Below are positions 1-64,000 of a stretch of 64,000 bases of DNA, in pieces. The notes below the pieces were generated by a model. It was given only the letters and a program-made list of their open reading frames with translations. It searched no databases and was not told the DNA's origin. Source of the DNA: Exiguobacterium artemiae 255-15 (GTDB lineage: Bacteria; Bacillota; Bacilli; Exiguobacteriales; Exiguobacteriaceae); assembly GCF_000019905.1 (NCBI RefSeq), contig NC_010556.1:1390001-1454000 (forward strand), written 5' to 3'. Each line of letters begins with the position of its first letter. Within the stretch, counting starts at the first letter, position 1. Position numbers and translations under genes: made by a program.

Positions 1-439
1 CCTGTTCATCCTGTTGATACAGTTCCGCTTCGAGCGAGATGAACAGCTTGGCGATTTCCCCGTAGCCGGCTGTCCAGGCGTCGATGATGTCCGGTGTCGC
101 TGCGTCTTTGAGGACATCTTGAATCGCACCAATCAGTTCCGTTCCGACGATGTCGTACATGTACGGTTTGATCTGCAGGCTGCGGTGTTTGTGAAGGACC
201 GGCAGTAACGTCGGTTTCAACGTCTCAAGCTGATCGATGTAAGCGGCGGCAGCATAGACGGCTGTCGCAAGCGCCTGCGACTGACGGTCATTTTTTTGGT
301 TCGATTGATTAAAGATATGTTTCATTTCTGGATGATTTTCAAACAGGCGCTGATAGAAGACACGTGTGATGCTGTGACCATGTTCGGCAAGCACCGGGAC
401 GGTTGATTTGATGATGGTGATCGCAGATGGAGTTAACAT
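1..439 (-). CDS. hmp: Flavohemoglobin (nitric oxide dioxygenase), 5' part only
   Basis: The reading frame starts at ATG 439 and runs off the left edge, giving 146 residues of the N-terminal globin domain. It carries the hallmark residues of Hmp: Tyr29 at the distal B10 position and proximal His85 in a KHRSLQIKP motif. Hmp uses heme, FAD and NAD(P)H in the cytoplasm to oxidise nitric oxide to nitrate; the reductase part lies outside the window. AAGGAAGTG precedes the start. An Fnr/CRP-type dyad lies about 115 bp upstream, which fits control by oxygen limitation or nitrosative stress. The family call is firm because the globin domain is highly similar to Bacillus and E. coli Hmp; whether the missing reductase half is intact cannot be seen. 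Confidence 0.93.
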   Translation of the reverse strand, partial: MLTPSAITIIKSTVPVLAEHGHSITRVFYQRLFENHPEMKHIFNQSNQKNDRQSQALATAVYAAAAYIDQLETLKPTLLPVLHKHRSLQIKPYMYDIVGTELIGAIQDVLKDAATPDIIDAWTAGYGEIAKLFISLEAELYQQDEQ

Positions 440-545
440 AAGTACACTTCCTTTTTGGATAATGGGTGATCGGATCAGGTTCGATTTCAGTATCCGTCAC
501 ATCTGTTTTTAATGCAATAGATAAAATACTAGATTTAAAAAAGTA

Positions 546-561
546 CGTGATATTTGTCACA
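546..561 (-). promoter_or_regulatory. Fnr/CRP-type operator upstream of hmp
   Basis: The dyad CGTGA-N6-TCACA matches the Fnr/CRP consensus TGTGA-N6-TCACA with one mismatch. On the minus strand a TATCTA -10-like hexamer at 523-518 would place a start near 511-512, so the dyad centre falls close to -41.5, the class II activator position. The regulator is inferred from the motif only. Confidence 0.5.
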
Positions 562-591
562 AGTATGCCATCATTTCGTCAAGTAACCGAC

Positions 592-619
592 AAAAAACCT
601 CCGGAGAATACCGGAGGTT
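592..619 (-). terminator. Rho-independent terminator of the SgrR-like gene
   Basis: Perfect 9-bp stem AACCTCCGG / CCGGAGGTT (596-604 with 611-619), six-base loop, then six T on the minus strand. The stem overlaps the stop codon of the gene at 618. Confidence 0.85.
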
Positions 620-2243
620 AAGAAGAAATCCACAGTTTTGAGAAATCGAAGTAGCCGAACGAATCAATCGTGATATTTTGTAATTCAATCGGAAACGGGA
701 TGATCCGGGTGTCATCATAGAGCGGGATGAAGTAAGACGAGTCGATCAAATATCGTTCGACCGTCTGGTGCAGTCTCATCCAGTCTTCAAAAGGCGTTTC
801 GTCGTACCGGTCAATCCATTTGTTCATCTCTGGCATCTGCCGGAACATCTTCGCCGGCGGGGAAAAATCATTCGTTAAAAACTGATGAAAGGCGACTGGT
901 AAGTTCCGTTCAAAGACTTCCGCGTGAACGGCGAGATCAATCGTCTCAAAGGCATGGAAATCGGTGATGCTTGCTTTAAAACCGATCGGAACGAACTCAT
1001 AAGGAATCCCGTGCGCGTCAAACGTCTCGCATAACCAGCGGGTCACCTTGTCCGTGAAGTCGGTCAGCTTGATCCGGAGCGGTTGCGTAAACAAAACGGT
1101 TGGACCCTCCGGAAGCGGATGGACGGAACTGAACTGTTCCAGAAACCCACGGTCGTTCGGAAAACCCCGCTCATTGAGTGACTGGATCGCCGGACGGATC
1201 GCCGCAATCAACCGGTGAATATAGTGCCGCGCTTCCGGTCGCTCGAACGGACCACCGGGACGCGGATTCAAAAAGACGAGTCCAAAGCCGGACTGAGTCG
1301 CGATCGTATCCGTTTCACCAGAGTCTGAACGGGATGTCCGGTAGACGGGGTCATACGCATCTGACATTTGAATGAACTCGATCCGGTCGAGCAGGGCGCG
1401 GATGCCGTAATAGTTCGGAAAAGCGGACAAAATCGTCTTTTTCGGGTCATTTCGGGTCAGCTGGAACGGTCCGGTCCCGACGTCGTCCTTGCTGATGCTC
1501 GTATGGATGGTCGCCAGTTTCGGCAGCAACGAATGGCGCTGCTGGTCTAATGTAATATCAACCTGGTACGGTCCGTTGGATTGAATGTGTTCGACATGCC
1601 GGTACGACCGGGCATACGCCGGATAAGCGACCAGTTTCCGGAGACTTTTCGTGACATCCTTACTTGTTAAGAGCGACCCGTCATGGAAGCGGACGTCTTT
1701 TCGTAAATAGAGTGACAGGACGGGACCGTTCCAGGCATAATGATGGGCCAGTTCACCTTGCAGTTTGCCGTCGGCGTCAATCGCGAACAACCGGCTGAAG
1801 ACGTTTTGGACGAGGTGGGCACTGTGAATGTCGGCGGCTTCGAGCGGATCGGTCGTTAAAAAAGGACGTCGGCGTGGAATCAGCAGGGCATCGGACGACT
1901 CCTGCGTATAGCCGAACTTTTGCTCGAGCTTTCGCATGAAACGACCGGTTTGAGCGGGAGACCAGTCCCAGCTCAGTTCTTCCGTCACGGCGTCGACCGA
2001 TTCCCGTTCAATCCGTTCGAGCATCTGTTTCGCATATTCGCGTTCGACATGACGGAGCCAGACGAGCTGTGTCAAATGACCGCGGTCCCGACCGCTCGTA
2101 TACGCAAGCCAACCGTCTTCCTGCCAGCGCGTTAAATACCGTTTCGTTTGTTTGGGGCTTAAATGGATGTTGTCGGCCAGTTCGGCAATCGAATACAATC
2201 CTTCGCGGCAGGTTTTCCATAACGTGAACAGATACGCGTCCAT
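618..2243 (-). CDS. SgrR-family transcriptional regulator (HTH plus solute-binding domain)
   Basis: 541 residues. An N-terminal winged-helix region (about 1-60) is followed by a long SBP_bac_5-like periplasmic-binding fold with no signal peptide, the architecture of SgrR and its Gram-positive relatives, which sense a small ligand and regulate a neighbouring transporter. The start at 2243 is preferred over an upstream in-frame start at 2291 because CGGAGG sits 7-8 bases before it. It is divergent from the MFS gene at 3861, echoing the sgrR/setA arrangement in enterobacteria, but an IscB element now lies between them. The ligand cannot be deduced. Confidence 0.85.
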   Translation of the reverse strand: MDAYLFTLWKTCREGLYSIAELADNIHLSPKQTKRYLTRWQEDGWLAYTSGRDRGHLTQLVWLRHVEREYAKQMLERIERESVDAVTEELSWDWSPAQTGRFMRKLEQKFGYTQESSDALLIPRRRPFLTTDPLEAADIHSAHLVQNVFSRLFAIDADGKLQGELAHHYAWNGPVLSLYLRKDVRFHDGSLLTSKDVTKSLRKLVAYPAYARSYRHVEHIQSNGPYQVDITLDQQRHSLLPKLATIHTSISKDDVGTGPFQLTRNDPKKTILSAFPNYYGIRALLDRIEFIQMSDAYDPVYRTSRSDSGETDTIATQSGFGLVFLNPRPGGPFERPEARHYIHRLIAAIRPAIQSLNERGFPNDRGFLEQFSSVHPLPEGPTVLFTQPLRIKLTDFTDKVTRWLCETFDAHGIPYEFVPIGFKASITDFHAFETIDLAVHAEVFERNLPVAFHQFLTNDFSPPAKMFRQMPEMNKWIDRYDETPFEDWMRLHQTVERYLIDSSYFIPLYDDTRIIPFPIELQNITIDSFGYFDFSKLWISS

Positions 2244-2357
2244 CTCATTCCTCCGTTCTAAAAGGGGACATCTTTCCTTAATGATGTCCATTTTTTAGTT
2301 GCTGTGTCTTATTTATCATACAGGTAGAGAATGGAAGGTGACAATGTCAATTACCTA

Positions 2358-2566
2358 TCACTAAAGTGACGGGCTTATACAGCTTGAAATTGACTAGTCT
2401 AGGTTCTCACGAACTACGTTGGTTGGGTCATGACACCTCTCGGTGCCCGTTCTAGCCGTTTGCCCTGTCGTCTGTTATTAAAAGTCCTGTTAGGTCGGGG
2501 CGGTGTTGCAGATGGAAAAAGCCTTTCCAACATTGACGAAGAACAACAAACTCGAAGGAGGAAAAC
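2358..2566 (+). ncRNA. Candidate omega RNA (HEARO RNA) of the IscB element
   Basis: About 200 noncoding bases run from the left end to the iscB ribosome site, the usual place of HEARO/omega RNA. They look structured: a long-range helix ACGGGC (2369-2374) with GCCCGT (2445-2450), local hairpins GTTC-tcac-GAAC (2403-2414), CACC-tctc-GGTG (2434-2445) and GGAAA/TTTCC (2514-2528). In known IscB systems the guide is the DNA just 5' of the left end, here roughly 2335-2357. Identity rests on position and pairing, not on a covariance-model match. Confidence 0.6.
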
Positions 2567-2569
2567 GTG

Positions 2570-3826
2570 ATGTTCGTTTTCGTACTAAACTATCATGGTG
2601 AACCATTGATGCCATGCAAACCAAGTAAAGCGCGTAAATTATTAAACAATGGCAAAGCGAAGTTGATCAAACAAACTCCATTCACAATCCAGCTATTGTT
2701 CGGATCAAGTGGATATAAGCAAGAAATTTCACTGGGCGTTGATGCCGGAACGAAACATATCGGTTTCTCAGCGACAACATCCACGAAGGTCTTGCTCGAA
2801 GGAGAAGTTCAACTGCGTACCGACATCCAAGACTTGTTGGCGACACGACGTGCCATGCGAAGCGCAAGAAGAAGTCGAAAGACACGCTACCGTCAAGCTC
2901 GTTTTCTTAATCGTAAGAAACCTAACGGATGGCTTGCGCCATCCGTTCAGCATAAAGTCGATTCCCATCTGAAACTCATCCGGATGATTCATCGTCTGTT
3001 GCCGATCAAACATCTAACGATTGAAGTCGCTCAGTTCGACATCCAAAAGATCAAGAGCCCTGACATATCGGGTGATCTGTATCGGAAGGGAGACCAACTC
3101 GGCTTTTGGAACGTCCGGGAGTATGTCTTCTTCCGCGACAAGCACATGTGTCAGCACTGCAAAGGAAAATCGAAGGACAAAATCTTGAACGTCCATCATA
3201 TCGAAAGCCGTCGCACCGGTGGTGATGCACCAGACAATCTCATCACACTCTGTGAGACGTGCCACAAAAAGATTCACAAGGAAAACTTAGAGCATCTTTT
3301 CCAACGGAAATCACGTTCTTTCCGTGATGCCTCGCAGATGACAGTCATGCGTTGGTTCATCTACAACGCTGTCAAAGAAACGTATCCTTACGTCAAACTG
3401 ACCTATGGCTTCCTAACGAAGAACAGACGCATTCAAAATGGACTCGAGAAGCGTCATGCTGTCGACGCACGTTGCATCAGCGGTAATCCATTAGCGGAAG
3501 AACCAAAGGTGTCGTATCTTTTCCGACAGGTACGCGCGAACAACCGTCAACTGCATAAGATGACCGTCGGTAAAAAGGGTAAGAGAAAGGCGAACAAAGC
3601 GGAGCGCCTTGTCCACGGCTATCAACTGTTCGACAAGGTGCAATACGAGGAGCAAACGTGTTTCGTTTTCGGAAGACGCAAGAACGGCTACTTCGACCTC
3701 AGAACGCTAGCAGGCTTCAGCATTCATAAATCTGCTTCTTATAAGAAACTGATATTGCTCGAGAAAGCGAAGACCTGGCTCGTTGATATCCAACCAGAAG
3801 GAGGTGAAGGTCGGTCCCACCCCTGA
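2570..3826 (+). CDS. iscB: IscB RNA-guided nuclease (RRXRR / RuvC-HNH)
   Basis: 418 residues. Domains in order: PLMP domain (EPLMPCKPSKARKLL, about 11-25), RuvC-I with Asp58 in GVDAG, arginine-rich bridge helix (about 92-117), RuvC-II with Glu152, HNH domain (about 191-236) with zinc pairs C194-x2-C197 and C228-x2-C231 and a VHH motif, then RuvC-III with His296 and Asp299 in a KRHAVDA context. All catalytic residues are present, so the nuclease looks active. ATG 2570 is chosen because AGGAGG lies eight bases before it (a GTG one codon earlier is possible). The TGA stop lies inside the right-end hairpin of the transposon. IscB proteins are ancestral to Cas9 and use an omega RNA as guide. Confidence 0.93.
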   Translation: MFVFVLNYHGEPLMPCKPSKARKLLNNGKAKLIKQTPFTIQLLFGSSGYKQEISLGVDAGTKHIGFSATTSTKVLLEGEVQLRTDIQDLLATRRAMRSARRSRKTRYRQARFLNRKKPNGWLAPSVQHKVDSHLKLIRMIHRLLPIKHLTIEVAQFDIQKIKSPDISGDLYRKGDQLGFWNVREYVFFRDKHMCQHCKGKSKDKILNVHHIESRRTGGDAPDNLITLCETCHKKIHKENLEHLFQRKSRSFRDASQMTVMRWFIYNAVKETYPYVKLTYGFLTKNRRIQNGLEKRHAVDARCISGNPLAEEPKVSYLFRQVRANNRQLHKMTVGKKGKRKANKAERLVHGYQLFDKVQYEEQTCFVFGRRKNGYFDLRTLAGFSIHKSASYKKLILLEKAKTWLVDIQPEGGEGRSHP

Positions 3827-3860
3827 CTAAAGTCGGGGATTTCCGCCGATCTATAAAAAA

Positions 3861-5096
3861 ATGAAATGGAAAGAAATGCCTCGACCAATTAAAGTAAGAT
3901 TGGTCACATCGTTTATCAACCGGACGATATCGTTTGCGATCATGCCGTTCATGGCATTGCTGTTCGTCCAAGCCTACAATAAAGTGTTTGCCGGAATCTT
4001 TTTGATCGGGACAGTCATACTCAGTTTCCTGATTGGTCTGATCGGCGGCTACCTCGCCGACCGCTTCCCGCGGAAACGGTTGCTCGTCCTGTCGACGACG
4101 GCGACCGGATTAATATTTTTAGTCATGACGATTTGTCTCGCCATCGATCAGATGTTACTGTTCACAATTGCCTATGCGATTTTCACGGTGACAAGCAATA
4201 TCGGTCGGCCGGCGATGAGCGCAATCATCATCGATGCGACGACGCCGGAAAACCGGCGCGCCGTGTATGCGATCGACTACTGGCTGATCAATCTGTCGAT
4301 TGCCCTCGGAACGGCGCTCGGCGGCTGGCTTTACGTCAGCAACCGGTTGTTTTTATTCAGTCTGTTGACGTGTACGTCGTTGCTGTTGCCGGTCGCTTAT
4401 CATTTTTTGCTCGACGAATCGAAACACGTTTGGCAGAAACAACCGCTCCGGAATGTATTTTTAGATCTCGGAAAAAGTTATCAGATCGCCTGGCGTGACC
4501 GGCCGTTCGTCAAAGTCGTCTTCGGTTCGATGTGTATTCTCGCGGCCGAATTTTCGATCGGCAGTTACGTCGCCGTCCGCTTGGCGGACGAATTCGACAC
4601 GGTGACGATCGGCGACCTGACCGTCAACGGCGTCCGGATGCTCAGTCTGATCAACATTGAAAATACGATTCTCGTCGTCTGTCTGACATTCTTCATTCAA
4701 CGGTTCTCGAACCGGTTTACGAATAAACAGGCGCTGGTCGGCGGACTGGTCCTCTACATCATCGGTTATGCGACCGTGACGAGTGCGAATTCACTGACGC
4801 TGCTCTTGACGTTCATCTTCATCGCGACAATCGGGGAGCTGCTCTATTCCCCGACGCTGAATGCGGAAAAAGCGAACATGATGCCGGCCGACCAACGCGG
4901 CGCCTACTCGGCATTTGCCAGTACGTCACATGCCGGTGCCGATCTGTTGTCCCGCTCGACGATCATTCTCGGAGCGATGCTCGCACCGTTCAGGATGAGT
5001 GTCTACATCGGACTGATCGTCTGTCTCGGACTCGGGCTGGTCTATCTCGGCTTGTTCCGGAAAGAAAAAGTCGTCGAGAAACAACAGGCTTCTTAA
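3861..5096 (+). CDS. MFS drug/metabolite exporter
   Basis: 411 residues with about twelve hydrophobic segments and the MFS loop motif G-x-L-A-D-R-F-P-R-K between segments 2 and 3 (about 68-77). The N-terminus (MKWKEMPRPIKVRL) resembles Bacillus YttB-type transporters. No Shine-Dalgarno sequence precedes the ATG: the 25 bases upstream are the end of the IscB element and an A-rich stretch. The gene was probably controlled by the SgrR-like protein encoded divergently at 618-2243 before the insertion. The substrate is unknown. Confidence 0.85.
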   Translation: MKWKEMPRPIKVRLVTSFINRTISFAIMPFMALLFVQAYNKVFAGIFLIGTVILSFLIGLIGGYLADRFPRKRLLVLSTTATGLIFLVMTICLAIDQMLLFTIAYAIFTVTSNIGRPAMSAIIIDATTPENRRAVYAIDYWLINLSIALGTALGGWLYVSNRLFLFSLLTCTSLLLPVAYHFLLDESKHVWQKQPLRNVFLDLGKSYQIAWRDRPFVKVVFGSMCILAAEFSIGSYVAVRLADEFDTVTIGDLTVNGVRMLSLINIENTILVVCLTFFIQRFSNRFTNKQALVGGLVLYIIGYATVTSANSLTLLLTFIFIATIGELLYSPTLNAEKANMMPADQRGAYSAFASTSHAGADLLSRSTIILGAMLAPFRMSVYIGLIVCLGLGLVYLGLFRKEKVVEKQQAS

Positions 5097-5122
5097 TCCC
5101 GATTCTACTCAAGAAATACAGC

Positions 5123-5157
5123 AAAAGGCGTCCTACTCCAACAGAGCGGGACGTCTT
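5123..5157 (-). terminator. Terminator for the small membrane genes (minus strand)
   Basis: 9-bp stem AAGGCGTCC / GGACGTCTT (5125-5133 with 5149-5157, one wobble pair) followed on the minus strand by TTTT. It lies just beyond the stop of the gene at 5167. Confidence 0.6.
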
Positions 5158-5166
5158 CGTGTGGCA

Positions 5167-5409
5167 TTACATACGTTTTCCTACTTTACGGTTAGACAGC
5201 AGAAGACTCAGGACGATACTTGCAATCACGGCACATAAGCTTTTCAGCAGGAACTGGTTTCCGAGCCCTGCGATCACATAACCGTTGAACTTCTGACCGA
5301 GCGTCGCTTCCGGTACCCAGTCGATCACGTAGCCGATTCCGAAGAAGGCGGGAAGACTGAGCAGCAGGTAAATCAGGATGAAGCTGAGAAGAAAGGATTT
5401 CATATTCAT
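5167..5409 (-). CDS. Small two-helix membrane protein, unknown function
   Basis: 80 residues with two hydrophobic segments (about 5-28 and 52-70) separated by a short hydrophilic loop. No recognisable domain. It lies 43 bases downstream of another small membrane protein on the same strand (5453-5638) and ends at a terminator, so the two may be co-transcribed. The frame is supported by the hydrophobic pattern and flanking terminator rather than by homology I can name. Confidence 0.6.
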   Translation of the reverse strand: MNMKSFLLSFILIYLLLSLPAFFGIGYVIDWVPEATLGQKFNGYVIAGLGNQFLLKSLCAVIASIVLSLLLSNRKVGKRM

Positions 5410-5452
5410 AGGATATGCCCCGTTTCTTAAAGCGTGATCAACTGTTATAAGG

Positions 5453-5638
5453 TCAGAAGATATTTAAAGACTGAACAAGTGTAATGACGAGGATGATGGT
5501 CGAAATCGATCCCGCAGTCAGCAACGTCAACATTTTCGGACGACTGATTTCCTCAGAATCCTTTGTGGCTTCTTTGGAAACGGTCATCCAGATGGCGATT
5601 GAGAAGATAATGATTAGAAATAATCCGAGACTGGACAT
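5453..5638 (-). CDS. Small membrane protein, unknown function
   Basis: 61 residues: hydrophobic segment at 5-21, a charged linker with SKEATKDSEE, second hydrophobic segment at 35-56. The start at 5638 is chosen because GGAGGG lies seven bases before it; an ATG five codons earlier overlaps that site. No family recognised. Confidence 0.6.
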   Translation of the reverse strand: MSSLGLFLIIIFSIAIWMTVSKEATKDSEEISRPKMLTLLTAGSISTIILVITLVQSLNIF

Positions 5639-5803
5639 CGAGTAACCCTCCATTTATCAAGAATGATCTACCAAATAATTGTAAATTAAATAAGCGATGA
5701 CTTCAAGGCGGTTTACATCCTATAACAGCATGTTAAAAAATCTCGCGGCACATTAACAGGAAAAATCTGTACATTCTTAATTGATATGTAATATATTAGT
5801 TGT

Positions 5804-6472
5804 ATGAAAACTCAACCGATTCAACGAACTTCCTTAAGTGAAGAAGTGTATCAACGACTGCAACAGCAAATCATCACCTTGACCTTGGCACCGGGTCAAA
5901 AATTAAACGATCAGCAACTCGCGGAGACGTTTGGTGTCAGCCGGACACCGGTTCGCGAAGCGTTGAAAAAACTGGAGGAGGAGGGACTCGTCGTTACGAA
6001 ACGGGGATCACGGACGAATGTCACGATGCTGGACGCGACGCAGGCAAGGCAGACGTTTCCGATCGTCGCGACACTGCATGCGCTTGCGGCACGTCTCGCG
6101 TTTCCCTTATCGGAAGCGGATATCACCCGTTTAATAGAACTCAATCAAGCGTTTCAGGACGCGATTATGCACGAAGATGCTGAAACGGCGTTGCAACTTG
6201 ATGACGCCTTTCACGGTCTGTTCCTCAAGCGGAGTCAAAACGGGCAACTGGCGGATACGTTAAACCGTTTGACACCGCTGATCCGCCGGCTCGAGTATGC
6301 CCAGTTCAGCCGTCACGGGCATGACTCGGTCACGGATCATCGAACGATCATCGAAGCCTGTCAAAACGGCAGGATTGAAGACCTTGTCCGTGCGACGGAA
6401 CACAACTGGAACGGTCTCGGGCGCCATCTGATTGCTTCCCTAGAGGAGGACACGCCATGCGACCCATCCTAA
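5804..6472 (+). CDS. GntR/FadR-family transcriptional regulator (FCD domain)
   Basis: 222 residues. Winged-helix domain at about 8-75 with the GntR signature FGVSRTPVREAL, then a helical FCD ligand domain with the metal-type Asp and His residues (DDAFH, and H in DHRTII). No ribosome site precedes the ATG; a TAATAT hexamer at 5789-5794 places the predicted transcript start almost at the ATG, so the message may be leaderless. An imperfect dyad AATTGATAT-N5-ATATTAGTT (5779-5801) overlaps that hexamer and is a possible autoregulatory operator. The gene overlaps the exporter at 6457 by 16 bases, so the two form an operon. Confidence 0.88.
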   Translation: MKTQPIQRTSLSEEVYQRLQQQIITLTLAPGQKLNDQQLAETFGVSRTPVREALKKLEEEGLVVTKRGSRTNVTMLDATQARQTFPIVATLHALAARLAFPLSEADITRLIELNQAFQDAIMHEDAETALQLDDAFHGLFLKRSQNGQLADTLNRLTPLIRRLEYAQFSRHGHDSVTDHRTIIEACQNGRIEDLVRATEHNWNGLGRHLIASLEEDTPCDPS

Positions 6473-7374
6473 TCGGGATTTTGGCGGCGATGTTTTTTGC
6501 CGTCACCTTCATCCTGAATCAATCGATGCAAGGAAACGGGGGACACTGGATCTATAGTGCCGCCTTACGGTTTTATCTGATGTTGCCGCTGCTCGTCGTG
6601 ATTGTCGCCTACCGGCGTCGGCTAGGTCGTGTCTGGTCGGCACTTCGGGAAGCACCGTACTTTTGGCTGACGTACGGGACGATCGGCTTCGGGATCTTTT
6701 ACAGCGGGATTTGTCTTGCTGCTGACTATTCACCCGGCTGGCTGATTGCCGGAACGTGGCAGGTGACGATTCTCGCCGGACCGCTGCTGGCACCGCTGTT
6801 CAAACAGACGATTCCGTGGGCATCGCTCCGTTATTCGCTGTTAATCGTCGCGGGTGTTTGCCTGATGCAACTCTCGGTCGCGGATGGGGTATCCGTTTCG
6901 ACGCTGCTGCTTGGTGTTCTTCCGGTCATCTGTGCCGCAATCGCGTATCCGCTCGGCAACCGGAAGATGATGGAACGGTACGGGGACGAACTTGATGTCT
7001 TTGACCGGATTCTCGGGATGACGGTGGCCAGTCTGCCGTTTTGGTTCGTGTTATCCGCGGTCGCGTACGTGCAGGTCGGCTTGCCGTCCGCGGGACAAGT
7101 CGGTCAGTCGGGACTGGTCGCCTTATTCTCCGGCGTCATCGCGACATCACTGTTCTTTTATGCGACGACACTCGTCCGGACGGAACCGGTCCGTCTTGCA
7201 GCGGTCGAAGCGACGCAGTCGTTTGAAATCCTGTTCACCGTCCTCGGGGAGATGCTGTTTTTACACGCTGTCTTTCCGAACAGTCTCGCGTTGTTCGGGA
7301 TGTTGCTTGTCATGCTCGGGATGACGATCCACAGTTTAAAGCAGGCTCAGTCAAAAGAAGTACCGGAAATATAA
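6457..7374 (+). CDS. DMT-superfamily multidrug/metabolite exporter
   Basis: 305 residues with about ten hydrophobic segments in two EamA-like halves; the sequence resembles the putative multidrug efflux family (PF13536 type). GAGGA in the end of gntR serves as ribosome site. Translational overlap with the GntR regulator suggests the regulator controls this exporter. The substrate is unknown. Confidence 0.82.
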   Translation: MRPILIGILAAMFFAVTFILNQSMQGNGGHWIYSAALRFYLMLPLLVVIVAYRRRLGRVWSALREAPYFWLTYGTIGFGIFYSGICLAADYSPGWLIAGTWQVTILAGPLLAPLFKQTIPWASLRYSLLIVAGVCLMQLSVADGVSVSTLLLGVLPVICAAIAYPLGNRKMMERYGDELDVFDRILGMTVASLPFWFVLSAVAYVQVGLPSAGQVGQSGLVALFSGVIATSLFFYATTLVRTEPVRLAAVEATQSFEILFTVLGEMLFLHAVFPNSLALFGMLLVMLGMTIHSLKQAQSKEVPEI

Positions 7375-7425
7375 TTATTTCAAATACCATATATAAATTT
7401 TATTACTTAGAAAAGAGGACACAGG

Positions 7426-8136
7426 ATGGTCTTAACCGGCACACTTGTCAATACAGGATTAATCATCATCGGTACATTACTCGGTCTGCTGTTTCATAAA
7501 ATTCCCGAACGGACGAAGGAAACGGTTGTCCAGGCAATCGGACTCGCTGTCGTCGTGCTTGGTGTTCAGATGGGACTGAAGAGTGAGAACTTCCTGATCG
7601 TCATCGGCAGTCTCGTCTTAGGCGGGGCAATCGGTGAATGGTTACGAATTGATGAAAAGCTGAACCGAGTCGGCGAATGGCTTGAACTAAAAATCGGACG
7701 GGGTCATCCATCGAATATCGCAGAAGGTTTCGTCACAGCCACGTTGATTTTCGTCATCGGAGCAATGGGCGTACTCGGGGCGCTTGACGGCGGTTTACGT
7801 CAGGACCATGACGTCCTCTATACAAAAGGATTGATTGACGGCTTCACGGCACTTGTCCTCAGCTCGACTCTCGGGATCGGCGTCATCTTTTCGGCGATTC
7901 CGGTTCTCGTTTATCAAGGAGCAATTGCTCTCAGCGCAGTGGCGATTACGCAATTTGTTCCGGACGCTATCCTTCAGCAATTCATCGTGGAGATGACGGC
8001 GACCGGCGGTGTGATGATTTTAGCAATCGGCTTGAATCTAGCCGGCATCACCAAAATCCGGGTCGCGAATCTCCTACCCGGTATCGTGATGGTCGCATTG
8101 ATCGTGACCGGTTTGGAACTGCTTGGTTTTAACTGA
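7426..8136 (+). CDS. DUF554 membrane protein (YdfK/YqgA-like)
   Basis: 236 residues with seven or so hydrophobic segments and the glycine-rich pattern of DUF554: GTLVNTGLIIIGTLLG at the N-terminus, GAMGVLGALDGGL in the middle and GATGGVMILAIGLNL near the end. The family is integral membrane with a suggested transport role that has not been proven. AGAGGA precedes the ATG. The gene is followed by a strong terminator and stands alone. Confidence 0.85.
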   Translation: MVLTGTLVNTGLIIIGTLLGLLFHKIPERTKETVVQAIGLAVVVLGVQMGLKSENFLIVIGSLVLGGAIGEWLRIDEKLNRVGEWLELKIGRGHPSNIAEGFVTATLIFVIGAMGVLGALDGGLRQDHDVLYTKGLIDGFTALVLSSTLGIGVIFSAIPVLVYQGAIALSAVAITQFVPDAILQQFIVEMTATGGVMILAIGLNLAGITKIRVANLLPGIVMVALIVTGLELLGFN

Positions 8137-8141
8137 AACTT

Positions 8142-8200
8142 AAAAGACATCCGTTTGCACTGTTGATTTCGGTCAGCAGCAGGCAAACGGATGTCTTTTT
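8142..8200. terminator. Bidirectional terminator
   Basis: A 17-bp perfect stem (8142-8158 with 8183-8199, core AGACATCCGTTTGC) with A and T runs at the two ends serves the DUF554 gene and the convergent Nudix gene. Confidence 0.9.
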
Positions 8201-8680
8201 TTAGTGGATGGTTTTTTCCAAGGCAGAAATGTGGTGCTCAAGCAGCCGGTGCCCGTCATAGTGAAACGTGTGGAGCTGTGGTGTCGTCTGTTTCAAGACG
8301 TGCGGCAGGTAAGTCTTCAGATTACTGATGACACCGGTATTATCCGGATGAAGGATCCAGTCAAGCTGTTTCCAGTCGAGAATACCTTCCCGGGTCGCGA
8401 GCGGTGTCACGAGGAGCTGATCAGACGGCAGTTCGGCAAGGAACAAATAAATTCCGACCGTCTCGTCCGCCTGCAGGAGAATCGTGCCCGAGAACTGGAC
8501 AGCGGTCAGCGTCAGACCGGTTTCTTCAAACGTTTCCCGGATGACGGATTCCGCCGGGGACTCGCCGGGTTCGATTTTACCGCCGACCCCGTTCCACATC
8601 CCCATCGCCGGTTGTTTTTGCCGGTTCAGCAGCAACCACTGATCGTGCTTGCGAATCAAACAGAGGGTATAACGATACAA
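8201..8680 (-). CDS. Nudix hydrolase (MutT/8-oxo-dGTPase-like)
   Basis: 159 residues. The Nudix box is complete at about 34-56 (GGKIEPGE, then RETFEETGL), so metal-dependent hydrolysis of a nucleoside diphosphate derivative is expected. The start is TTG at 8678-8680, with AAGGAG ten bases upstream; no in-frame ATG is available. The gene follows the arylamine acetyltransferase by 14 bases and is probably translated from the same transcript. The NRQKQPAMGMWNGVGGK segment is typical of MutT-type sanitising enzymes but the substrate is not proven. Confidence 0.85.
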   Translation of the reverse strand: MYRYTLCLIRKHDQWLLLNRQKQPAMGMWNGVGGKIEPGESPAESVIRETFEETGLTLTAVQFSGTILLQADETVGIYLFLAELPSDQLLVTPLATREGILDWKQLDWILHPDNTGVISNLKTYLPHVLKQTTPQLHTFHYDGHRLLEHHISALEKTIH

Positions 8681-8694
8681 GTCTCCTCATCTCC

Positions 8695-9456
8695 TTAAAA
8701 GAAGTCGTGTTTAAAGGCCGCATACTGGTCATCGGACGTGACCGGTTGAATCGTTTTCTTGCCTTCGGTCCAGGTCGTTAACGCCTGTCGTGTCAGAATA
8801 CGGTGGCCATCGGCTTTGCGGATGGCGAGCAGACTACGTTTGTTGAACGGGGAAGCCGGATGTTCCTGGATGATTTGTTCCATGTCGGATAAAGCAGCCG
8901 GTTCGATCGTCTGTTGCGTGTAGAAATGGTACCCGATGACAAACTCGTCATCCTGACCGGTCCGTAACATCTCCAGCTGATAACCGGCGCCGTTCGGGGC
9001 AATCCGGTAGCTGCCGCTCGGTGATGTGATCGTTTCTCCGGTCAGAGGAATTGGGCGTAAGGCGAGATTGACACCGAATCCCGTATCGACGAGATAGGTC
9101 TGCTCCTGGTGCGACAACAGGACGGCGACGTGGGTCGGACCGGTCGCGGACCAGACGTCATTTTCCTGATCGAAGACGGTCGCCTTGAGAAGTGAAACGT
9201 CAAACCCTTTGATTCGTAACACTTCGTACAGCAAATGGTTGAGATCATAGCAGACACCGCCCGCCTGACGTTCGATGAAGGTCTGTCGTAGTCGGTTCTG
9301 GTCAAACGGAACCGACTCTTTTTCAAGAACTGCTTGATTGTCAAACGCCAGATGATAGGCAAAGGCTTCAAGCAGCGCCGGTAAATCGGCAAACGTTAAC
9401 GTATGACCGAGCGGATAATGGATCCGGCCGGCTACGTCTTTAATAAATGTAGACAA
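8695..9456 (-). CDS. Arylamine N-acetyltransferase
   Basis: 253 residues. The NAT catalytic triad is visible: Cys69 in AGGVCYDLN, His109 in GPTHVAVLL and Asp124 in YLVDTGFG. NAT enzymes move acetyl from acetyl-CoA to aromatic amines and hydrazines in the cytoplasm. The start TTG at 9456 is chosen because AAAGGAGG lies seven bases before it; the longer frame to 9486 has no site. First gene of a two-gene operon with the Nudix hydrolase. Confidence 0.9.
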   Translation of the reverse strand: MSTFIKDVAGRIHYPLGHTLTFADLPALLEAFAYHLAFDNQAVLEKESVPFDQNRLRQTFIERQAGGVCYDLNHLLYEVLRIKGFDVSLLKATVFDQENDVWSATGPTHVAVLLSHQEQTYLVDTGFGVNLALRPIPLTGETITSPSGSYRIAPNGAGYQLEMLRTGQDDEFVIGYHFYTQQTIEPAALSDMEQIIQEHPASPFNKRSLLAIRKADGHRILTRQALTTWTEGKKTIQPVTSDDQYAAFKHDFF

Positions 9457-9585
9457 GACAATTCCTCCTTTAATCGATGATTCCATTATCGCATATTCCC
9501 GTTCATGACAGGATACATGTTATCTGAAAATAAGATTTGGTCTTTTGTTTCGTGATGAACTTTGTTATGCTGAAACAGGATTAAT

Positions 9586-9600
9586 TAAGAATGATTCTCA
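9586..9600 (+). promoter_or_regulatory. Fur box upstream of the siderophore operon
   Basis: TAAGAATGATTCTCA reads on the reverse strand as TGAGAATCATTCTTA, which matches the 7-1-7 Fur consensus TGATAATnATTATCA at 12 of 14 positions. It lies 25 bases before the binding-protein gene, so iron repression of the uptake operon is expected. Confidence 0.8.
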
Positions 9601-9625
9601 TTCCGGATGAAGAAGGAGGCTCCTC

Positions 9626-10555
9626 ATGTTACGAAAACGAATGACCGGCGCATTCGCGCTTTTAGTAATGAGTTGTCTGATGCTTGCGGCGTGTGCCGGA
9701 CAAGCGAAAGAAGAGACGACGAAAAAGACGCACGCTGTCACGCATGAAGCAGGAACAACGAACGTGCCGGACCATCCGAAACGGATCGTGGCCCTTGAGT
9801 TCTCGTTCGTCGACGCGCTCGACGAACTGGGTATTGAACCGGTCGGCATCGCACAGGAAAACAAGGATGATGTATCGGGGCTGCTCGATAAGAAGATTTC
9901 CTTTACGGAAGTCGGGACACGCCAGCAACCGAATCTCGAAGTCATCAGCTCGCTGAAACCGGACTTGATCATCGGAGATTTCAACCGGCATAAAGGCATC
10001 TACAAACAATTGCAGCAAATCGAACCGACGATCATCTTAAAAAGCCGGAATGCGACCTATCAGGAAAACCTTGCATCATTCAAGAGCATCGCGGAAGCCG
10101 TCGGGCAGACCGATCAAATGGAGCAACGTCTGAAATTGCATGACAAGCGACTCGCAGTTGCCAAACAAAAAGTCGATCCGGACGATCAACGCAAAATCAT
10201 GGTTGGTGTCTTCCGGTCCGATTCATTGACGGCACACGGAGAGACATCGTTTGACGGGGAACTGCTTGAAAAACTCGGCATCGATAATGCCATCACGAAA
10301 ACAGTAGAACCAACCGTGACGATTACGCTGGAGCAGATTGTCAAATGGGATCCGGACGTCATCTTCATGGCGGAAGCCGACCCGAAACTGCTCAACGAGT
10401 GGAAAAAGAATCCGCTCTGGAATCAGATCACGGCTGTGAAAAAAGGTGAAGTCTACGAAGTCAATCGTGACTTGTGGACCCGTTACCGCGGACTGGACGC
10501 AGCGGAACAAATCGTCGACGAAGCGATTCAACTGCTGTATCCGAAAAAATCATAA
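9626..10555 (+). CDS. Iron-siderophore ABC transporter, substrate-binding lipoprotein
   Basis: 309 residues. Signal peptide with lipobox LAAC; Cys23 would be lipidated. A threonine/lysine linker leads to a FecB/FhuD-type binding fold with the conserved PKRIVAL start and a TLEQIVKWDPDVIF segment. It resembles YfmC-like ferric-citrate binding proteins of Bacillus. A Fur box lies just upstream and two FecCD permease genes follow. No ATPase gene is in the operon, so the transporter probably borrows a shared ATPase encoded elsewhere, as several Bacillus siderophore systems do. Confidence 0.9.
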   Translation: MLRKRMTGAFALLVMSCLMLAACAGQAKEETTKKTHAVTHEAGTTNVPDHPKRIVALEFSFVDALDELGIEPVGIAQENKDDVSGLLDKKISFTEVGTRQQPNLEVISSLKPDLIIGDFNRHKGIYKQLQQIEPTIILKSRNATYQENLASFKSIAEAVGQTDQMEQRLKLHDKRLAVAKQKVDPDDQRKIMVGVFRSDSLTAHGETSFDGELLEKLGIDNAITKTVEPTVTITLEQIVKWDPDVIFMAEADPKLLNEWKKNPLWNQITAVKKGEVYEVNRDLWTRYRGLDAAEQIVDEAIQLLYPKKS

Positions 10556-10566
10556 ACGACGACACG

Positions 10567-10590
10567 AGCCAGAGCAATCTGGCTTTTGTT
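10567..10590 (+). terminator. Intra-operon terminator/attenuator
   Basis: Stem AGCCAGA-gcaa-TCTGGCT followed by TTTGTT between the binding protein and the first permease. A weak terminator here would give more binding protein than permease, as is common in such operons. Confidence 0.65.
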
Positions 10591-10607
10591 GATGAAAGGG
10601 GAAGCCG

Positions 10608-11603
10608 TTGATGATTCGGAAAACACGATTGATCCGTTTGCTCGTTCTACTTATTGTGCTGATTGGACTCAGCTCCTATCTCAGTCTGTTTCTCGGCGTA
10701 ACGACGATTCGGCCGCTCGAAGCCATCCGGGAATGGTCATCCGGTGATTTGTCAAAAGAAACATTGGTCCTGACGACACTTCGATTACCACGATTAGTAC
10801 TGGGACTGATACTCGGGGCAAACCTAGCCGTCGCCGGAGCATTGATGCAGGCCGTCACCCGGAATCCGCTCGCCTCGCCGCAGGTATTTGGTGTCAACGC
10901 CGGAGCCTCGTTGTTCGTGATTCTCGCGTTATTGCTGTTCCCGGCGCTCGGGACGGCCAATCTCGTGTACTTCGCTTTCTTTGGTGCAATGATTGGCGGG
11001 TTGCTCGTCTTTTCATTTGCGTCCGTCCGCGGTATGACGAGTCTGAAACTGGCCCTCGTCGGGATGGCGATCCACTTGTTGCTGACGTCTTTGACGAAAG
11101 GGTTGATTTTATTCAATGACCGGATCACGAATGTCTTGTACTGGTTATCCGGATCGATCAGTGACAGCGGCTGGCTTGAAGTCCGGTTGATTGTGCCGTG
11201 GTCGATCATCGGCTTGATCTTAGCCTTCAGCCTGGCCAAATCGCTGGCGATTTTCCAACTCGGTCAGGACGTCGCCGTCGGACTGGGGCAAAACATCACC
11301 CGGATCCGGATGCTGGCAGCCGTCGCTGTTGTCTTGCTGGCCGGTGTGACGGTTGCCGTCGCCGGAGCCATCGGCTTCATCGGTCTGATGGTCCCGCACA
11401 TCGTCCGGCGCCTGGTCGGGGAGGATTACCGGTATGTCCTGCCGGTGTCCGCGTTATGCGGCGGACTGTTGCTGACGTCTGCCGATGTCCTCGCCCGGTT
11501 CATCGCTTATCCCTATGAATCACCGGTCGGGATCGTGACGGCATTACTCGGGGCGCCGTTCTTCTTGTATTTAGCGAAACGTCAGACGAAAGGGGTGGCG
11601 TAA
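10608..11603 (+). CDS. FecCD-family siderophore permease subunit 1
   Basis: 331 residues, about ten hydrophobic segments. Conserved FecCD features: LRLPRLVLGLILGANLAVAG near residue 65, MQAVTRNPLASPQVFGVNAGAS, and the ATPase-contact region with GFIGLMVPHIVRRLVG. It forms the membrane channel with the next gene. GGGGAAGCC precedes the ATG at 10608 (start residues MMIRKTRL; the second Met is also possible). Confidence 0.92.
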   Translation: MMIRKTRLIRLLVLLIVLIGLSSYLSLFLGVTTIRPLEAIREWSSGDLSKETLVLTTLRLPRLVLGLILGANLAVAGALMQAVTRNPLASPQVFGVNAGASLFVILALLLFPALGTANLVYFAFFGAMIGGLLVFSFASVRGMTSLKLALVGMAIHLLLTSLTKGLILFNDRITNVLYWLSGSISDSGWLEVRLIVPWSIIGLILAFSLAKSLAIFQLGQDVAVGLGQNITRIRMLAAVAVVLLAGVTVAVAGAIGFIGLMVPHIVRRLVGEDYRYVLPVSALCGGLLLTSADVLARFIAYPYESPVGIVTALLGAPFFLYLAKRQTKGVA

Positions 11604-12584
11604 ATGAACAGACTCCGTCAACAACCATGGCTTGGTCTCGTCCTCATGTCGCTCCTTGTCACTGTGCTCAGTTTTTTGTTGCTCGGCGTCGGTTCCGTCT
11701 ACTTGAAACCGGGTGAAATCGTCGCAGCCTTGCAAGGAGATGGAAGTGCCTTCATCGTCTTGAACTACCGGTTGCCGCGGACACTTCTCGCGTTACTCGC
11801 CGGCGGTTGTTTTGCCCTATCCGGTGTTTTGTTGCAGGCGATCATCCGGAATCCGCTCGTCTCCCCGGACGTCATCGGCGTGACGAACGGAGCGGCCTTG
11901 TTTACCGTTTTGACAATTGCGTTACTTCCGGACGGTCCGCTCGTTTTGACGCCGCTTGCAGCGATGGGCGGAGCGGCACTCGTGATGATTGCCCTGATGT
12001 TACTTGCCGATCACGGCAAGCTGCAACACAGTTCCTTTGCTTTGCTCGGCATCGCCGTCAGTGCGATTTGTGCGTCGGGAACGGAATATCTGTTGATCAA
12101 GTTTCCGCTCCAGACGAATGATTCACTCGTTTGGCTTGCCGGCAGTCTGTTCGGCAAAGGCTGGACGGAAGTGTATGTCCTGGCGCCGGTCTTTCTGATT
12201 CTCGGACTCGCTATCTGGTCTGGACACCGGCAACTCGATATTCTGTCACTCAGTGAAGACGCAGCGATCGGTCTCGGGTTACGGATGAAACGGACCCGGT
12301 ATGTCTTTCTCGCGCTTGCTGTTGTTCTCGCTGGTGTCGCCGTCGCGATGGTCGGATCAATCGGGTTCCTTGGACTCGTTGCCCCGCATATAGCCCGACG
12401 TTTAATCGGTCACCGGCACCACCTGTTGATTCCGATGGCCGTCCTCGTCGGCGGCGGACTGTTGGTCGTCGCCGATGCGATCGGGCGCGGGATTCATCCG
12501 CCGCTTGAAATTCCGGCCGGATTGATCACAGCGATCATCGGTGTACCGTACTTCTTGTATCTGCTGCGGAAAAACCGCGCGTGA
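11604..12584 (+). CDS. FecCD-family siderophore permease subunit 2
   Basis: 326 residues with the same plan as the preceding permease: YRLPRTLLALLAGGCFALSG, LLQAIIRNPLVSPDVIGVTNGA and GFLGLVAPHIARRLIG. The ATG directly follows the stop codon of the first permease, and the pair is expected to be translated together and to form a heterodimer. A strong terminator ends the operon. Confidence 0.92.
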   Translation: MNRLRQQPWLGLVLMSLLVTVLSFLLLGVGSVYLKPGEIVAALQGDGSAFIVLNYRLPRTLLALLAGGCFALSGVLLQAIIRNPLVSPDVIGVTNGAALFTVLTIALLPDGPLVLTPLAAMGGAALVMIALMLLADHGKLQHSSFALLGIAVSAICASGTEYLLIKFPLQTNDSLVWLAGSLFGKGWTEVYVLAPVFLILGLAIWSGHRQLDILSLSEDAAIGLGLRMKRTRYVFLALAVVLAGVAVAMVGSIGFLGLVAPHIARRLIGHRHHLLIPMAVLVGGGLLVVADAIGRGIHPPLEIPAGLITAIIGVPYFLYLLRKNRA

Positions 12585-12597
12585 ATGCGACCAAAAC

Positions 12598-12656
12598 ACA
12601 CTGCCTTGTACCCGTTTCTCTGTTGAGAGATTGTGCGACAAGGCGGTGTTTTTTTG
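12598..12656 (+). terminator. Terminator of the siderophore operon
   Basis: 12-bp stem ACACTGCCTTGT / ACAAGGCGGTGT (12598-12609 with 12638-12649, one wobble) followed by seven T. Confidence 0.88.
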
Positions 12657-12770
12657 AGTTGAACAGTAAATCAATATCCGATATATGGTAAAATGAAATA
12701 GATTAGCAGATGCTGTCTATAAAAAAACTCAGACGAAGTGTTTAAAAACTATGACGTGTCGAGGTGCTGA

Positions 12771-13712
12771 ATGAACATACACTTTGAAGAACTGAAAATG
12801 TACACGAAATTTGATGATTTAGCAGATGATTTACTGGATCTTGCAAAAGAGATTCTGCCGGAACAGCTGTTTTATTTATCAGCTATCAATGAGACCGAGC
12901 AATTGATCATTAAACTGTCCGAAGAGCAGACCCGGATGCCGGTCACAGAAGGAATGGTCATTGATTTGAATTACTCGCTCTGCCAACGAATCGATTTTCA
13001 AACGAAACAACCGCTTATATACGAAGATGTCACAAAAGACCGCAGTCTCGACGGCATGAGGGAAGTACTGGAAGGGGCGAATGTTCAGTCCTATTTAGGG
13101 ATTCCGATTTCGCTTGCGAACGGAGAAAAGTTCGGTACATTGTGCGCCATCAATGATGAAGTCAGTTTGTTCGAGAGCAAGAGTATCGAGTTACTGCAAC
13201 GGATCGTCCGCCTGTTTTCGTATTATCTGGAACTCGAGCGGTTTGCCTGGCGTGACATGTTGACGGATCTGTACAATCGGCGGTATTTGACGCATCAATT
13301 CGACCAGCAACCGGAGACGGAAGGGGCCTTGTTCTTCCTTGATTTGGACGGCTTCAAAAATGTCAACGATGTGTACGGACACGATGCCGGGGACGCTGTT
13401 CTGCAGGAGGTCGCAAGACGATTGAAGTCACTGATTGCAGGACAAAAAGAAGCCTATGCCGTCCGCTTGGGCGGAGACGAATTCGTCATTCGGTTTACGC
13501 ACTTTGATTCTCAGCAAGCATTGATCGATCAAGCAGATGAAATTCTTGTCCGGTTGAGTACGTGGGACACATATGAACTGTCGACCAGCATCGGAATCGT
13601 CGCCTACAAAGACGCTGACAGCAGTCTGAAAACGCTGCTCCGCCAAGCGGATATCGCGTTATACGAAGCAAAATCATCAGGAAAAAACAGGTACAAACTG
13701 TTTACAGAATGA
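12771..13712 (+). CDS. GAF-GGDEF diguanylate cyclase
   Basis: 313 residues. A GAF-type sensor domain at about 15-150 (VTEGMVIDLNYSLCQRI, YLGIPI, FGTLCAI) is followed by a GGDEF domain with DMLTDLYNRRYL, LDLDGFKNVNDVYGHDAGD and the intact signature RLGGDEFV. It should make cyclic di-GMP from GTP in the cytoplasm. No RxxD inhibitory site is seen five residues before GGDEF, so product feedback at that site is unlikely. GAGGTG precedes the ATG. Single-gene unit with terminator. Confidence 0.92.
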   Translation: MNIHFEELKMYTKFDDLADDLLDLAKEILPEQLFYLSAINETEQLIIKLSEEQTRMPVTEGMVIDLNYSLCQRIDFQTKQPLIYEDVTKDRSLDGMREVLEGANVQSYLGIPISLANGEKFGTLCAINDEVSLFESKSIELLQRIVRLFSYYLELERFAWRDMLTDLYNRRYLTHQFDQQPETEGALFFLDLDGFKNVNDVYGHDAGDAVLQEVARRLKSLIAGQKEAYAVRLGGDEFVIRFTHFDSQQALIDQADEILVRLSTWDTYELSTSIGIVAYKDADSSLKTLLRQADIALYEAKSSGKNRYKLFTE

Positions 13713-13733
13713 TTGGCCGGACACATGCAAAAG

Positions 13734-13796
13734 AAAACACCATGAAGTTCGACGTCTCCTTGACCGGAAGCGTACGAAACAGCATGGTGTTTTTGA
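13734..13796. terminator. Bidirectional terminator
   Basis: Stem AAAACACCATG / CATGGTGTTTT (13734-13744 with 13783-13793) separates the cyclase from the convergent VOC gene. Confidence 0.85.
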
Positions 13797-13803
13797 ATTA
13801 GTG

Positions 13804-14184
13804 TCAGACGGTCAGTTCGATCGTCAGTCCTTCCGGATCAAGAAAGACGCTTTCATAGTAGCCGTCGCCTGTCAGACGCGGACCGTCGATTCGGTTATAG
13901 CCGTCCTCCTCGAGCCGTGCCGTCAGCTGATCGACAGCGAACCGGCTGCCGAGCGAAAAGGCAATGTGGGCGTAACCGAACCGGTCGCGCGGCGCATCGT
14001 GATCGATATCCGTCCGGTGCATCAACTCGAGCCGGGCGCCTGACTTAAAGTGGAGAAAGTAGGACGAAAATCCTTTGAGCGGATTATGGTACAACGCATT
14101 GGCCTGCGCCTCGAGATACGTTTCGTAAAAGTGTTTCATCCGTTCGAGATCCTTGACCCAAACGGCGATATGTTCAATCTTCAT
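13804..14184 (-). CDS. VOC (glyoxalase/bleomycin-resistance fold) protein
   Basis: 126 residues with the paired beta-alpha-beta-beta-beta repeats of the vicinal-oxygen-chelate fold: MKIEHIAVWVKDLERMKHFY, then GARLELMHR, GYAHIAFSLGS and the ending FLDPEGLTIEL. His5, the Glu in RLELM, His in YAHIAF and Glu in TIEL are plausible metal ligands. Start at 14184 is preferred because AAGGAG lies nine bases upstream; 21 further residues in frame have no site. The gene follows the MFS gene by 25 bases on the same strand. Confidence 0.85.
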   Translation of the reverse strand: MKIEHIAVWVKDLERMKHFYETYLEAQANALYHNPLKGFSSYFLHFKSGARLELMHRTDIDHDAPRDRFGYAHIAFSLGSRFAVDQLTARLEEDGYNRIDGPRLTGDGYYESVFLDPEGLTIELTV

Positions 14185-14209
14185 GAGAGCAGACTCCTTT
14201 TTGAATGAT

Positions 14210-15388
14210 TTAGGAAGCGCGGGACAATGCCCGTTTCGCAAGGACACGGTTCAGCCGTTCGGAACAGAGCAACAGGAACAGAATCATCAGGAAACCTGTC
14301 ACCGGGAACAGCTGTAACGTCAGGAACGAGGCGAGAACACCGAACAACGGCGGCAAAAACGTACTGCCGCTGTAGGCGAAGGCCATCTGAACCCCCATCA
14401 GCCGTTTCGCCGCGTCCTGGCCGAACCGGACCGGCGTCTCATGTAACATGGCCGGATAAATCGGCGCGAGTCCGAGTCCGATCAGGATAAATCCGGTCAG
14501 CATCAAACCGTCGAGCGGCAGGAAGAACAGCAGACTGCCGAGCAGAGCCGTCCCTTGCCCCAACCGAATCAACTGGCGGTTCGTCATCCGGAGCGATAAA
14601 AAGCCGCTCAAAAACCGGCCGACGGTGATGCTGCCGTAATAGACGGAAATCCAGGTGGCCGCTGTTTCGACGGAAAAAGATTTGACCTGGACGAGATAAC
14701 TGCTGCCCCATAAACCGATCAATGCTTCAGCACCGCAATAGAGGACAAACGAGGCGAGCGCGAACGGGAGACCGGTCAAACGCTTCGCCTGTGTTCCGTG
14801 TAAGGACAGTTCTTCAGGCGGTACTGCAATTGCGACCGGTGCCTGTTTCCAAAGCGGAACGCTTAAAACGAGCAGCAAGGCAAGACCGAACTGGACCAGT
14901 GCGACAGTCAGATATCCGCTGCGCCAGTCGCCCGATTCGCTCATCATCGCTGCCATAATCAACGGTCCGGCCGTAGCGCCGACGCCCCAAAAGCAGTGAA
15001 GCCAGTTCATATGGTGTGCTTTGTAACGGGTCGCGACAAAATGATTGAGTGCCGCGTCGACGACGCCGGCACCGAGACCGAGCGGAATCGCGAGCAGGAA
15101 CAGCCAGAGCAACGAAGGGGCAAAATAAAATCCGAGCAGGCTGCCAGCCGTAACTGCAGCACAGAAGGCGGTGATATGACTCGTTTCAAACCGGTTGAGA
15201 ATTTTGCCGCTGAACAGACTCGAGATGATCGTTCCGCCGGCAATCGTCATGAACAGCCAGCCGGCGACTTCGAGATTCGCCCCGAACTCTGTCCGCATGA
15301 CGGGCCAGGCAACGCCGAGTAACGAATCCGGTAATCCTAAACTGATGAAGGCAAGATAGATGATGCTGAGTAACCAGACTCCACTCAT
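14210..15388 (-). CDS. MFS transporter, probably sugar-specific
   Basis: 392 residues with about twelve hydrophobic segments. The stretch ALNHFVATRYKAHHMNWLH followed by FWGVGATAGP is typical of fucose-permease-like (FHS-type) MFS proteins. Its start overlaps the stop of the ROK regulator by four bases (ATGA type), so regulator and transporter are translationally coupled. The pairing with a ROK protein suggests a sugar substrate, which cannot be named from sequence. Confidence 0.86.
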   Translation of the reverse strand: MSGVWLLSIIYLAFISLGLPDSLLGVAWPVMRTEFGANLEVAGWLFMTIAGGTIISSLFSGKILNRFETSHITAFCAAVTAGSLLGFYFAPSLLWLFLLAIPLGLGAGVVDAALNHFVATRYKAHHMNWLHCFWGVGATAGPLIMAAMMSESGDWRSGYLTVALVQFGLALLLVLSVPLWKQAPVAIAVPPEELSLHGTQAKRLTGLPFALASFVLYCGAEALIGLWGSSYLVQVKSFSVETAATWISVYYGSITVGRFLSGFLSLRMTNRQLIRLGQGTALLGSLLFFLPLDGLMLTGFILIGLGLAPIYPAMLHETPVRFGQDAAKRLMGVQMAFAYSGSTFLPPLFGVLASFLTLQLFPVTGFLMILFLLLCSERLNRVLAKRALSRAS

Positions 15389-16392
15389 GTTGATGTCCCC
15401 TTTATTGGTTGTTCTATCTGAAGTTGTAATCCGAGACGTGTCAAGCCGTTCAGATAATCGGTTTCCCAGTTACTCCGGACGAGCCGGGGAATATGGGTTT
15501 CCGGGATATAGCGGGCTGTTGTCGTCCGGATTTGTTCCAAATCTGACGCCGTCACTTCCGCGCTGTTAAAAATCAACAGATGCGGATTCAGTGTCGCGGC
15601 GAACGTCGTCGTCAACCGGCTGATCGCATCAATCGTGTCCGCGTTCAAGACATCACTTCGTTCGGCGATCCGTTGTCCGAACGTCGCCTTGTCATACTGC
15701 GGGACAAGGGAAATTTCACCGGCAAAGTGGCTGCTGCCGCGGACGAGTTGTCCGTTGATTAAAATCCCGGAACCGGGTCCGTTTTTTCCTAAGTACAAAT
15801 AAATCAGGGACTGTTGCCGCTGCTGATAGGCTTCGTGAAAGCCGATGACGGCGGCATTCATGTCATTTTCGACGACGACCGGCAAGTGGAACTCGGATTC
15901 GAGCGTCTGTTTCAGATCGACCTGTTGCAAAGACGGATAATCCGGTGCAAAAAAGACTTGCCCGTTTTCGACAGATGCCGCCACGCCGACACTTAAAAAA
16001 GTGATACGCGGATCTTGCGCAAGCAACCGGTGAATCAGGCAGACGAGAGCCGGAACGTGCGGTTGCTGACGGGGAACGGATTCCGTTCCGTTCGTCAGTA
16101 ATGTGCCGACAGCGTCGAAAATCCGGTAACCGATGGCATCGAGTTCGAGATACAGCGCCAATCCGTGAGTGTGATCGGCCCGGGAACGATAGCGTTTAGC
16201 CGGACGTCCGCCGCTCGATACATCCGAATCCTCTTCATCGACCTCACCGTGCTCGATTAAAATGTCCAAATGTTTTTTGATTGTCGGGAAACTCGTCGAA
16301 AGCGTCCGGCTCAGTTCCGGAATCGTCTGAAGCCGATCGAATAAGAGGGCTTGCCGCAACTGGATTAATAAATCCGTGTTCATACCGGCCAT
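15385..16392 (-). CDS. ROK-family transcriptional regulator
   Basis: 335 residues. N-terminal winged helix (about 5-65, with STSFPTIKKHLDIL as recognition region) and a C-terminal ROK fold. The VENDMNAAVIGF motif keeps the acidic residue of sugar kinases, but the cysteine-rich zinc motif of ROK kinases is absent, so it is likely a sugar-sensing repressor without kinase activity. AGGAGG lies six bases before the ATG. It is first in an operon with the MFS gene, and dyads in the upstream gap are candidate operators. Confidence 0.86.
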   Translation of the reverse strand: MAGMNTDLLIQLRQALLFDRLQTIPELSRTLSTSFPTIKKHLDILIEHGEVDEEDSDVSSGGRPAKRYRSRADHTHGLALYLELDAIGYRIFDAVGTLLTNGTESVPRQQPHVPALVCLIHRLLAQDPRITFLSVGVAASVENGQVFFAPDYPSLQQVDLKQTLESEFHLPVVVENDMNAAVIGFHEAYQQRQQSLIYLYLGKNGPGSGILINGQLVRGSSHFAGEISLVPQYDKATFGQRIAERSDVLNADTIDAISRLTTTFAATLNPHLLIFNSAEVTASDLEQIRTTTARYIPETHIPRLVRSNWETDYLNGLTRLGLQLQIEQPIKGTST

Positions 16393-16458
16393 GAGGGACC
16401 TCCTTTATACTTTTTAAAATATTTTAATAAGTGCTCGGATTGAGTGTAGCAAGCAGAG

Positions 16459-16485
16459 GTTTAAAAAGCAAATGCTTTTAAAAAC
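16459..16485. promoter_or_regulatory. Candidate ROK operator (inverted repeat)
   Basis: GTTTAAAAAGC-aaat-GCTTTTAAAAAC is a near-perfect dyad 67 bp upstream of the ROK gene. The AT-rich form fits a ROK/NagC-type operator. The remaining gap to 16668 holds no gene that I can support. Confidence 0.45.
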
Positions 16486-16668
16486 TTAAGTTGTTTGTCG
16501 TACGCGAATCAAGAGGACCATGATGTAGGTAACGGCTGCCAAAGTTCTTGCACACATGACCCGCACGGCTGAAAGGGGCTGGATGACCGGCAGGGAAATC
16601 TTTTGAAAATGGAGAAATATACAAAATCACAGCATGGTTCGATATTTTAAGCAGAAAGAAGGGTTCTT

Positions 16669-17331
16669 ATGAAATTATTGCTGACTTCAGGCGGCATTCA
16701 AAATGACAGCCAACGTCGGGCGCTCGTCGATCTACTCGGAAAACCGATTGAGGAAGCACATGCCCTCTGCATTCCGACAGCCGTCTACGGAATGAAAGAA
16801 GGACCGTACCACGCATACTTGTTCATCACAGGAACGGGTTCCACTCCGATGTGTGAATTAGGATTTCAGTCGGTGGGTGTTCTCGAATTGACGGCACTGC
16901 CCATTCTCGATGAATCACTCTGGGTGCCGCTTGTCGAACAGGCCGATGTGTTGTTGGTAAATGGCGGTGATCCCTTATTTTTAAACTACTGGATGAAAAA
17001 GTCGGGACTTGCCGACCGATTGCCTTCGCTAAAAGCAGTCTACGTCGGATTGAGTGCCGGCAGTATGGTGCTGACACCAAGGATTGGTCATGCGTTCGTG
17101 GAGTGGACAGCACCTCATACAACGACAGATGAAACCCTTGGATTAGTTGAATTTTCGATTTTCCCCCATCTGGATCACGAACTGTTACCGGAAAATACAT
17201 TGGACGAAGCCGTCAAATGGGCGGCTGATCTCACAGGACCATCCTATGCGATTGATGATCAAACGGCGATTCAGGTTGTTGATGGCGTAGTGAAAGTGAT
17301 CTCAGAAGGTCACTGGAAACGATTTGATTGA
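16669..17331 (+). CDS. Peptidase E (S51 alpha-aspartyl dipeptidase) family
   Basis: 220 residues. The S51 nucleophile elbow is present, with Ser129 in YVGLSAGSM; VNGGDPLFLNYW and FSIFPHLDHE are the other conserved blocks. Members cleave N-terminal aspartyl dipeptides in the cytoplasm. GAAGGG precedes the ATG. A YdeI-like gene follows after 15 bases. Confidence 0.88.
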   Translation: MKLLLTSGGIQNDSQRRALVDLLGKPIEEAHALCIPTAVYGMKEGPYHAYLFITGTGSTPMCELGFQSVGVLELTALPILDESLWVPLVEQADVLLVNGGDPLFLNYWMKKSGLADRLPSLKAVYVGLSAGSMVLTPRIGHAFVEWTAPHTTTDETLGLVEFSIFPHLDHELLPENTLDEAVKWAADLTGPSYAIDDQTAIQVVDGVVKVISEGHWKRFD

Positions 17332-17346
17332 ACTGAGGTGAGACCA

Positions 17347-17886
17347 GTGGAGATCACGACACAATTGTACGTCGAACATATCGGGCAATGGCGGAGTTGG
17401 CTGGAAAACCATCATCTGACAGAGACCGAAGTTTGGCTCGTATTTGATAAAAAAGATGCAGAAAAATATCAGTTGGATTATATCGAAACCGTCGAAGAAG
17501 CACTTTGTTTTGGTTGGATTGACGGGATTAAAAAGAAGGACGGGGACCGTCTGCTTCAGCGATTTACACCGCGTCGGACAAACAGTCACTGGACCGAACT
17601 GAATAAAGAACGGGTTCGTCGACTGATGGCACTCGGAAAGATGCGAGAACAAGGGATAAAGGTGACACCTGACTTGACAGTACCGTTTGAAATTGATCAC
17701 ATCATCATCACGGAACTGAAAAAAGATCCGGACACCTATCAATTTTTCCGGACGTTGCCGGAGCTCTACATCCGTGTCAGGATTAGTTATATCCAGGACT
17801 GCAAGCGAGACAGCGCGGAGTATGAAAAAACGTCTGACCAAGTTTTTGAACTATACGGCGCAACGGCGACTGTTTGGTCGCTATGA
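17347..17886 (+). CDS. YdeI/OmpD-associated family protein
   Basis: 179 residues. Features of the family: WLENHHLTETEVWLVFDKK, the core VEEALCFGWIDGIKKK and QRFTPRRTNSHWTELNKERV. The function is unclear; related proteins were linked to protection against small peptides. GTG at 17347 is preferred because GAGGTG lies six bases upstream; an in-frame GTG at 17338 overlaps that site. Likely in one transcript with peptidase E. Confidence 0.82.
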   Translation: MEITTQLYVEHIGQWRSWLENHHLTETEVWLVFDKKDAEKYQLDYIETVEEALCFGWIDGIKKKDGDRLLQRFTPRRTNSHWTELNKERVRRLMALGKMREQGIKVTPDLTVPFEIDHIIITELKKDPDTYQFFRTLPELYIRVRISYIQDCKRDSAEYEKTSDQVFELYGATATVWSL

Positions 17887-17928
17887 CGACGGAGGGAAAT
17901 TGACGGGAGACTATAAAGGAGATGACTG

Positions 17929-18372
17929 ATGATGGATTCTGAACAGGAGAAACCGACTTTTGGTGTGAAACTGAAGGGATGATACTACCAGTATAAGCAA
18001 AGTGTCTATGGCATCGCATACGATCAACGACAGCAGACATTTTTAACCGTCGAGACTAAATGGAACAATCTTTTGTTGCCGGGTGGGGGAGTCGAGCGAG
18101 GAGAAACACCGGAGCAAGCACTCCACAGAGAGCTACTTGAAGAGACCAGGTTTACGATTCAAATTGATGCGTTGATCGGCCGTGCCGAACAGTATCTAAT
18201 GGCACCAAGCGGAGAAGCGATCCTGAATGATGCATCCTTTTTTGAGATACGATTGCTAAAGCAGATTCAAGTTTCCCGTGAACTGAATCATCGTCTAGTC
18301 TGGCAGCCACTTCAATCAGTGAATGAATTGTTTCATACACATCAGGCGTGGGCAGTCAGGGGAGGGTTATAG
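17929..18372 (+). pseudogene. Nudix hydrolase broken by an in-frame TGA
   Basis: Starting at ATG 17929 (AAAGGA upstream) the frame reads a typical Nudix N-terminus up to FGVKLKG, then TGA at 17980-17982, and resumes in the same frame as YYQYKQSVYGIAYD and the rest of the domain. A tryptophan codon TGG changed to TGA is the simplest reading. The Nudix box (GGGVERGETPEQ, then RELLEETRF) also has Arg in place of the conserved Gly near its end, another sign of decay. An internal start at 18073 could only make a fragment lacking the first strands. Confidence 0.8.
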
Positions 18373-18406
18373 TATAAGGAAGAACACCTCTGAATCTAAT
18401 ACCTAG

Positions 18407-18467
18407 AAAAATGAAAAGCATCAGGTATTCGGGATTGTCACGTGTACTCGATGCTTTTTCATTTTTA
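18407..18467. terminator. Bidirectional terminator
   Basis: Stem of about 15 bp with core ATGAAAAGCATC / GATGCTTTTTCAT between the Nudix remnant and the convergent fic gene, flanked by A and T runs. Confidence 0.8.
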
Positions 18468-18496
18468 GAATCCTAGGACGAGTGGTAAGATCAAGG

Positions 18497-19570
18497 TTAT
18501 CTTTTGATCCATTTTGCTCCTCGTCCACGTCCTGACGGTTTTATGAGTCCCTCATCCCGAAGTTCACGCAGAAGCCGATTGATGGTGGCTTCGCTGACAT
18601 CCGGACAGGCATTACGGACATCCGCTTTCGTAAACGGTGTGATTCGGCTTTCGACAAATTGACGAATTCGTCCCGCCTTATTTTGATTGCCGGTCGTAAT
18701 CAGTCCGACCCGATCCTCGAGTTCCTTATACGCGGCAAGGATTGTGCTCAACAGGTAGTTTACCCACGGGAAAGGATCTTGCTGATTCTGATGCCAGTGG
18801 ATAGAGGATAGTCGAAGCGATTCATAATAATCTTCTTTACGCGACTCGACGATCTTTTCCAGACTAATGTACCGTCCAACCTCGAAACCTTCCTGGTAAA
18901 GTAGTAATAGTGTTAATAAGCGTGACATCCGACCATTTCCATCATTGAATGGATGAATCGACAAGAAATCGAGTACAAAGAGGCTCGTCAAGATAAGTGG
19001 ATCGACATCTTCTTGTTGTCGCCGCTCACGCAAACTATCGCATAATGCCTGGACTGAGGCAGGAGTCTCGAATGCCGGCACCGGAACGAAACGTGTTCGT
19101 CGTGTCCCGTCAGGAAAGGATTCACTGATTTCGTTATCGACATTCTTCCATCGTCCACCCTCGACGGGAACGAATTTATAAAGCTCCTTGTGAAGTTGTA
19201 ATAATACGTTCGCATTGATCGGGATATCTCGTGCTGAAGCATGAATTAAATTCAAAACATCTCGGTAACCGGCAATTTCCGCCTCAGAACGGTCGGCGGG
19301 ATCGGCTGATTTCGACATGATGGTATGGAGGCGGCTTTCTGTAACGACAATTCCCTCAATCGCGTTCGATGCTTTTGTCGACTGAATGACAGCTACGTCT
19401 CGTAACGTATCGAGAACTTGAGGAGCCTGTTGTTTATATAAATCTTGTTTTCCTTTATATTCATTGATCCGGCTGATCAAGCGGACTGTTTCCATCGGTA
19501 GTGCAATGGTATTTAAATAACGATACGTATAGTTTCTCACATGTAGCGCCTCTTTCATTAATAGACTCAT
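18497..19570 (-). CDS. Fic-domain AMP-transferase with C-terminal winged helix
   Basis: 357 residues. The Fic motif HPFNDGNGRMSR (206-217) is complete, with catalytic His206, the Asp for metal and the nucleotide-binding Gly/Arg residues. An inhibitory motif S-x3-E-G (Ser68 to Gly73, SNAIEG) lies N-terminal, the class II self-inhibited layout. The last 65 residues (about 290-357) look like a winged helix (FTKADVRNACPDVSEATINRLLRELRDEGLI). Fic enzymes transfer AMP from ATP to target proteins. No clear ribosome site precedes either ATG 19570 or ATG 19558; the upstream DNA is filled by large dyads. No partner antitoxin gene is adjacent. The target is unknown. Confidence 0.92.
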   Translation of the reverse strand: MSLLMKEALHVRNYTYRYLNTIALPMETVRLISRINEYKGKQDLYKQQAPQVLDTLRDVAVIQSTKASNAIEGIVVTESRLHTIMSKSADPADRSEAEIAGYRDVLNLIHASARDIPINANVLLQLHKELYKFVPVEGGRWKNVDNEISESFPDGTRRTRFVPVPAFETPASVQALCDSLRERRQQEDVDPLILTSLFVLDFLSIHPFNDGNGRMSRLLTLLLLYQEGFEVGRYISLEKIVESRKEDYYESLRLSSIHWHQNQQDPFPWVNYLLSTILAAYKELEDRVGLITTGNQNKAGRIRQFVESRITPFTKADVRNACPDVSEATINRLLRELRDEGLIKPSGRGRGAKWIKR

Positions 19571-19578
19571 TGATAGCT

Positions 19579-19800
19579 AAACATATTCATTTATTAAAGA
19601 AATGAATATGTTTAATTAAACTATAACGTATTTAAACGTGTTCAAAAAGAATAAACATACTCATTTTAGGATGAAATGAGTATGTTTATTCAAAAATGAA
19701 CTAATTAATATGGATTTAAAACAGTTAAACATAGTCAAAAACAATTAAAATGAACATGTTTACATGAAAATGAGCTAATTTATGATTTAAACGATTGCAG
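19579..19800. repeat. Three 14-7-14 dyads at exact 74-bp spacing upstream of fic
   Basis: Three dyads share one design of two 14-base arms around a 7-base spacer: 19579-19613 (AAACATATTCATTT arms, perfect), 19653-19687 (AAACATACTCATTT arms, perfect) and 19727-19761 (AAACATAGTCAAAA with AAATGAACATGTTT, imperfect). Their starts are 74 bp apart in both intervals, and the spacers are related (AAAATGARCTAATT recurs at about 19694 and 19767), so this looks like a decayed 74-bp tandem repeat. A further half-site AAACGTGTTCAAAA lies at 19634-19647. The first dyad ends nine bases before the fic ATG. Operators for the Fic winged helix are one reading; RNA hairpins are another. Confidence 0.85.
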
Positions 19801-19812
19801 CTACTCGTAACG

Positions 19813-21252
19813 TCACAAAATCGGTGACAACAGACGCGAGATACTTTCTTTAAAGCGGATCATCCGCGGACGGGCGGCGTATTTTTCTCGTGTCAGCAAG
19901 GCACTGTCGGCGACGTCCGATAAGAAGAGCAGCTCCAGTTCTTCTGCAATCGCCGCATCGTACAAAATCGCATTCATTTCAAAGTTCAGCCGGAAGCTCC
20001 GGGCATCGATATTCGTCGTCCCGACCGAAGCGATTTTCCCGTCGACGACAATCGTCTTCGCATGCATGAAGCCGATTTCGTACGTGTAGACTTCGGCCCC
20101 GTGTTGAATCAATTCGCCGACTGCCGCGTACGTCGCCCAGTAGACAAAGGGATGGTCCGGTTGATTCGGAATCATGATTTTGAGCGAAACGCCGGAAGCC
20201 AGGGCAATCTGGCAGGCGTCCATGAAACTGGCATCCGGAATGAAGTAGGGCGACTGGATGTAAACCGATTTTTCGGCAGAATGAATCATCTGAATCAGCA
20301 TATTTTTCAAATACTCCGTCTCGGATGTCGGACCGGACGTCACGATTTGAACCGGTACATGATCCGTCGCTGCAGCATGCGGCGGAATCGGTGCGGTCGA
20401 CCAGTCGGTCCGCTCGTTGCTCGCAGCGTCCCAGTCCTGTTCGAAATGAAATTCGAGTTCTTCGACGACCGGACCAAGAACCCGCAGATGGGTATCCCGC
20501 CAGTAGCCGAACTGTTCGTCTTCCCCGAGGTATTCCGATCCGACGTTAAAGCCGCCGATATAGCCGATTTGCCGGTCGATCGTACAGAGTTTCCGGTGAT
20601 TCCGGTTGTTGATGCGCAGGTTGAAGATACCGAGCGGCGACGAGAAGAACGAGCGGACCTCGCCGCCGTCCTGTTTGAACGACGCGAAATCCTTGGCTTT
20701 CAGTTTCCACGAACCGACGGCGTCATACAGAATCCGGACTTTGACGCCGCGCTTGGCCTGTTCGAACAAAGCGTTCAGCAGACGGTCGCCGAGCGGATCA
20801 CGTTTTAAGATAAAATACTGGATATTGATTTCGACTTGCGCGCTTTTAATGTCAGCAAGTAACGTATCGAATTTCTGATGACCGTCGAACAGGCTCCGGA
20901 CGACCGTCGCCTCCGTCAACAGGGCACCTGATGAACGATTCGCCTGAATCAGCTTCCGGTACGGATAAAGTGGTGTATTGGGGGGAATCGCTTCAGCTGC
21001 CTGTTCGGTAAGGTCTTGTTCGCGCGCCAACCGGCGATCTTCCGGCACATGATAAAACGAATCCTGTTTCAAGGAGCGGCCGAACAACAAGTAAATCAAA
21101 AAGCCGATGACCGGCAGGAACAAGAGGATCATCAGCCAGGCCCAGGTTGCACTGACATCGCGCCGCTCAAAAAACAGGATGGCGATTGCTGCTGCAAAGT
21201 TGGCAATCAACACGACATAGAGCAAAATCTTCAGGATTAGGGTATAGTCCAT
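19813..21252 (-). CDS. cls: Cardiolipin synthase
   Basis: 479 residues. Two N-terminal membrane segments (about 4-27 and 36-57), then a phospholipase-D fold with two complete HKD motifs: His219/Lys221/Asp226 and His397/Lys399/Asp404. It joins two phosphatidylglycerol molecules into cardiolipin at the membrane. ATG 21252 is used because GAGGTG lies nine bases before it; an in-frame GTG four codons earlier is part of that site. Monocistronic and convergent to nothing immediate; the fic repeat array lies just beyond its stop. Confidence 0.93.
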   Translation of the reverse strand: MDYTLILKILLYVVLIANFAAAIAILFFERRDVSATWAWLMILLFLPVIGFLIYLLFGRSLKQDSFYHVPEDRRLAREQDLTEQAAEAIPPNTPLYPYRKLIQANRSSGALLTEATVVRSLFDGHQKFDTLLADIKSAQVEINIQYFILKRDPLGDRLLNALFEQAKRGVKVRILYDAVGSWKLKAKDFASFKQDGGEVRSFFSSPLGIFNLRINNRNHRKLCTIDRQIGYIGGFNVGSEYLGEDEQFGYWRDTHLRVLGPVVEELEFHFEQDWDAASNERTDWSTAPIPPHAAATDHVPVQIVTSGPTSETEYLKNMLIQMIHSAEKSVYIQSPYFIPDASFMDACQIALASGVSLKIMIPNQPDHPFVYWATYAAVGELIQHGAEVYTYEIGFMHAKTIVVDGKIASVGTTNIDARSFRLNFEMNAILYDAAIAEELELLFLSDVADSALLTREKYAARPRMIRFKESISRLLSPIL

Positions 21253-21305
21253 CAATACGAACACCTCGTTTTCAGAAAATAGGACTTTGACGGGAGGGGA
21301 ACAGC

Positions 21306-21871
21306 ATGTTTTCGGAATGGATCCGGTTCATCTCGAGTATCCTATTCATCCCGATTTCGGATGATCTGCTGGTCATCCGTCAAATCAGCAGTTGGCTCCG
21401 GCAGAATCAAAACCCTGCCGTGATTTTTCTGTTGGTCTGGTCGGCTTGCTTCATCTGTTTTAATCTGTTTTATGCGATTCCCCGGTTCTTTCGGGAACTG
21501 CCCTTCTTTCAAAAGTTATTGACCAATAAACATCTGGCGAAAGCGGAAGCGATTCTACAGGAAAAAGGTACGGTCGCCATCGCGATGTCGTTTTTCCTGC
21601 CCGGTGTCCGGCGCCGATCCACTATATGTCCGGACTGCTGGCCTATCCATACCGTCCGTATGTGCTGGTAACGCTAGCCGGAACTGGCGTTTATGCGATG
21701 CTGTGGACGATTCTCGTCAATCGTCTCGGTGCCTATGGTCTGTTAAACCGCTTTTCGATGTGGTGGGCGACCCATGGCGGTGTCATCCTGTTACCCGGCC
21801 TGCTGATTCTGACGGGTGTATTAGGTTGGATTTTCCGGGACACGATCCGGAACTGGTTTGTCCGCCCGTAA
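21306..21871 (+). pseudogene. DedA/VTT-family membrane protein with one-base frameshift
   Basis: The frame from ATG 21306 (GGAGGGG upstream) gives a DedA-like membrane protein as far as FFLPGV, then continues in the next frame as APIHYMSGLLAYPYRPYVLV to 21871. One base is missing at about 21610/21611 (the expected reading is GVR-APIHYM). The family has a VTT domain and acts in membrane lipid or ion homeostasis. It overlaps the 3' end of the convergent AI-2E remnant by about 50 bases. It may be a real frameshift or a sequence error. Confidence 0.78.
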
Positions 21872-22840
21872 CGCGGTCTTCCGGAGTTGTGCCAACTTGA
21901 TGATGTTGAGGACCGTCACTTTTGCGAGGGCGTAAAAGGGAACGGCGAGCAACATGCCGAGAATCCCTGCCAGTTGACCGGCGACGAGCAAGACGACCGT
22001 GATCGTAATCGGATGAACCTTCAGGGATTTTCCCTGGACGAGCGGCGAGATGACATTGGCATCCAGTTGCTGGACGATCGTAATGCCGATGATGACATAC
22101 AGTCCTTTGATCGGTTCGTCCAAAAAGCCGATCAAGACGGCCGGTGCCGCACCGAGAAACGGTCCGAGGTACGGAATGATGTTCGTCGCGAAGATGAACA
22201 GACCGAGCGGTAAGAAGTACGGAACATCGAGCCACCAGAGGACAAGTGTCGCGAGACTCCAGACGAAGGAACAGACAATCAATTGCGCTCGGACATACGA
22301 GCGGATCGTTCCGTTCATGTCTTTTAAAATCAACAGCGCCTCCTTGCGATAACCGACCGGGATGAACTGGACTAAGGCATTCGGTAGTTTTTTCCCGTCG
22401 AACAGCATGAAAATGTATAAAAACAGGGCGATGAATAATGTGAAGACGGTCGAAGCGATGAATTGAATCAGCCAAATTACAGAACCGGCAATTGAGGAAA
22501 AGACGTTTCCAAGAAGCGCGGTCGCACTTTTCATCGAGTTCTCGACAGACGACAATTGATTGTCGAGTGTCGGGATGGAGGTTCCATATTTCGCATAGAG
22601 GGATAACGATTGGGTATAGAGACGCTCGGCAAAACCGGGTACGGCACCGATGAAAGCGAAAAGCTGTTTCGTGATGAGCGGAAATAAGGTCAACAGAAAA
22701 ACCCGTGACGATGATTAGTAGTAAGACGAGGACGATGAAAATAGCCAGCTTGCGCGAGCGCAGCCGACGGACAGATAAAACAGGATACCGGCGACGATGA
22801 ACGGAGTGAAGATCGTTGTAAACAGAACGAACAGCGGTTG
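21821..22840 (-). pseudogene. AI-2E family permease (YtvI/PerM-like), multiply broken
   Basis: The longest intact piece is 290 codons from 22693 and includes the conserved core FATNIIPYLGPFLGAAPA and the QQLDANVISPLVQGKSLKVHP block of the family. Upstream the N-terminus is still readable in pieces: QPLFVLFTTIFTPFIVAGILFYL, then a small deletion at about 22771 that shifts frame, then RSRKLAIFIVLVLLLIIVTGF, then one extra base in a run of five (22697-22701) leading into the long frame. Its first codons are cut by the end of a TnpB element. At least three lesions make it a clear pseudogene. Confidence 0.82.
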
Positions 22841-23128
22841 AACTACCTCCACCTATGCTTCGCTTAGAGATGAAGGATTCCTGAGTTATCCGACCTAATG
22901 GTTGAAACCTGATCAGGCTAGCCCCGTCGTCCCGACGGTTGAAGAAGCTAAGATACGTTCGGCTTCTTGTTTGAGATTCAGTCCTGCGTTCACATCCCGG
23001 TCGTGATGGATCCCGCAAATCGGACATGTCCATTTCCGCAAGCCAAGATGTTTCACGTCTTGGTGTTGATGTCCGCAACTGGAACACAGTTGACTAGAAG
23101 AAAAGGTCTTGCCGACCTTTACGACTTG
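22840..23128 (-). mobile_element. Remnant of an IS200/IS605 element: 3' end of tnpB plus right end
   Basis: The minus-strand frame ending at 22913 encodes about 70 residues of TnpB C-terminus: QVVKVGKTFSSSQLCSSCG, a second zinc pair in CPICG and the RuvC-III motif HHDRDVNA. Beyond the stop, the minus strand has a right-end structure ending GGTGGAGGTAGTTCAAC, like the right end of the intact element at 40.4 kb. The first 80 percent of tnpB and the left end are gone: the frame changes into host sequence at about 23125. Confidence 0.85.
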
Positions 23129-23463
23129 GAGAAGTCGAGGCGACGCATGACTACGAGCTGGATCTCGATACTGGACAGTGGCGGCGTTATCAGGGACGAA
23201 GCGGACGAAGTGGTGCTTCAAGCAGCAATCAGACGGATGATTTCCGCGATCGGGTTGAAAAGCAGGCAGAACGGTTTTACCGCGAGTTGTCGGGAGAGGT
23301 CGAAAAACTAAACCGATCACTGGATTGGGATCAGATCATCGTCATCGGCGAGCGGTCACAAGCGAATTTCCTCGAGCAGGCGTTAACGACAAAACCCAAA
23401 CAGGTCATTCATAAAAATTTGTCGCAATCGAGCCAACAACAGATTCTCAAGCAGGTATTTTGA
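23129..23463 (+). pseudogene. VLRF1/aeRF1-type protein, C-terminal part only
   Basis: An open frame without a start codon gives DYELDLDTGQWRRYQG, GASSSNQTDDFRDRVEKQ, ERFYRELSGEV and ends ATSK-free at TGA 23461-23463 after QQQILKQVF. The pattern matches the C-terminal part of the Bacillota VLRF1-like (archaeal eRF1-related, ribosome-rescue) family. The 5' half has been removed together with the front of the adjacent tnpB. No start signal is present, so it is not expected to be made. The family call is moderate, the truncation is clear. Confidence 0.6.
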
Positions 23464-23469
23464 GCGTCG

Positions 23470-23494
23470 ACGTCTAAAGTATAGCTTTAGACGT
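23470..23494. repeat. Perfect inverted repeat before a GNAT gene
   Basis: ACGTCTAAAG-tatag-CTTTAGACGT lies 20 bases before the ATG of the next gene. It lacks a T run, so an operator or a leader hairpin is as likely as a terminator for the VLRF1 remnant. Confidence 0.55.
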
Positions 23495-23513
23495 ACATAG
23501 GGAGTGAAGAAAC

Positions 23514-24095
23514 ATGTTCATGCACCAGATTACCGATCAACTAAGTGTGAAATTGATTGAGCGCCAGGATGCCGAGACGCTCTACGCGCTGATTGACGCC
23601 AACCGGGATCACTTGCGGGAATGGCTCGGCTGGGTCGACGGAGCGACCGGACCCGACATCTACCGGAACGAAATCATTCCAGCCTGGTTGACAGACTATG
23701 CGAACGGCAACGGTTTTGCCTGTGGGATTTATTTTGAGGGCGAACTCGTCGGGACGATTGCCTTACACGAAATCAATCAGATGTTACGGCAAACGTCGAT
23801 CGGTTATTACCTGACCGGGAACGGACGCGGCAAAGGATTGATGACGACGGTCGTCGCTTTCATCACCGACTATTGTTTCACGAAATTACAACTGAACCGG
23901 GTCGTCATCGAGTGTGCCGTTGATAATACCCGAAGCCGGAAGATTCCTGAACGTTTAGGTTTTCAGCAGGAAGGGATTCTGCGTGACGCGGAGCTTTTGT
24001 ACGGGGCGTATCATGATATTGCCGTTTATGCGATGCTCGCAAAAGACTGGTCCGACACGTGCGTATCATCCGTACAAAATCAGCAAATGAATTAA
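23514..24095 (+). CDS. GNAT acetyltransferase, RimJ/RimL (YdaF-like) type
   Basis: 193 residues. RimL-type features: NRDHLREWLGWVD near residue 25, GTIALHEI, IGYYLTGNGRGKGLMTTVV (acetyl-CoA loop) and LNRVVIECAVDNTRS followed by LGFQQEGILRDAE. Members acetylate protein N-termini or small amines with acetyl-CoA. GGAGTGAAG precedes the ATG. A second GNAT gene follows 18 bases later, so the two are probably co-transcribed. Confidence 0.87.
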   Translation: MFMHQITDQLSVKLIERQDAETLYALIDANRDHLREWLGWVDGATGPDIYRNEIIPAWLTDYANGNGFACGIYFEGELVGTIALHEINQMLRQTSIGYYLTGNGRGKGLMTTVVAFITDYCFTKLQLNRVVIECAVDNTRSRKIPERLGFQQEGILRDAELLYGAYHDIAVYAMLAKDWSDTCVSSVQNQQMN

Positions 24096-24113
24096 AGCAG
24101 GAGGTGCCACGGA

Positions 24114-24587
24114 ATGGTTCAATTCATAAAAATGACAGAAGCAGCCTATGCTGCATACTTACCGGAAGCCATTAAGGAATATGCCGAAGAGAAGGTCAAG
24201 GCCGGAACATGGGCAGAGGTAGAAGCGCTTGACCGGTCAGCCGCCGAGTACGGCCAATTATTACCGGACGGTATCCAGACGAAACAGCATTATCTGTTTT
24301 CGATCGTTGACGATCCCGAACAGCCGCCGGTCGGTATGATTTGGTTTCAATTAAGTGAATCGACGCACGGTCGAACCGCCTTTATCTTTGATTTCAAAAT
24401 CGAAGAAGGTCATCAAGGGAAAGGGTACGGACGGCAAGCGATGGAAGTACTGGAGCAGGTCGCCCGACGGATGAACATTAAAAAAATCAAATTGCATGTC
24501 TTTGCGCATAACACGCGGGCGATTCATCTTTATGAGACAACCGGATTCGTCACGACGGATTTACATATGACGAAAACCTTGAACTGA
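24114..24587 (+). CDS. GNAT acetyltransferase
   Basis: 157 residues. C-terminal GNAT core with the acetyl-CoA loop EGHQGKGYGRQAMEVLEQ and the NTRAIHLYETTGF segment. N-terminal part resembles small-molecule acetyltransferases of Bacillus; the substrate is unknown. GCAGGAGGTG precedes the ATG. It ends at a strong shared terminator. Confidence 0.87.
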   Translation: MVQFIKMTEAAYAAYLPEAIKEYAEEKVKAGTWAEVEALDRSAAEYGQLLPDGIQTKQHYLFSIVDDPEQPPVGMIWFQLSESTHGRTAFIFDFKIEEGHQGKGYGRQAMEVLEQVARRMNIKKIKLHVFAHNTRAIHLYETTGFVTTDLHMTKTLN

Positions 24588-24637
24588 CAAACAAACACCT
24601 CTGTTGTCCAAAATGGACGACAGAGGTGTTTGTTGTC
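24586..24637. terminator. Bidirectional terminator
   Basis: A stem of about 24 bp (24586-24610 with 24614-24637, core ACAAACACCTCTGT / ACAGAGGTGTTTGT) separates the GNAT operon from the convergent hydrolase gene. Confidence 0.85.
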
Positions 24638-24638
24638 T

Positions 24639-25691
24639 TCAGCGCCACGTCTGAAGGGTATTTGCGAACTGGATATCCGTTTCAAGTTCGCCATGAATGT
24701 GTGTGGACGAAAAGTCGTTTCCGGCCAGCCAATCTTTAAAATCAAACGTAACCGGCTCTTGATCACTGCCGAGAGCGAACCAGACTTTCATGTCGGTCGG
24801 GAAATAGGCTGACGTATGAATCGTGCCTGCCCAGTGACTGTACAACTCGGAGAAGACCCCTTTATCGGAATCGTTTAACAGACGGAATGCCGATTCCGCA
24901 TCCTGAATCAAATGCTGGTGCGTCTTCAGTTCCATCATCCGGCGTTTCGAATCGTCGAGGTGGAACCGGTTTTCGTGTTGCAGCAGATCAAAATGATTCG
25001 TACAGAGATTCGTCTCCCGGACTTCGATGTCGCGGGCTGTCGCTTCGATGACGAATGACCGGTTCGACCGGTCATGGACGACATAACTGAAAGATCCCCG
25101 GTGCGGCATTTCTTTGACGAGCGAAATCGCATCTTCGACCGAGGTACATGTCTCAAGGATGATCCGCCCAATCATGAAACTGACGAAGCCGTCTCCCGGA
25201 CGACGGCGGTTGATGAAGTTATAGCCCATCGCTAGACCATGTTCGTTCATCCCGTCCATTCGCCCGGTGACACGGGACGCCGGGCCGATGATGGCGGAAC
25301 CGCCATCCGTCGGTTGAAAGACAGAGAAGCGTCCATCGTACGTCATCGGATGATAATCATAATTACGGACGAGGAAGTTATCGCCCGTCATGATGGAACA
25401 GCCGCTGCTCGGTCCTTCGACGCGGTAATGGCCAAAATGAAGCAACGTATCGGCGAGCGATAATTCGAGCTCATCCTGTAAGCCGAGTAACTCATCCCAG
25501 ATATACGGGGCGTAGCGGAGAAACATCTCTTTTGTTTCGACCGGATCGACCTGAAAACGGGGAACCCGGATTTTCCAGTTATCTTCACGGTTATGCAACA
25601 GTTCGTTGCGTTTGACGTAACGGCCCTGTTCGCGACCGAACTCATAGTGCGTGCCGCGGAACTGCGTAATTTCGTTTGAGACAGACTGCAC
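24639..25691 (-). CDS. C45-type Ntn-hydrolase / acyltransferase
   Basis: 350 residues. After an N-terminal helical segment (RGTHYEFGREQGRYV) the motif SSGCSIMTGDNFLVRNYDY provides a Cys that should become the N-terminal nucleophile after self-cleavage, as in the C45 family of penicillin acyltransferases and choloylglycine-hydrolase relatives. GRMDGMNEHGLAMGYNFINRR and SYVVHDRSN are further family blocks. GTG 25691 is chosen because AGGAG lies eight bases before it; the GTG at 25700 overlaps that site. The natural substrate (acyl amide) is unknown. Confidence 0.85.
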   Translation of the reverse strand: MQSVSNEITQFRGTHYEFGREQGRYVKRNELLHNREDNWKIRVPRFQVDPVETKEMFLRYAPYIWDELLGLQDELELSLADTLLHFGHYRVEGPSSGCSIMTGDNFLVRNYDYHPMTYDGRFSVFQPTDGGSAIIGPASRVTGRMDGMNEHGLAMGYNFINRRRPGDGFVSFMIGRIILETCTSVEDAISLVKEMPHRGSFSYVVHDRSNRSFVIEATARDIEVRETNLCTNHFDLLQHENRFHLDDSKRRMMELKTHQHLIQDAESAFRLLNDSDKGVFSELYSHWAGTIHTSAYFPTDMKVWFALGSDQEPVTFDFKDWLAGNDFSSTHIHGELETDIQFANTLQTWR

Positions 25692-25852
25692 AGCGTTCAC
25701 TCCTTTTGTTTCTGTATGATTCTGATTATATCGAATCTGCCACGACCTGTCGTAAACCAGGGCTTAGTACAACACATCCGGAATATGAAAAATGAGAAAA
25801 GACTGAATCATTTGTGGAACTGACCGATAAACAGGTGGGAGGGGTCTACATA

Positions 25853-27559
25853 ATGAAAAATTTATCAGTACGGAAAAAGATTCAACTGTTGATTGCGACG
25901 GCCATCGTCGCGATGATTTTATTAGCCAGTGCAGGACTCTATTTTTTAAATCAGATGTCAAATGCCTCGCAGGCGATGTATAAGGAAAATCTGATTCCGG
26001 TCCAGGAAGTGGCGCAAATCCGGATTGATACACGGGCGCTTGATTCGTTCCTCGTCGAAATGATGCTGACGAAAGATCCGGCCCGGATTGAAGAATTGGG
26101 GGCACAAATCGATCAACGGCAAGCGCAAATCCGTTCTTCCCTCAACAAATTCGAACGTACATCTGTACCGACGAAACAATCAGAAAAACAAGTCGAGAAC
26201 TTAAAGGATAGTGTCTTGGCATATGATAACGGCTTGAGCACGATTCAGGATCTGGTCACACAGGGAGATAAGGAACAGGGCTACCGCTTCTATTCGGAAA
26301 GTCTCGAGAAAACACGGGACGAAGTCGCCAATACGGCGAAGAGTCTGATGATGTCAATGACAAAACAGTCGAAAGACATCAACGCACTGAACCAACAGGA
26401 AAAGCAGACTGCTTTTTACATCATGCTCGGGATTTTCCTGCTCGCCTTGTTATTGTTTGCCGGTCTTGCACTCTATATCACGCGTCTGATCACCAAACCA
26501 ATCCGTTCGCTGCAAGGCTGGATGAAGCAGTCGGGTGAAGGTGATTTGACGGTCCGCGGAGACTACGTTTCCAAAGACGAGCTCGGACAATTGACGACGT
26601 CGTTTAATACGATGACGGAGCAACTTCATCACGTCATCATCGAAATGACGGATACGTCGAAACACGTTGCGACAGCATCGGACGAATTAAGTACGAATGC
26701 GGAAGCGACGACAAAAGCGACGGAAATGGTCGCCGTGACGATGGAAGAAATCGCAAGCGGGGCCAGCCAACAATTGAACCAGGTGTCCGGGGCATCGCGG
26801 ACTGTCCAGGACTTAACGTCCGGTGTCAGTCAGGTCGCCGGGAATGCCCAACAGATGACGGATGCGACGGGTGATGCGATGGACAAGGTCACCCACGGCG
26901 GTCAGGTCGTCCGCCAGCTCGGACAGCAGATGGAACGGATCAACACCGACTTTACGGAACTCGGTCACGTCATCGTCGGACTCGGCAACCGGTCGCAGGA
27001 AATCGGACAAATCACCGATTCGATCACGGGTATTGCGGCGCAGACGAACCTGCTCGCACTGAACGCGGCAATCGAAGCAGCGAGAGCCGGAGAACAAGGG
27101 CGCGGATTTGCTGTCGTCGCTGCCGAAGTCAAGACGCTCGCTGAACAATCGGCACTAGCCGCGAAACAAATCGAGAGTTTGATTCAAGTCATTCAACAAG
27201 AAACGGAACAGTCCGTCGTTTCGATGGAAAAAGTCACGACGGAAATGACGAACGGCATTCAGGTTGCCGGCGAAGCGAGTGCTTCATTTGAAGCAATCGA
27301 ACGGTCCATTAGTGATGTGACGGGGCAAGTCGAAGAAGTGTCCGGTGCCGTTCAGGAAATGGCGGCCGGTAGTGAACAGATTTCCGCAATCATGCGGGAG
27401 ATTCAAGGTGTGACGGAAAGTACGGCCGCCGGAACGGAAAATATTTCGGCTTCGACGGAAGAACAGATGGCTTCAATGCAGGAAATCTCGTCCGCGTCGC
27501 AATCACTGGCGACCATGGCAGAAGACCTAAAACGGTTGTCGAGCCGTTTTAACGTCTAA
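25853..27559 (+). CDS. Methyl-accepting chemotaxis protein
   Basis: 568 residues. Membrane segment 1 at about 10-33, four-helix-bundle sensor domain, membrane segment 2 at about 186-210, HAMP domain ([15 protein letters not shown] onwards), then a long coiled-coil signalling domain with the hairpin tip [20 protein letters not shown]. It should report to CheW/CheA and be methylated on glutamates flanking the tip. ATG 25853 is used because GGAGGGG lies eight bases upstream; 13 extra residues in frame have no site. No other chemotaxis gene is close, so it is an orphan receptor with unknown ligand. Confidence 0.94.
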
Positions 27560-27567
27560 TAAATCAG

Positions 27568-27598
27568 ACAGGTACCTAAAACAGGTATCTGTTTTTTT
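27568..27598 (+). terminator. Terminator of the chemoreceptor gene
   Basis: Stem ACAGGTACCT-aaaac-AGGTATCTGT (one wobble) followed by seven T. Confidence 0.85.
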
Positions 27599-27669
27599 AA
27601 TGGAAAAAGCAGGTATTTGAGGTGGTGAACAGTAATAGGTAGAAAAAGTGAGTAAGGGAGGTTACGGAT

Positions 27670-28110
27670 ATGGGATCACATGAAATCATTGAATGGATTT
27701 TATATGGGATATTCGGTTTGATTGTGCTTCCAATTGTCGTGTTCGGCTTCGTGAAGACGGGAAAAAAACGGATGTTGGCTTTGATGACGGCAGGAGTGCT
27801 CTGTCTGATGTTCGGCAGTTTTTTAATGAGCCAGCCGGATGACGAAGACATCAAAGCGCAGATTCAGGAAAACGTGGCAGCCGTCAAACCATATCTTGCG
27901 AAAGAGTTTCCAGGCGAAAAGTGGACCATCTCAACCGTTCCTTTTCAAAAAGACGAATATCAGCACGTCAATCCTTATTTCATAACCGTCGTCTTTCAAA
28001 ATGAACCGGATGCTGCGTATGAGTACAATGTTAATCGCAACGGACGCGTCGAACTGGTCGGGTTTTCCAGTAAAAGTGATTACCATGAGTTTAACCACTT
28101 GGAAAAATGA
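27670..28110 (+). CDS. Two-helix membrane protein, unknown function
   Basis: 146 residues. Two membrane segments (about 7-28 and 34-52) and a soluble C-terminal domain of about 90 residues with an amphipathic helix (DEDIKAQIQENVAAVKPYLAKEF) and beta-strand character after it (YFITVVFQNEPDAAYEYNVN). No family recognised. GGGAGG precedes the ATG by eight bases. It converges on the rhodopsin gene. Confidence 0.7.
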   Translation: MGSHEIIEWILYGIFGLIVLPIVVFGFVKTGKKRMLALMTAGVLCLMFGSFLMSQPDDEDIKAQIQENVAAVKPYLAKEFPGEKWTISTVPFQKDEYQHVNPYFITVVFQNEPDAAYEYNVNRNGRVELVGFSSKSDYHEFNHLEK

Positions 28111-28115
28111 AAAGA

Positions 28116-28151
28116 ATCAAAAAAACAGCCCACCGCGAGGCGGAACTGTTT
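28116..28151 (-). terminator. Terminator of the rhodopsin gene
   Basis: Interrupted stem AAACAG..CCGC / GCGG..CTGTTT (28123-28151) with seven T on the minus strand after it. On the plus strand it may also slow transcription from 27670-28110. Confidence 0.7.
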
Positions 28152-28162
28152 CAAACATCCGT

Positions 28163-28921
28163 TCAGGACGTCAGCGTTTTTCCTTTGGAAGACGATAGCG
28201 ACGACATCGTTTTGACGGCGAAGAAGGCAATCAAACCGAACCCGACCTTGTTCGTTAAATCGGCAAAGTTGTAAATCAATTCGCGGACGAGCTGGATTTC
28301 AACTCCCGGCGCAAACAACGTGACAGCGTAACCGATCGGATAGATGGCCCAACCGATCAGGATGAACAACCGCATTTTCAGAAGAGCATCGCGAATTGGA
28401 GCCGGTTTGTTTTCCGCAGCTTTCGTGACATTCGTAAACAGCAGATAGATGATATAGATCCAGGCGAAACATCCAATCAGATACGACCACAGTCCGAGTT
28501 GCGTGAAACCGCCGGCGATGTTGATTGAGGATTCGCCGATGTAGCCGCCTACAATCATGATCACGTCAGCGATTACGAGTTTCGTCAGCAAGGGCCGGCC
28601 GAGCCGACCTTTCAGACCGAGCAACAATGGAAACTTGACTAGCAACAGAGGCGTCGTGACGAGCCAGTCGATATAACGGATTTCTGTTGGAAAACCGTCG
28701 ATTTCTGACAACAGACCGGACGTTCCGACGGCATCTTTCATAAAGTAATAATGAATGGCCGCGACAAAGGTGACGAGTGCAGCGACGGTAGCGGTGGAGC
28801 GGTATTCCGGTGCCAGTGAATTCCGTTCGACTAAAAAGTAGAGTGTCCCGGCGGCCATTCCGACGAATCCGACCCAAAACATATACTGCGTGGCAAGAAC
28901 GAGTAAATTGACTTCTTCCAT
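28163..28921 (-). CDS. Retinal proton pump (Exiguobacterium-type proteorhodopsin)
   Basis: 252 residues, seven membrane helices. Lys225 in DLTNKVGF binds retinal; Asp85 in RYIDW is the proton acceptor, with His57 close by in the manner of proteorhodopsins. Position 96, normally Asp or Glu for reprotonation of the Schiff base, is Lys (PLLLVKF), the known peculiarity of the Exiguobacterium sibiricum pump. The protein should move protons out of the cell in light. ATG 28921 is preceded by GGAG at nine bases, within a perfectly duplicated 16-base unit. No retinal-making gene lies in the window. The gene stands alone between terminators. Confidence 0.97.
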   Translation of the reverse strand: MEEVNLLVLATQYMFWVGFVGMAAGTLYFLVERNSLAPEYRSTATVAALVTFVAAIHYYFMKDAVGTSGLLSEIDGFPTEIRYIDWLVTTPLLLVKFPLLLGLKGRLGRPLLTKLVIADVIMIVGGYIGESSINIAGGFTQLGLWSYLIGCFAWIYIIYLLFTNVTKAAENKPAPIRDALLKMRLFILIGWAIYPIGYAVTLFAPGVEIQLVRELIYNFADLTNKVGFGLIAFFAVKTMSSLSSSKGKTLTS

Positions 28922-28953
28922 GATCAGTCACTCCTTCGATCAGTCACTCCTTC
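28922..28953 (-). repeat. Tandem 16-bp duplication carrying the rhodopsin ribosome site
   Basis: On the minus strand GAAGGAGTGACTGATC occurs twice head to tail with no mismatch, directly before the ATG. The proximal copy gives an ideal Shine-Dalgarno spacing of nine bases; the distal copy places a second GGAG 16 bases further upstream. A TATACT hexamer at about 28985-28990 on the minus strand could be the -10 of the promoter, but I see no convincing -35. Confidence 0.9.
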
Positions 28954-29112
28954 ATTACACAAAACACGCGTTTCTATACATTTAGTATAGGACGACACTG
29001 GCAACAACGAAGTGCTTCAACCGTTGCGTGATGTGCGGTGAGGTACTGAAAAGACACAAGTTAGACGAAAGATTCAAACCGAAACCAAGACATCAAAACT
29101 GGAGGAATCAAT

Positions 29113-29691
29113 ATGCCTTTTCCCACTTTAGAAACATCCCGTCTCGCACTGGTGGAAGTAACACCGGAACACGCTTCGTCACTCTTTCATATCTTATCGA
29201 ACGAAACCGTCACCCGCTTTTACGGAATGGATCCGCTTCGTGAACAAAACGATGCGTTGAACATCATAGGGTCTTTCAAACAGACGTATGACACGCAACA
29301 AGGCATTCGTTGGGGTATCCTGATCCGTGACAGCGGGACGTTTATCGGGACGCTTGGTCTGAATCACCTCAGCCTGTACAGCAAAAAGGCGGAGATCGGC
29401 TTTGAACTTGATCCTGCGCACTGGCGGCGTGGTTATGCAGCAGAAGCGATTCAAGCTGTGTTGGAATATGCCTTCGAGACACTGGCATTACACCGGATGG
29501 GTGCCGTGACATTTTTAGAAAACGAGGCATCCGTTCAACTGTTAAAACGACTCGGATTCGAAGAGGAAGGGATTTTGCGTGGTTATCTTTATCAAGACGG
29601 CTCGTCGCACGATGGACGGATTTTTTCATTGCTGCAACCAGATTATCAGTTGATGGTACGGGAACAACACGCACAGGAAAAACCGGTATGA
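29113..29691 (+). CDS. GNAT acetyltransferase, RimJ/RimL type
   Basis: 192 residues. RimJ/RimL layout: LETSRLALVEVTPEHASSLFHI at the start, EIGFELDPAHWRRGYAAEAIQAVLEYAF (acetyl-CoA loop) and LHRMGAVTFLENEASVQLLKRLGFEEEGILRGY. GGAGGAATCA precedes the ATG. Its stop overlaps the start of the VOC gene (ATGA), and the three genes 29113-30423 form a tightly overlapped operon. Confidence 0.88.
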   Translation: MPFPTLETSRLALVEVTPEHASSLFHILSNETVTRFYGMDPLREQNDALNIIGSFKQTYDTQQGIRWGILIRDSGTFIGTLGLNHLSLYSKKAEIGFELDPAHWRRGYAAEAIQAVLEYAFETLALHRMGAVTFLENEASVQLLKRLGFEEEGILRGYLYQDGSSHDGRIFSLLQPDYQLMVREQHAQEKPV

Positions 29692-30149
29692 AAGTGAACC
29701 GGATTGATCATGTCAGTATCAACGTACTGAGTTTAGTGGAAGTGACACATTTTTTCGTCAGCCTGGGATTCGTCGTAAAAGGTGAATGGGAATCGTCCGG
29801 ACCGCAACTCGACCGGATTACCGGTCTGCGTAACGTCAAGACTTCATGTGCCGCTCTCGGCGTACCCGACGGAGAGACGTGGCTTGAACTCGTTCAATAT
29901 CAGAATCCAGTCGATACTGGTCAATCATCAAACGAAGTTCACGCGGCAGGTCTTCGTCATCTTTGTCTCAATGTCGAGTCGCTTGACGCGATGATGACAA
30001 TCGTGAACGAGCAGGGCTATACTTCAATCAGTCCGGCAGAGCAGTTTGGAGAAACGTACCGAATTTGTTATGTCAGGGGACCGGAAGGCATCATACTGGA
30101 AATAGCAGAAAACTATCTTAAACTAAAGAAGGGAAAAGATGTTTCGTAA
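29688..30149 (+). CDS. VOC (glyoxalase fold) protein
   Basis: 153 residues. Two beta-alpha-beta modules: RIDHVSINVLSLVEVTHFFVSLGF and HAAGLRHLCLNVESLDAM, ending YVRGPEGIILEIAE. His6, Glu in WLELVQY, His in LRHLCL and Glu in ILEIAE are likely metal ligands. Translationally coupled to the GNAT gene before it and overlapping the next gene by 11 bases. The substrate is unknown. Confidence 0.85.
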   Translation: MKVNRIDHVSINVLSLVEVTHFFVSLGFVVKGEWESSGPQLDRITGLRNVKTSCAALGVPDGETWLELVQYQNPVDTGQSSNEVHAAGLRHLCLNVESLDAMMTIVNEQGYTSISPAEQFGETYRICYVRGPEGIILEIAENYLKLKKGKDVS

Positions 30150-30423
30150 TTCAAAAGGCAGCACGCAAGTCTGGCTCAATGATCTTGGTGTTTGTTTATT
30201 CGTCCTGATCGGTCTGACGCTTGCGACGTATCCTGTCGTCATCACGGCATCTGGACGGTTGATGTACGATGAATCAATCTGGCTGAGTACAACGGAAATG
30301 AACAAATTCATCACCTTTTATTTTTCTGCATTTTTTGCCTATTTTTTAATCGTAAATCAATTGTATCCCCGTTTTAATAGACGTCAGCTAAAAAAAGACT
30401 TGAATAACAAAGAGGTTATATAA
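30139..30423 (+). CDS. Small membrane protein, unknown function
   Basis: 94 residues with two hydrophobic segments (about 17-37 and 56-74) and a basic C-terminal tail (RFNRRQLKKDLNNKE). GAAGGG precedes the ATG. Its 11-base overlap with the VOC gene supports expression as the third gene of that operon. No family recognised. Confidence 0.65.
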   Translation: MFRNSKGSTQVWLNDLGVCLFVLIGLTLATYPVVITASGRLMYDESIWLSTTEMNKFITFYFSAFFAYFLIVNQLYPRFNRRQLKKDLNNKEVI

Positions 30424-30441
30424 TAAATTGGTTATATAGAG

Positions 30442-30480
30442 AAAATCGTCAGTCTGAACGTGTCGGCTGACGATTTTCCC
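30442..30480 (+). terminator. Terminator of the GNAT-VOC operon
   Basis: Stem AAAATCGTCAG / CTGACGATTTT (30442-30452 with 30467-30477), T run at the end. Confidence 0.8.
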
Positions 30481-30512
30481 GTTGAAGCTCAATCCGGAAA
30501 GGAGGAATTGAC

Positions 30513-30830
30513 TTGATTCGTACGGCGAACCCTGTCGAAGAGATGAGCCAGTTCTTGAAACTGCTCAGTGACAGTACACGTCTTGAAGTGTTGCGTCGGT
30601 TGCATGCCCGGGAACATTGTGTCTGTGATTTTGTCGAAATGTTTGATATCTCACAACCCGCCGTCAGCCGTCACTTAAAATTGTTGCGTCAAGCACAGGT
30701 GATTTTGGAACGGCGTGAACGGCAATGGATTTATTTCCGATTGAATCCGGATCATCCGCAACATGACTTGTTGTTGACGATCTTAAACTCGATGGAACCA
30801 TTACCAGTTTCTTTACCAAAGAGTTGCTGA
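30513..30830 (+). CDS. arsR: ArsR-family arsenic-responsive repressor
   Basis: 105 residues. Winged-helix ArsR/SmtB fold with the arsenite-type metal motif CVCDF (Cys36, Cys38) at the start of the recognition region and ISQPAVSRHLKLLRQA as DNA-binding helix. It should leave its operator when As(III) or Sb(III) binds. GGAAAGGAGG precedes the start. It heads the arsR-arsB-reductase cluster; a dyad between arsR and arsB may be an extra operator. Confidence 0.92.
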   Translation: MIRTANPVEEMSQFLKLLSDSTRLEVLRRLHAREHCVCDFVEMFDISQPAVSRHLKLLRQAQVILERRERQWIYFRLNPDHPQHDLLLTILNSMEPLPVSLPKSC

Positions 30831-30855
30831 GTTTTAAGTAAATAAACAGAGCTGA

Positions 30856-30877
30856 TACATAACGGAAATGTTATGTA
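30856..30877 (+). promoter_or_regulatory. Dyad between arsR and arsB
   Basis: TACATAAC-ggaaat-GTTATGTA is a perfect 8-bp inverted repeat 57 bp before arsB. It may be a second ArsR operator or a leader hairpin; no T run follows. Confidence 0.5.
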
Positions 30878-30933
30878 AGAAAAAATGTATTTAGCCGTTG
30901 TAAAACAGAGGAAAAAATTAATCAAGAAATGAA

Positions 30934-32238
30934 GTGAACGCATTGACCGGAACACATCTACTTGCGATCGGGATTTTCCTGATCACCTTATTTTTAATCA
31001 TCAAACAACCAAAAGGTCTAGGCATCGGCTACTCCGCGATAGGAATGGCATTGATTGCTTTACTGACCGGCGCAGTGAATCTGGATGATGTCTCGACGGT
31101 TTGGGGCATCATCTGGAACGCAACCTTTACCTTCATCGCCCTGATCATCATCTCGTTGATTTTGGACGAAATCGGCTTCTTCGAATGGGCGGCGCTTCAC
31201 ATGGCACGTATCGCAAAAGGCGGCGGCGTCAAACTGTTTGTTTACCTGACATTGCTCGGCGCACTCGTATCCGCCTTGTTTGCGAACGACGGGGCTGCCT
31301 TGATCCTGACACCGATTGTTCTTGCCATAGTCCGCTACTTAAAATTACCGGACTACGTCGTTTTGGCGTACGTGTTTGCGTCCGGCTTCATTGCCGATAC
31401 GGCGAGTCTGCCGTTCGTCGTCTCCAACCTCGTCAATATCGTCTCGGCCGACTTCTTTGACATCGGTTTTACGGAATATGCCTCACGGATGGTCTTCGTG
31501 AACGTCTTTTCCGTCATCGGCAGTCTGCTTGTGTTGTATCTTTACTTCCGCAAAAGTATTCCGAAGACCTACGACGTGACGCAACTTGTCGCACCGAGCA
31601 CGGCAATTAAGGATCAGCGGATGTTCAAGTTATCGTGGCTGGTTCTCGTGCTGCTTGTCGTCGGCTACTTCACGAGTGACTTCATCGGCATTCCGGTCAG
31701 TCTCGTTGCCGGCGTCATCGCCTTGTTCTTCCTGTTGATGGCGCGTCGTTCACCTAGTGTGCCGACGAAAAAAGTCATCGCCGGTGCACCGTGGGCGATC
31801 GTCTTCTTCTCGCTCGGAATGTATATCGTCGTTTATGGTCTGCAAAATGCCGGGTTGACGCAAGTGCTTGCCGAAGTCATCGACGGTTTTGCGACGACGC
31901 TTGCCGGTGCGACGTTCGGGATGGGCTTCCTCGCCGCCATTCTGTCATCGATTATGAACAATATGCCGACCGTCATGATTGATGCCCTGGCAATCGAGCA
32001 CAGTCAGACGACCGGCATCATCCGTGAAGCCTTGATTTATGCCAATGTCATCGGTTCCGATTTAGGTCCGAAGATTACACCGATCGGCAGTCTGGCAACA
32101 CTGCTGTGGTTGCATGTCTTACGCTCGAAAGGTGTCAGAATCGGCTGGGGACAATACTTTAAAATCGGTACGATCCTGACGATTCCAACGCTTGCGATTA
32201 CGTTGCTCGGATTGTACATCAGCTTGTTACTTTATTAA
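30934..32238 (+). CDS. arsB: ArsB arsenite efflux permease
   Basis: 434 residues with about twelve membrane segments. ArsB signatures: [13 protein letters not shown] near the start, [43 protein letters not shown] and [13 protein letters not shown], with [24 protein letters not shown]. It exports arsenite and antimonite using the proton gradient. The start GTG 30934 is the first in frame; TTG 30943 is a possible alternative. It lies 104 bases after arsR and 20 bases before the reductase gene. Confidence 0.93.
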
Positions 32239-32257
32239 TTTTCAGGAGGACACTTAC

Positions 32258-33919
32258 ATGAAATTGTTGATCATTGGTTCAGTTGCCGCCGGAACATCGG
32301 TCGGTGCAAAAGCACGCCGGAACAGTGAAGATTTACAGATTACGATTTATGACCGCGATCAGGACATCTCCTATTCCGGTTGCGGGATTCCGTACTTCGT
32401 CGGCGGTGAGATTGCCGACATCGACGAATTGACACCGCGCGATGCCGCATTCTTCAAAAAACGTTATAACATCGACATCCACACAAGACACGAAGTCGAA
32501 TCGATTGATCACGCAACGAAAACGGCGACCATCGTTAATCTGGCGACCGGTGATCGGTTGACGGATACGTACGATACGCTGGTGCTTGCGACCGGTGCAT
32601 CAAGCATCGTTCCGCCCTTACAGGGTGTCGATCACGACAACGTCTTCACGGTGCGCAATGTCCGGAATGCCGATGCGATCCGCTCATACATCGACGCCCA
32701 TAATCCAAAAACGGCAACGATTGTCGGCGGCGGTTTCATCGGTCTTGAGATGGCCGAGCAACTGTCATACCGCGGGATTCAGGTGACACTCGTCGAACGT
32801 TTGCCGCAAGTCATGCCACCGCTTGACCGTGACATGGCAGAACGGGTTGCTGATCATTTAAGAGATAAAGGCGTCTCACTGTTGCTCGGAGAATCGGTGA
32901 CGGCATTAAACGGGACGGAGCGGGTCACGGACATCGCCCTTGAAAGTGGCAAATCAATTGCGACAGAGCTCGTCATCCTGTCAGTCGGGGTCAAACCGAA
33001 TACGGAGCTCGCCAAACAGATCGGCGTTGGGCTTGGTCAGACAGGCGCAATCGCCGTCAACCGGAAGATGCAGACGAACGTGGCAGATATCTATGCCGTC
33101 GGTGACGTCGCGGAAAGTTTCTCCGTCATTACCGGAGAAGCGATTTATCGTCCGCTCGGCTCGACCGCCAACAAGATGGGCCGGATTGCCGGGATGGTCA
33201 TCACCGGGGAAGAAGCGGAACACCGCGGAATTCTTGGAACCGGCATCTTCAAAGCGTTTGATCTGACGGTCGCCCAAACCGGCTTGACGGAAAAAGAAGC
33301 GCGGGAAGCCGGATACGACATCGAAGTTCTCCACAATATTAAACCGGATCGTCCGGAATATATGGGTGGAAAAGAAATGACGATCAAGGCGATTGCCGAC
33401 CGGGCGACAGGACGGGTCCTTGGCGCACAAATCGTTGGTCCGCAAGGGGTCGACAAACGGATTGATGTCCTCGCGACAGCGATTACGTTCAAGGCAAAAG
33501 CAGAAGATCTGTTCCACCTTGATCTTGCCTATGCGCCGCCGTTTGCGACAACAAAGGATCCGGTGCTCTATACCGGAATGGCACTCGACAATGCGATTAA
33601 AAAAACAGCCCGTCTGATGACACCAAATGAGTTGATCGAACAGGTCGCCGGCGGCAAGTCGTTCCAAATCATCGATACCCGTTCGAAAGCCCAGTTCGAA
33701 AAAAATCACGTCGACGGCGCGATTCATATCCCGCTCGGTGAACTGCGGACACGGGCGAAGGAACTCGATCCGACGTTGCCGACGATTGTTTACTGTAACA
33801 AAGGGGTGACCGGGAACGCCGCACAAAACGTGCTCAAAAACCTAGGTTTTACGGATGTCTGTAACTTATCCGGCGGTAATAAAAACTATCAACATTGCAA
33901 AAAGTGTCTGACCGAGTAA
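32258..33919 (+). CDS. CoA-disulfide reductase with C-terminal rhodanese domain
   Basis: 553 residues. FAD-binding Rossmann start MKLLIIGSVAAGTSVGAKARR, active Cys42 in YSGCGIPYFVGG as in CoA-disulfide reductases, NAD(P)H-binding segment GGGFIGLEMAE, dimerisation domain, then a rhodanese domain (about 465-553) with active Cys513 in YCNKGVTG. A CxxC pair (QHCKKC) ends the chain. It reduces CoA disulfide or persulfides with NAD(P)H. Position directly after arsB (AGGAGG, 20-base gap) ties it to arsenic or thiol stress. An in-frame start at 32192 overlaps arsB and lacks a site. Confidence 0.9.
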   Translation: MKLLIIGSVAAGTSVGAKARRNSEDLQITIYDRDQDISYSGCGIPYFVGGEIADIDELTPRDAAFFKKRYNIDIHTRHEVESIDHATKTATIVNLATGDRLTDTYDTLVLATGASSIVPPLQGVDHDNVFTVRNVRNADAIRSYIDAHNPKTATIVGGGFIGLEMAEQLSYRGIQVTLVERLPQVMPPLDRDMAERVADHLRDKGVSLLLGESVTALNGTERVTDIALESGKSIATELVILSVGVKPNTELAKQIGVGLGQTGAIAVNRKMQTNVADIYAVGDVAESFSVITGEAIYRPLGSTANKMGRIAGMVITGEEAEHRGILGTGIFKAFDLTVAQTGLTEKEAREAGYDIEVLHNIKPDRPEYMGGKEMTIKAIADRATGRVLGAQIVGPQGVDKRIDVLATAITFKAKAEDLFHLDLAYAPPFATTKDPVLYTGMALDNAIKKTARLMTPNELIEQVAGGKSFQIIDTRSKAQFEKNHVDGAIHIPLGELRTRAKELDPTLPTIVYCNKGVTGNAAQNVLKNLGFTDVCNLSGGNKNYQHCKKCLTE

Positions 33920-33931
33920 TGGTCCGATGAC

Positions 33932-33967
33932 AAAAAGCGGTTCTTCTTCGCAGAAGAGCCGCTTTTT
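33932..33967. terminator. Bidirectional terminator
   Basis: 16-bp stem AAAAAGCGGTTCTTCT / AGAAGAGCCGCTTTTT with a four-base loop between the arsenic operon and the convergent gene. Confidence 0.88.
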
Positions 33968-34525
33968 TTACTGTGCATACCGGTAAGTATGCTCAATCCG
34001 TTGACGGATGCTGTCCGGCAAGGAAGCAGCGAGTGCGGTTTGTAACCGTTCCGGCGCGTCGAGCGGGTGAGACTGCCAGTAGTCTTCAAGGAGACGGACT
34101 TTGGATTCGCGTCCCGGCATCAATAGATAGAAGACGTACCAATCCTCAAGATGCATGAACGGATAGCGTTGTCCACCGAAACTGACCTGTTCCGTCATAG
34201 CCGTCTCATCAAAAATGAATGAAAAAACGCCTGCTTTATGTTGAATTTTGAAATCGACGATGAGATCCAGTTCAACGCTTCCAATCGTGTATTCTTCAAA
34301 CCGGCGTGTCAAAAAAACTCCTTTATCTTGAGACGGCTGTTGTTTACCGAACTGCTTCAAAATCCGTTCAGCCACAGCGAAATCGTCCGGATGAAAGAGC
34401 AAATCCACATCGTTTGGATGCTCCACCAACCCATGGTGGGCGAGGAGAACCGAACCACCAATGCCCCATCTGACGTGAGCAGAGGCAAAGAGTGGGGAAA
34501 GGAGAGAAATCACGGATTCAATCAT
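33968..34525 (-). CDS. Nucleotidyltransferase-fold protein
   Basis: 185 residues. The block GGSVLLAHHGLVEHPNDVDLLF has the GG/S and DxD pattern of the polymerase-beta nucleotidyltransferase fold as seen in aminoglycoside and lincosamide nucleotidyltransferases; ELDLIVDF supplies a further acidic strand. The target is unknown and no toxin-antitoxin partner is adjacent. AGGAGG precedes the ATG. Transcribed toward the arsenic operon terminator. Confidence 0.72.
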   Translation of the reverse strand: MIESVISLLSPLFASAHVRWGIGGSVLLAHHGLVEHPNDVDLLFHPDDFAVAERILKQFGKQQPSQDKGVFLTRRFEEYTIGSVELDLIVDFKIQHKAGVFSFIFDETAMTEQVSFGGQRYPFMHLEDWYVFYLLMPGRESKVRLLEDYWQSHPLDAPERLQTALAASLPDSIRQRIEHTYRYAQ

Positions 34526-34689
34526 TTAAAATTCCTCCTGTGCAAACTATTGATTCTGTGAAATTACATTCAGCTTAGCAAACAAGCGCACTGAAATGAA
34601 TCATTTTTTGGTCATCACCACTGTATGCTCAGGATAGGATTTCCGAAGACGTTTAAGCGACCTACTCAAATCCAACTCCGGTACTACAC

Positions 34690-34722
34690 AAGGAGTTCAT
34701 CGATTCGGATGAACTCCTTTTT
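34690..34722 (+). terminator. Orphan terminator before sulP (possible leader attenuator)
   Basis: Perfect 12-bp stem AAGGAGTTCATC / GATGAACTCCTT with six-base loop and T run, pointing to the right, but no plus-strand gene lies upstream: the 160 bases from 34526 hold no open frame with a ribosome site. It would end a short RNA or act as an attenuator of the sulP transcript. The rest of 34526-34864 holds nothing else I can support. Confidence 0.7.
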
Positions 34723-34821
34723 AGTATGGATCAAATTTATCGTTTGAAAATAAAAAGACCAAAAGTGTTCCTTTTTGAAACTAATGGTGCTAGACTGTGG
34801 ATATTCAAAACAGGACAGGAT

Positions 34822-34898
34822 GTTGAGAAAGAAACAGTTCTCAACAGAAAGGTGGAAGAAATAAATGAAAATGAGTCTACGAGAACAGTGGTTCTCAA
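34822..34898 (+). promoter_or_regulatory. Competing inverted repeats around the sulP ribosome site
   Basis: GTTGAGAA-N8-TTCTCAAC (34822-34845) lies just before the ribosome site AGGTGG; TTCTCAA occurs again at 34892-34898 inside the coding region, where it also forms GAGAAC-agtg-GTTCTC. The same 5' arm could pair with either copy, so the leader could switch between two folds. Confidence 0.4.
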
Positions 34899-36327
34899 AT
34901 ATCAGAGGTGATGTGTTGGCAGGCATCGTCGTCGCCCTGGCGTTAATTCCGGAGGCGATTGCCTTTTCGATCATCGCCGGAGTCGATCCGATGGTCGGAT
35001 TATACGCTTCGTTTTGTATCGCTGTCATCATTGCCTTTGTTGGTGGCCGGCCGGGGATGATTTCAGCAGCGACCGGTGCGATGGCCCTGTTGATGGTTCC
35101 GCTCGTCAAGGAACACGGACTCGATTATCTGCTTGCGGCAACGATTTTAACCGGAGTCATTCAAATTCTCTTTGGGGTCTTCAAGATTGCACGGGTCATG
35201 AAATTCATTCCGCGTGCCGTCATGATCGGGTTCGTCAATGCACTGCGATTCTGATTTTTATGGCCCAAGTCCCGCATTTCATCGGGATTTCCACGATGAC
35301 GTACGTCTTCGTCGCCATTACGCTGACAATTGTCTATCTGTTACCGCGTTTTCTTAAAACGATTCCGGCACCACTGATTGCAATCATCGTGCTCACGATT
35401 GCGGCGATTTATTTAAACGTCGATTTACGGACGGTCGGTGATCTCGGAACGATTCAACGGTCGTTACCGTCGTTTTTCTTGCCGGACGTCCCGTTGAACT
35501 TCGAGACACTTCAAATTATTTTCCCGTATTCACTGGCACTCGCGATTGTCGGATTACTTGAATCATTGCTGACGGCGACGATCGTCGACGATATGACGGG
35601 CACGGAAAGCGAAAAAAACAAGGAAGCCCGCGGGCAGGGGATTGCGAACTTCATCACCGGTTTCTCCGGCGGAATGGCGGGTTGCGCGATGATCGGTCAA
35701 TCGGTCATCAACGTCAAGTCAGGAGGACGTGGGCGGCTGTCGACACTTATCGCCGGGCTGTTCCTGATGTTTTTGATCATCGTCCTCGGAAACTGGGTCG
35801 TTCAAATTCCGATGCCGGTTCTTGTCGGAATCATGATCATGGTCTCAATTGGCACGTTTGACTGGTCGTCGTTTACGTATCTCCGTAAAGCTCCGAAAGC
35901 CGATGCCTTCGTGATGCTCGCGACAGTCAGCATCGTCGTTGCCACACATGATCTGTCAATCGGCGTCATGGCAGGTGTCGTGTTAAGTGCCCTGTTCTTT
36001 GTCGCAAAAGTCTCGAAAATCAAGATCAAGCAACAGATAACGTCCGGAAAAACGGTATATACCGTCAAAGGTCCGTTATTCTTCGCGTCGGTTGATCATT
36101 TCATCGCTTCGTTTGATTATGAGGGGACGAACCAACAAATCCGGATTGATTTCAGCAGCACCCAAATTTGGGATGATTCGGCCGTCGGAGCGATTGACAA
36201 GGTGATGCTCCGCTTGATGGCGAATCAAAACAAAGTCGAACTGATCGGATTGAATCCGGAAAGTAAGAAACTGATTGATCGGTTGGCGGTTCATCAGGAT
36301 CCGATCCCGAAAATTTCCACACATTGA
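34865..36327 (+). pseudogene. SulP-family anion transporter with one-base frameshift
   Basis: The frame from ATG 34865 gives the SulP N-terminus ([28 protein letters not shown]) through MIGFVNAL, then the reading continues one frame over as [14 protein letters not shown] to the stop at 36327, ending in a STAS domain (IRIDFSSTQIWDDSAVGAIDKV). One base is missing at 35244/35245. SulP proteins carry sulfate, bicarbonate or related anions. If the shift is real the N-terminal fragment has only 129 residues. A universal stress protein gene follows 17 bases later, a common partner. Confidence 0.83.
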
Positions 36328-36344
36328 GTTAAGGGGGAACGGTT

Positions 36345-36764
36345 ATGTATCAACATATCTTATTAGCCGTCGACGGTTCGGACCATTCCGTCCGGGCGGC
36401 GGAAGAAGCAATTAAGATTGCCCGGCTCAGTCCGGACAGTCAGGTGGAAGTCGTTTTCGTCGCCGATTTTGGAAAAATTAAAGACGATGTCCTGCATACG
36501 AAAGGAACGGCAGGGCTTGAAGTGGCCCGCAGAAAAAGACTGGCACCGGTCGAAGAAAAGCTCGAAGCAGCAGATGTCTCCTATTACGTGACGATTCTTC
36601 GCGGTGAGCCGGGTCCGACAATTGTGGATCACGCCAATCAAAAGCAGGTCAATTTAACGATTATCGGCAGCCGGGGGTTAAACAGTCTGTAGGAAATGAT
36701 GCTCGGTAGTGTCAGTCATAAGATTGCCAAACGCGTCAAATGTCCGGTTTTGATTGTGAAGTGA
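36345..36764 (+). pseudogene. Universal stress protein (UspA) with in-frame TAG
   Basis: The frame starts at ATG 36345 (AAGGGGGAAC upstream) and reads a UspA domain (ILLAVDGSDHSVRAAEEAIKIA) to GSRGLNSL, then TAG at 36690-36692, and continues in frame as EMMLGSVSHKIAKRV and KCPVLIVK to TGA at 36762-36764. CAG to TAG is the likely change. The lost tail holds the conserved ATP-binding GSVS segment, so the truncated product should not bind nucleotide normally. Confidence 0.85.
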
Positions 36765-36851
36765 CGAGTGAATCTTTTTCTGAAATCGCACATTAAAATG
36801 ATTTATGTGTCTTGACCCGGGGTATAGTCAAAAAAAGAGGGGGTCATTCTA

Positions 36852-37355
36852 ATGAAGAAGACATATTTGGTACCGGTTCTTGGTCTTGCCCTGTTTGCCG
36901 CAGGATGCGGCAATTCGGACAATCAGGAAACGGAAAAAGTCGAGGAAACGACAACGACAAATGATAATTCGATGACGGATGACAGCACGATGAACGACGA
37001 TACGTCAGGTACACAAGATCAGGATACAGTGACGGACAATGCCGACAAAGATTACGGATTCGTCAGTCTGTCAGTCGAGGCAGATACTTCGGACATGATG
37101 GACGCCGTCGACATTAGTTATGACCGTGATAACGACGGGACGGAAGCCGATTACAAGATGAACGGTGAGCAGGCGCAAGGCAATGAAGCGATGAAGACGC
37201 TGGATGCCAAGCTCGACGAACTGAACCTTGATGCCGATACGTCAAATGATGACGCGATTGCTCAAGTCGAGAAAGTCTTTGGCATCAATGACGCGACCCG
37301 TCTTGAAATCGAGATCGAGTTTGCCGATGGTACAGAAAAAGAATTTAAGAAGTAA
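36852..37355 (+). CDS. YusW-like lipoprotein
   Basis: 167 residues. Signal peptide with lipobox AAGC; Cys19 is the lipidation site. An acidic, Thr/Asp-rich linker (about 22-65) is followed by a YusW-type domain of about 95 residues ending IEIEFADGTEKEFKK. The function of the family is unknown; it sits outside the membrane. The gene ends directly before the left arm of a terminator that has been split by an IS3-type element. Confidence 0.82.
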   Translation: MKKTYLVPVLGLALFAAGCGNSDNQETEKVEETTTTNDNSMTDDSTMNDDTSGTQDQDTVTDNADKDYGFVSLSVEADTSDMMDAVDISYDRDNDGTEADYKMNGEQAQGNEAMKTLDAKLDELNLDADTSNDDAIAQVEKVFGINDATRLEIEIEFADGTEKEFKK

Positions 37356-37441
37356 AAAAAAAGAGGTGCCAAGTGATATGCTCCCCAAAAAGTAGACAGT
37401 TGAAATAACAAAAACTGTCTACTTTGAAGGGAGCTTTTTCT

Positions 37442-38119
37442 ATGGCTACATCTAGATTTTCGATGGATCAAAAACTACACATCATTCAGATGTGTGAGGA
37501 CGGAATCGACTCAATCAAGTCGATCGCCTCGCTCTTCGAGCTTTCAGTCACAACCTTGAATAGATGGAGAGCAAAATATCGTACGGGCGGTCCCTCCGCA
37601 CTTCGGAGTCGATCAAAGTGGACCCGCTATCCCGAAGACCTAAAGATGAAAGCTGTGCGCGCAGTACTCGACCAAGAAGAATCGCTCACTAGCGCTTCGG
37701 TACGGTTTGATATTTCGAATATAAGCGTACTTGCGAAGTGGATCGAGAAGTATACTAGTCATAGTACTCAAGGGAAACCATTGAAGGAGCGATCCATTAT
37801 GACTAGAGGTAGAACCACTACATTCGAAGAGCGTGTCCAGGCAGTTATGGACTGTATACAAAACGGAAAAGACTATCAACGCATCATGGAGACCCATCGG
37901 GTCTCGTACCAACAAATCTATAGTTGGGTAAGAAAGTTCGAGAAGGATGGAATCGACTCACTGATAGACCGTCGCGGTCGTCAGAAGCCAGTAGAAGAAT
38001 TGACGGATACAGAACGTTTCGCGCTGGAGCTGAAACGACTCGAGCGAGAAAATGAGCGTCTACGTATGGAGAATGATTTCTTAAAAAAGTTAGAGGAGAT
38101 CGAGAGGAGGTCACGTTAA
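37442..38119 (+). CDS. IS3-family transposase OrfA (DNA-binding part)
   Basis: 225 residues. Two helix-turn-helix domains (about 8-55 and 120-165) followed by a leucine zipper (LELKRLERENERLRMENDFLKKL). OrfA binds the IS ends; the fusion with OrfB is the active transposase. ATG 37442 has GGGAG eight bases upstream, and that site lies inside an inverted copy of the terminal repeat. Codon 214-216 region TTA AAA AAG holds the frameshift site. Confidence 0.9.
   Translation: MATSRFSMDQKLHIIQMCEDGIDSIKSIASLFELSVTTLNRWRAKYRTGGPSALRSRSKWTRYPEDLKMKAVRAVLDQEESLTSASVRFDISNISVLAKWIEKYTSHSTQGKPLKERSIMTRGRTTTFEERVQAVMDCIQNGKDYQRIMETHRVSYQQIYSWVRKFEKDGIDSLIDRRGRQKPVEELTDTERFALELKRLERENERLRMENDFLKKLEEIERRSR
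38083..38089 (+). other. Programmed -1 frameshift site (A AAA AAG)
   Basis: The heptamer A AAA AAG is in the correct phase with OrfA (TTA AAA AAG). A shift back by one base continues as K-K-V-R-G-D-R-E-E-V into OrfB without meeting a stop, giving the OrfAB transposase typical of IS3 elements. A purine-rich GAGGAG / GAGAGGAGG stretch just downstream may act as stimulator. Confidence 0.85.
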
Positions 38120-39003
38120 ATCAAATTCGACTTCAAGATAAATATGAAGCCATCCAATCATCGGTAGAGCAATTTGGTTATCCAATCATTGCCCTATGCC
38201 ACCTCGCTTGTGTCTCGCGCGCTGCCTACTACAAGTGGTTACGTCGGATAGATATGCCGAAAGCACGTGAGACGGAGAACATGAAAATCATCGAAGAGAT
38301 GAACGAGATTCACCTTGCGGTGAACGGAATCTATGGCTATCGACGAATAACATTAAACTTAAAACGCCGTTTCGGAAGAAACGTTAACGCGAAGCGTGTC
38401 CGTCGTCTGATGCATGTCGCTCGTATTCATTGCGTCATACGCCGGAAACGTCCTTTGTACATTCGTAATCGTCCTCAACAGACCGCAGAGAACATTCTGA
38501 ACCGTGATTTCAACGCGGCAGGACCGAATCAAAAATGGGTAACGGATGTCACGGAATTGAAGTATGGCGCCTCTCAGAAGGCGTATTTGAGCGCTATTCT
38601 AGACCTACATGATGGATCTATCCGTGCCTTCGTTCTTGGGCACTCAAACAATAATCAGCTCGTGTTCGATACACTCGAACTCGCCTTGAAAGGCGCACCC
38701 GGAAGCCGTCCCTTACTTCATAGTGATCGAGGATTTCAATATACTTCGCATACGTTTCGTCACATGACACGCGTGGCGGGTATCACACAAAGTATGTCTC
38801 GGGTTGGTAAATGTATTGATAACGGTCCGATGGAGTCCTTTTGGGGAGCGTTGAAGTGCGAAAGTTATTATCTACATAAGTTTACGGAGTTCGACGAACT
38901 CCAACTTGCAATCCAGAAGTATATTCATTTCTACAATGAAGAACGGTATCAACAACGATTAAACGGCTTGGCTCCATTAGAATACAGAGCTCAAGCCGTT
39001 TAA
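38089..39003 (+). CDS. IS3-family transposase OrfB (DDE catalytic part)
   Basis: About 304 residues when read from the frameshift site; no good independent start is seen, and the first ATG in frame is only at 38254. Contains HTH_21-like IYGYRRITLNLKRRFG and an rve/DDE integrase core: Asp in TDVTELKYG, Asp in LHSDRGFQYTS and Glu in GPMESFWGALK. Frame is intact to TAA 39001-39003, so the element may still be active. Confidence 0.9.
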   Translation, partial: VRGDREEVTLNQIRLQDKYEAIQSSVEQFGYPIIALCHLACVSRAAYYKWLRRIDMPKARETENMKIIEEMNEIHLAVNGIYGYRRITLNLKRRFGRNVNAKRVRRLMHVARIHCVIRRKRPLYIRNRPQQTAENILNRDFNAAGPNQKWVTDVTELKYGASQKAYLSAILDLHDGSIRAFVLGHSNNNQLVFDTLELALKGAPGSRPLLHSDRGFQYTSHTFRHMTRVAGITQSMSRVGKCIDNGPMESFWGALKCESYYLHKFTEFDELQLAIQKYIHFYNEERYQQRLNGLAPLEYRAQAV

Positions 39004-39124
39004 AAGATTTTTATTATTTATCCTGTCTACTTGACGGGGAGCAGTTCAAAGCGGCGCCTCTTTTTCTTTTCTCTCTATGATATGATGAGAACGTATTGTA
39101 AAATATTTCAATCGGGGGTTTTGA

Positions 39125-39544
39125 ATGATGGAAATCACAAGCGGTACGACGGAAGATGGGCAATGGATCCGGGAGCAACTGATTGCTTATAACCGACAAC
39201 ACGTTCCGGCAACGCTCTTTACGGAAACGGAACCATATTGCTTTTTGGCATGGGATGAAGACGAGCAACTCCTCGGCGGTGTTACGGCAAGTTATGTGTG
39301 GAATCATCTGCAGGTGCACTTTTTGTGGGTCGACCCGGAAAACCGAATCGGCGGTACCGGAAAACAGCTGATGGCAAAAATCGAATCGATTGCCGAAGAA
39401 AAATCATGCAGTAAGATCTTGCTTGATACGTTCAGCTTTCAGGCACCGGGCTTTTATGAAAAACTCGGATTCGAGGAATACGGTCGTCTGCCCGATCATC
39501 CGGCGGAAGGACAGACCCAGTACTTTTTCGTGAAGCATTTATGA
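39125..39544 (+). CDS. GNAT acetyltransferase
   Basis: 139 residues. Compact GNAT with LGGVTASYVWNHLQVHFLWV, the acetyl-CoA loop NRIGGTGKQLMAKIESIA and the family ending FQAPGFYEKLGFEEYGRLPD. GGGGG precedes the ATG. The gene lies just right of the IS3 element and its split terminator. The substrate is unknown. Confidence 0.87.
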   Translation: MMEITSGTTEDGQWIREQLIAYNRQHVPATLFTETEPYCFLAWDEDEQLLGGVTASYVWNHLQVHFLWVDPENRIGGTGKQLMAKIESIAEEKSCSKILLDTFSFQAPGFYEKLGFEEYGRLPDHPAEGQTQYFFVKHL

Positions 39545-39548
39545 GTGT

Positions 39549-40025
39549 TTAGCGTTGGTAATGATAGACCCAGGCCGCCATATAGGAAAGCGTTCCTGCT
39601 GTTAAGACGAGCGCAATGGCGTAAAATGAAAAGTTTGGAAAAATCGACATCAGCGGAACGTCAAATAAAAAGCAAATCATTAGAGCGGGTAAAGTAATTA
39701 AAAAAGTCACATAGGCGGCGCGTGTTGCCTTTCCTGTGATCGCTTCTTCCCGTTCATCTTGATCAGAAAACTCTGTAGTCGACGACGACCACTTGGAAAA
39801 AGAACTCTTCTTATCTGTTCGCATCCAGTAGCCGGTGACCGAAAGACCAATTGCGACCAGTATGACAGGAAGAATAATGGAAAGGTCCAGTGTCAGATTG
39901 AAGCCGGTTCCTTTGACCGGATCATTTTGAAAAACATTTAGTTGATCGTGAATAGAACTAATGAAAATAGCTGCCAAAAAATACATACAAATGTTTAAAC
40001 ACGACTGAATGATGACACGTTTCAT
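39549..40025 (-). CDS. Four-helix membrane protein paired with an XRE regulator
   Basis: 158 residues with four hydrophobic segments (about 7-24, 47-65, 102-120, 130-152) and a charged loop DQDEREEAITGKATRAAY between the second and third, as in DUF2178-like proteins found next to small XRE regulators. Its start overlaps the stop of the regulator gene by four bases. The function is unknown. Confidence 0.75.
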   Translation of the reverse strand: MKRVIIQSCLNICMYFLAAIFISSIHDQLNVFQNDPVKGTGFNLTLDLSIILPVILVAIGLSVTGYWMRTDKKSSFSKWSSSTTEFSDQDEREEAITGKATRAAYVTFLITLPALMICFLFDVPLMSIFPNFSFYAIALVLTAGTLSYMAAWVYHYQR

Positions 40026-40231
40026 TCCGATTCCTCCTCCAAGTAGAAAATCGATTCGACCGGACGCTCGAACACCCGTGTAATCTGCATCGCAAGCAAC
40101 AGAGATGGGGTGTAACTGCCTTTTTCAAGCGAAATGATGGTTTGACGCGTAACACCAATCATCTGAGCAAATTGTTCCTGCGTCCATCCGTTGCTGCTCC
40201 GCAACGATTTAACCCGGTTCGTCAGCTTCAT
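40022..40231 (-). CDS. Small XRE/Cro-type repressor
   Basis: 69 residues, almost entirely a helix-turn-helix: TNRVKSLRSSNGWTQEQFAQ, MIGVTRQTIISLEKGSYTPS, LLLAMQITRVFERPVESIFYLEEE, typical of the YozG-like small regulators. ATG 40231 has AAGGAG eight bases upstream. It is translationally coupled to the membrane protein gene that follows. Two identical dyads just upstream are probably its own operators. Confidence 0.88.
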   Translation of the reverse strand: MKLTNRVKSLRSSNGWTQEQFAQMIGVTRQTIISLEKGSYTPSLLLAMQITRVFERPVESIFYLEEESE

Positions 40232-40264
40232 CACAGTTTCTCCTTCATTAGTTGATACTTAAAT

Positions 40265-40303
40265 TGTAAAGTATGTTTTACATTTTGTAAAGTTGGTTTT
40301 ACA
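40265..40303 (-). promoter_or_regulatory. Twin operators TGTAAA-N6-TTTACA upstream of the XRE gene
   Basis: Two perfect dyads, 40265-40270/40277-40282 and 40286-40291/40298-40303, have centres 21 bp apart, two helical turns, 34 and 55 bp before the gene. They are the only obvious regulatory repeats here and fit cooperative binding by the XRE repressor. From 40310 to 40430 I see nothing else. Confidence 0.75.
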
Positions 40304-40429
40304 TTTGAATAAAAAACAGACTGTTACTTTTTTGAGACTCTTTATCAAAAATCATCGAATCTCTTGAATTATCGGAATATTCAACCGATAAACGGGTAAC
40401 TTACACAAAACGATGACGGTTGGCGTGAA

Positions 40430-40640
40430 CTACTCACCACTTATTCGCTTCGCAAATTGAAGTGGGAGCTTCTTGGGAAGACCGTACTTTTACGAGCTAC
40501 GATTATTGACCAAGCTCATCGGGTGGTTCCCACCCTGAAGGGGTTTCAGTCTGCTAACAGCAACAAGTTGATACTTGCGTTGATATCTCGATCATGATGC
40601 GCACCGCAAGTACATGTCCACTCGCGCACATCCAACGTCT
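40430..40640 (-). ncRNA. Candidate omega RNA (reRNA) of the TnpB element
   Basis: In studied TnpB systems the guide RNA spans the 3' end of tnpB and the right end, with the guide read from the flanking host DNA. Here that region includes the last 30 codons of tnpB and about 115 bases beyond with several short hairpins, for example GGGTGG / CCACCC at 40523-40535. The guide would start at about 40433 and go left. Inferred from position. Confidence 0.5.
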
Positions 40641-41637
40641 TCTTCTCGCCTTTCGTTCCACAAGAAGAACAGATTTGCGTTGAGGCGTACCATTGGTCCG
40701 CTTTGATCAGTGTTCGTCCGTAGAATGTGCATTTATAGGCCAATTGCCGGACGAACTCATACCAACTGACGTCTCCGATCGATTTGGCGATCGTATGGTT
40801 CTTCATCATGTTCTTCGACTTCAGTGTCTCGACGACGATGACTTGGTTCTCGTCAACCATCCGTTTCGACAGCTTATGAAGAAAGTCTTGACGTTGATGT
40901 GCAATCTTCTCATGCTTCTTGGCGAGGATGATCCTCGCCTTGTCTCGGTTCTTACTCCCCTTTTTTTTGCGGGACAAGGCACGGTGTGCCTTCTTGATCT
41001 TCTCTTCGGACTTTCGAAGGAAACGAGGATTGGCAACTTTCTCAGAAGTCCACTCGTCGTTCGTCATGATGGCGAAGTGTTCCAGACCAAGGTCGATTCC
41101 TACTTTATTCTTAGCGGGAACCCATTGCTCTTCGGATTGATCGACTAGAATCGAGATGAAGAATTTCCGGGTCTTCGTCATCGAGACCGTCGCGGACTTG
41201 ATGATACCAACGAACGGACGATGTTGCTTCAACTTCACGAAACCGATTTTAGGAAGCTTCACCTTACGATCTTCGATTCGGATGCTCCCCTTCAGATTAT
41301 TTGTCGTGTAAGAGGCACGGGCGTTGTGCTTCGATTTGAACTTCGGGAACCCAACAGACGGATCTCGAAAAAAGTTGGTATACGCTCTGTTCAAGTCCAT
41401 CTGAGCGTTCGCAAGGGAAAGGCTGTCGACTTCTCTGAGGAAAGGGAATTCCGGCTTGTACTTCGCCGGGGTTGGGAGCTTCTGTTTCGCGTTAGGGTTC
41501 AGTTTCGAATCTTCATACAATCGAATCCGCTCTTCGAGCATCTTATTGTAGACGAAACGGACACAACCGAACGTCTTCACGAAATATTCTTGTTGGGATT
41601 TCGTCGGAGAGAGTCGAAACTTGTACGCCTTCAGCAA
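40546..41637 (-). CDS. tnpB: TnpB RNA-guided nuclease
   Basis: 363 residues. RuvC residues are all present: Asp182 in VGIDLGLEHFA, Glu270 in VVETLKSKNM and Asp351 in HHDRDINASIN. A zinc finger is formed by CSSCG (323-326) and CTCG (342-344). N-terminal MLKAYKFRLSPTKSQQEYF is typical. TTG 41637 is preferred since AAGGAG lies eight bases before it; the GTG at 41646 overlaps that site. TnpB proteins cut DNA guided by a right-end RNA next to a short TAM motif and are ancestors of Cas12. It appears active. Confidence 0.93.
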   Translation of the reverse strand: MLKAYKFRLSPTKSQQEYFVKTFGCVRFVYNKMLEERIRLYEDSKLNPNAKQKLPTPAKYKPEFPFLREVDSLSLANAQMDLNRAYTNFFRDPSVGFPKFKSKHNARASYTTNNLKGSIRIEDRKVKLPKIGFVKLKQHRPFVGIIKSATVSMTKTRKFFISILVDQSEEQWVPAKNKVGIDLGLEHFAIMTNDEWTSEKVANPRFLRKSEEKIKKAHRALSRKKKGSKNRDKARIILAKKHEKIAHQRQDFLHKLSKRMVDENQVIVVETLKSKNMMKNHTIAKSIGDVSWYEFVRQLAYKCTFYGRTLIKADQWYASTQICSSCGTKGEKKTLDVREWTCTCGAHHDRDINASINLLLLAD

Positions 41638-41804
41638 CGCAATCACTCCTTTCCTTTTGATTCGTTACACTGATTTTATCAAACAATCTCAGTCTTGAAA
41701 AACAGGGCGATTCATCTCCCACCTACGTTGGGCTTCGCCCCGTTACGCTTAGAGGTGGGAGAATTCTCGCTAAATTTAGTTAAAGAGAGAAAGGAGGCGC
41801 CGAC

Positions 41805-41981
41805 ATGATGCCGGAATTGTTACCTGACGAGCGTGAACTCGAGCGAAGGATTCGAATCGTCCATTTGCTGCGTAAACTCGGGAAATCCGACGAAGCCATC
41901 GCCAAATCATTATATGTTTCCACCGAATGGGTCCAGTCGATCTTTGATGAAGACGACTGGCAACATATGCAATCATCCTAA
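41805..41981 (+). CDS. Small helix-turn-helix protein
   Basis: 58 residues, from ATG 41805 with AGGAGG seven bases upstream to TAA 41979-41981, followed by a clear terminator. The middle (IRIVHLLRKLGKSDEAIAKSLYVSTEWVQSIF) reads as a helix-turn-helix of the transposase/sigma type, with an acidic tail. The strong ribosome site and own terminator support a real gene; the function is unknown. Confidence 0.7.
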   Translation: MMPELLPDERELERRIRIVHLLRKLGKSDEAIAKSLYVSTEWVQSIFDEDDWQHMQSS

Positions 41982-41990
41982 AGAACGACG

Positions 41991-42021
41991 AACAGAGTGT
42001 CGGATGACGCTCTGTTTTTTT
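41991..42021 (+). terminator. Terminator of the small HTH gene
   Basis: Stem ACAGAGTGTC / GACGCTCTGT (one wobble) followed by seven T. Confidence 0.85.
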
Positions 42022-42101
42022 GTTTGCTTATGTTAAAGAGTAGGCGGTCGAATTGTTTTTCGGTACACTGAGAAGGAAATCACTGGAAAGAAGGGATCAA
42101 C

Positions 42102-43186
42102 ATGCCACGAATCGCTGTCGTCGGTGCCGGTCTGACCGGCTTGTACACCGCTTGGCGTCTGCAGGAAAGGGGAGATGAGGTCACGATTTTTGAAGCACGT
42201 GACCGGATCGGCGGCCGGGTCCTGACGAAAACGGTGACGCTTAAAGATCAGTCCTATGCGTTTGATCTCGGACAAACCTGGTATTGGCCGGAAACAGAAC
42301 GTTTGATGAAGACGCTGATTGAGAGTCTGCAACTGCCGGTCCTTGTTCAGGCGACCGAAGGGACGATGATGCTCGAACGGTCACCGGGCAAGTCGAACAA
42401 CACCGGTTACCGGACGGTCAAACGGTGTTGTCGCACAGACTGGTAAACGGAATGCACAGCGTGACGGAGGCGCTGGCGGAACGGCTGCATCCCGGAACGA
42501 TTCAACTGGCGCACCGTGTGACGGCGATTGAGGTCACCGAGCAGGTCGAACTGACGATGGAGCAGAGTGGGAGCCGATTCCGGCAAACGTTTGATCACGT
42601 TATCGTGACACTCCCGCCGCGACTCAGTGGACTGATCCAATGGCGTCCCGCTTTACCAGAATCCGTGCACGATCAACTGAGGACAACACCGACCTGGATG
42701 GCCGGGAAAGCGAAGGTGGTCGCCGTGTACGATACCCCATTTTGGCGGCAAAGTGGTCGATCCGGTTTCGCCACCAGCTGGTCCGGTGTGCTGCAGGAAA
42801 TCCATGATGCGTCACCGCCGACCGGCCCCGGAGCCCTATTCGGATTTTTCCGCCTGACGGCAACGGAGCGTGCAACGCTTGGAGAAACAGCAGTAAAGCG
42901 GCAGGTCATCGAACAGTTGATCCGTTTATTCGGAGAGGAAGCCGGTCATCCGATTGCCGTTTTGTATCAGGACTGGGCAAAATAACCGGAGACGGCAGCG
43001 AAAGCAGATGCTGAACCGTTAATCGATTTTCCCGTCTACCGACCGATTCGACTGGAAGGTGCATTGCAGAACAAGGTCACGCTGCTTGGAACGGAAAGTG
43101 ATCCGACGTTCGGCGGACATTTGGAAGGCGCGTTACAATCGGTCGAGCGGTGGTTAACTGCGTATACGGAGGAGGATGAATCATGA
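42102..43186 (+). pseudogene. Flavin monoamine oxidase family protein, broken twice
   Basis: The frame from ATG 42102 gives a good FAD-binding start (IAVVGAGLTGLYTAWRLQERGDEVTIFEARDRIGGR) to about residue 100; a frameshift at about 42395-42410 moves the reading to the next frame (DGQTVLSHRLVNGMHSVTEALA and onwards); an in-frame TAA at 42983-42985 follows QDWAK, and the C-terminal FAD motif resumes after it up to TGA 43184-43186. GAA to TAA is the likely change. Two independent lesions make a true pseudogene probable. The next gene overlaps its stop (ATGA), so it belonged to an operon with the Nudix and HAD genes. Confidence 0.83.
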
Positions 43187-43695
43187 ATACAAACGAACCA
43201 ACATTTCACCGGGCATTTGGTACATACGGCATCTATTATAATGAAGGAAAACTGCTCGTCATTCATAAGCAGGGTGGACCGTACACGTACCGGTATGATT
43301 TGCCGGGCGGGAGTCTGGAAGATTTCGAGACGTTGCCGGATGCACTGGACCGTGAATTCCAGGAGGAGACCGGGCTGACGGTCCGTTCCAAACAGTTGCT
43401 TGGAACGTTTGAATTTTTCCTTCAGTCCGACTGGCACCGGGCGTCGCATCTGCATCATATCGGCGTATTTTTCCGCGTGTTAGAAGCAATTGGGGAACGG
43501 TCTGTACCAAAGACATTTGATGGGCAGGATTCGACCGGTTCGTCCTGGGTCAGCCGGACAGACGTCGAAGCGTCGAACGCGTCACCGCTTGTCTTAAAAG
43601 CCTTCGACTATTTGAAAAATCCGGAAACGGATAAACTGACCCGAGTACAGGACTGGATTGTCCGGCAGGAGGCGATTCCATGTACCGGCATGTGA
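43183..43695 (+). CDS. Nudix hydrolase
   Basis: 170 residues. Complete Nudix box (GGSLEDFETLPDALDREF then QEETGLTV), N-terminal strand TYGIYYNEGKLLVIHKQ and FEFFLQSDWHRASHLHHIGVFF after it. GGAGGA precedes the ATG. Its start overlaps the stop of the broken amine oxidase and its end overlaps the HAD gene by 16 bases, so the operon is tightly packed. The substrate is unknown. Confidence 0.87.
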   Translation: MNTNEPTFHRAFGTYGIYYNEGKLLVIHKQGGPYTYRYDLPGGSLEDFETLPDALDREFQEETGLTVRSKQLLGTFEFFLQSDWHRASHLHHIGVFFRVLEAIGERSVPKTFDGQDSTGSSWVSRTDVEASNASPLVLKAFDYLKNPETDKLTRVQDWIVRQEAIPCTGM

Positions 43696-44285
43696 TTTGG
43701 GATTTTGACGGGACGCTGTTTGATACCTATCCGGTCATGGCTAATGTCTTGCAGGAGACGTTACGCAGTCAGGGACAGAATGTTGCAATTGAGTCGATTT
43801 TGGAAGCGATGAAAATCTCGGCGAAAACGGCCTATGAAAAGTATGGGCTTGATGCGGACGCGATTTCACGGTTTAAAGAACAAAAAGCACAAACAGAACT
43901 TAAAGCGGCTCAACCGTTTAAAGAAATACCGCAGCTTTGCCGCTCCATTCAAAAACACGACGGACATAACTACATCCTGACGCATCGCGGAGCATCGACG
44001 TTTAAACTGTTACAGGCGAACGGATTGACAGGGATCTTCCGGGATGTAGTGACGGCGGAGCGGGGATTTGCCCGAAAGCCGAATCCGGCCGCAATTCAGT
44101 ATTTGATGAAACACTATCAGATGGAACCAGCTGAAACCATCATGATTGGTGACCGAGAACTTGACGTACAATCGGGACACCAAGCCGGAATTGACTCCTG
44201 CCTGGTTGCGGACATGCCGGCGGATCAAACTGTCGCAACGTATGTTGTATCCGATATGAAAGATTTGGCTAAATTGATTTTTTGA
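43680..44285 (+). CDS. HAD-superfamily hydrolase (phosphatase)
   Basis: 201 residues. HAD motifs: DFDGTLFDTYPV (nucleophile Asp at 8, general acid Asp at 10), YILTHRG (motif II Thr), ARKPNPAAIQYLM (motif III Lys) and MIGDRELDVQSGHQAG (motif IV). Subfamily IA with a helical cap at about 16-85. CAGGAGG lies before the ATG within the Nudix gene. The phosphoester substrate is unknown. Confidence 0.89.
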   Translation: MYRHVIWDFDGTLFDTYPVMANVLQETLRSQGQNVAIESILEAMKISAKTAYEKYGLDADAISRFKEQKAQTELKAAQPFKEIPQLCRSIQKHDGHNYILTHRGASTFKLLQANGLTGIFRDVVTAERGFARKPNPAAIQYLMKHYQMEPAETIMIGDRELDVQSGHQAGIDSCLVADMPADQTVATYVVSDMKDLAKLIF

Positions 44286-44300
44286 TAATCACAACTCAAA

Positions 44301-44358
44301 AAAAGGCCCGAACGGACACGAATTCTTTTAAGAATACGTAACATGTGCGGGCCTTTTG
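44301..44358. terminator. Bidirectional terminator
   Basis: Stem AAAAGGCCCG / CGGGCCTTTT (44301-44310 with 44348-44357) between the Nudix-HAD operon and the convergent MFS gene; an inner hairpin lies at AATTCTTTTAAGAAT. Confidence 0.82.
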
Positions 44359-45543
44359 TCATGATGTTTTTTCTTCAGCCGTCAGATCAGCCGGCTGTTG
44401 TTCCCGCCAGACGAACGTCAGGGCGATGCCGATGGCAAGCATGACGGTCGCGAAATAAAACGGATAGTTGAGATCGACGTCAAACAGGATCCCACCGATG
44501 ATTGGTCCGAGAATATTCCCGATACTCGTAAACATCGAGTTCATCCCGCCGACGAAACCTTGTTCGTTTCCGGCGATTTTCGATAAATACGTCGTGACGG
44601 CAGGGCGCATCAAGTCGAAACCGACGAAGACGACCATCGTCACGAGAATAATCGCAAGGTAACTTGTCACATACGTCATGACGAGGACGAGCAAGGTTGA
44701 GCCGATCAGGCTGTAGCGGATGAGACGGATCTCACCGAACCAGCGTGTCAGGCGCTCAAATAAACCGACCTGGACGATGACACCGACGATGGCACCGAGT
44801 GAAATCGCGAGCGCGATGTCTTTTGCCGTGAAGCCGAACTTCCGGTCGACGAACAGCGCAAACAGTGACTCAAACGACGCGAGTCCGAATGAAGAAATCA
44901 GCAGCACCATAAAAGCGATGAAGTAGAGCGGTGAAAAGACTTTCCGGAAACCAGTTTTTTGCTGCGGTGTTGTCGTCTGTTCATAATGGCGTTCCGGTTC
45001 GCGTAACGTAAAGATGGACAAGATCATCGCGGTCAGACCAAATGCGGCGGCAAAGAAAAACGGCATCCGCGTTCCGATGTCGGCCAGGAAACCGCCGATG
45101 CCCGGTCCGATGATAAATCCGGTCGAAATCGCCGCGGACATATAGCCGAGCGCTTTCGGACGGGTTTCGTTTGTCGTAATATCAGCGATGAACGCCGTGA
45201 CGGCCGGCATGATGAAGGCGGCACTGACACCGCCCAAAATCCGCGACGCAAATAAGACTTCGACCGATTGACCGAGACCAAACAGCAGTTCCGACATGCT
45301 GAAGATGAACAGACCTATGATGATCATCGGCTTGCGGCCGTACTTGTCGACGGCCCGACCGGCGAGCGGAGATAATACAAGCTGGGCAAAGGCGAATGCC
45401 GAGACCATGTAACCGACGGTCGAACCGGAAATGTTCAGCTCGTTCATGATGGTCGGCGTGACGGGAATGACAAGACCAATCCCTAGAAAGGCGATAAACA
45501 GGTTAAGCAACAGGGTGCCTAAGATCAATTTGTTGTTTTGCAT
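44359..45543 (-). CDS. MFS multidrug efflux transporter (NorA/Bmr-like, DHA1)
   Basis: 394 residues with twelve membrane segments. DHA1 motifs: LAGRAVDKYGRKPMI in the loop 2-3 (motif A), SRILGGVSAAFIMP (motif B) and ALGYMSAAISTGFIIGPGIGG (motif C, antiporter motif). It exports hydrophobic cations or fluoroquinolone-like drugs in exchange for protons. It lies 32 bases downstream of a TetR repressor gene in one operon. Confidence 0.9.
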   Translation of the reverse strand: MQNNKLILGTLLLNLFIAFLGIGLVIPVTPTIMNELNISGSTVGYMVSAFAFAQLVLSPLAGRAVDKYGRKPMIIIGLFIFSMSELLFGLGQSVEVLFASRILGGVSAAFIMPAVTAFIADITTNETRPKALGYMSAAISTGFIIGPGIGGFLADIGTRMPFFFAAAFGLTAMILSIFTLREPERHYEQTTTPQQKTGFRKVFSPLYFIAFMVLLISSFGLASFESLFALFVDRKFGFTAKDIALAISLGAIVGVIVQVGLFERLTRWFGEIRLIRYSLIGSTLLVLVMTYVTSYLAIILVTMVVFVGFDLMRPAVTTYLSKIAGNEQGFVGGMNSMFTSIGNILGPIIGGILFDVDLNYPFYFATVMLAIGIALTFVWREQQPADLTAEEKTS

Positions 45544-45575
45544 GGTGAATTCCTCTGTTTCTGTAGTTTAAATCA

Positions 45576-46154
45576 TCAGCGGACAAGTCCGCGCCAAAAA
45601 ATCGGCCAAACGGCGGTGAAACGCCGTTCATACGCGGCGACGCCATTGAACACGAACTCGGTCATCGTCCCTTCCGTCACCGTCAAATAGGCGAGGGCGG
45701 CACTGGCATAATCATCCGAATATAAAATCTGTTCCGTCCGATTGCGTTCCCGTAACAAACGCGTCAAATGGCGTTGCATCGTATCAAAAAACGGATTAAT
45801 CAAATCCGTCACTTCCCGTTCGAGTTTGACGGGCGGAAAATAAGCAATCCGTAAAATGAACTTCAATTGATCATTTTGGGTGCTCTCCTCGAGGAACCAG
45901 TCAAAAAAACCTTTCAGACTCTGCTCGAGTGACAGATGACGGGTCGAGATAAAGTACGTGGCGAGATGCGTTTTTTGTGTGTCGAGGGCGTAACGCATCG
46001 CTGTCAAAAATAAATCATCTTTTCCGCGGTAATGCGCATAAATCGATGGTTTCTTGATGCCGACGTCCTGCGCGATCTCCTGTAAGGACGCTCCTTCATA
46101 ACCATGCTGGGCAAAGTGCCGCAGGGCCGTTTGCAATAATAATGAAGCTTTCAT
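45576..46154 (-). CDS. TetR-family repressor of the MFS operon
   Basis: 192 residues. N-terminal HTH (ALRHFAQHGYEGASLQEIAQDVGIKKPSIYAHYRGKDDLF) and a helical ligand domain (about 60-192). AGGAAGGTGACGAA precedes the ATG. A dyad CTAACG-GT-CGTTAG lies 13 bases upstream and fits autoregulation. It should sense an efflux substrate and control the MFS gene that follows. Confidence 0.9.
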   Translation of the reverse strand: MKASLLLQTALRHFAQHGYEGASLQEIAQDVGIKKPSIYAHYRGKDDLFLTAMRYALDTQKTHLATYFISTRHLSLEQSLKGFFDWFLEESTQNDQLKFILRIAYFPPVKLEREVTDLINPFFDTMQRHLTRLLRERNRTEQILYSDDYASAALAYLTVTEGTMTEFVFNGVAAYERRFTAVWPIFWRGLVR

Positions 46155-46166
46155 TTCGTCACCTTC

Positions 46167-46180
46167 CTAACGGTCGTTAG
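46167..46180. promoter_or_regulatory. TetR-type operator
   Basis: CTAACG-GT-CGTTAG, a perfect 6-bp-arm dyad immediately upstream of the repressor gene; related half-sites (GTTAG, CTAAC) continue to 46193. Confidence 0.7.
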
Positions 46181-46214
46181 TTAACAGCCTAACAGATTTA
46201 AAACGATTGTCAAA

Positions 46215-46248
46215 CAAAAAAGCCGAAGGTCACTGGGACCTTCGGCTG
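46215..46248 (-). terminator. Terminator of the coiled-coil membrane protein gene
   Basis: Stem AGCCGAAGGTC / GACCTTCGGCT (46222-46232 with 46238-46248) with a T run on the minus strand. Confidence 0.85.
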
Positions 46249-46259
46249 CAAACATTTAA

Positions 46260-48037
<1,778 letters not shown>

Positions 48038-48039
48038 GC

Positions 48040-48080
48040 AAAAGGACCGGCATCGCACAAGCGACACCGGTCCTTTTTTT
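48040..48080. terminator. Bidirectional terminator
   Basis: Stem AAAGGACCGG / CCGGTCCTTT (48041-48050 with 48067-48076) followed by a T run; it separates the GH1 remnant from the convergent transporter. Confidence 0.85.
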
Positions 48081-48086
48081 AATCGA

Positions 48087-49472
48087 TTATTCAGCCCACC
48101 ATAAAGCATCATCCGGTTTTTTAGCGACGGCTTGCAATTCTTTTTCCGTCGAGACGGTCGGGTGCGAACCTTTTAAGGCTTTGCCCGATGTACTCTTGAA
48201 GAAGAAGAAGAACGTGATGAAGCCGATAACGCTGACTGCTGTCAGATAATAAGCCGGTGCGAGCGGATTTTGTGTCGCATGGACGAGCCATGTCGAGACG
48301 AGTGGTGTCGTTCCGCCGAAAATCGAGACGGACACGTTAAACGTGACAGACAATGTCCGGTAACGGACGTCTGTATAAAAGATACTCGGCAACAGACTTG
48401 GCATTGTTCCTTCGAAGATCGCGAGGAAGAACCCAAGAATGAAGATTCCGATTCCGACGAACAAGAGTGGCTTCAGACCAATCAGGTAGAACGAGAGAAT
48501 CGAAAGAATCGACAGACCGGCCAATGCAAACAGAACGATGTTACGATTGCCTTTTTTGTCGCTGAGTTTACCGAAGAAGTAGGCGAGTGGAATCATGATG
48601 AACATGACACCGGTAATCAAAATCGTACTCGTTGAGCTTGAGATGCCCATGACTTCATTCAGGTAAGACGGCATATACGACAGTAACATGTAGTTCGTAA
48701 TATTGAAGAACGCAACGGCGATAAAACAAACAATGATATCGCGTTTATGGTCCCGGAGGATTTCGCGGAACGACGCCGGTTCTTCCGTATTTTCATTAAT
48801 TTCATTTTCGAAAATTGGTGATTCATCGAGGTGGCGACGCAAGTATAGACCAAACAGTCCGAGCGGTGCCCCTAAGATAAACGGAATCCGCCAGCCCCAC
48901 GATGCCATTTGATCGTCGGATAACGTTACGAACAGCACGGTCGCAAGAATCGAAGCTAAAATGTAACCACCGAGTGTCCCGATTTCAAGACCACTTCCGA
49001 GGGCGCTTCGTTTATTGTCCGGTGATGATTCCGCGATATAAACCATCGCGCCGGCATATTCACCGCCGGTTGAGAAACCTTGTAGAATCCGAGCCAGTAA
49101 CAGTAGAATCGGTGCCCAAATCCCGATTTGATCATACGTCGGTAACAGACCGATGAGCAGGGTGGACGCTGCCATCATGACGATGGTCGTCGTCAGGACA
49201 ACCTTTCGTCCAAGGCGATCTCCGATTCGTCCGAAAACGATTCCGCCGATTGGTCGCATTAAAAAAGCGATCGCAAACGTCGCAAAGGTAAAGACAAGCT
49301 TCAGTTCATCATTTTCAACAGCACTAAAGAAGTTTTGACTGATGATGATTGCGAGATAGGAATAAAGACCAAAATCGAACCATTCCATCGCATTCCCAAT
49401 TCCGGTCGCGTAGACACTTTTTTTGGTTTGCTTCATGTCGACGACATTGACTTTTTCTTTTCTGAATTTCAT
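48087..49472 (-). CDS. MHS-family MFS transporter (ProP-like)
   Basis: 461 residues with twelve membrane segments. Family signatures: [18 protein letters not shown] at the first segment, [21 protein letters not shown] in the loop 2-3 and [22 protein letters not shown]. Members bring in osmolytes such as proline/betaine or dicarboxylates with protons. The ATG at 49472 has GGGAG twelve bases upstream, rather far; a start at residue 13 (MKQTKKSV) is possible. The upstream gap of 330 bases carries a dyad. Confidence 0.88.
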
Positions 49473-49527
49473 AAGTTCTGTTCACTCCCTTTAATAAGTT
49501 CGTATCGTAACATAGTAGGAAATGAAG

Positions 49528-49556
49528 TCAAGTCGCTAAGCCGCTTAACGACTTGG
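49528..49556. promoter_or_regulatory. Dyad upstream of the MHS transporter
   Basis: AAGTCGCTAAG-ccg-CTTAACGACTT (11-bp arms, one mismatch) lies about 58 bp before the transporter start: a likely operator or leader hairpin. The rest of 49473-49801 is AT-rich; apart from a T-rich run at 49646-49680 I see nothing specific. Confidence 0.5.
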
Positions 49557-49801
49557 AAATGACTAAAAACGGCTCTGTGCCGGGAGTTGTCAAACCGTTG
49601 AGACTGTAAGGAAGACGTCTTGTCGTCAAGATAAATGAAAAAATATTAATTTTTTTCATTTCTTTTCACAAAAATGACACGTTTCTTATTCGTTTTCATT
49701 TTGTTTGTCCGTCAAGAATCCGCCCTAAGCAGGAGGTCAAGTTAAGGAAATGATTGGTAAAATCAAATGGATACATAGATGAATGAAGAGGGCGGGATAA
49801 C

Positions 49802-50155
49802 ATGAATACGCGACGCATGGGAAAGTGGCTGGCAGGTTTATTAGGTGTAGCGATCATCAGCGGAACGGCTTGGTATTATCTGTTTGAAACGTCAAACGTA
49901 AATGGTTTTCCGATTCCACGAACGGGGACGGTCGAGGAAAAGCCGGAGGGTTTATTAGTCAAGACGCATCTCGTGTCGGAAGTCGAAGGACCTGGCGTAT
50001 TATACGAAATGCGGATTCGGCAAGCTGGCTGGAAATGGGTCGACCGGGAAGGACTGGCTGCCTGGTACGAAAAAGACGGCCGGATGATTGAGCTGACAAC
50101 TTTTGATGATGAACTGTTTCTTGAACCGGCTGTGCAAGCGGGTATCGAACAGTAA
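49802..50155 (+). CDS. Membrane-anchored protein, unknown function
   Basis: 117 residues. N-terminal signal anchor (KWLAGLLGVAIISGTAWYYL, about 8-27), proline/threonine linker, then a soluble domain with EGPGVLYEMRIRQAGWKWVDREG. GAGGGCGGGA precedes the ATG. No family recognised. Followed by a strong terminator, so it is a single-gene unit. Confidence 0.65.
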   Translation: MNTRRMGKWLAGLLGVAIISGTAWYYLFETSNVNGFPIPRTGTVEEKPEGLLVKTHLVSEVEGPGVLYEMRIRQAGWKWVDREGLAAWYEKDGRMIELTTFDDELFLEPAVQAGIEQ

Positions 50156-50193
50156 ACAAGCGGAGTTCCTATTCACAGGAACTCCGCTTGTTT
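50155..50193. terminator. Bidirectional terminator
   Basis: Perfect 16-bp stem AACAAGCGGAGTTCCT / AGGAACTCCGCTTGTT with a six-base loop. Confidence 0.88.
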
Positions 50194-50199
50194 GTGTCC

Positions 50200-50640
50200 T
50201 CAATTCGCATAGAGCAGCTTTTTCGTATCTTTGTCGAAGACCCGGTAATTGATTTCGAAAGCCAGATTCCGGGTCGTTGTTACCTGGCAATAATACGGAA
50301 CCTTCTTCCCGTAAGCCTCAAGGTCAGGTGCGTCACGGAAAGAAAACGTATCGTTGGTCTCCGTTAACGTGATGTCGATCGATGTTCCTTTTGACTCCGA
50401 CGGTTCTAGAACACAGGCACCTTCTAATACACGGTAATCCCGAAACACCATCTCGGTGAAACTCGGCATTGTCATCCAAAGACACAGCAATCCGAGTAAC
50501 AGGACACCTGTCCATTTGAGCTTCTTTAAGAAAGCATACTGCTTATTGTCGAAGTGAAGTACAAGAAAGTAACAGGCCGGTAAGACAAACGCGATACCCA
50601 ATAAAAAAATGAAAAAATAAGTGATGATTTCAGCATTCAT
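50200..50640 (-). CDS. Membrane protein, paralogue of 51049-51495
   Basis: 146 residues. Two membrane segments (about 5-28 and 39-58), then an extracytoplasmic domain of about 80 residues with one Cys in ACVLEPSE and one in PYYCQVTTT. The second half aligns well with the gene at 51049 (FSF..DLxAYG..VPY.C.VTTT...FEI.YR.xD..T..LLY), so the two are duplicates on either side of a broken ynfA. The function is unknown; the two Cys could form a disulfide outside the cell. Confidence 0.75.
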   Translation of the reverse strand: MNAEIITYFFIFLLGIAFVLPACYFLVLHFDNKQYAFLKKLKWTGVLLLGLLCLWMTMPSFTEMVFRDYRVLEGACVLEPSESKGTSIDITLTETNDTFSFRDAPDLEAYGKKVPYYCQVTTTRNLAFEINYRVFDKDTKKLLYAN

Positions 50641-50694
50641 CTGGACACGTCCTTTTCAAGAAACAAGTTCGTCAATCCGAATTTCCTGTAAGTA

Positions 50695-51015
50695 TTAACT
50701 CCTCGGACCAAATAAGATGACAGCTACCCCGATCAGACAAATCCCGCCACCAAGCCAGTCGTAAAAATCGGGTGTTTTTTTATCGATGCCGGCACTCCAA
50801 AGCAGCGAAAGGACAATAAATACTCCGCCATATGCGGCATAGACCCGGCCGAAAGTCGGGAACGTCTGCCAGGTTGCGATGACCCCGTACAATGCAAGCG
50901 AAAGTCCGCCGAGCAATCCGAAATAAGCAGGCAGTCCCTCCCGCAATCACAGCCAAATTAGATAACCACCGCCAATTTCAGCAAGTCCGGCCAGTGTAAA
51001 AAATAGTAATGACAT
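50695..51015 (-). pseudogene. YnfA (UPF0060) family membrane protein with in-frame TGA
   Basis: From ATG 51015 the frame reads SLLFFTLAGLAEIGGGYLIWL, then TGA at 50949-50947, then LREGLPAYFGLLGG and the rest of a YnfA protein (FGRVYAAYGGVFIVLSLLW, DWLGGGICLIGV) to 50695. In the family this place reads WLWLREG, so TGG changed to TGA. The intact protein would have four membrane segments and about 106 residues. AAGGAG lies 13 bases before the ATG. Confidence 0.85.
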
Positions 51016-51048
51016 AATCTAAACGGTACTCCTTTTTAAACGGATCCA

Positions 51049-51495
51049 TTATTCAGACGAATAGAGTAACCGGTTTGTCTTAACATCATAGAGCCGGTAA
51101 GAAATCTCGAATTCCTGATCTTTTGTGGTGGTCACATGACACGTATACGGGACATCCGGACCATAAGCGCCGAGGTCGGCCCGGTCAAAGAAACTGAAAT
51201 AGTCATCTGTTTTGTCGTAATAAAGGTCCATCGTTCGCGGTGAGGATTGATCATCGTATTCCACCGTACATGTTCCTTTGATTGTCGCATAGTCATGATA
51301 GAAGACGTATTTCAGACTCGGAGCCGTATACCAGATGAGTCCGACGCCGAGTAAACACATGAAAACGAGTCGGCCAAACGTAGAAAATTCGATTCCGGTA
51401 TCCTCGCGGAGCCAGAAGTATAACAAGATGCTCAAGATTATACAGACGATCCCGCCTGCGAAAAGTGCGTAAAAAAACAATATTTCTTCATTCAT
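51049..51495 (-). CDS. Membrane protein, paralogue of 50200-50640
   Basis: 148 residues: two membrane segments (about 3-25 and 37-56) and an outer domain with Cys residues in GTCTVEYDD and PYTCHVTTT. Start at 51495 is chosen because GAGGGGG precedes it; the longer frame to 51555 runs into the GntR gene and has no site. It follows the GntR regulator by 13 bases and may be co-transcribed with it. The function is unknown. Confidence 0.75.
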   Translation of the reverse strand: MNEEILFFYALFAGGIVCIILSILLYFWLREDTGIEFSTFGRLVFMCLLGVGLIWYTAPSLKYVFYHDYATIKGTCTVEYDDQSSPRTMDLYYDKTDDYFSFFDRADLGAYGPDVPYTCHVTTTKDQEFEISYRLYDVKTNRLLYSSE

Positions 51496-51508
51496 GCGAC
51501 CATCCCCC

Positions 51509-52219
51509 TCATAAATACAAGCCGTTCGCCTGAACGACGAATTGCGAGTGTTCATAATGATAAGTGATGACGGAATAGTCGAACGGTCGGCCGTTCGTCA
51601 GGTGGAAGATCGTCTCGACTGTTAAGGCCGGATCACCGGCTGTCAGCTCCAAGTGTTCCGCAATCGAGTCCGGCAACTTGCCGACATGCATATACATGTC
51701 CGAGAACCCGATGTTCAGTCCAAGTGCCGTTTCGAGATACTCGAAGATCGATTGTTCGACGATTTCCCGGTTTAAGTAAGGCACGATCATCTGACGGTAA
51801 TACGATTCCTCAAGGCACATGATGTTGCCGTCAATGTAGCGGATCCGTTTAATGAAATAAACCATGTCACTGGTCGTGCAGCCGAGATTTTCAGCGATCG
51901 CTTCCGGACACGGAATCAGCTCAAACGACAGGACTTTGGACTGGATGTCGTGCTCGACGAGATTCTGTTTAAAACCTTGCGTCGAAAACAGTTCGATATA
52001 GCCTTTCCGATTCGTCTTCCGAACAAAAATCCCGCTGCCGCGGACTTGAAAAATGATGCCTTTTCGCTCCAATAATTCCAGTGCTTTCGTCATCGTCGTC
52101 TTGCTAACTTCAAATTGACGGATTAATTGATCAAGAACCGGTAATTTATCTCCTTGCTGTAACGCGTGTTGCTCGATATAGGCTTCTATTTCCGTTGCCG
52201 TCTGTTGGTATTTCAGCAT
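51509..52219 (-). CDS. GntR/HutC regulator with UTRA domain (beta-glucoside repressor)
   Basis: 236 residues. Winged helix at about 5-70 (FEVSKTTMTKALELLERKGIIFQVRGSGIFV) and a UTRA ligand domain (about 90-232, with RIRYIDGNIMCLEESYYR and FDYSVITYHYEHSQFVV). It is divergent from the PTS/6-phospho-beta-glucosidase operon, the BglR/TreR-type arrangement, and the dyad inside the bglP promoter is the likely operator. The effector is probably a phosphorylated beta-glucoside. Confidence 0.9.
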   Translation of the reverse strand: MLKYQQTATEIEAYIEQHALQQGDKLPVLDQLIRQFEVSKTTMTKALELLERKGIIFQVRGSGIFVRKTNRKGYIELFSTQGFKQNLVEHDIQSKVLSFELIPCPEAIAENLGCTTSDMVYFIKRIRYIDGNIMCLEESYYRQMIVPYLNREIVEQSIFEYLETALGLNIGFSDMYMHVGKLPDSIAEHLELTAGDPALTVETIFHLTNGRPFDYSVITYHYEHSQFVVQANGLYL

Positions 52220-52314
52220 GGTTCACCCTCATTTTCCAGTAATTGTTCTGCTTTTTTACTATAGCATAAGACGATTTCAAACTAAATAATATGGATAATT
52301 AAATTAAATATGGA

Positions 52315-52343
52315 TTGATAAATTGTGCATGTACAATTATAAT
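52315..52343 (+). promoter_or_regulatory. bglP promoter with operator in the spacer
   Basis: TTGATA (52315-52320), 17-base spacer, TATAAT (52338-52343): a near-consensus sigma-A promoter. The spacer itself is the dyad AATTGT-gcatgt-ACAATT (52321-52338), so repressor binding would cover the whole promoter. Predicted transcript start about 52350. Confidence 0.85.
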
Positions 52344-52385
52344 AAGAACGTACGATGCGAATTTACAACATAAGGAGGTTCAGGG

Positions 52386-55771
<3,386 letters not shown>

Positions 55772-55777
55772 TCAGAC

Positions 55778-55810
55778 AGACCTCCACCTGAAGCGGGTGG
55801 AGGTTATTTG
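55778..55810 (+). terminator. Terminator of the bgl operon
   Basis: Stem ACCTCCACC / GGTGGAGGT followed by a weak T run (TATTTGTT). Confidence 0.65.
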
Positions 55811-55866
55811 TTGTCCCTAAAAAAGGCTTGCTTGAATAAGGAAAAGACGTGATGATAAGAAGATGG

Positions 55867-55917
55867 TTATCCATTATTTGTATGGATAAACAGATATCAT
55901 CCTAAATACAGGATGAT
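55867..55917. promoter_or_regulatory. Two tandem dyads before the unknown-protein/nucleosidase pair
   Basis: TTATCCAT-N7-ATGGATAA (55867-55889) and ATCATCCT-N6-AGGATGAT (55896-55917) are both perfect 8-bp-arm dyads, 29 bp centre to centre, ending 26 bases before the ATG at 55944. They may be operators or leader hairpins. Confidence 0.7.
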
Positions 55918-55943
55918 TCAAAATAGTAATGGAGGTTATAACC

Positions 55944-56441
55944 ATGTTTACAGTTGATGAATATTTAGCTTCAATCAAAACGAATCTTGCGCAGCACACA
56001 GACGTGCTGGTCCACAATTTGAAGGTGATCGCAGAGGCAACCTTTGCATCGGATGTCGAGATTCTTGATTTTTCAGCATTTATCGAACCGTCGCGGCATG
56101 ATCTATCAATCATGTTCTTTTCGATGGACCGGGAAGCCAATGAAGTGTTTGAAGAAGCAGGGACACCCGGGTTTGCCGGCAGTAAATCGATGCTCGACGA
56201 GGCGGGGTATTATCACGTTACACCGAAACAAGCGGATGACTTTGATGTGTTCCATGAGGAAAATGAAGAAATCTTGATTGAACAGGAGCGACAACTCTTT
56301 GCGGATTGGTTCAGAACGTGTTGGCAACAAGCAGGTGGTGAGCGAGTTCAACTACCAGCCTATTTTAATGTCCATGACGAAGGAGAAACGTTTGATTTGA
56401 AGCGGCAGATTTGGATGGATGAAGAGGAAAAATGGGATTGA
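55944..56441 (+). CDS. Unknown soluble protein, paired with a nucleosidase
   Basis: 165 residues, acidic, no membrane segment. N-terminal helix (FTVDEYLASIKTNLAQHTDVL), a beta region (VEILDFSAFIEP..DLSIMFFSMD) and an acidic C-terminal half with many Glu/Asp and Trp. I do not recognise a family; the look is that of small SMI1/DUF-type proteins. ATG 55944 is chosen because GGAGG lies eight bases before it. It overlaps the nucleosidase gene by 10 bases, so the two are translated together under the two dyads just upstream. Confidence 0.7.
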   Translation: MFTVDEYLASIKTNLAQHTDVLVHNLKVIAEATFASDVEILDFSAFIEPSRHDLSIMFFSMDREANEVFEEAGTPGFAGSKSMLDEAGYYHVTPKQADDFDVFHEENEEILIEQERQLFADWFRTCWQQAGGERVQLPAYFNVHDEGETFDLKRQIWMDEEEKWD

Positions 56442-57139
56442 GTTTGGAGACGGTTGGCAAACACCGCTTCATGGTTGGTATTAGCATCGCGACGGTTTGG
56501 GAATTCGAAGCGACGTTAGATTACTTTCACGTGAAAGAAACGGAACGGATGACGTATCCGTATGGAAAATATTTTTTCCGGGTAATCAACGGGACACTGG
56601 TCGTCTTTTACAGCACCAGTGTCCGCAAAGTAAACGGTGTCGGCGGGAATCAGTACATGCTGGCGCATTTTCCAATCACGAAAGTGCTCGTCGTCGGAAC
56701 GTGTGCCGGCATCGATAAACGGTTTGACGTACTCGACATCATTATTCCGGATCGTGCCGTTCAATATGACTGTACGGTCAAGGAAATTGAACCGTTGCTA
56801 AAACCGTCGTTTGTCGTGCCAATCGATGTCACGAAATACGGCATCGACGGGAACGCTACAATCGGGACAGCTGACCGCGCTGTCGTCATGTGGCGCGATT
56901 ATTTGGAACTGCAGGAAAACGGTATCACGGTCGCTGATACGGAAGCGGCGGCAATCGCTTACATCTGCCGGAAAAATGAGATCGAGTGCATCATCATCAA
57001 AGGCATCTCAGATTTTCCGACCGATGAGACGGGTCTTGATCCGCTTCAATCGAATCAGGAGCAGATCAACGTCTATATCGCAAATACACCAAAAGTCATG
57101 ACACGGATTTTTGACGATTATCTTCAGTTATTTATTTAA
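56432..57139 (+). CDS. Nucleoside phosphorylase / nucleosidase family protein
   Basis: 235 residues. PNP_UDP_1-fold features: glycine-rich strand KVLVVGTCAGIDKRFDVLDIIIPDRAVQYD, the ribose-binding VADTEAAAIAYIC (usual form D-M-E-G-A-A) and IIIKGISDFPTDE with the catalytic Asp. The DTEAAA variation and unusual N-terminus set it apart from standard MTA/SAH nucleosidase, so the base and sugar substrate are uncertain. Overlaps the unknown gene before it. Confidence 0.8.
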   Translation: MGLSLETVGKHRFMVGISIATVWEFEATLDYFHVKETERMTYPYGKYFFRVINGTLVVFYSTSVRKVNGVGGNQYMLAHFPITKVLVVGTCAGIDKRFDVLDIIIPDRAVQYDCTVKEIEPLLKPSFVVPIDVTKYGIDGNATIGTADRAVVMWRDYLELQENGITVADTEAAAIAYICRKNEIECIIIKGISDFPTDETGLDPLQSNQEQINVYIANTPKVMTRIFDDYLQLFI

Positions 57140-57142
57140 GAG

Positions 57143-57180
57143 GAAAATGCCATCCCGGAATAAAATCGGAATGGCGTTTT
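57143..57180. terminator. Bidirectional terminator
   Basis: Stem AAAATGCCATCCCG / CGGAATGGCGTTTT with one mismatch and one wobble between the nucleosidase and the convergent GNAT gene. Confidence 0.75.
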
Positions 57181-57649
57181 ACGTATGAGATTGCGTCATG
57201 ATGAGAAACGTGGCGTGCGTCGTCGAAAAAGTGGCTTGTCGTCGAAATCCAAGCTGTTCGTACAGATGAATCGCCCGTTCGTTAAACGAAGCGACCGTCA
57301 AACGGAGTGGTAACGACGATTTGGCATTGACGGTCTCGAGGACAAACGAACAAAACGCGAAGCCCGTTCCTTGCCCGGTCAGTTCAGGCTGGCGTCCGAG
57401 TCCGATATCCAAATAATCATCTGGGTACAGTCCGAGCGGACAACCGGGTGGTACTTGAGCGGATCGGCCGGTACAGAAGAAGCCGACCAGTTGTGCTTGA
57501 TCGATGACGGCCTGATAGGAAGCGTCCAGCAGTTCGGCATATGCTTCCTCCGACGTCTCCATATTGTAAAAATCGTAAGGGGAAGAATATATCCAATTTA
57601 AAATGGTGGTCGCATAGTCAAATGTCATCGGGACAGCTTGAAAAGGCAT
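57179..57649 (-). CDS. GNAT acetyltransferase
   Basis: 156 residues. GNAT core with DIGLGRQPELTGQGTGFAFCSFVLE (acetyl-CoA loop) and LRLTVASFNERAIHLYEQLGFRRQATF. The N-terminal part (FDYATTILNWIYSSPYDFYNM) is that of a common Bacillus GNAT subgroup. GGAGGT precedes the ATG. The substrate is unknown. Confidence 0.87.
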   Translation of the reverse strand: MPFQAVPMTFDYATTILNWIYSSPYDFYNMETSEEAYAELLDASYQAVIDQAQLVGFFCTGRSAQVPPGCPLGLYPDDYLDIGLGRQPELTGQGTGFAFCSFVLETVNAKSSLPLRLTVASFNERAIHLYEQLGFRRQATFSTTHATFLIMTQSHT

Positions 57650-57739
57650 TTTTTTACCTCCTTCAAAATTCTTTCTTTACTATATCGCATTCACGATATT
57701 TTTTCCGTATAATGGTAAAAAGGAACGGGGGCAACTGAT

Positions 57740-58345
57740 ATGACGACAACGGAATTTTACCAGCACTTACCGGTCCTTGAGACCAAACGATTGATCCTGC
57801 GGCCGCTTCAAGAAAGTGATCGTGATGACTTATTCGAATATACACAAGACGATGAAACCGCCCGTTATGTGACCTGGAATGCCAATCAGACGATCGAACA
57901 GGCGGAACAGTTTTTGAACTATGTCTTGTCGAACTACGCGCAAGGGAAAGAAGCACCTTGGGCCATCGAATGGAAAGAAACCGGCAAGATGATCGGGACA
58001 ATCGATTTCATTCATCTGTTGTTGGATGAGAATAAACAAGCAGAACTCGGTTATGCGTTATCGCGTCAGTTCTGGGGCAAAGGGATCGTCACGGAAGCGG
58101 TCGAATGCGTCATGACATTCGGTTTTGAAGAACTCAAGCTCGAGCGGATTCAGGCGCGGTGCATGGAAGGTAATATCGGTTCCGCCCGGGTGATGGAAAA
58201 AGTCGGCATGACGTACGAAGGAACGTTACGCCGGTTAATCTTTATTAAAGGAGCATTTCACGACGTCAAAATGTATTCGCTGTTACGTGATGAGTACGTT
58301 ACGATGCGTCAAGGTTCGGAGTACAATACGAAACAGCATCAATGA
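57740..58345 (+). CDS. GNAT acetyltransferase, RimJ/RimL type
   Basis: 201 residues. LETKRLILRPLQESDRDDLFEY start, AELGYALSRQFWGKGIVTEAVECVM and LERIQARCMEGNIGSARVMEKVGMTYEGTLRRL are the usual RimJ/RimL blocks. GGGGG precedes the ATG. Divergent from the GNAT gene at 57179, with 90 bases between. Confidence 0.88.
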   Translation: MTTTEFYQHLPVLETKRLILRPLQESDRDDLFEYTQDDETARYVTWNANQTIEQAEQFLNYVLSNYAQGKEAPWAIEWKETGKMIGTIDFIHLLLDENKQAELGYALSRQFWGKGIVTEAVECVMTFGFEELKLERIQARCMEGNIGSARVMEKVGMTYEGTLRRLIFIKGAFHDVKMYSLLRDEYVTMRQGSEYNTKQHQ

Positions 58346-58346
58346 G

Positions 58347-58388
58347 ACGAACCCCCCCCAAGCCGGTGAGCCGGATTGGGGGGGTTTT
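58347..58388. terminator. Bidirectional terminator with a C/G-only run
   Basis: Stem AACCCCCCCC-AAGCCGG / CCGG-TTGGGGGGGTT, 58350-58388; notable for the unbroken run of eight C and seven G. T run follows on the plus strand. Confidence 0.85.
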
Positions 58389-58392
58389 CTGA

Positions 58393-59055
58393 TTAAAGTG
58401 TCTGCTCGAAGGAAAAAACATCTATGATTTCAACCGTTTTCGTCACGGTATCGAGAATCCGTGTCTGCGGATCATCTTTTGAAAGGAAAATGGCTTCGCC
58501 GGTCGCATCAAACGCAAATGCCGTCGGAATCGAGAAACCGCAATTGCGGTAAGAGCCGTCGGCGTGACTCGTTCCGATGAACAGCGCTGACTGCTGGTGG
58601 CTGATTTTTTGAGATTCCCCCGACCAGTCCGTGTATTGTTCCTCACTGAACATCCCGACACCGATCGGATTAAAGATGATATCAATGTTGTCGTTCTTCA
58701 GACCATCGAGTCCGAGAAAGATTTCACGACAAAGTAAATACCCGGCTGATTGTCCGGCAACGATAGCCGTCGACGGTGTATAGAGTGGACCCGCTTCCGG
58801 TGTTTTCGCCCGGTCGAGCAGGATGTCGCCGGCTGTATTGATGATCAGTGCCCGGTCTAATCGATCTGCATCGCGGTAACCGGTCACGATGATTGTTGCA
58901 TACTGTTTTGCTAACTGACGCAACGTCGCGACATCCGTCTCGCGGCAATACCCTTCCGGATACAGCAGCAGATCTATTTCAGGATGAGCAGCAATCTCAC
59001 GTCGTAATTGTTCGAGTTGGGTTTCCTGTTTTGGTTGGCCGATCAGGATCTTCAT
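58393..59055 (-). CDS. Carbon-nitrogen hydrolase (nitrilase superfamily)
   Basis: 220 residues. The catalytic Glu-Lys-Cys triad is visible: Glu in LLLYPEGYC, Lys in LDRAKTPEAG and Cys in GYLLCREIFLG. At 220 residues it is shorter than most members (about 260-280). It should cleave an amide or similar C-N bond; no neighbour hints at the substrate. The gap 59056-59248 holds only a palindrome. Confidence 0.82.
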   Translation of the reverse strand: MKILIGQPKQETQLEQLRREIAAHPEIDLLLYPEGYCRETDVATLRQLAKQYATIIVTGYRDADRLDRALIINTAGDILLDRAKTPEAGPLYTPSTAIVAGQSAGYLLCREIFLGLDGLKNDNIDIIFNPIGVGMFSEEQYTDWSGESQKISHQQSALFIGTSHADGSYRNCGFSIPTAFAFDATGEAIFLSKDDPQTRILDTVTKTVEIIDVFSFEQTL

Positions 59056-59183
59056 TTAGTATTCACACCGTCCTTAAGTAAAATTAAGTTATATAGTTTA
59101 CATCCTATTTTAACATAAATTGTAAATTGATTCGCTCAGGATATTCATCTGTTTAGTTGAAAAGTAGTTTGACGAAATAAGAA

Positions 59184-59201
59184 CGGATTTTAAAATCCGT
59201 C
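59184..59201 (-). terminator. Palindrome ACGGATTTT/AAAATCCGT, possible weak terminator
   Basis: An 18-base palindrome without loop lies 48 bases beyond the stop of the membrane gene at 59249. It has no good T run, so termination is uncertain. Confidence 0.35.
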
Positions 59202-59248
59202 CTTTGTTCTAAATCCCTTGTTCTAAATCAGATATACTTTTTGTTCTG

Positions 59249-59728
59249 TTAAGGATTTGTAAGGTCAGTCCTCACGTAATTTCTGATGATTGATTGAAAA
59301 AGAGAACTGACTACGCTCAACGTAAAGGGAATCAAAATCAGTAAAAAGGCAAAAAGAATGAGACCGGGCGCATCATCACGGTCGGCGACAATAAACATAA
59401 CAGGGAACAAACAAATTGCGACGGCACTGATGATATAACCACAAATTGTGATGATTCCGAATGAAGAAGCAACTGCAGCAGCGGTTGCGTTCGATTTGAA
59501 GGAACGAAGAATTTTCAAGATATGGATTAAGGCAATCAGACATGGGATGAATGCCAATAGTCCCGCCATCAAAATAAAATAGCCCGGCTTATCGAGTAAA
59601 AAGGGGATCGAAAATCCTTTTTGTGACCCTTTGATGAGCACTGAAATAGCGACTCCTGCTAATCCGAACAAACTAATCAGTATTCCGGCGAAAACCAGTT
59701 GCAAATAAACTAAACGCCATTTTTTCAT
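59249..59728 (-). CDS. Four-helix membrane protein, unknown function
   Basis: 159 residues with four hydrophobic segments (about 7-30, 40-66, 82-112, 115-148) and almost no soluble part. ATG 59728 has AAAGGAGA upstream at a suitable distance; the longer frame to 59770 has none. No family recognised. Confidence 0.7.
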   Translation of the reverse strand: MKKWRLVYLQLVFAGILISLFGLAGVAISVLIKGSQKGFSIPFLLDKPGYFILMAGLLAFIPCLIALIHILKILRSFKSNATAAAVASSFGIITICGYIISAVAICLFPVMFIVADRDDAPGLILFAFLLILIPFTLSVVSSLFQSIIRNYVRTDLTNP

Positions 59729-59931
59729 GATCAATCTCTCCTTTCTTTCTGTCAGTATAGAACAACCCACATGAAAGATTGCCCGTCTGAAGACGGATTT
59801 AAGCGAGGAAATTGATTCTTTTTTATTAATTCAAAGCAAAGTACTCGGAATTAAACTGGAAGCATGTTATGCTAGGAATAAGAAAAGTAAGGAAGTAAGG
59901 AAAATCAGAAAAAGAAAGAAGGAAGTTCGGA

Positions 59932-60150
59932 ATGGAGCTATCCAAGTTGACGTCCAAAGGACAAATCACGATCCCGAAAAAAATCAGACAAGCGTTACAG
60001 GTGGAGGAAGGAGATCGCGTTGCATTCATCGAGGAAGACGGGTTTGTCATCATGGCGAAAGCGGATTTACAACAGCTGCATGACCTTCAAGATATATTGA
60101 GCGACGAAAAGTTCAAGTCGCTCATCCAAAAAGCACATCATCATCTGTGA
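59932..60150 (+). CDS. SpoVT/AbrB-family DNA-binding protein
   Basis: 72 residues. AbrB-type swapped-hairpin domain: SKLTSKGQITIPKKIRQALQVEEGDRVAFIEEDGFVIMAK. The C-terminal tail is helical and ends in His residues. AAGGAAG precedes the ATG within a long purine-only leader (about 59877-59935). It lies 39 bases before khtT, in the place taken by khtS in Bacillus, so it may control the antiporter genes; it could also be a lone antitoxin, but no toxin gene is beside it. Confidence 0.85.
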   Translation: MELSKLTSKGQITIPKKIRQALQVEEGDRVAFIEEDGFVIMAKADLQQLHDLQDILSDEKFKSLIQKAHHHL

Positions 60151-60189
60151 ACCAATCAGATTGACCAACTCAAAGGAGGAAATAGAAAA

Positions 60190-60690
60190 ATGGATATGCG
60201 CGAAGTAGATTTACCGGGAATCGGACGGAAGTTCGAAGGCATTACAACACGGGGAGATAAGGTGGTCGTGATCGTCCATGACGACGGACGCCGGGAAATG
60301 CACCATTACGATGATGACGATTTTGATGAGAGCATCTCGAGCGTGACGTTTAATGACGCCGAAGCCCGTCAGATGGCTGGTATTTTAGGTGGGCTGGCCT
60401 ATAAACCGAAAGACTTGGAAAAAATTGAACTGGCGTTTGACGATCTCGTCATCGAATGGTTCAAGATCGGGCAGGATTCAGCCGTCAATAACCGGACGAT
60501 CGGTGAGCTGGATGTTCGCAATCAATATGACATCTCGATCATCGCGGTTCTGAAACACGATAAATCAAAAACATTGAATCCGGGACCGGAAACACGTCTT
60601 GAAGCGGGTGATACCATCGTCTTGTCCGGAGAACGTCAAAACGTCCGCCACATCACGAAAGCTCTATTCTCAATTGAAGGAGGCGGATGA
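60190..60690 (+). CDS. khtT: KhtT-like regulator of the potassium/proton antiporter
   Basis: 166 residues. N-terminal KhtT domain (DLPGIGRKFEGITTRGDKVVVIVHDDGRREMHHYDDDD) and a C-terminal RCK_C/TrkA-C domain (IGELDVRNQYDISIIAVLKHD, then LEAGDTIVLSGERQNV). In Bacillus KhtT binds the KhtU antiporter and gates it by nucleotide and pH. AAAGGAGGAAAT precedes the ATG. It ends three bases before khtU. Confidence 0.93.
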   Translation: MDMREVDLPGIGRKFEGITTRGDKVVVIVHDDGRREMHHYDDDDFDESISSVTFNDAEARQMAGILGGLAYKPKDLEKIELAFDDLVIEWFKIGQDSAVNNRTIGELDVRNQYDISIIAVLKHDKSKTLNPGPETRLEAGDTIVLSGERQNVRHITKALFSIEGGG

Positions 60691-60693
60691 TAG

Positions 60694-61914
60694 ATGGATC
60701 ATTTAATATTTGAAGTCGGTACCGCGCTTATCTTAGTGGCGATCGCAGCATTGCTTGCGAATAAATTGAATTTTTCGATCATTCCGTTTTTAATCGTTTT
60801 AGGAATGATCGTTGGGCCGCACGCTCCGACAATCGGGATACTAGACTTCAAGTTCATTGAAAGTGCTGAGTTTATCAGCTTCCTCGGACGCATCGGTGTC
60901 CTGTTCCTCTTATTTTATCTAGGATTGGAGTTTTCGATCGGTAAATTGATCCGGTCGGGTAAATCAATCGTTACGAGTGGAACAATTTATTTATCGATTA
61001 ACTTTACCGGTGGTCTGCTGTATGGCTTCATCGCCGGCTTCCCATTATATGAAGTGTTGATCATCGCCGGAATCATCACGATCTCATCCAGTGCCATCGT
61101 GGCGAAAGTCCTGGTCGACCTGCGCCGGACCGGGAACACGGAAACGGAATTGATTCTCGGCATCATCATGTTCGAGGACATCTTCCTCGCCGTCTACCTG
61201 TCCGTCTTATCAGGACTCCTGCTTGGCGACGGGACGACGTTATTGTCATCTGTTACGTCAATTTTAATCGCCCTCGGTTACATGCTGCTGTTCTTCGTCA
61301 TTGCCCGAAAGGCGACACCACTCCTCAACCGGATGCTGAAGATTGCTTCGGACGAAGTGTTTATCATCGTCGTCTTCGCCGCCTTGTTCTTCGTCGCCGG
61401 TTTCTCGGAAACGATTCATGTCGCGGAAGCGATCGGTGCCTTACTGCTTGGACTCGTCTTTTCCGAGACGGATCAAGGGGAACGGATTGAACACCTCGTC
61501 GTTCCGTTCCGTGATTTCTTTGGAGCGATCTTCTTCTTCAGCTTCGGGCTCAGCATTGATCCGACAATGTTGCTCGATGCCGTTTGGCTTGCACTTGGTG
61601 CCGTCGTCATCACGATTGTCGGAAACTACGTCGCCGGGATGATTGCCGGACGCAGAGCCGGACTGTCGCACAAAGCATCCTCGAACATTGGACTGACAAT
61701 CGTCTCCCGCGGTGAATTTTCGATTATCGTCGCAAATCTCGGGATCGCCGGCGGACTGATGGATATCCTGTCACCGTTTTCCGCCTTGTACGTCTTGATT
61801 CTCGCAATTCTCGGACCACTGATGACGAAGGAATCAAAACGGATTTATAACTTCATGAACGGCATCTTTAAATGGACGGAACCGAAACCGAAAAAGACAA
61901 AACCGAAAGCATGA
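60694..61914 (+). CDS. khtU: KhtU-like potassium/proton antiporter (CPA2)
   Basis: 406 residues with about twelve membrane segments. CPA2 features: IPFLIVLGMIVGPHAP, RIGVLFLLFYLGLEFSIGKL, SSSAIVAKVLVDLRRTGNTE and FFFSFGLSIDP. It expels potassium in exchange for protons across the cell membrane, gated by KhtT, and protects against excess potassium, alkaline shock or methylglyoxal-type stress in relatives. GGAGGCGGATG precedes the ATG. Confidence 0.93.
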   Translation: MDHLIFEVGTALILVAIAALLANKLNFSIIPFLIVLGMIVGPHAPTIGILDFKFIESAEFISFLGRIGVLFLLFYLGLEFSIGKLIRSGKSIVTSGTIYLSINFTGGLLYGFIAGFPLYEVLIIAGIITISSSAIVAKVLVDLRRTGNTETELILGIIMFEDIFLAVYLSVLSGLLLGDGTTLLSSVTSILIALGYMLLFFVIARKATPLLNRMLKIASDEVFIIVVFAALFFVAGFSETIHVAEAIGALLLGLVFSETDQGERIEHLVVPFRDFFGAIFFFSFGLSIDPTMLLDAVWLALGAVVITIVGNYVAGMIAGRRAGLSHKASSNIGLTIVSRGEFSIIVANLGIAGGLMDILSPFSALYVLILAILGPLMTKESKRIYNFMNGIFKWTEPKPKKTKPKA

Positions 61915-62014
61915 TAATGTCGTGTCTCAGGTAAAACGAACAGGCATCAAGCAGGCTTTCAAGGCTCCGTTGTCGTATTCCTTTAAGTAACAAATCTGCT
62001 TGAGGAGGGATACG

Positions 62015-62947
62015 ATGAAAGCCGTCATTTGTACTGCCTATGGTCCACCGGATGTGTTGAAGTTGCAAGAGGTCGAAAAACCTGTCCCGAAAGCATTTGA
62101 TCTGCTGATTCAGGTATATGCATCCGCTGTTCACTCAGGAGACCGGCGGATGCGGGCACTCGATGTCCCGGCAGCAGGAAAGCTTCCGATGCGTCTCGTC
62201 GTCGGATGGAAAGCACCGAGACAGCCGATTTTAGGAGTTGTCTTAGCAGGCGAAGTCGTTGCGACGGGCAACCGAGTGAAGGACTTCAAAGTCGGCGATC
62301 GGGTCTACGCCCTGACCGGGATGCGCTTTGGCGGCTACGCCGAGTATGCCTGCATCAAGGAAAACAAATGTGTGGAGCAGATGCCGCGCAACGCGAATTT
62401 CGCAGAAGCAGCCGGTCTTCCGTTTGGCGGAACGACCGTCCTCCATTTTTTCCGGAAACTGAACCTCGAGCAGTCAAAGTCGATCTTGATTTACGGGGCG
62501 TCCGGAGCCGTCGGTTCAATTGCCGTCCAGATTTCGAAACAATATGGTCTTCATGTGACGGCCGTCTGCAGCGGACGGAATGCTGAACTGGTCACACGTC
62601 TTGGCGCAGATGTCGTCGTCGACTATACAAAACCGGGCTACGATGCTTCGTTAACGAGGAATGACGCCGTGTTTGATGCCTCCGGGAAAGTGGATAAACG
62701 GACAGCGCGTCAGCACGTCGAAGCGGACGGAGCGTTTCGTTCAGTCGCCGGACAAGGCGTCGCACGGGCGCTGAAGAAAGATTTGAGGCTGCTGAATGAG
62801 TGGTTTGAAGCAGGAGACCTGAAAGCGGTCATCGATACGGTGTATCCGCTTGAGGAGATTGTCGCCGCCCACCGGTACGTCGATGCCGGACGGAAGTTTG
62901 GTAATGTCATCGTGTCGGTGGTCGATGACTACGACAGAACGGACTAA
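62015..62947 (+). CDS. Zinc-independent MDR oxidoreductase (quinone-reductase-like)
   Basis: 310 residues. GroES-like N-terminal half (MKAVICTAYGPPDVLKLQEV, GVVLAGEVVATGNRVKDFKVGDRVYAL) and a Rossmann domain with ILIYGASGAVGSIAVQISKQYG for NADPH. No zinc-ligand Cys set is seen, so it fits the NADPH quinone-oxidoreductase branch. ATG 62015 has GAGGAGG upstream; the five extra codons before it have no site. The substrate is unknown. Confidence 0.88.
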   Translation: MKAVICTAYGPPDVLKLQEVEKPVPKAFDLLIQVYASAVHSGDRRMRALDVPAAGKLPMRLVVGWKAPRQPILGVVLAGEVVATGNRVKDFKVGDRVYALTGMRFGGYAEYACIKENKCVEQMPRNANFAEAAGLPFGGTTVLHFFRKLNLEQSKSILIYGASGAVGSIAVQISKQYGLHVTAVCSGRNAELVTRLGADVVVDYTKPGYDASLTRNDAVFDASGKVDKRTARQHVEADGAFRSVAGQGVARALKKDLRLLNEWFEAGDLKAVIDTVYPLEEIVAAHRYVDAGRKFGNVIVSVVDDYDRTD

Positions 62948-62968
62948 ATAATCGACCGTCATCATAAG

Positions 62969-63021
62969 AAAAACCTTTGAAACGATGCAGGGATTAAATG
63001 CATCGTTTCAAAGGTTTTTTG
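62969..63021. terminator. Bidirectional terminator
   Basis: Very long perfect stem of about 21 bp (core ACCTTTGAAACGATGCA / TGCATCGTTTCAAAGGT) with A and T runs at the two sides. Confidence 0.9.
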
Positions 63022-63034
63022 CTTGTGCTGTAGA

Positions 63035-63556
63035 TTACTTCAAGACATCATAGGTTGCCATGATGAACTGTCCGGACGGACGGCAACCGGTCAGGCGGAA
63101 GCGGGTTTCAAGCGTCCCTTCCGGAAACAGCGAGATCCCGCTGCCGAGGACGACCGGAGCGATCGCCAGTTCGAGCTGATCAATCAGTTGCAACCGTAAG
63201 GCTTCTTGAATCAATTCACCGCCGCCGATCAGCCAAATCTTACCGTCGATCGACGGACTGATCCGTTCGAGCAACACATCGAGCGGTTCATTCGTGAAGG
63301 TCGCATGTTCCGACTGTTTACCGTTCTGTCGGGTCAAGACGTAGTTGTCGATTGCGGGATAGGGGTACTCCTCGCTCAGCACCAAGACCTCGTCAAACGT
63401 CTTCCGACCCATGATGACGGCTCCGACGTCTTCCATGAACGCCGCGTAGCCATTGTCACCGTCTCCTTCGACGGCAAACAACCAATCGAGGGAATTGTCC
63501 AAACGCGCGATTTTTCCATCCAGACTGCAGGCAATATATAAAACGGTTTTGGTCAT
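63035..63556 (-). CDS. Dihydrofolate-reductase-fold protein (RibD C-terminal/YwjB-like)
   Basis: 173 residues. Conserved blocks: VLYIACSLDGKIARLDNSLDWL, GAVIMGRKTFDEVL, IWLIGGGELIQEALRLQLIDQLELAIAPVVLGSG and the ending strand. These NADPH-binding proteins are DHFR-like but their substrates are mostly unknown. GGAGGAGTTACG precedes the ATG. Divergent from a WYL-type regulator 84 bases away, which may control it. Confidence 0.88.
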   Translation of the reverse strand: MTKTVLYIACSLDGKIARLDNSLDWLFAVEGDGDNGYAAFMEDVGAVIMGRKTFDEVLVLSEEYPYPAIDNYVLTRQNGKQSEHATFTNEPLDVLLERISPSIDGKIWLIGGGELIQEALRLQLIDQLELAIAPVVLGSGISLFPEGTLETRFRLTGCRPSGQFIMATYDVLK

Positions 63557-63640
63557 CGTAACTCCTCCTTATGTTCAATCTATACTTAGTCTACGGTATA
63601 ATCATGACAAAAGATGTCGTAATTAGAGGAGGAATATTTT

Positions 63641-64000
63641 ATGAAAAGCCGACATTTAAAAGTGATGCGTCTGCTCAACCGGCAGCAGCTGTTGACGGCA
63701 CGGGAACTGGCGGAAGCATGTGGTGTTTCCTTGCGGACGATTCAACGTGATTTGCTCGAACTCGAAGCGAACGGCTACCCGATTTACAGTGAACGCGGAC
63801 CGGCCGGTGGATACCGGGTATTACCAAATCGTTTGTTGCCGCCGCTTGCCTTACGGGAACAGGAAGCCATCACGTTGTTTTTGATGATCGACTGGGTCGG
63901 TCAGATTCCCGATTTGCCGTTTGGGGCATTACGCGGCAATCTTGCCGAATGGTATCTGCATGAACTGCCGGGGGATCTCGAAGTCAAGCTCGATCGTCTC
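63641..64000 (+). CDS. YafY-type HTH/WYL transcriptional regulator, 5' part
   Basis: 120 residues before the window ends. N-terminal winged helix (RHLKVMRLLNRQQLLTARELAEACGVSLRTIQRDLLEL), the GGYRVLPNR linker and the start of the helical/WYL part (LREQEAITLFLMIDWV). AGAGGAGG lies before the ATG. It is divergent from the DHFR-fold gene. These regulators often sense DNA damage or small ligands through the WYL domain, which lies outside the window. Confidence 0.88.
   Translation, partial: MKSRHLKVMRLLNRQQLLTARELAEACGVSLRTIQRDLLELEANGYPIYSERGPAGGYRVLPNRLLPPLALREQEAITLFLMIDWVGQIPDLPFGALRGNLAEWYLHELPGDLEVKLDRL

Follow-up and report, generated by a model that had tools for sequence, protein, structure and literature searches.

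Inverted-repeat dyads of constant geometry upstream of a class II Fic gene in Exiguobacterium artemiae and its homologs: a probable autoregulatory operator

What do three long inverted repeats, set at equal distances in front of a fic gene, do, and which protein reads them? The question is raised by a locus of Exiguobacterium artemiae 255-15, which we analysed within a window of 64,000 nucleotides (the whole stretch of DNA under study, to which all positions refer). Judging from sequence comparison, we consider it highly probable that a class II Fic protein, encoded by a single gene and having a C-terminal winged-helix-like domain, regulates itself through this array as its operator. The features on which the argument draws are the following.

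18497-19540, minus strand: fic gene, class II Fic protein of 347 aa, GTG start (Pfam, PADLOC and PDB matches)
18500-18712, minus strand: C-terminal winged-helix-like domain, residues 277-347, the inferred DNA reader
18560-18601, minus strand: predicted recognition helix, residues 314-327, assigned from alignment
18920-18955, minus strand: Fic motif HPFNDGNGRMSR, residues 196-207 (alignment A1, 11 homologs)
19352-19369, minus strand: inhibitory-helix motif SNAIEG, residues 58-63 (alignment A1, 11 homologs)
19549-19555, minus strand: fic ribosome-binding site AAAGAGG, 8 nt from the GTG start
19579-19613, no strand: dyad 1, fic-proximal candidate operator, AAACATATTCA-N13-TGAATATGTTT
19614-19652, minus strand: spacer 1, promoter-like for fic (TATAGT at 19620-19625, -10-like; TTGAAC at 19640-19645)
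19653-19687, no strand: dyad 2, promoter-distal candidate operator, AAACATACTCA-N13-TGAGTATGTTT
19727-19761, no strand: dyad 3, cls-side, imperfect (compared with the fic-less genomes G013 and G004)

The array and its fic gene

The three dyads are 35 bp long each, with two 14-base arms around 7 bases (14-7-14), and follow one another at start-to-start distances of 74 and 74 bp. Their consensus is TAAACATRNTCA-N13-TGANYATGTTTA, and the 14-base arms are fully complementary in dyads 1 and 2 and not in dyad 3. A preliminary description of this DNA had reported three such dyads at 74-bp spacing, two of them perfect, and coordinates and arm pairing bear this out. Its further statement, that the intervening DNA is related from unit to unit, receives modest support: spacers 1 and 2 are identical at 21/39 positions (shuffled mean 13.9, 95% point 18), and spacer 2 and the 39 bases past dyad 3 at 17/39 (95% point 17). 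The window has 8 half-site matches at up to two mismatches, where shuffles average 2.51 (0/100 shuffles reach 8), and the five matches with 0-1 mismatch all lie within the array. An Rfam search at the array gave no match; elsewhere in the window, at 2346-2551, lies an HNH-endonuclease-associated HEARO RNA (Rfam RF02033, 118 bits, E 9.5e-24).

The array sits between cls (19813-21264, minus strand) and fic, which is encoded on the same strand downstream of cls. Homologs of the Fic protein align from the GTG at 19538-19540 and not from the upstream ATG at 19570, and AAAGAGG lies 8 nt upstream of this GTG (AAGGGAG or AAAGGAG in orthologs), so fic does have a ribosome site, and about 39 bp separate the end of the array from the gene. 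The earlier statements that the array ends nine bases before the fic start, which rests on the ATG at 19570, and that it replaces a normal ribosome site are corrected accordingly for the window, and the orthologs likewise have such a site. Within spacer 1, the -10-like TATAGT reads TATAAT in several orthologs, and a TTTAAATACGTTATA-like stretch is conserved in spacer 1 of fic arrays (25-28/39 positions identical, background 21-22). The -35 element of the window fic is uncertain because TTGAAC lies only 14 bp from the -10-like box, and a promoter scan called no minus-strand promoter in the window array, the box in spacer 1 included.

The protein matches Pfam Fic PF02661 (1.2e-15) and, over residues 20-344, the PADLOC SoFic model (1.1e-41), and it has a full-length relative in the PDB, 8uqu, the match to which includes the C-terminus. 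Across the 11 homologs of alignment A1, S58, E62 and G63 of the inhibitory-helix motif are invariant, in agreement with the class II motif (S/T)xxxE(G/N). The Fic motif HxFx[D/N/E]GN[G/K]RxxR is likewise present, with H196, P197, F198, G201, R204 and R207 invariant and D200, N202 and G203 nearly invariant in the same alignment. By these motifs the window Fic is a class II protein in which catalytic and inhibitory motifs are both kept. Its C-terminal domain gives weak HTH matches below the Pfam cut-offs (HTH_Crp_2, E 0.0064), and weak matches of this domain recur among the 11 homologs, to DUF7343 in 9/11 and to HTH_Crp_2 in 7/11. Selection on fic is strong, with a dN/dS of 0.035 at a dS of 0.40 against G012, the one genome for which dS was computable (-1 was returned for six other fic genes tried).

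Dyads with and without fic in Exiguobacterium and other genera

A close fic ortholog occurs in 6/19 Exiguobacterium genomes (G000, G012, G002, G010, G015 and G016), and dyads lie directly upstream of fic in 6/6 of these. In the last four, fic occupies loci other than the cls locus and is still preceded by dyads, each array there having two dyads at a distance of 75 bp that enclose a conserved promoter-like stretch. Upstream of fic genes at least 80% identical, the dyad axis is found 50-55 bp before the start in 11/11 regions, with a second dyad 74-75 bp from the first; the 11 include one sequence twice (L076 and L156) and two dyad-selected regions.

Dyads also occur in genomes without a fic ortholog (G001, G004, G007, G008, G013, G017 and G018). 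Away from fic, dyads are found at the 3' end of cls with no fic there in G004, G008, G013, G015 and G018 (fic lies elsewhere in G015), before a HAD-hydrolase and NUDIX gene pair in G015, G018 and G007 (L062, L067 and L072; Pfam on the G015 copies), the G015 array of this kind being the one at its cls locus, and as single dyads in G001, G016 and G017. The array is therefore not strictly tied to fic, and we reject a strictly fic-only array on account of these orphan dyads in fic-less relatives. The proposed check that the dyad should always lie upstream of fic thus turns out mixed: it precedes fic at several loci, and orphans stand at the 3' end of cls, before HAD-NUDIX genes and in other genera. 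Taken by itself, the cls-locus array, with fic, the HAD-NUDIX pair or neither as its neighbour, looks like a junction for exchangeable genes.

Among relatives that have fic at the cls locus, G012 is the closest, and its cls-side dyad is identical at 35/35 positions to that of the fic-less G013 and G004, so that the window array is probably composed of two fic dyads and one cls-locus dyad. Window dyad 3 agrees with the cls-3'-end dyad of G013 and G004 at 30/35 positions and is, on this comparison, probably part of the cls locus and not of the fic unit. We infer that a crossover within dyad 2, with a fic array and a cls-locus array as partners, may have given rise to the window array; the idea is supported by G012 dyad 3 and not by spacer 2, which agrees with both at 20-24/39 positions.

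Two other elements were seen in the genus. A different palindrome, AAACGTTTTCATTTGAAATGTAAATGAAATTTTTT, which surfaced as a 3-mismatch match, recurs in G006, G010, G011 and G017 (e.g. G010:C8:100948). In E. qingdaonense (L101 156) and E. sp. s48 (L104 5835), dyads and further half-sites lie near a gene of 134-136 aa (MNEWEKWIPLESM...), for which no Pfam match was found.

Across bacteria, one genome per species (84,980 species) was scanned with the pattern AAACATNNTCA-N13-TGANNATGTTT, which yielded 66 stretches with a dyad, 15/66 of them inside reading frames and chance-like. By BLASTP, 16/66 adjoin a Fic homolog: five in Exiguobacterium and the others in Psychrobacillus, Gracilibacillus, Lysinibacillus, Clostridium, Halanaerobium, Halanaerobacter, Oceanirhabdus, Syntrophomonas and two MAGs. 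Whole-genome searches of dyad-holding genomes chosen from the scan found a Fic homolog in 10/19, the other 9/19 carrying orphan dyads. The dyads of C. drakei follow a gene 86% identical to the gene that precedes the C. carboxidivorans fic array and, from this likeness, look as if fic had been lost or gained beside them. On viral contigs, 10 stretches carry the pattern, 9/10 inside reading frames, and none lies beside a Fic-motif protein or a BLASTP match.

Several of the stretches have settings of their own. In Oceanirhabdus seepicola (L105 4219-4602), two dyads 64 bp apart lie directly upstream of an ORF for a C-terminal Fic remnant, which keeps only Fic residues ~245-356 (numbering of the ATG-started protein) and is possibly a Fic-less stand-alone repressor or a decayed gene. 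A single conserved dyad precedes the gene of a 557-aa DUF2207 membrane protein in Jeotgalibacillus (L094 7164 and L139 5319), and the L094 genome has no Fic homolog at E 1e-20. Orphan dyads also lie within repeated blocks in Halanaerobium congolense (L090), with similar flanks in L106, L122 and L138; L090 holds long TCGTATAACG...TTATACGA inverted repeats, which look like an integron cassette array.

Constant geometry and changing arms among Fic homologs

Homologs were gathered by protein and not by dyad, from the genus and the class Bacilli, the class Clostridia, Gammaproteobacteria and plasmids, at E limits of 1e-3 (genus), 1e-40 (Bacilli and plasmids), 1e-60 (Gammaproteobacteria) and 1e-80 (Clostridia). 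The plasmids are represented by 7/11 records; 2/90 loci were dropped as duplicates and 5/88 as partial matches, and 12 dyad-selected homologs were counted apart. A blind palindrome search upstream of the homologs found many palindromes with different letters in the same layout. The arm types include TAATATATATCAT-N11-ATGATATATATTA, CAATTTAGTCA-N13-TGACTAAATTG, TTCTCGTCA-N13-TGACGAGAA and TTCCCTTA arms, together with a GGGTA type in Gammaproteobacteria and CTTGATCA-N12-TGATCAAG on a Lactobacillus plasmid.

Under an operator rule of at least 10/11 pairs and a gap of 7-17, an inverted repeat precedes 62/84 unselected homologs, against 9/252 shuffles and 9/167 coding stretches, and at 11/11 pairs it precedes 41/84, against 1/252 and 0/167; these homolog counts are not independent, because the homologs are related. 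Such palindromes are no rarity upstream of other genes; the upstream regions of these are the fairest control and give 37/241 at 10/11 pairs and 13/241 at 11/11 (241 genes after dropping 9/250 that carry the dyad). Two distant Fic proteins, L009 and L010, were not picked up by the motif filter and do not contribute to the controls. The rule is passed by 20/25 homologs in Exiguobacterium and Bacilli, 35/46 in Clostridia, 3/6 in Gammaproteobacteria and 4/7 on plasmids; nine homologs at least 80% identical all pass, 53/75 pass without them, and so do 11/12 of the dyad-selected ones. No operator was found by the rule in 22/84 unselected homologs, including 3/6 Gammaproteobacteria. Failures include L161 (58% identical), L168, L170 and L171 (Bacilli) and L173 (the most distant), and L168, L170 and L171 have a similar C-terminal domain yet no operator by the rule. 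The concern that homologous fic genes keep the protein and lack the array hence applies to this minority, most homologs keeping an operator.

Geometry is held tightly. Searching for TCA-Nn-TGA with at least 7/8 outer pairs in 83 homologs (12/83 dyad-selected) returned n=13 (26), n=12 (7), n=33 (3), n=34 (2) and n=31 (1), all other values of n between 0 and 40 being absent, with 1/244 coding chunks and 0/61 far-upstream regions as controls. The second peak, at n=33-34, comes from Clostridia homologs such as L197 and suggests that one clade has an additional half-site two turns, or about 20-21 bp, past the dyad. At least two dyads precede fic in 19/25 regions, which are partly related and partly dyad-selected, and the 21 spacings measure 64-65, 73-75 or 103 bp, all deviating by no more than 0.2 from an integral number of 10.5-bp turns.

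The letters of the arms change with the predicted recognition helix. Arms of type AAACATANTCA go with SEATINRLLREL, TTCTCGTCA with SASTVERHLKKL, TTCCCTTA with S(I/V/L)SS(I/V)EG(A/S)LRK, TATATATCAT with (S/A)RPT(I/V)(S/T)RTL, and GGGTA-type arms with RDM(I/V)R. In a partial Mantel test, which runs liberal with related sequences, operator distance correlates with helix distance given the Fic core (r 0.289, reached by 0/2000 permutations) and less with the rest of the domain given the same core (r 0.079, 58/2000 permutations); the set comprises the 51/78 homologs with a clear operator (27/78 dropped), the 78 including dyad-selected ones. The residues that best track the operator letters are 322, 288 and 319, two of which lie in the predicted helix. 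These comparisons strongly support a joint change of arm letters and predicted DNA-reading helix at constant geometry.

Two of the other arm types were also searched for in whole genomes, in searches that mostly return the genes from which the patterns came and are not independent of them. The TTCTCGTNA pattern occurs at 6 places in 391 Clostridia genomes (4 source fic genes, 1 further fic and 1 terminator-like site), and the TATATATCAT pattern at 2 places in 299 Bacilli genomes, both source fic genes. Over the 690 genomes, the two patterns together occur 8 times, at 6 source genes, 1 fic gene beyond these and 1 terminator-like site, so that these operators are hardly seen except before fic.

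A candidate mechanism, its rivals and its known relatives

Since fic is preceded by dyads at unrelated loci, and different helices go with different arms at the same spacing, self-reading is strongly supported by comparison. The claim that Fic reads its own promoter array through its C-terminal domain thus gains from the other loci and orders and from the agreement of arms and helix, and the orphan dyads count against it. The dyads themselves have the look of protein sites. In 24 dyads from 11 close fic regions (one region counted twice, two dyad-selected), the half-site TAAACATRNTCA is kept in 21-24/24 at each fixed position, and variation is free at most positions of the spacer. At the half-site's two variable positions, the bases pair in 12/24 dyads, and the half-sites are identical in 7/24. 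Fixed half-sites whose variable positions are unpaired in half of the dyads fit a protein that reads double-stranded half-sites, and not a hairpin. In 41/62 operators a -10-like hexamer is found no more than 9 bp from the axis, against a mononucleotide shuffle mean of 14.5, and most often 4 bp downstream of it (24 hexamers at +4), which makes autorepression, by covering the promoter, the likely role. In Exiguobacterium, the -10-like box stands beside dyad 1, between the two fic dyads, and not inside a dyad.

We infer binding, dimerisation, repression and cooperativity, as well as any link to AMPylation state, from this pattern. A Fic dimer would place its two recognition helices on two facing half-sites TAAACATRNTCA, 24 bp apart from centre to centre. 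The fic promoter would be bracketed by the two dyads specific to fic, the axis of the first lying about 55 bp before the gene and the second 74 bp further up, and two dimers on the same face of the DNA, possibly touching each other, would shut this promoter off. When the Fic protein falls in amount or leaves the DNA, fic would be transcribed. The third dyad was probably already at the 3' end of cls and joined the array when the fic unit arrived.

Another host-encoded regulator might bind the dyads instead, with fic and the HAD-NUDIX pair as its targets and Fic as no binder. It would account for the dyads at the 3' end of cls and before HAD-NUDIX genes in Exiguobacterium without a fic ortholog, and for those before the DUF2207 gene in two Jeotgalibacillus and near the 134-136-aa gene in two Exiguobacterium. 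We regard such a regulator as improbable, since the dyad travels with fic to different loci, a plasmid and several orders, the arm letters track the recognition helix of Fic, and two other arm types stand almost only before fic.

A dispersed or mobile repeat (a MITE or a recombination site), with fic beside it by chance, is very improbable. Orphan copies exist, one G012 dyad is identical to the dyad of fic-less genomes, a repeated block of Halanaerobium contains two copies at a distance of 1,415 bp, and the neighbour of the cls-locus array varies between fic, HAD-NUDIX and neither. However, instead of the many copies at unrelated loci of one genome that would mark a MITE or REP family, a possibility raised in the preliminary description, the 3.04-Mb genome has the dyad pattern at 2 places with 0 mismatches and at 3 places with up to three, all in this array, and we reject a dispersed repeat on this count. 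The arms, moreover, differ completely between clades at constant geometry, which a copied repeat would not do. RNA hairpins, acting as cls terminators or fic leader structures, are scarcely credible and were rejected: cls does end just upstream on the same strand and dyad 2 was called terminator-like (18 pairs, T-rich tail), but its stem has only 4 G-C pairs, the same geometry precedes fic far from cls, the variable half-site positions often fail to pair, as given above, and the -10-like boxes inside operators would, if used, keep those dyads from being transcribed whole.

The autoregulatory operator that we favour has a described counterpart. CccR of Yersinia pseudotuberculosis (PDB 7XUX) is a FIC-HTH T6SS effector and autorepressor, which represses its own gene through a footprinted inverted repeat, AGATAATCAT-N26-ATGATAATCT, according to the available text of PMC9755527. 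As described there, it shares with the window Fic the class II type, the N-terminal inhibitory motif and an inverted repeat in its own promoter, a feature found here in the three window dyads and in 62/84 unselected homologs; CccR is also a dimer with a C-terminal HTH, as the window Fic is predicted to be. Its half-site AGATAATCAT ends in TCAT facing the axis, as does the window half-site, read (A)CATANTCAT. In contrast, the CccR repeats stand 26 bp apart and TCAT and ATGA here 11 bp apart, 15 bp less, so that the window array resembles the CccR operator in its core and not in its spacing. The portion of PMC9755527 at hand describes one operator, mentions no paired dyads and presents CccR as a secreted effector, and the match of the window Fic to 7xux is partial and weak (E 2.4e-6, residues 153-276). 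The earlier view that no Fic operator of this form had been described was therefore too strong: the CccR operator is known, although its form is another. In our literature search, outside of which lay subscription papers and preprints, CccR was the only autoregulatory Fic operator among the matches listed, and no family-wide Fic operator was found.

Two other groups of class II Fic proteins are comparable. CbFic2 of Coxiella burnetii has a C-terminal HTH, which binds DNA in assays that used random DNA; it is a host-directed effector, for which the available text of PMC10628234 gives no defined operator. Its authors propose in the same text that DNA binding shifts the monomeric AMPylase to a deAMPylating dimer. 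Examples of SoFic are Shewanella PDB 3EQX and E. coli Sofic, the latter being anti-phage according to the accessible part of PMC12249575, and according to the accessible part of PMC10628234 no SoFic had, up to 2023, been demonstrated to bind DNA. The window protein shares the class II architecture with this anti-phage family, and its kinship is a sequence-model match (PADLOC SoFic, 1.1e-41). In Phd-Doc-type operons, a toxin-like enzyme gene is repressed from its own promoter, and the antitoxin binds the DNA. Here, by contrast, one protein would be enzyme, its own inhibitor (through the inhibitory helix) and repressor. An analogy to autoregulated toxin-antitoxin operons is drawn in the part of PMC2686095 that was available.

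By analogy with the proposal for CbFic2, a wider and rather doubtful reading, to be taken as a whole, would make the operator an off-switch as well. The DNA-bound dimer would be inactive or deAMPylating, protein and array would be toxin, antitoxin and sensor together, and the enzyme would be released, and its gene derepressed at the same moment, by loss or modification of the DNA, by a change in ATP or by phage attack. As further parts of this tentative reading, incoming fic units would use orphan arrays for parking or recombination, joining there through the homology of the operators, and the Fic family would form a natural readable code between recognition helix and operator.

What is new about the proposed autoregulatory operator is that it extends from CccR, a single characterised effector, to a broad family with operators of its own. 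Constant geometry, together with arms that depend on the helix, would make the cognate sites of many Fic enzymes predictable from sequence. A family-wide operator would give a direct handle on when Fic enzymes are expressed, would suggest that SoFic-like enzymes encoded by single genes need no partner to regulate themselves, and would provide a natural set of variants from which a protein-DNA recognition code could be read.
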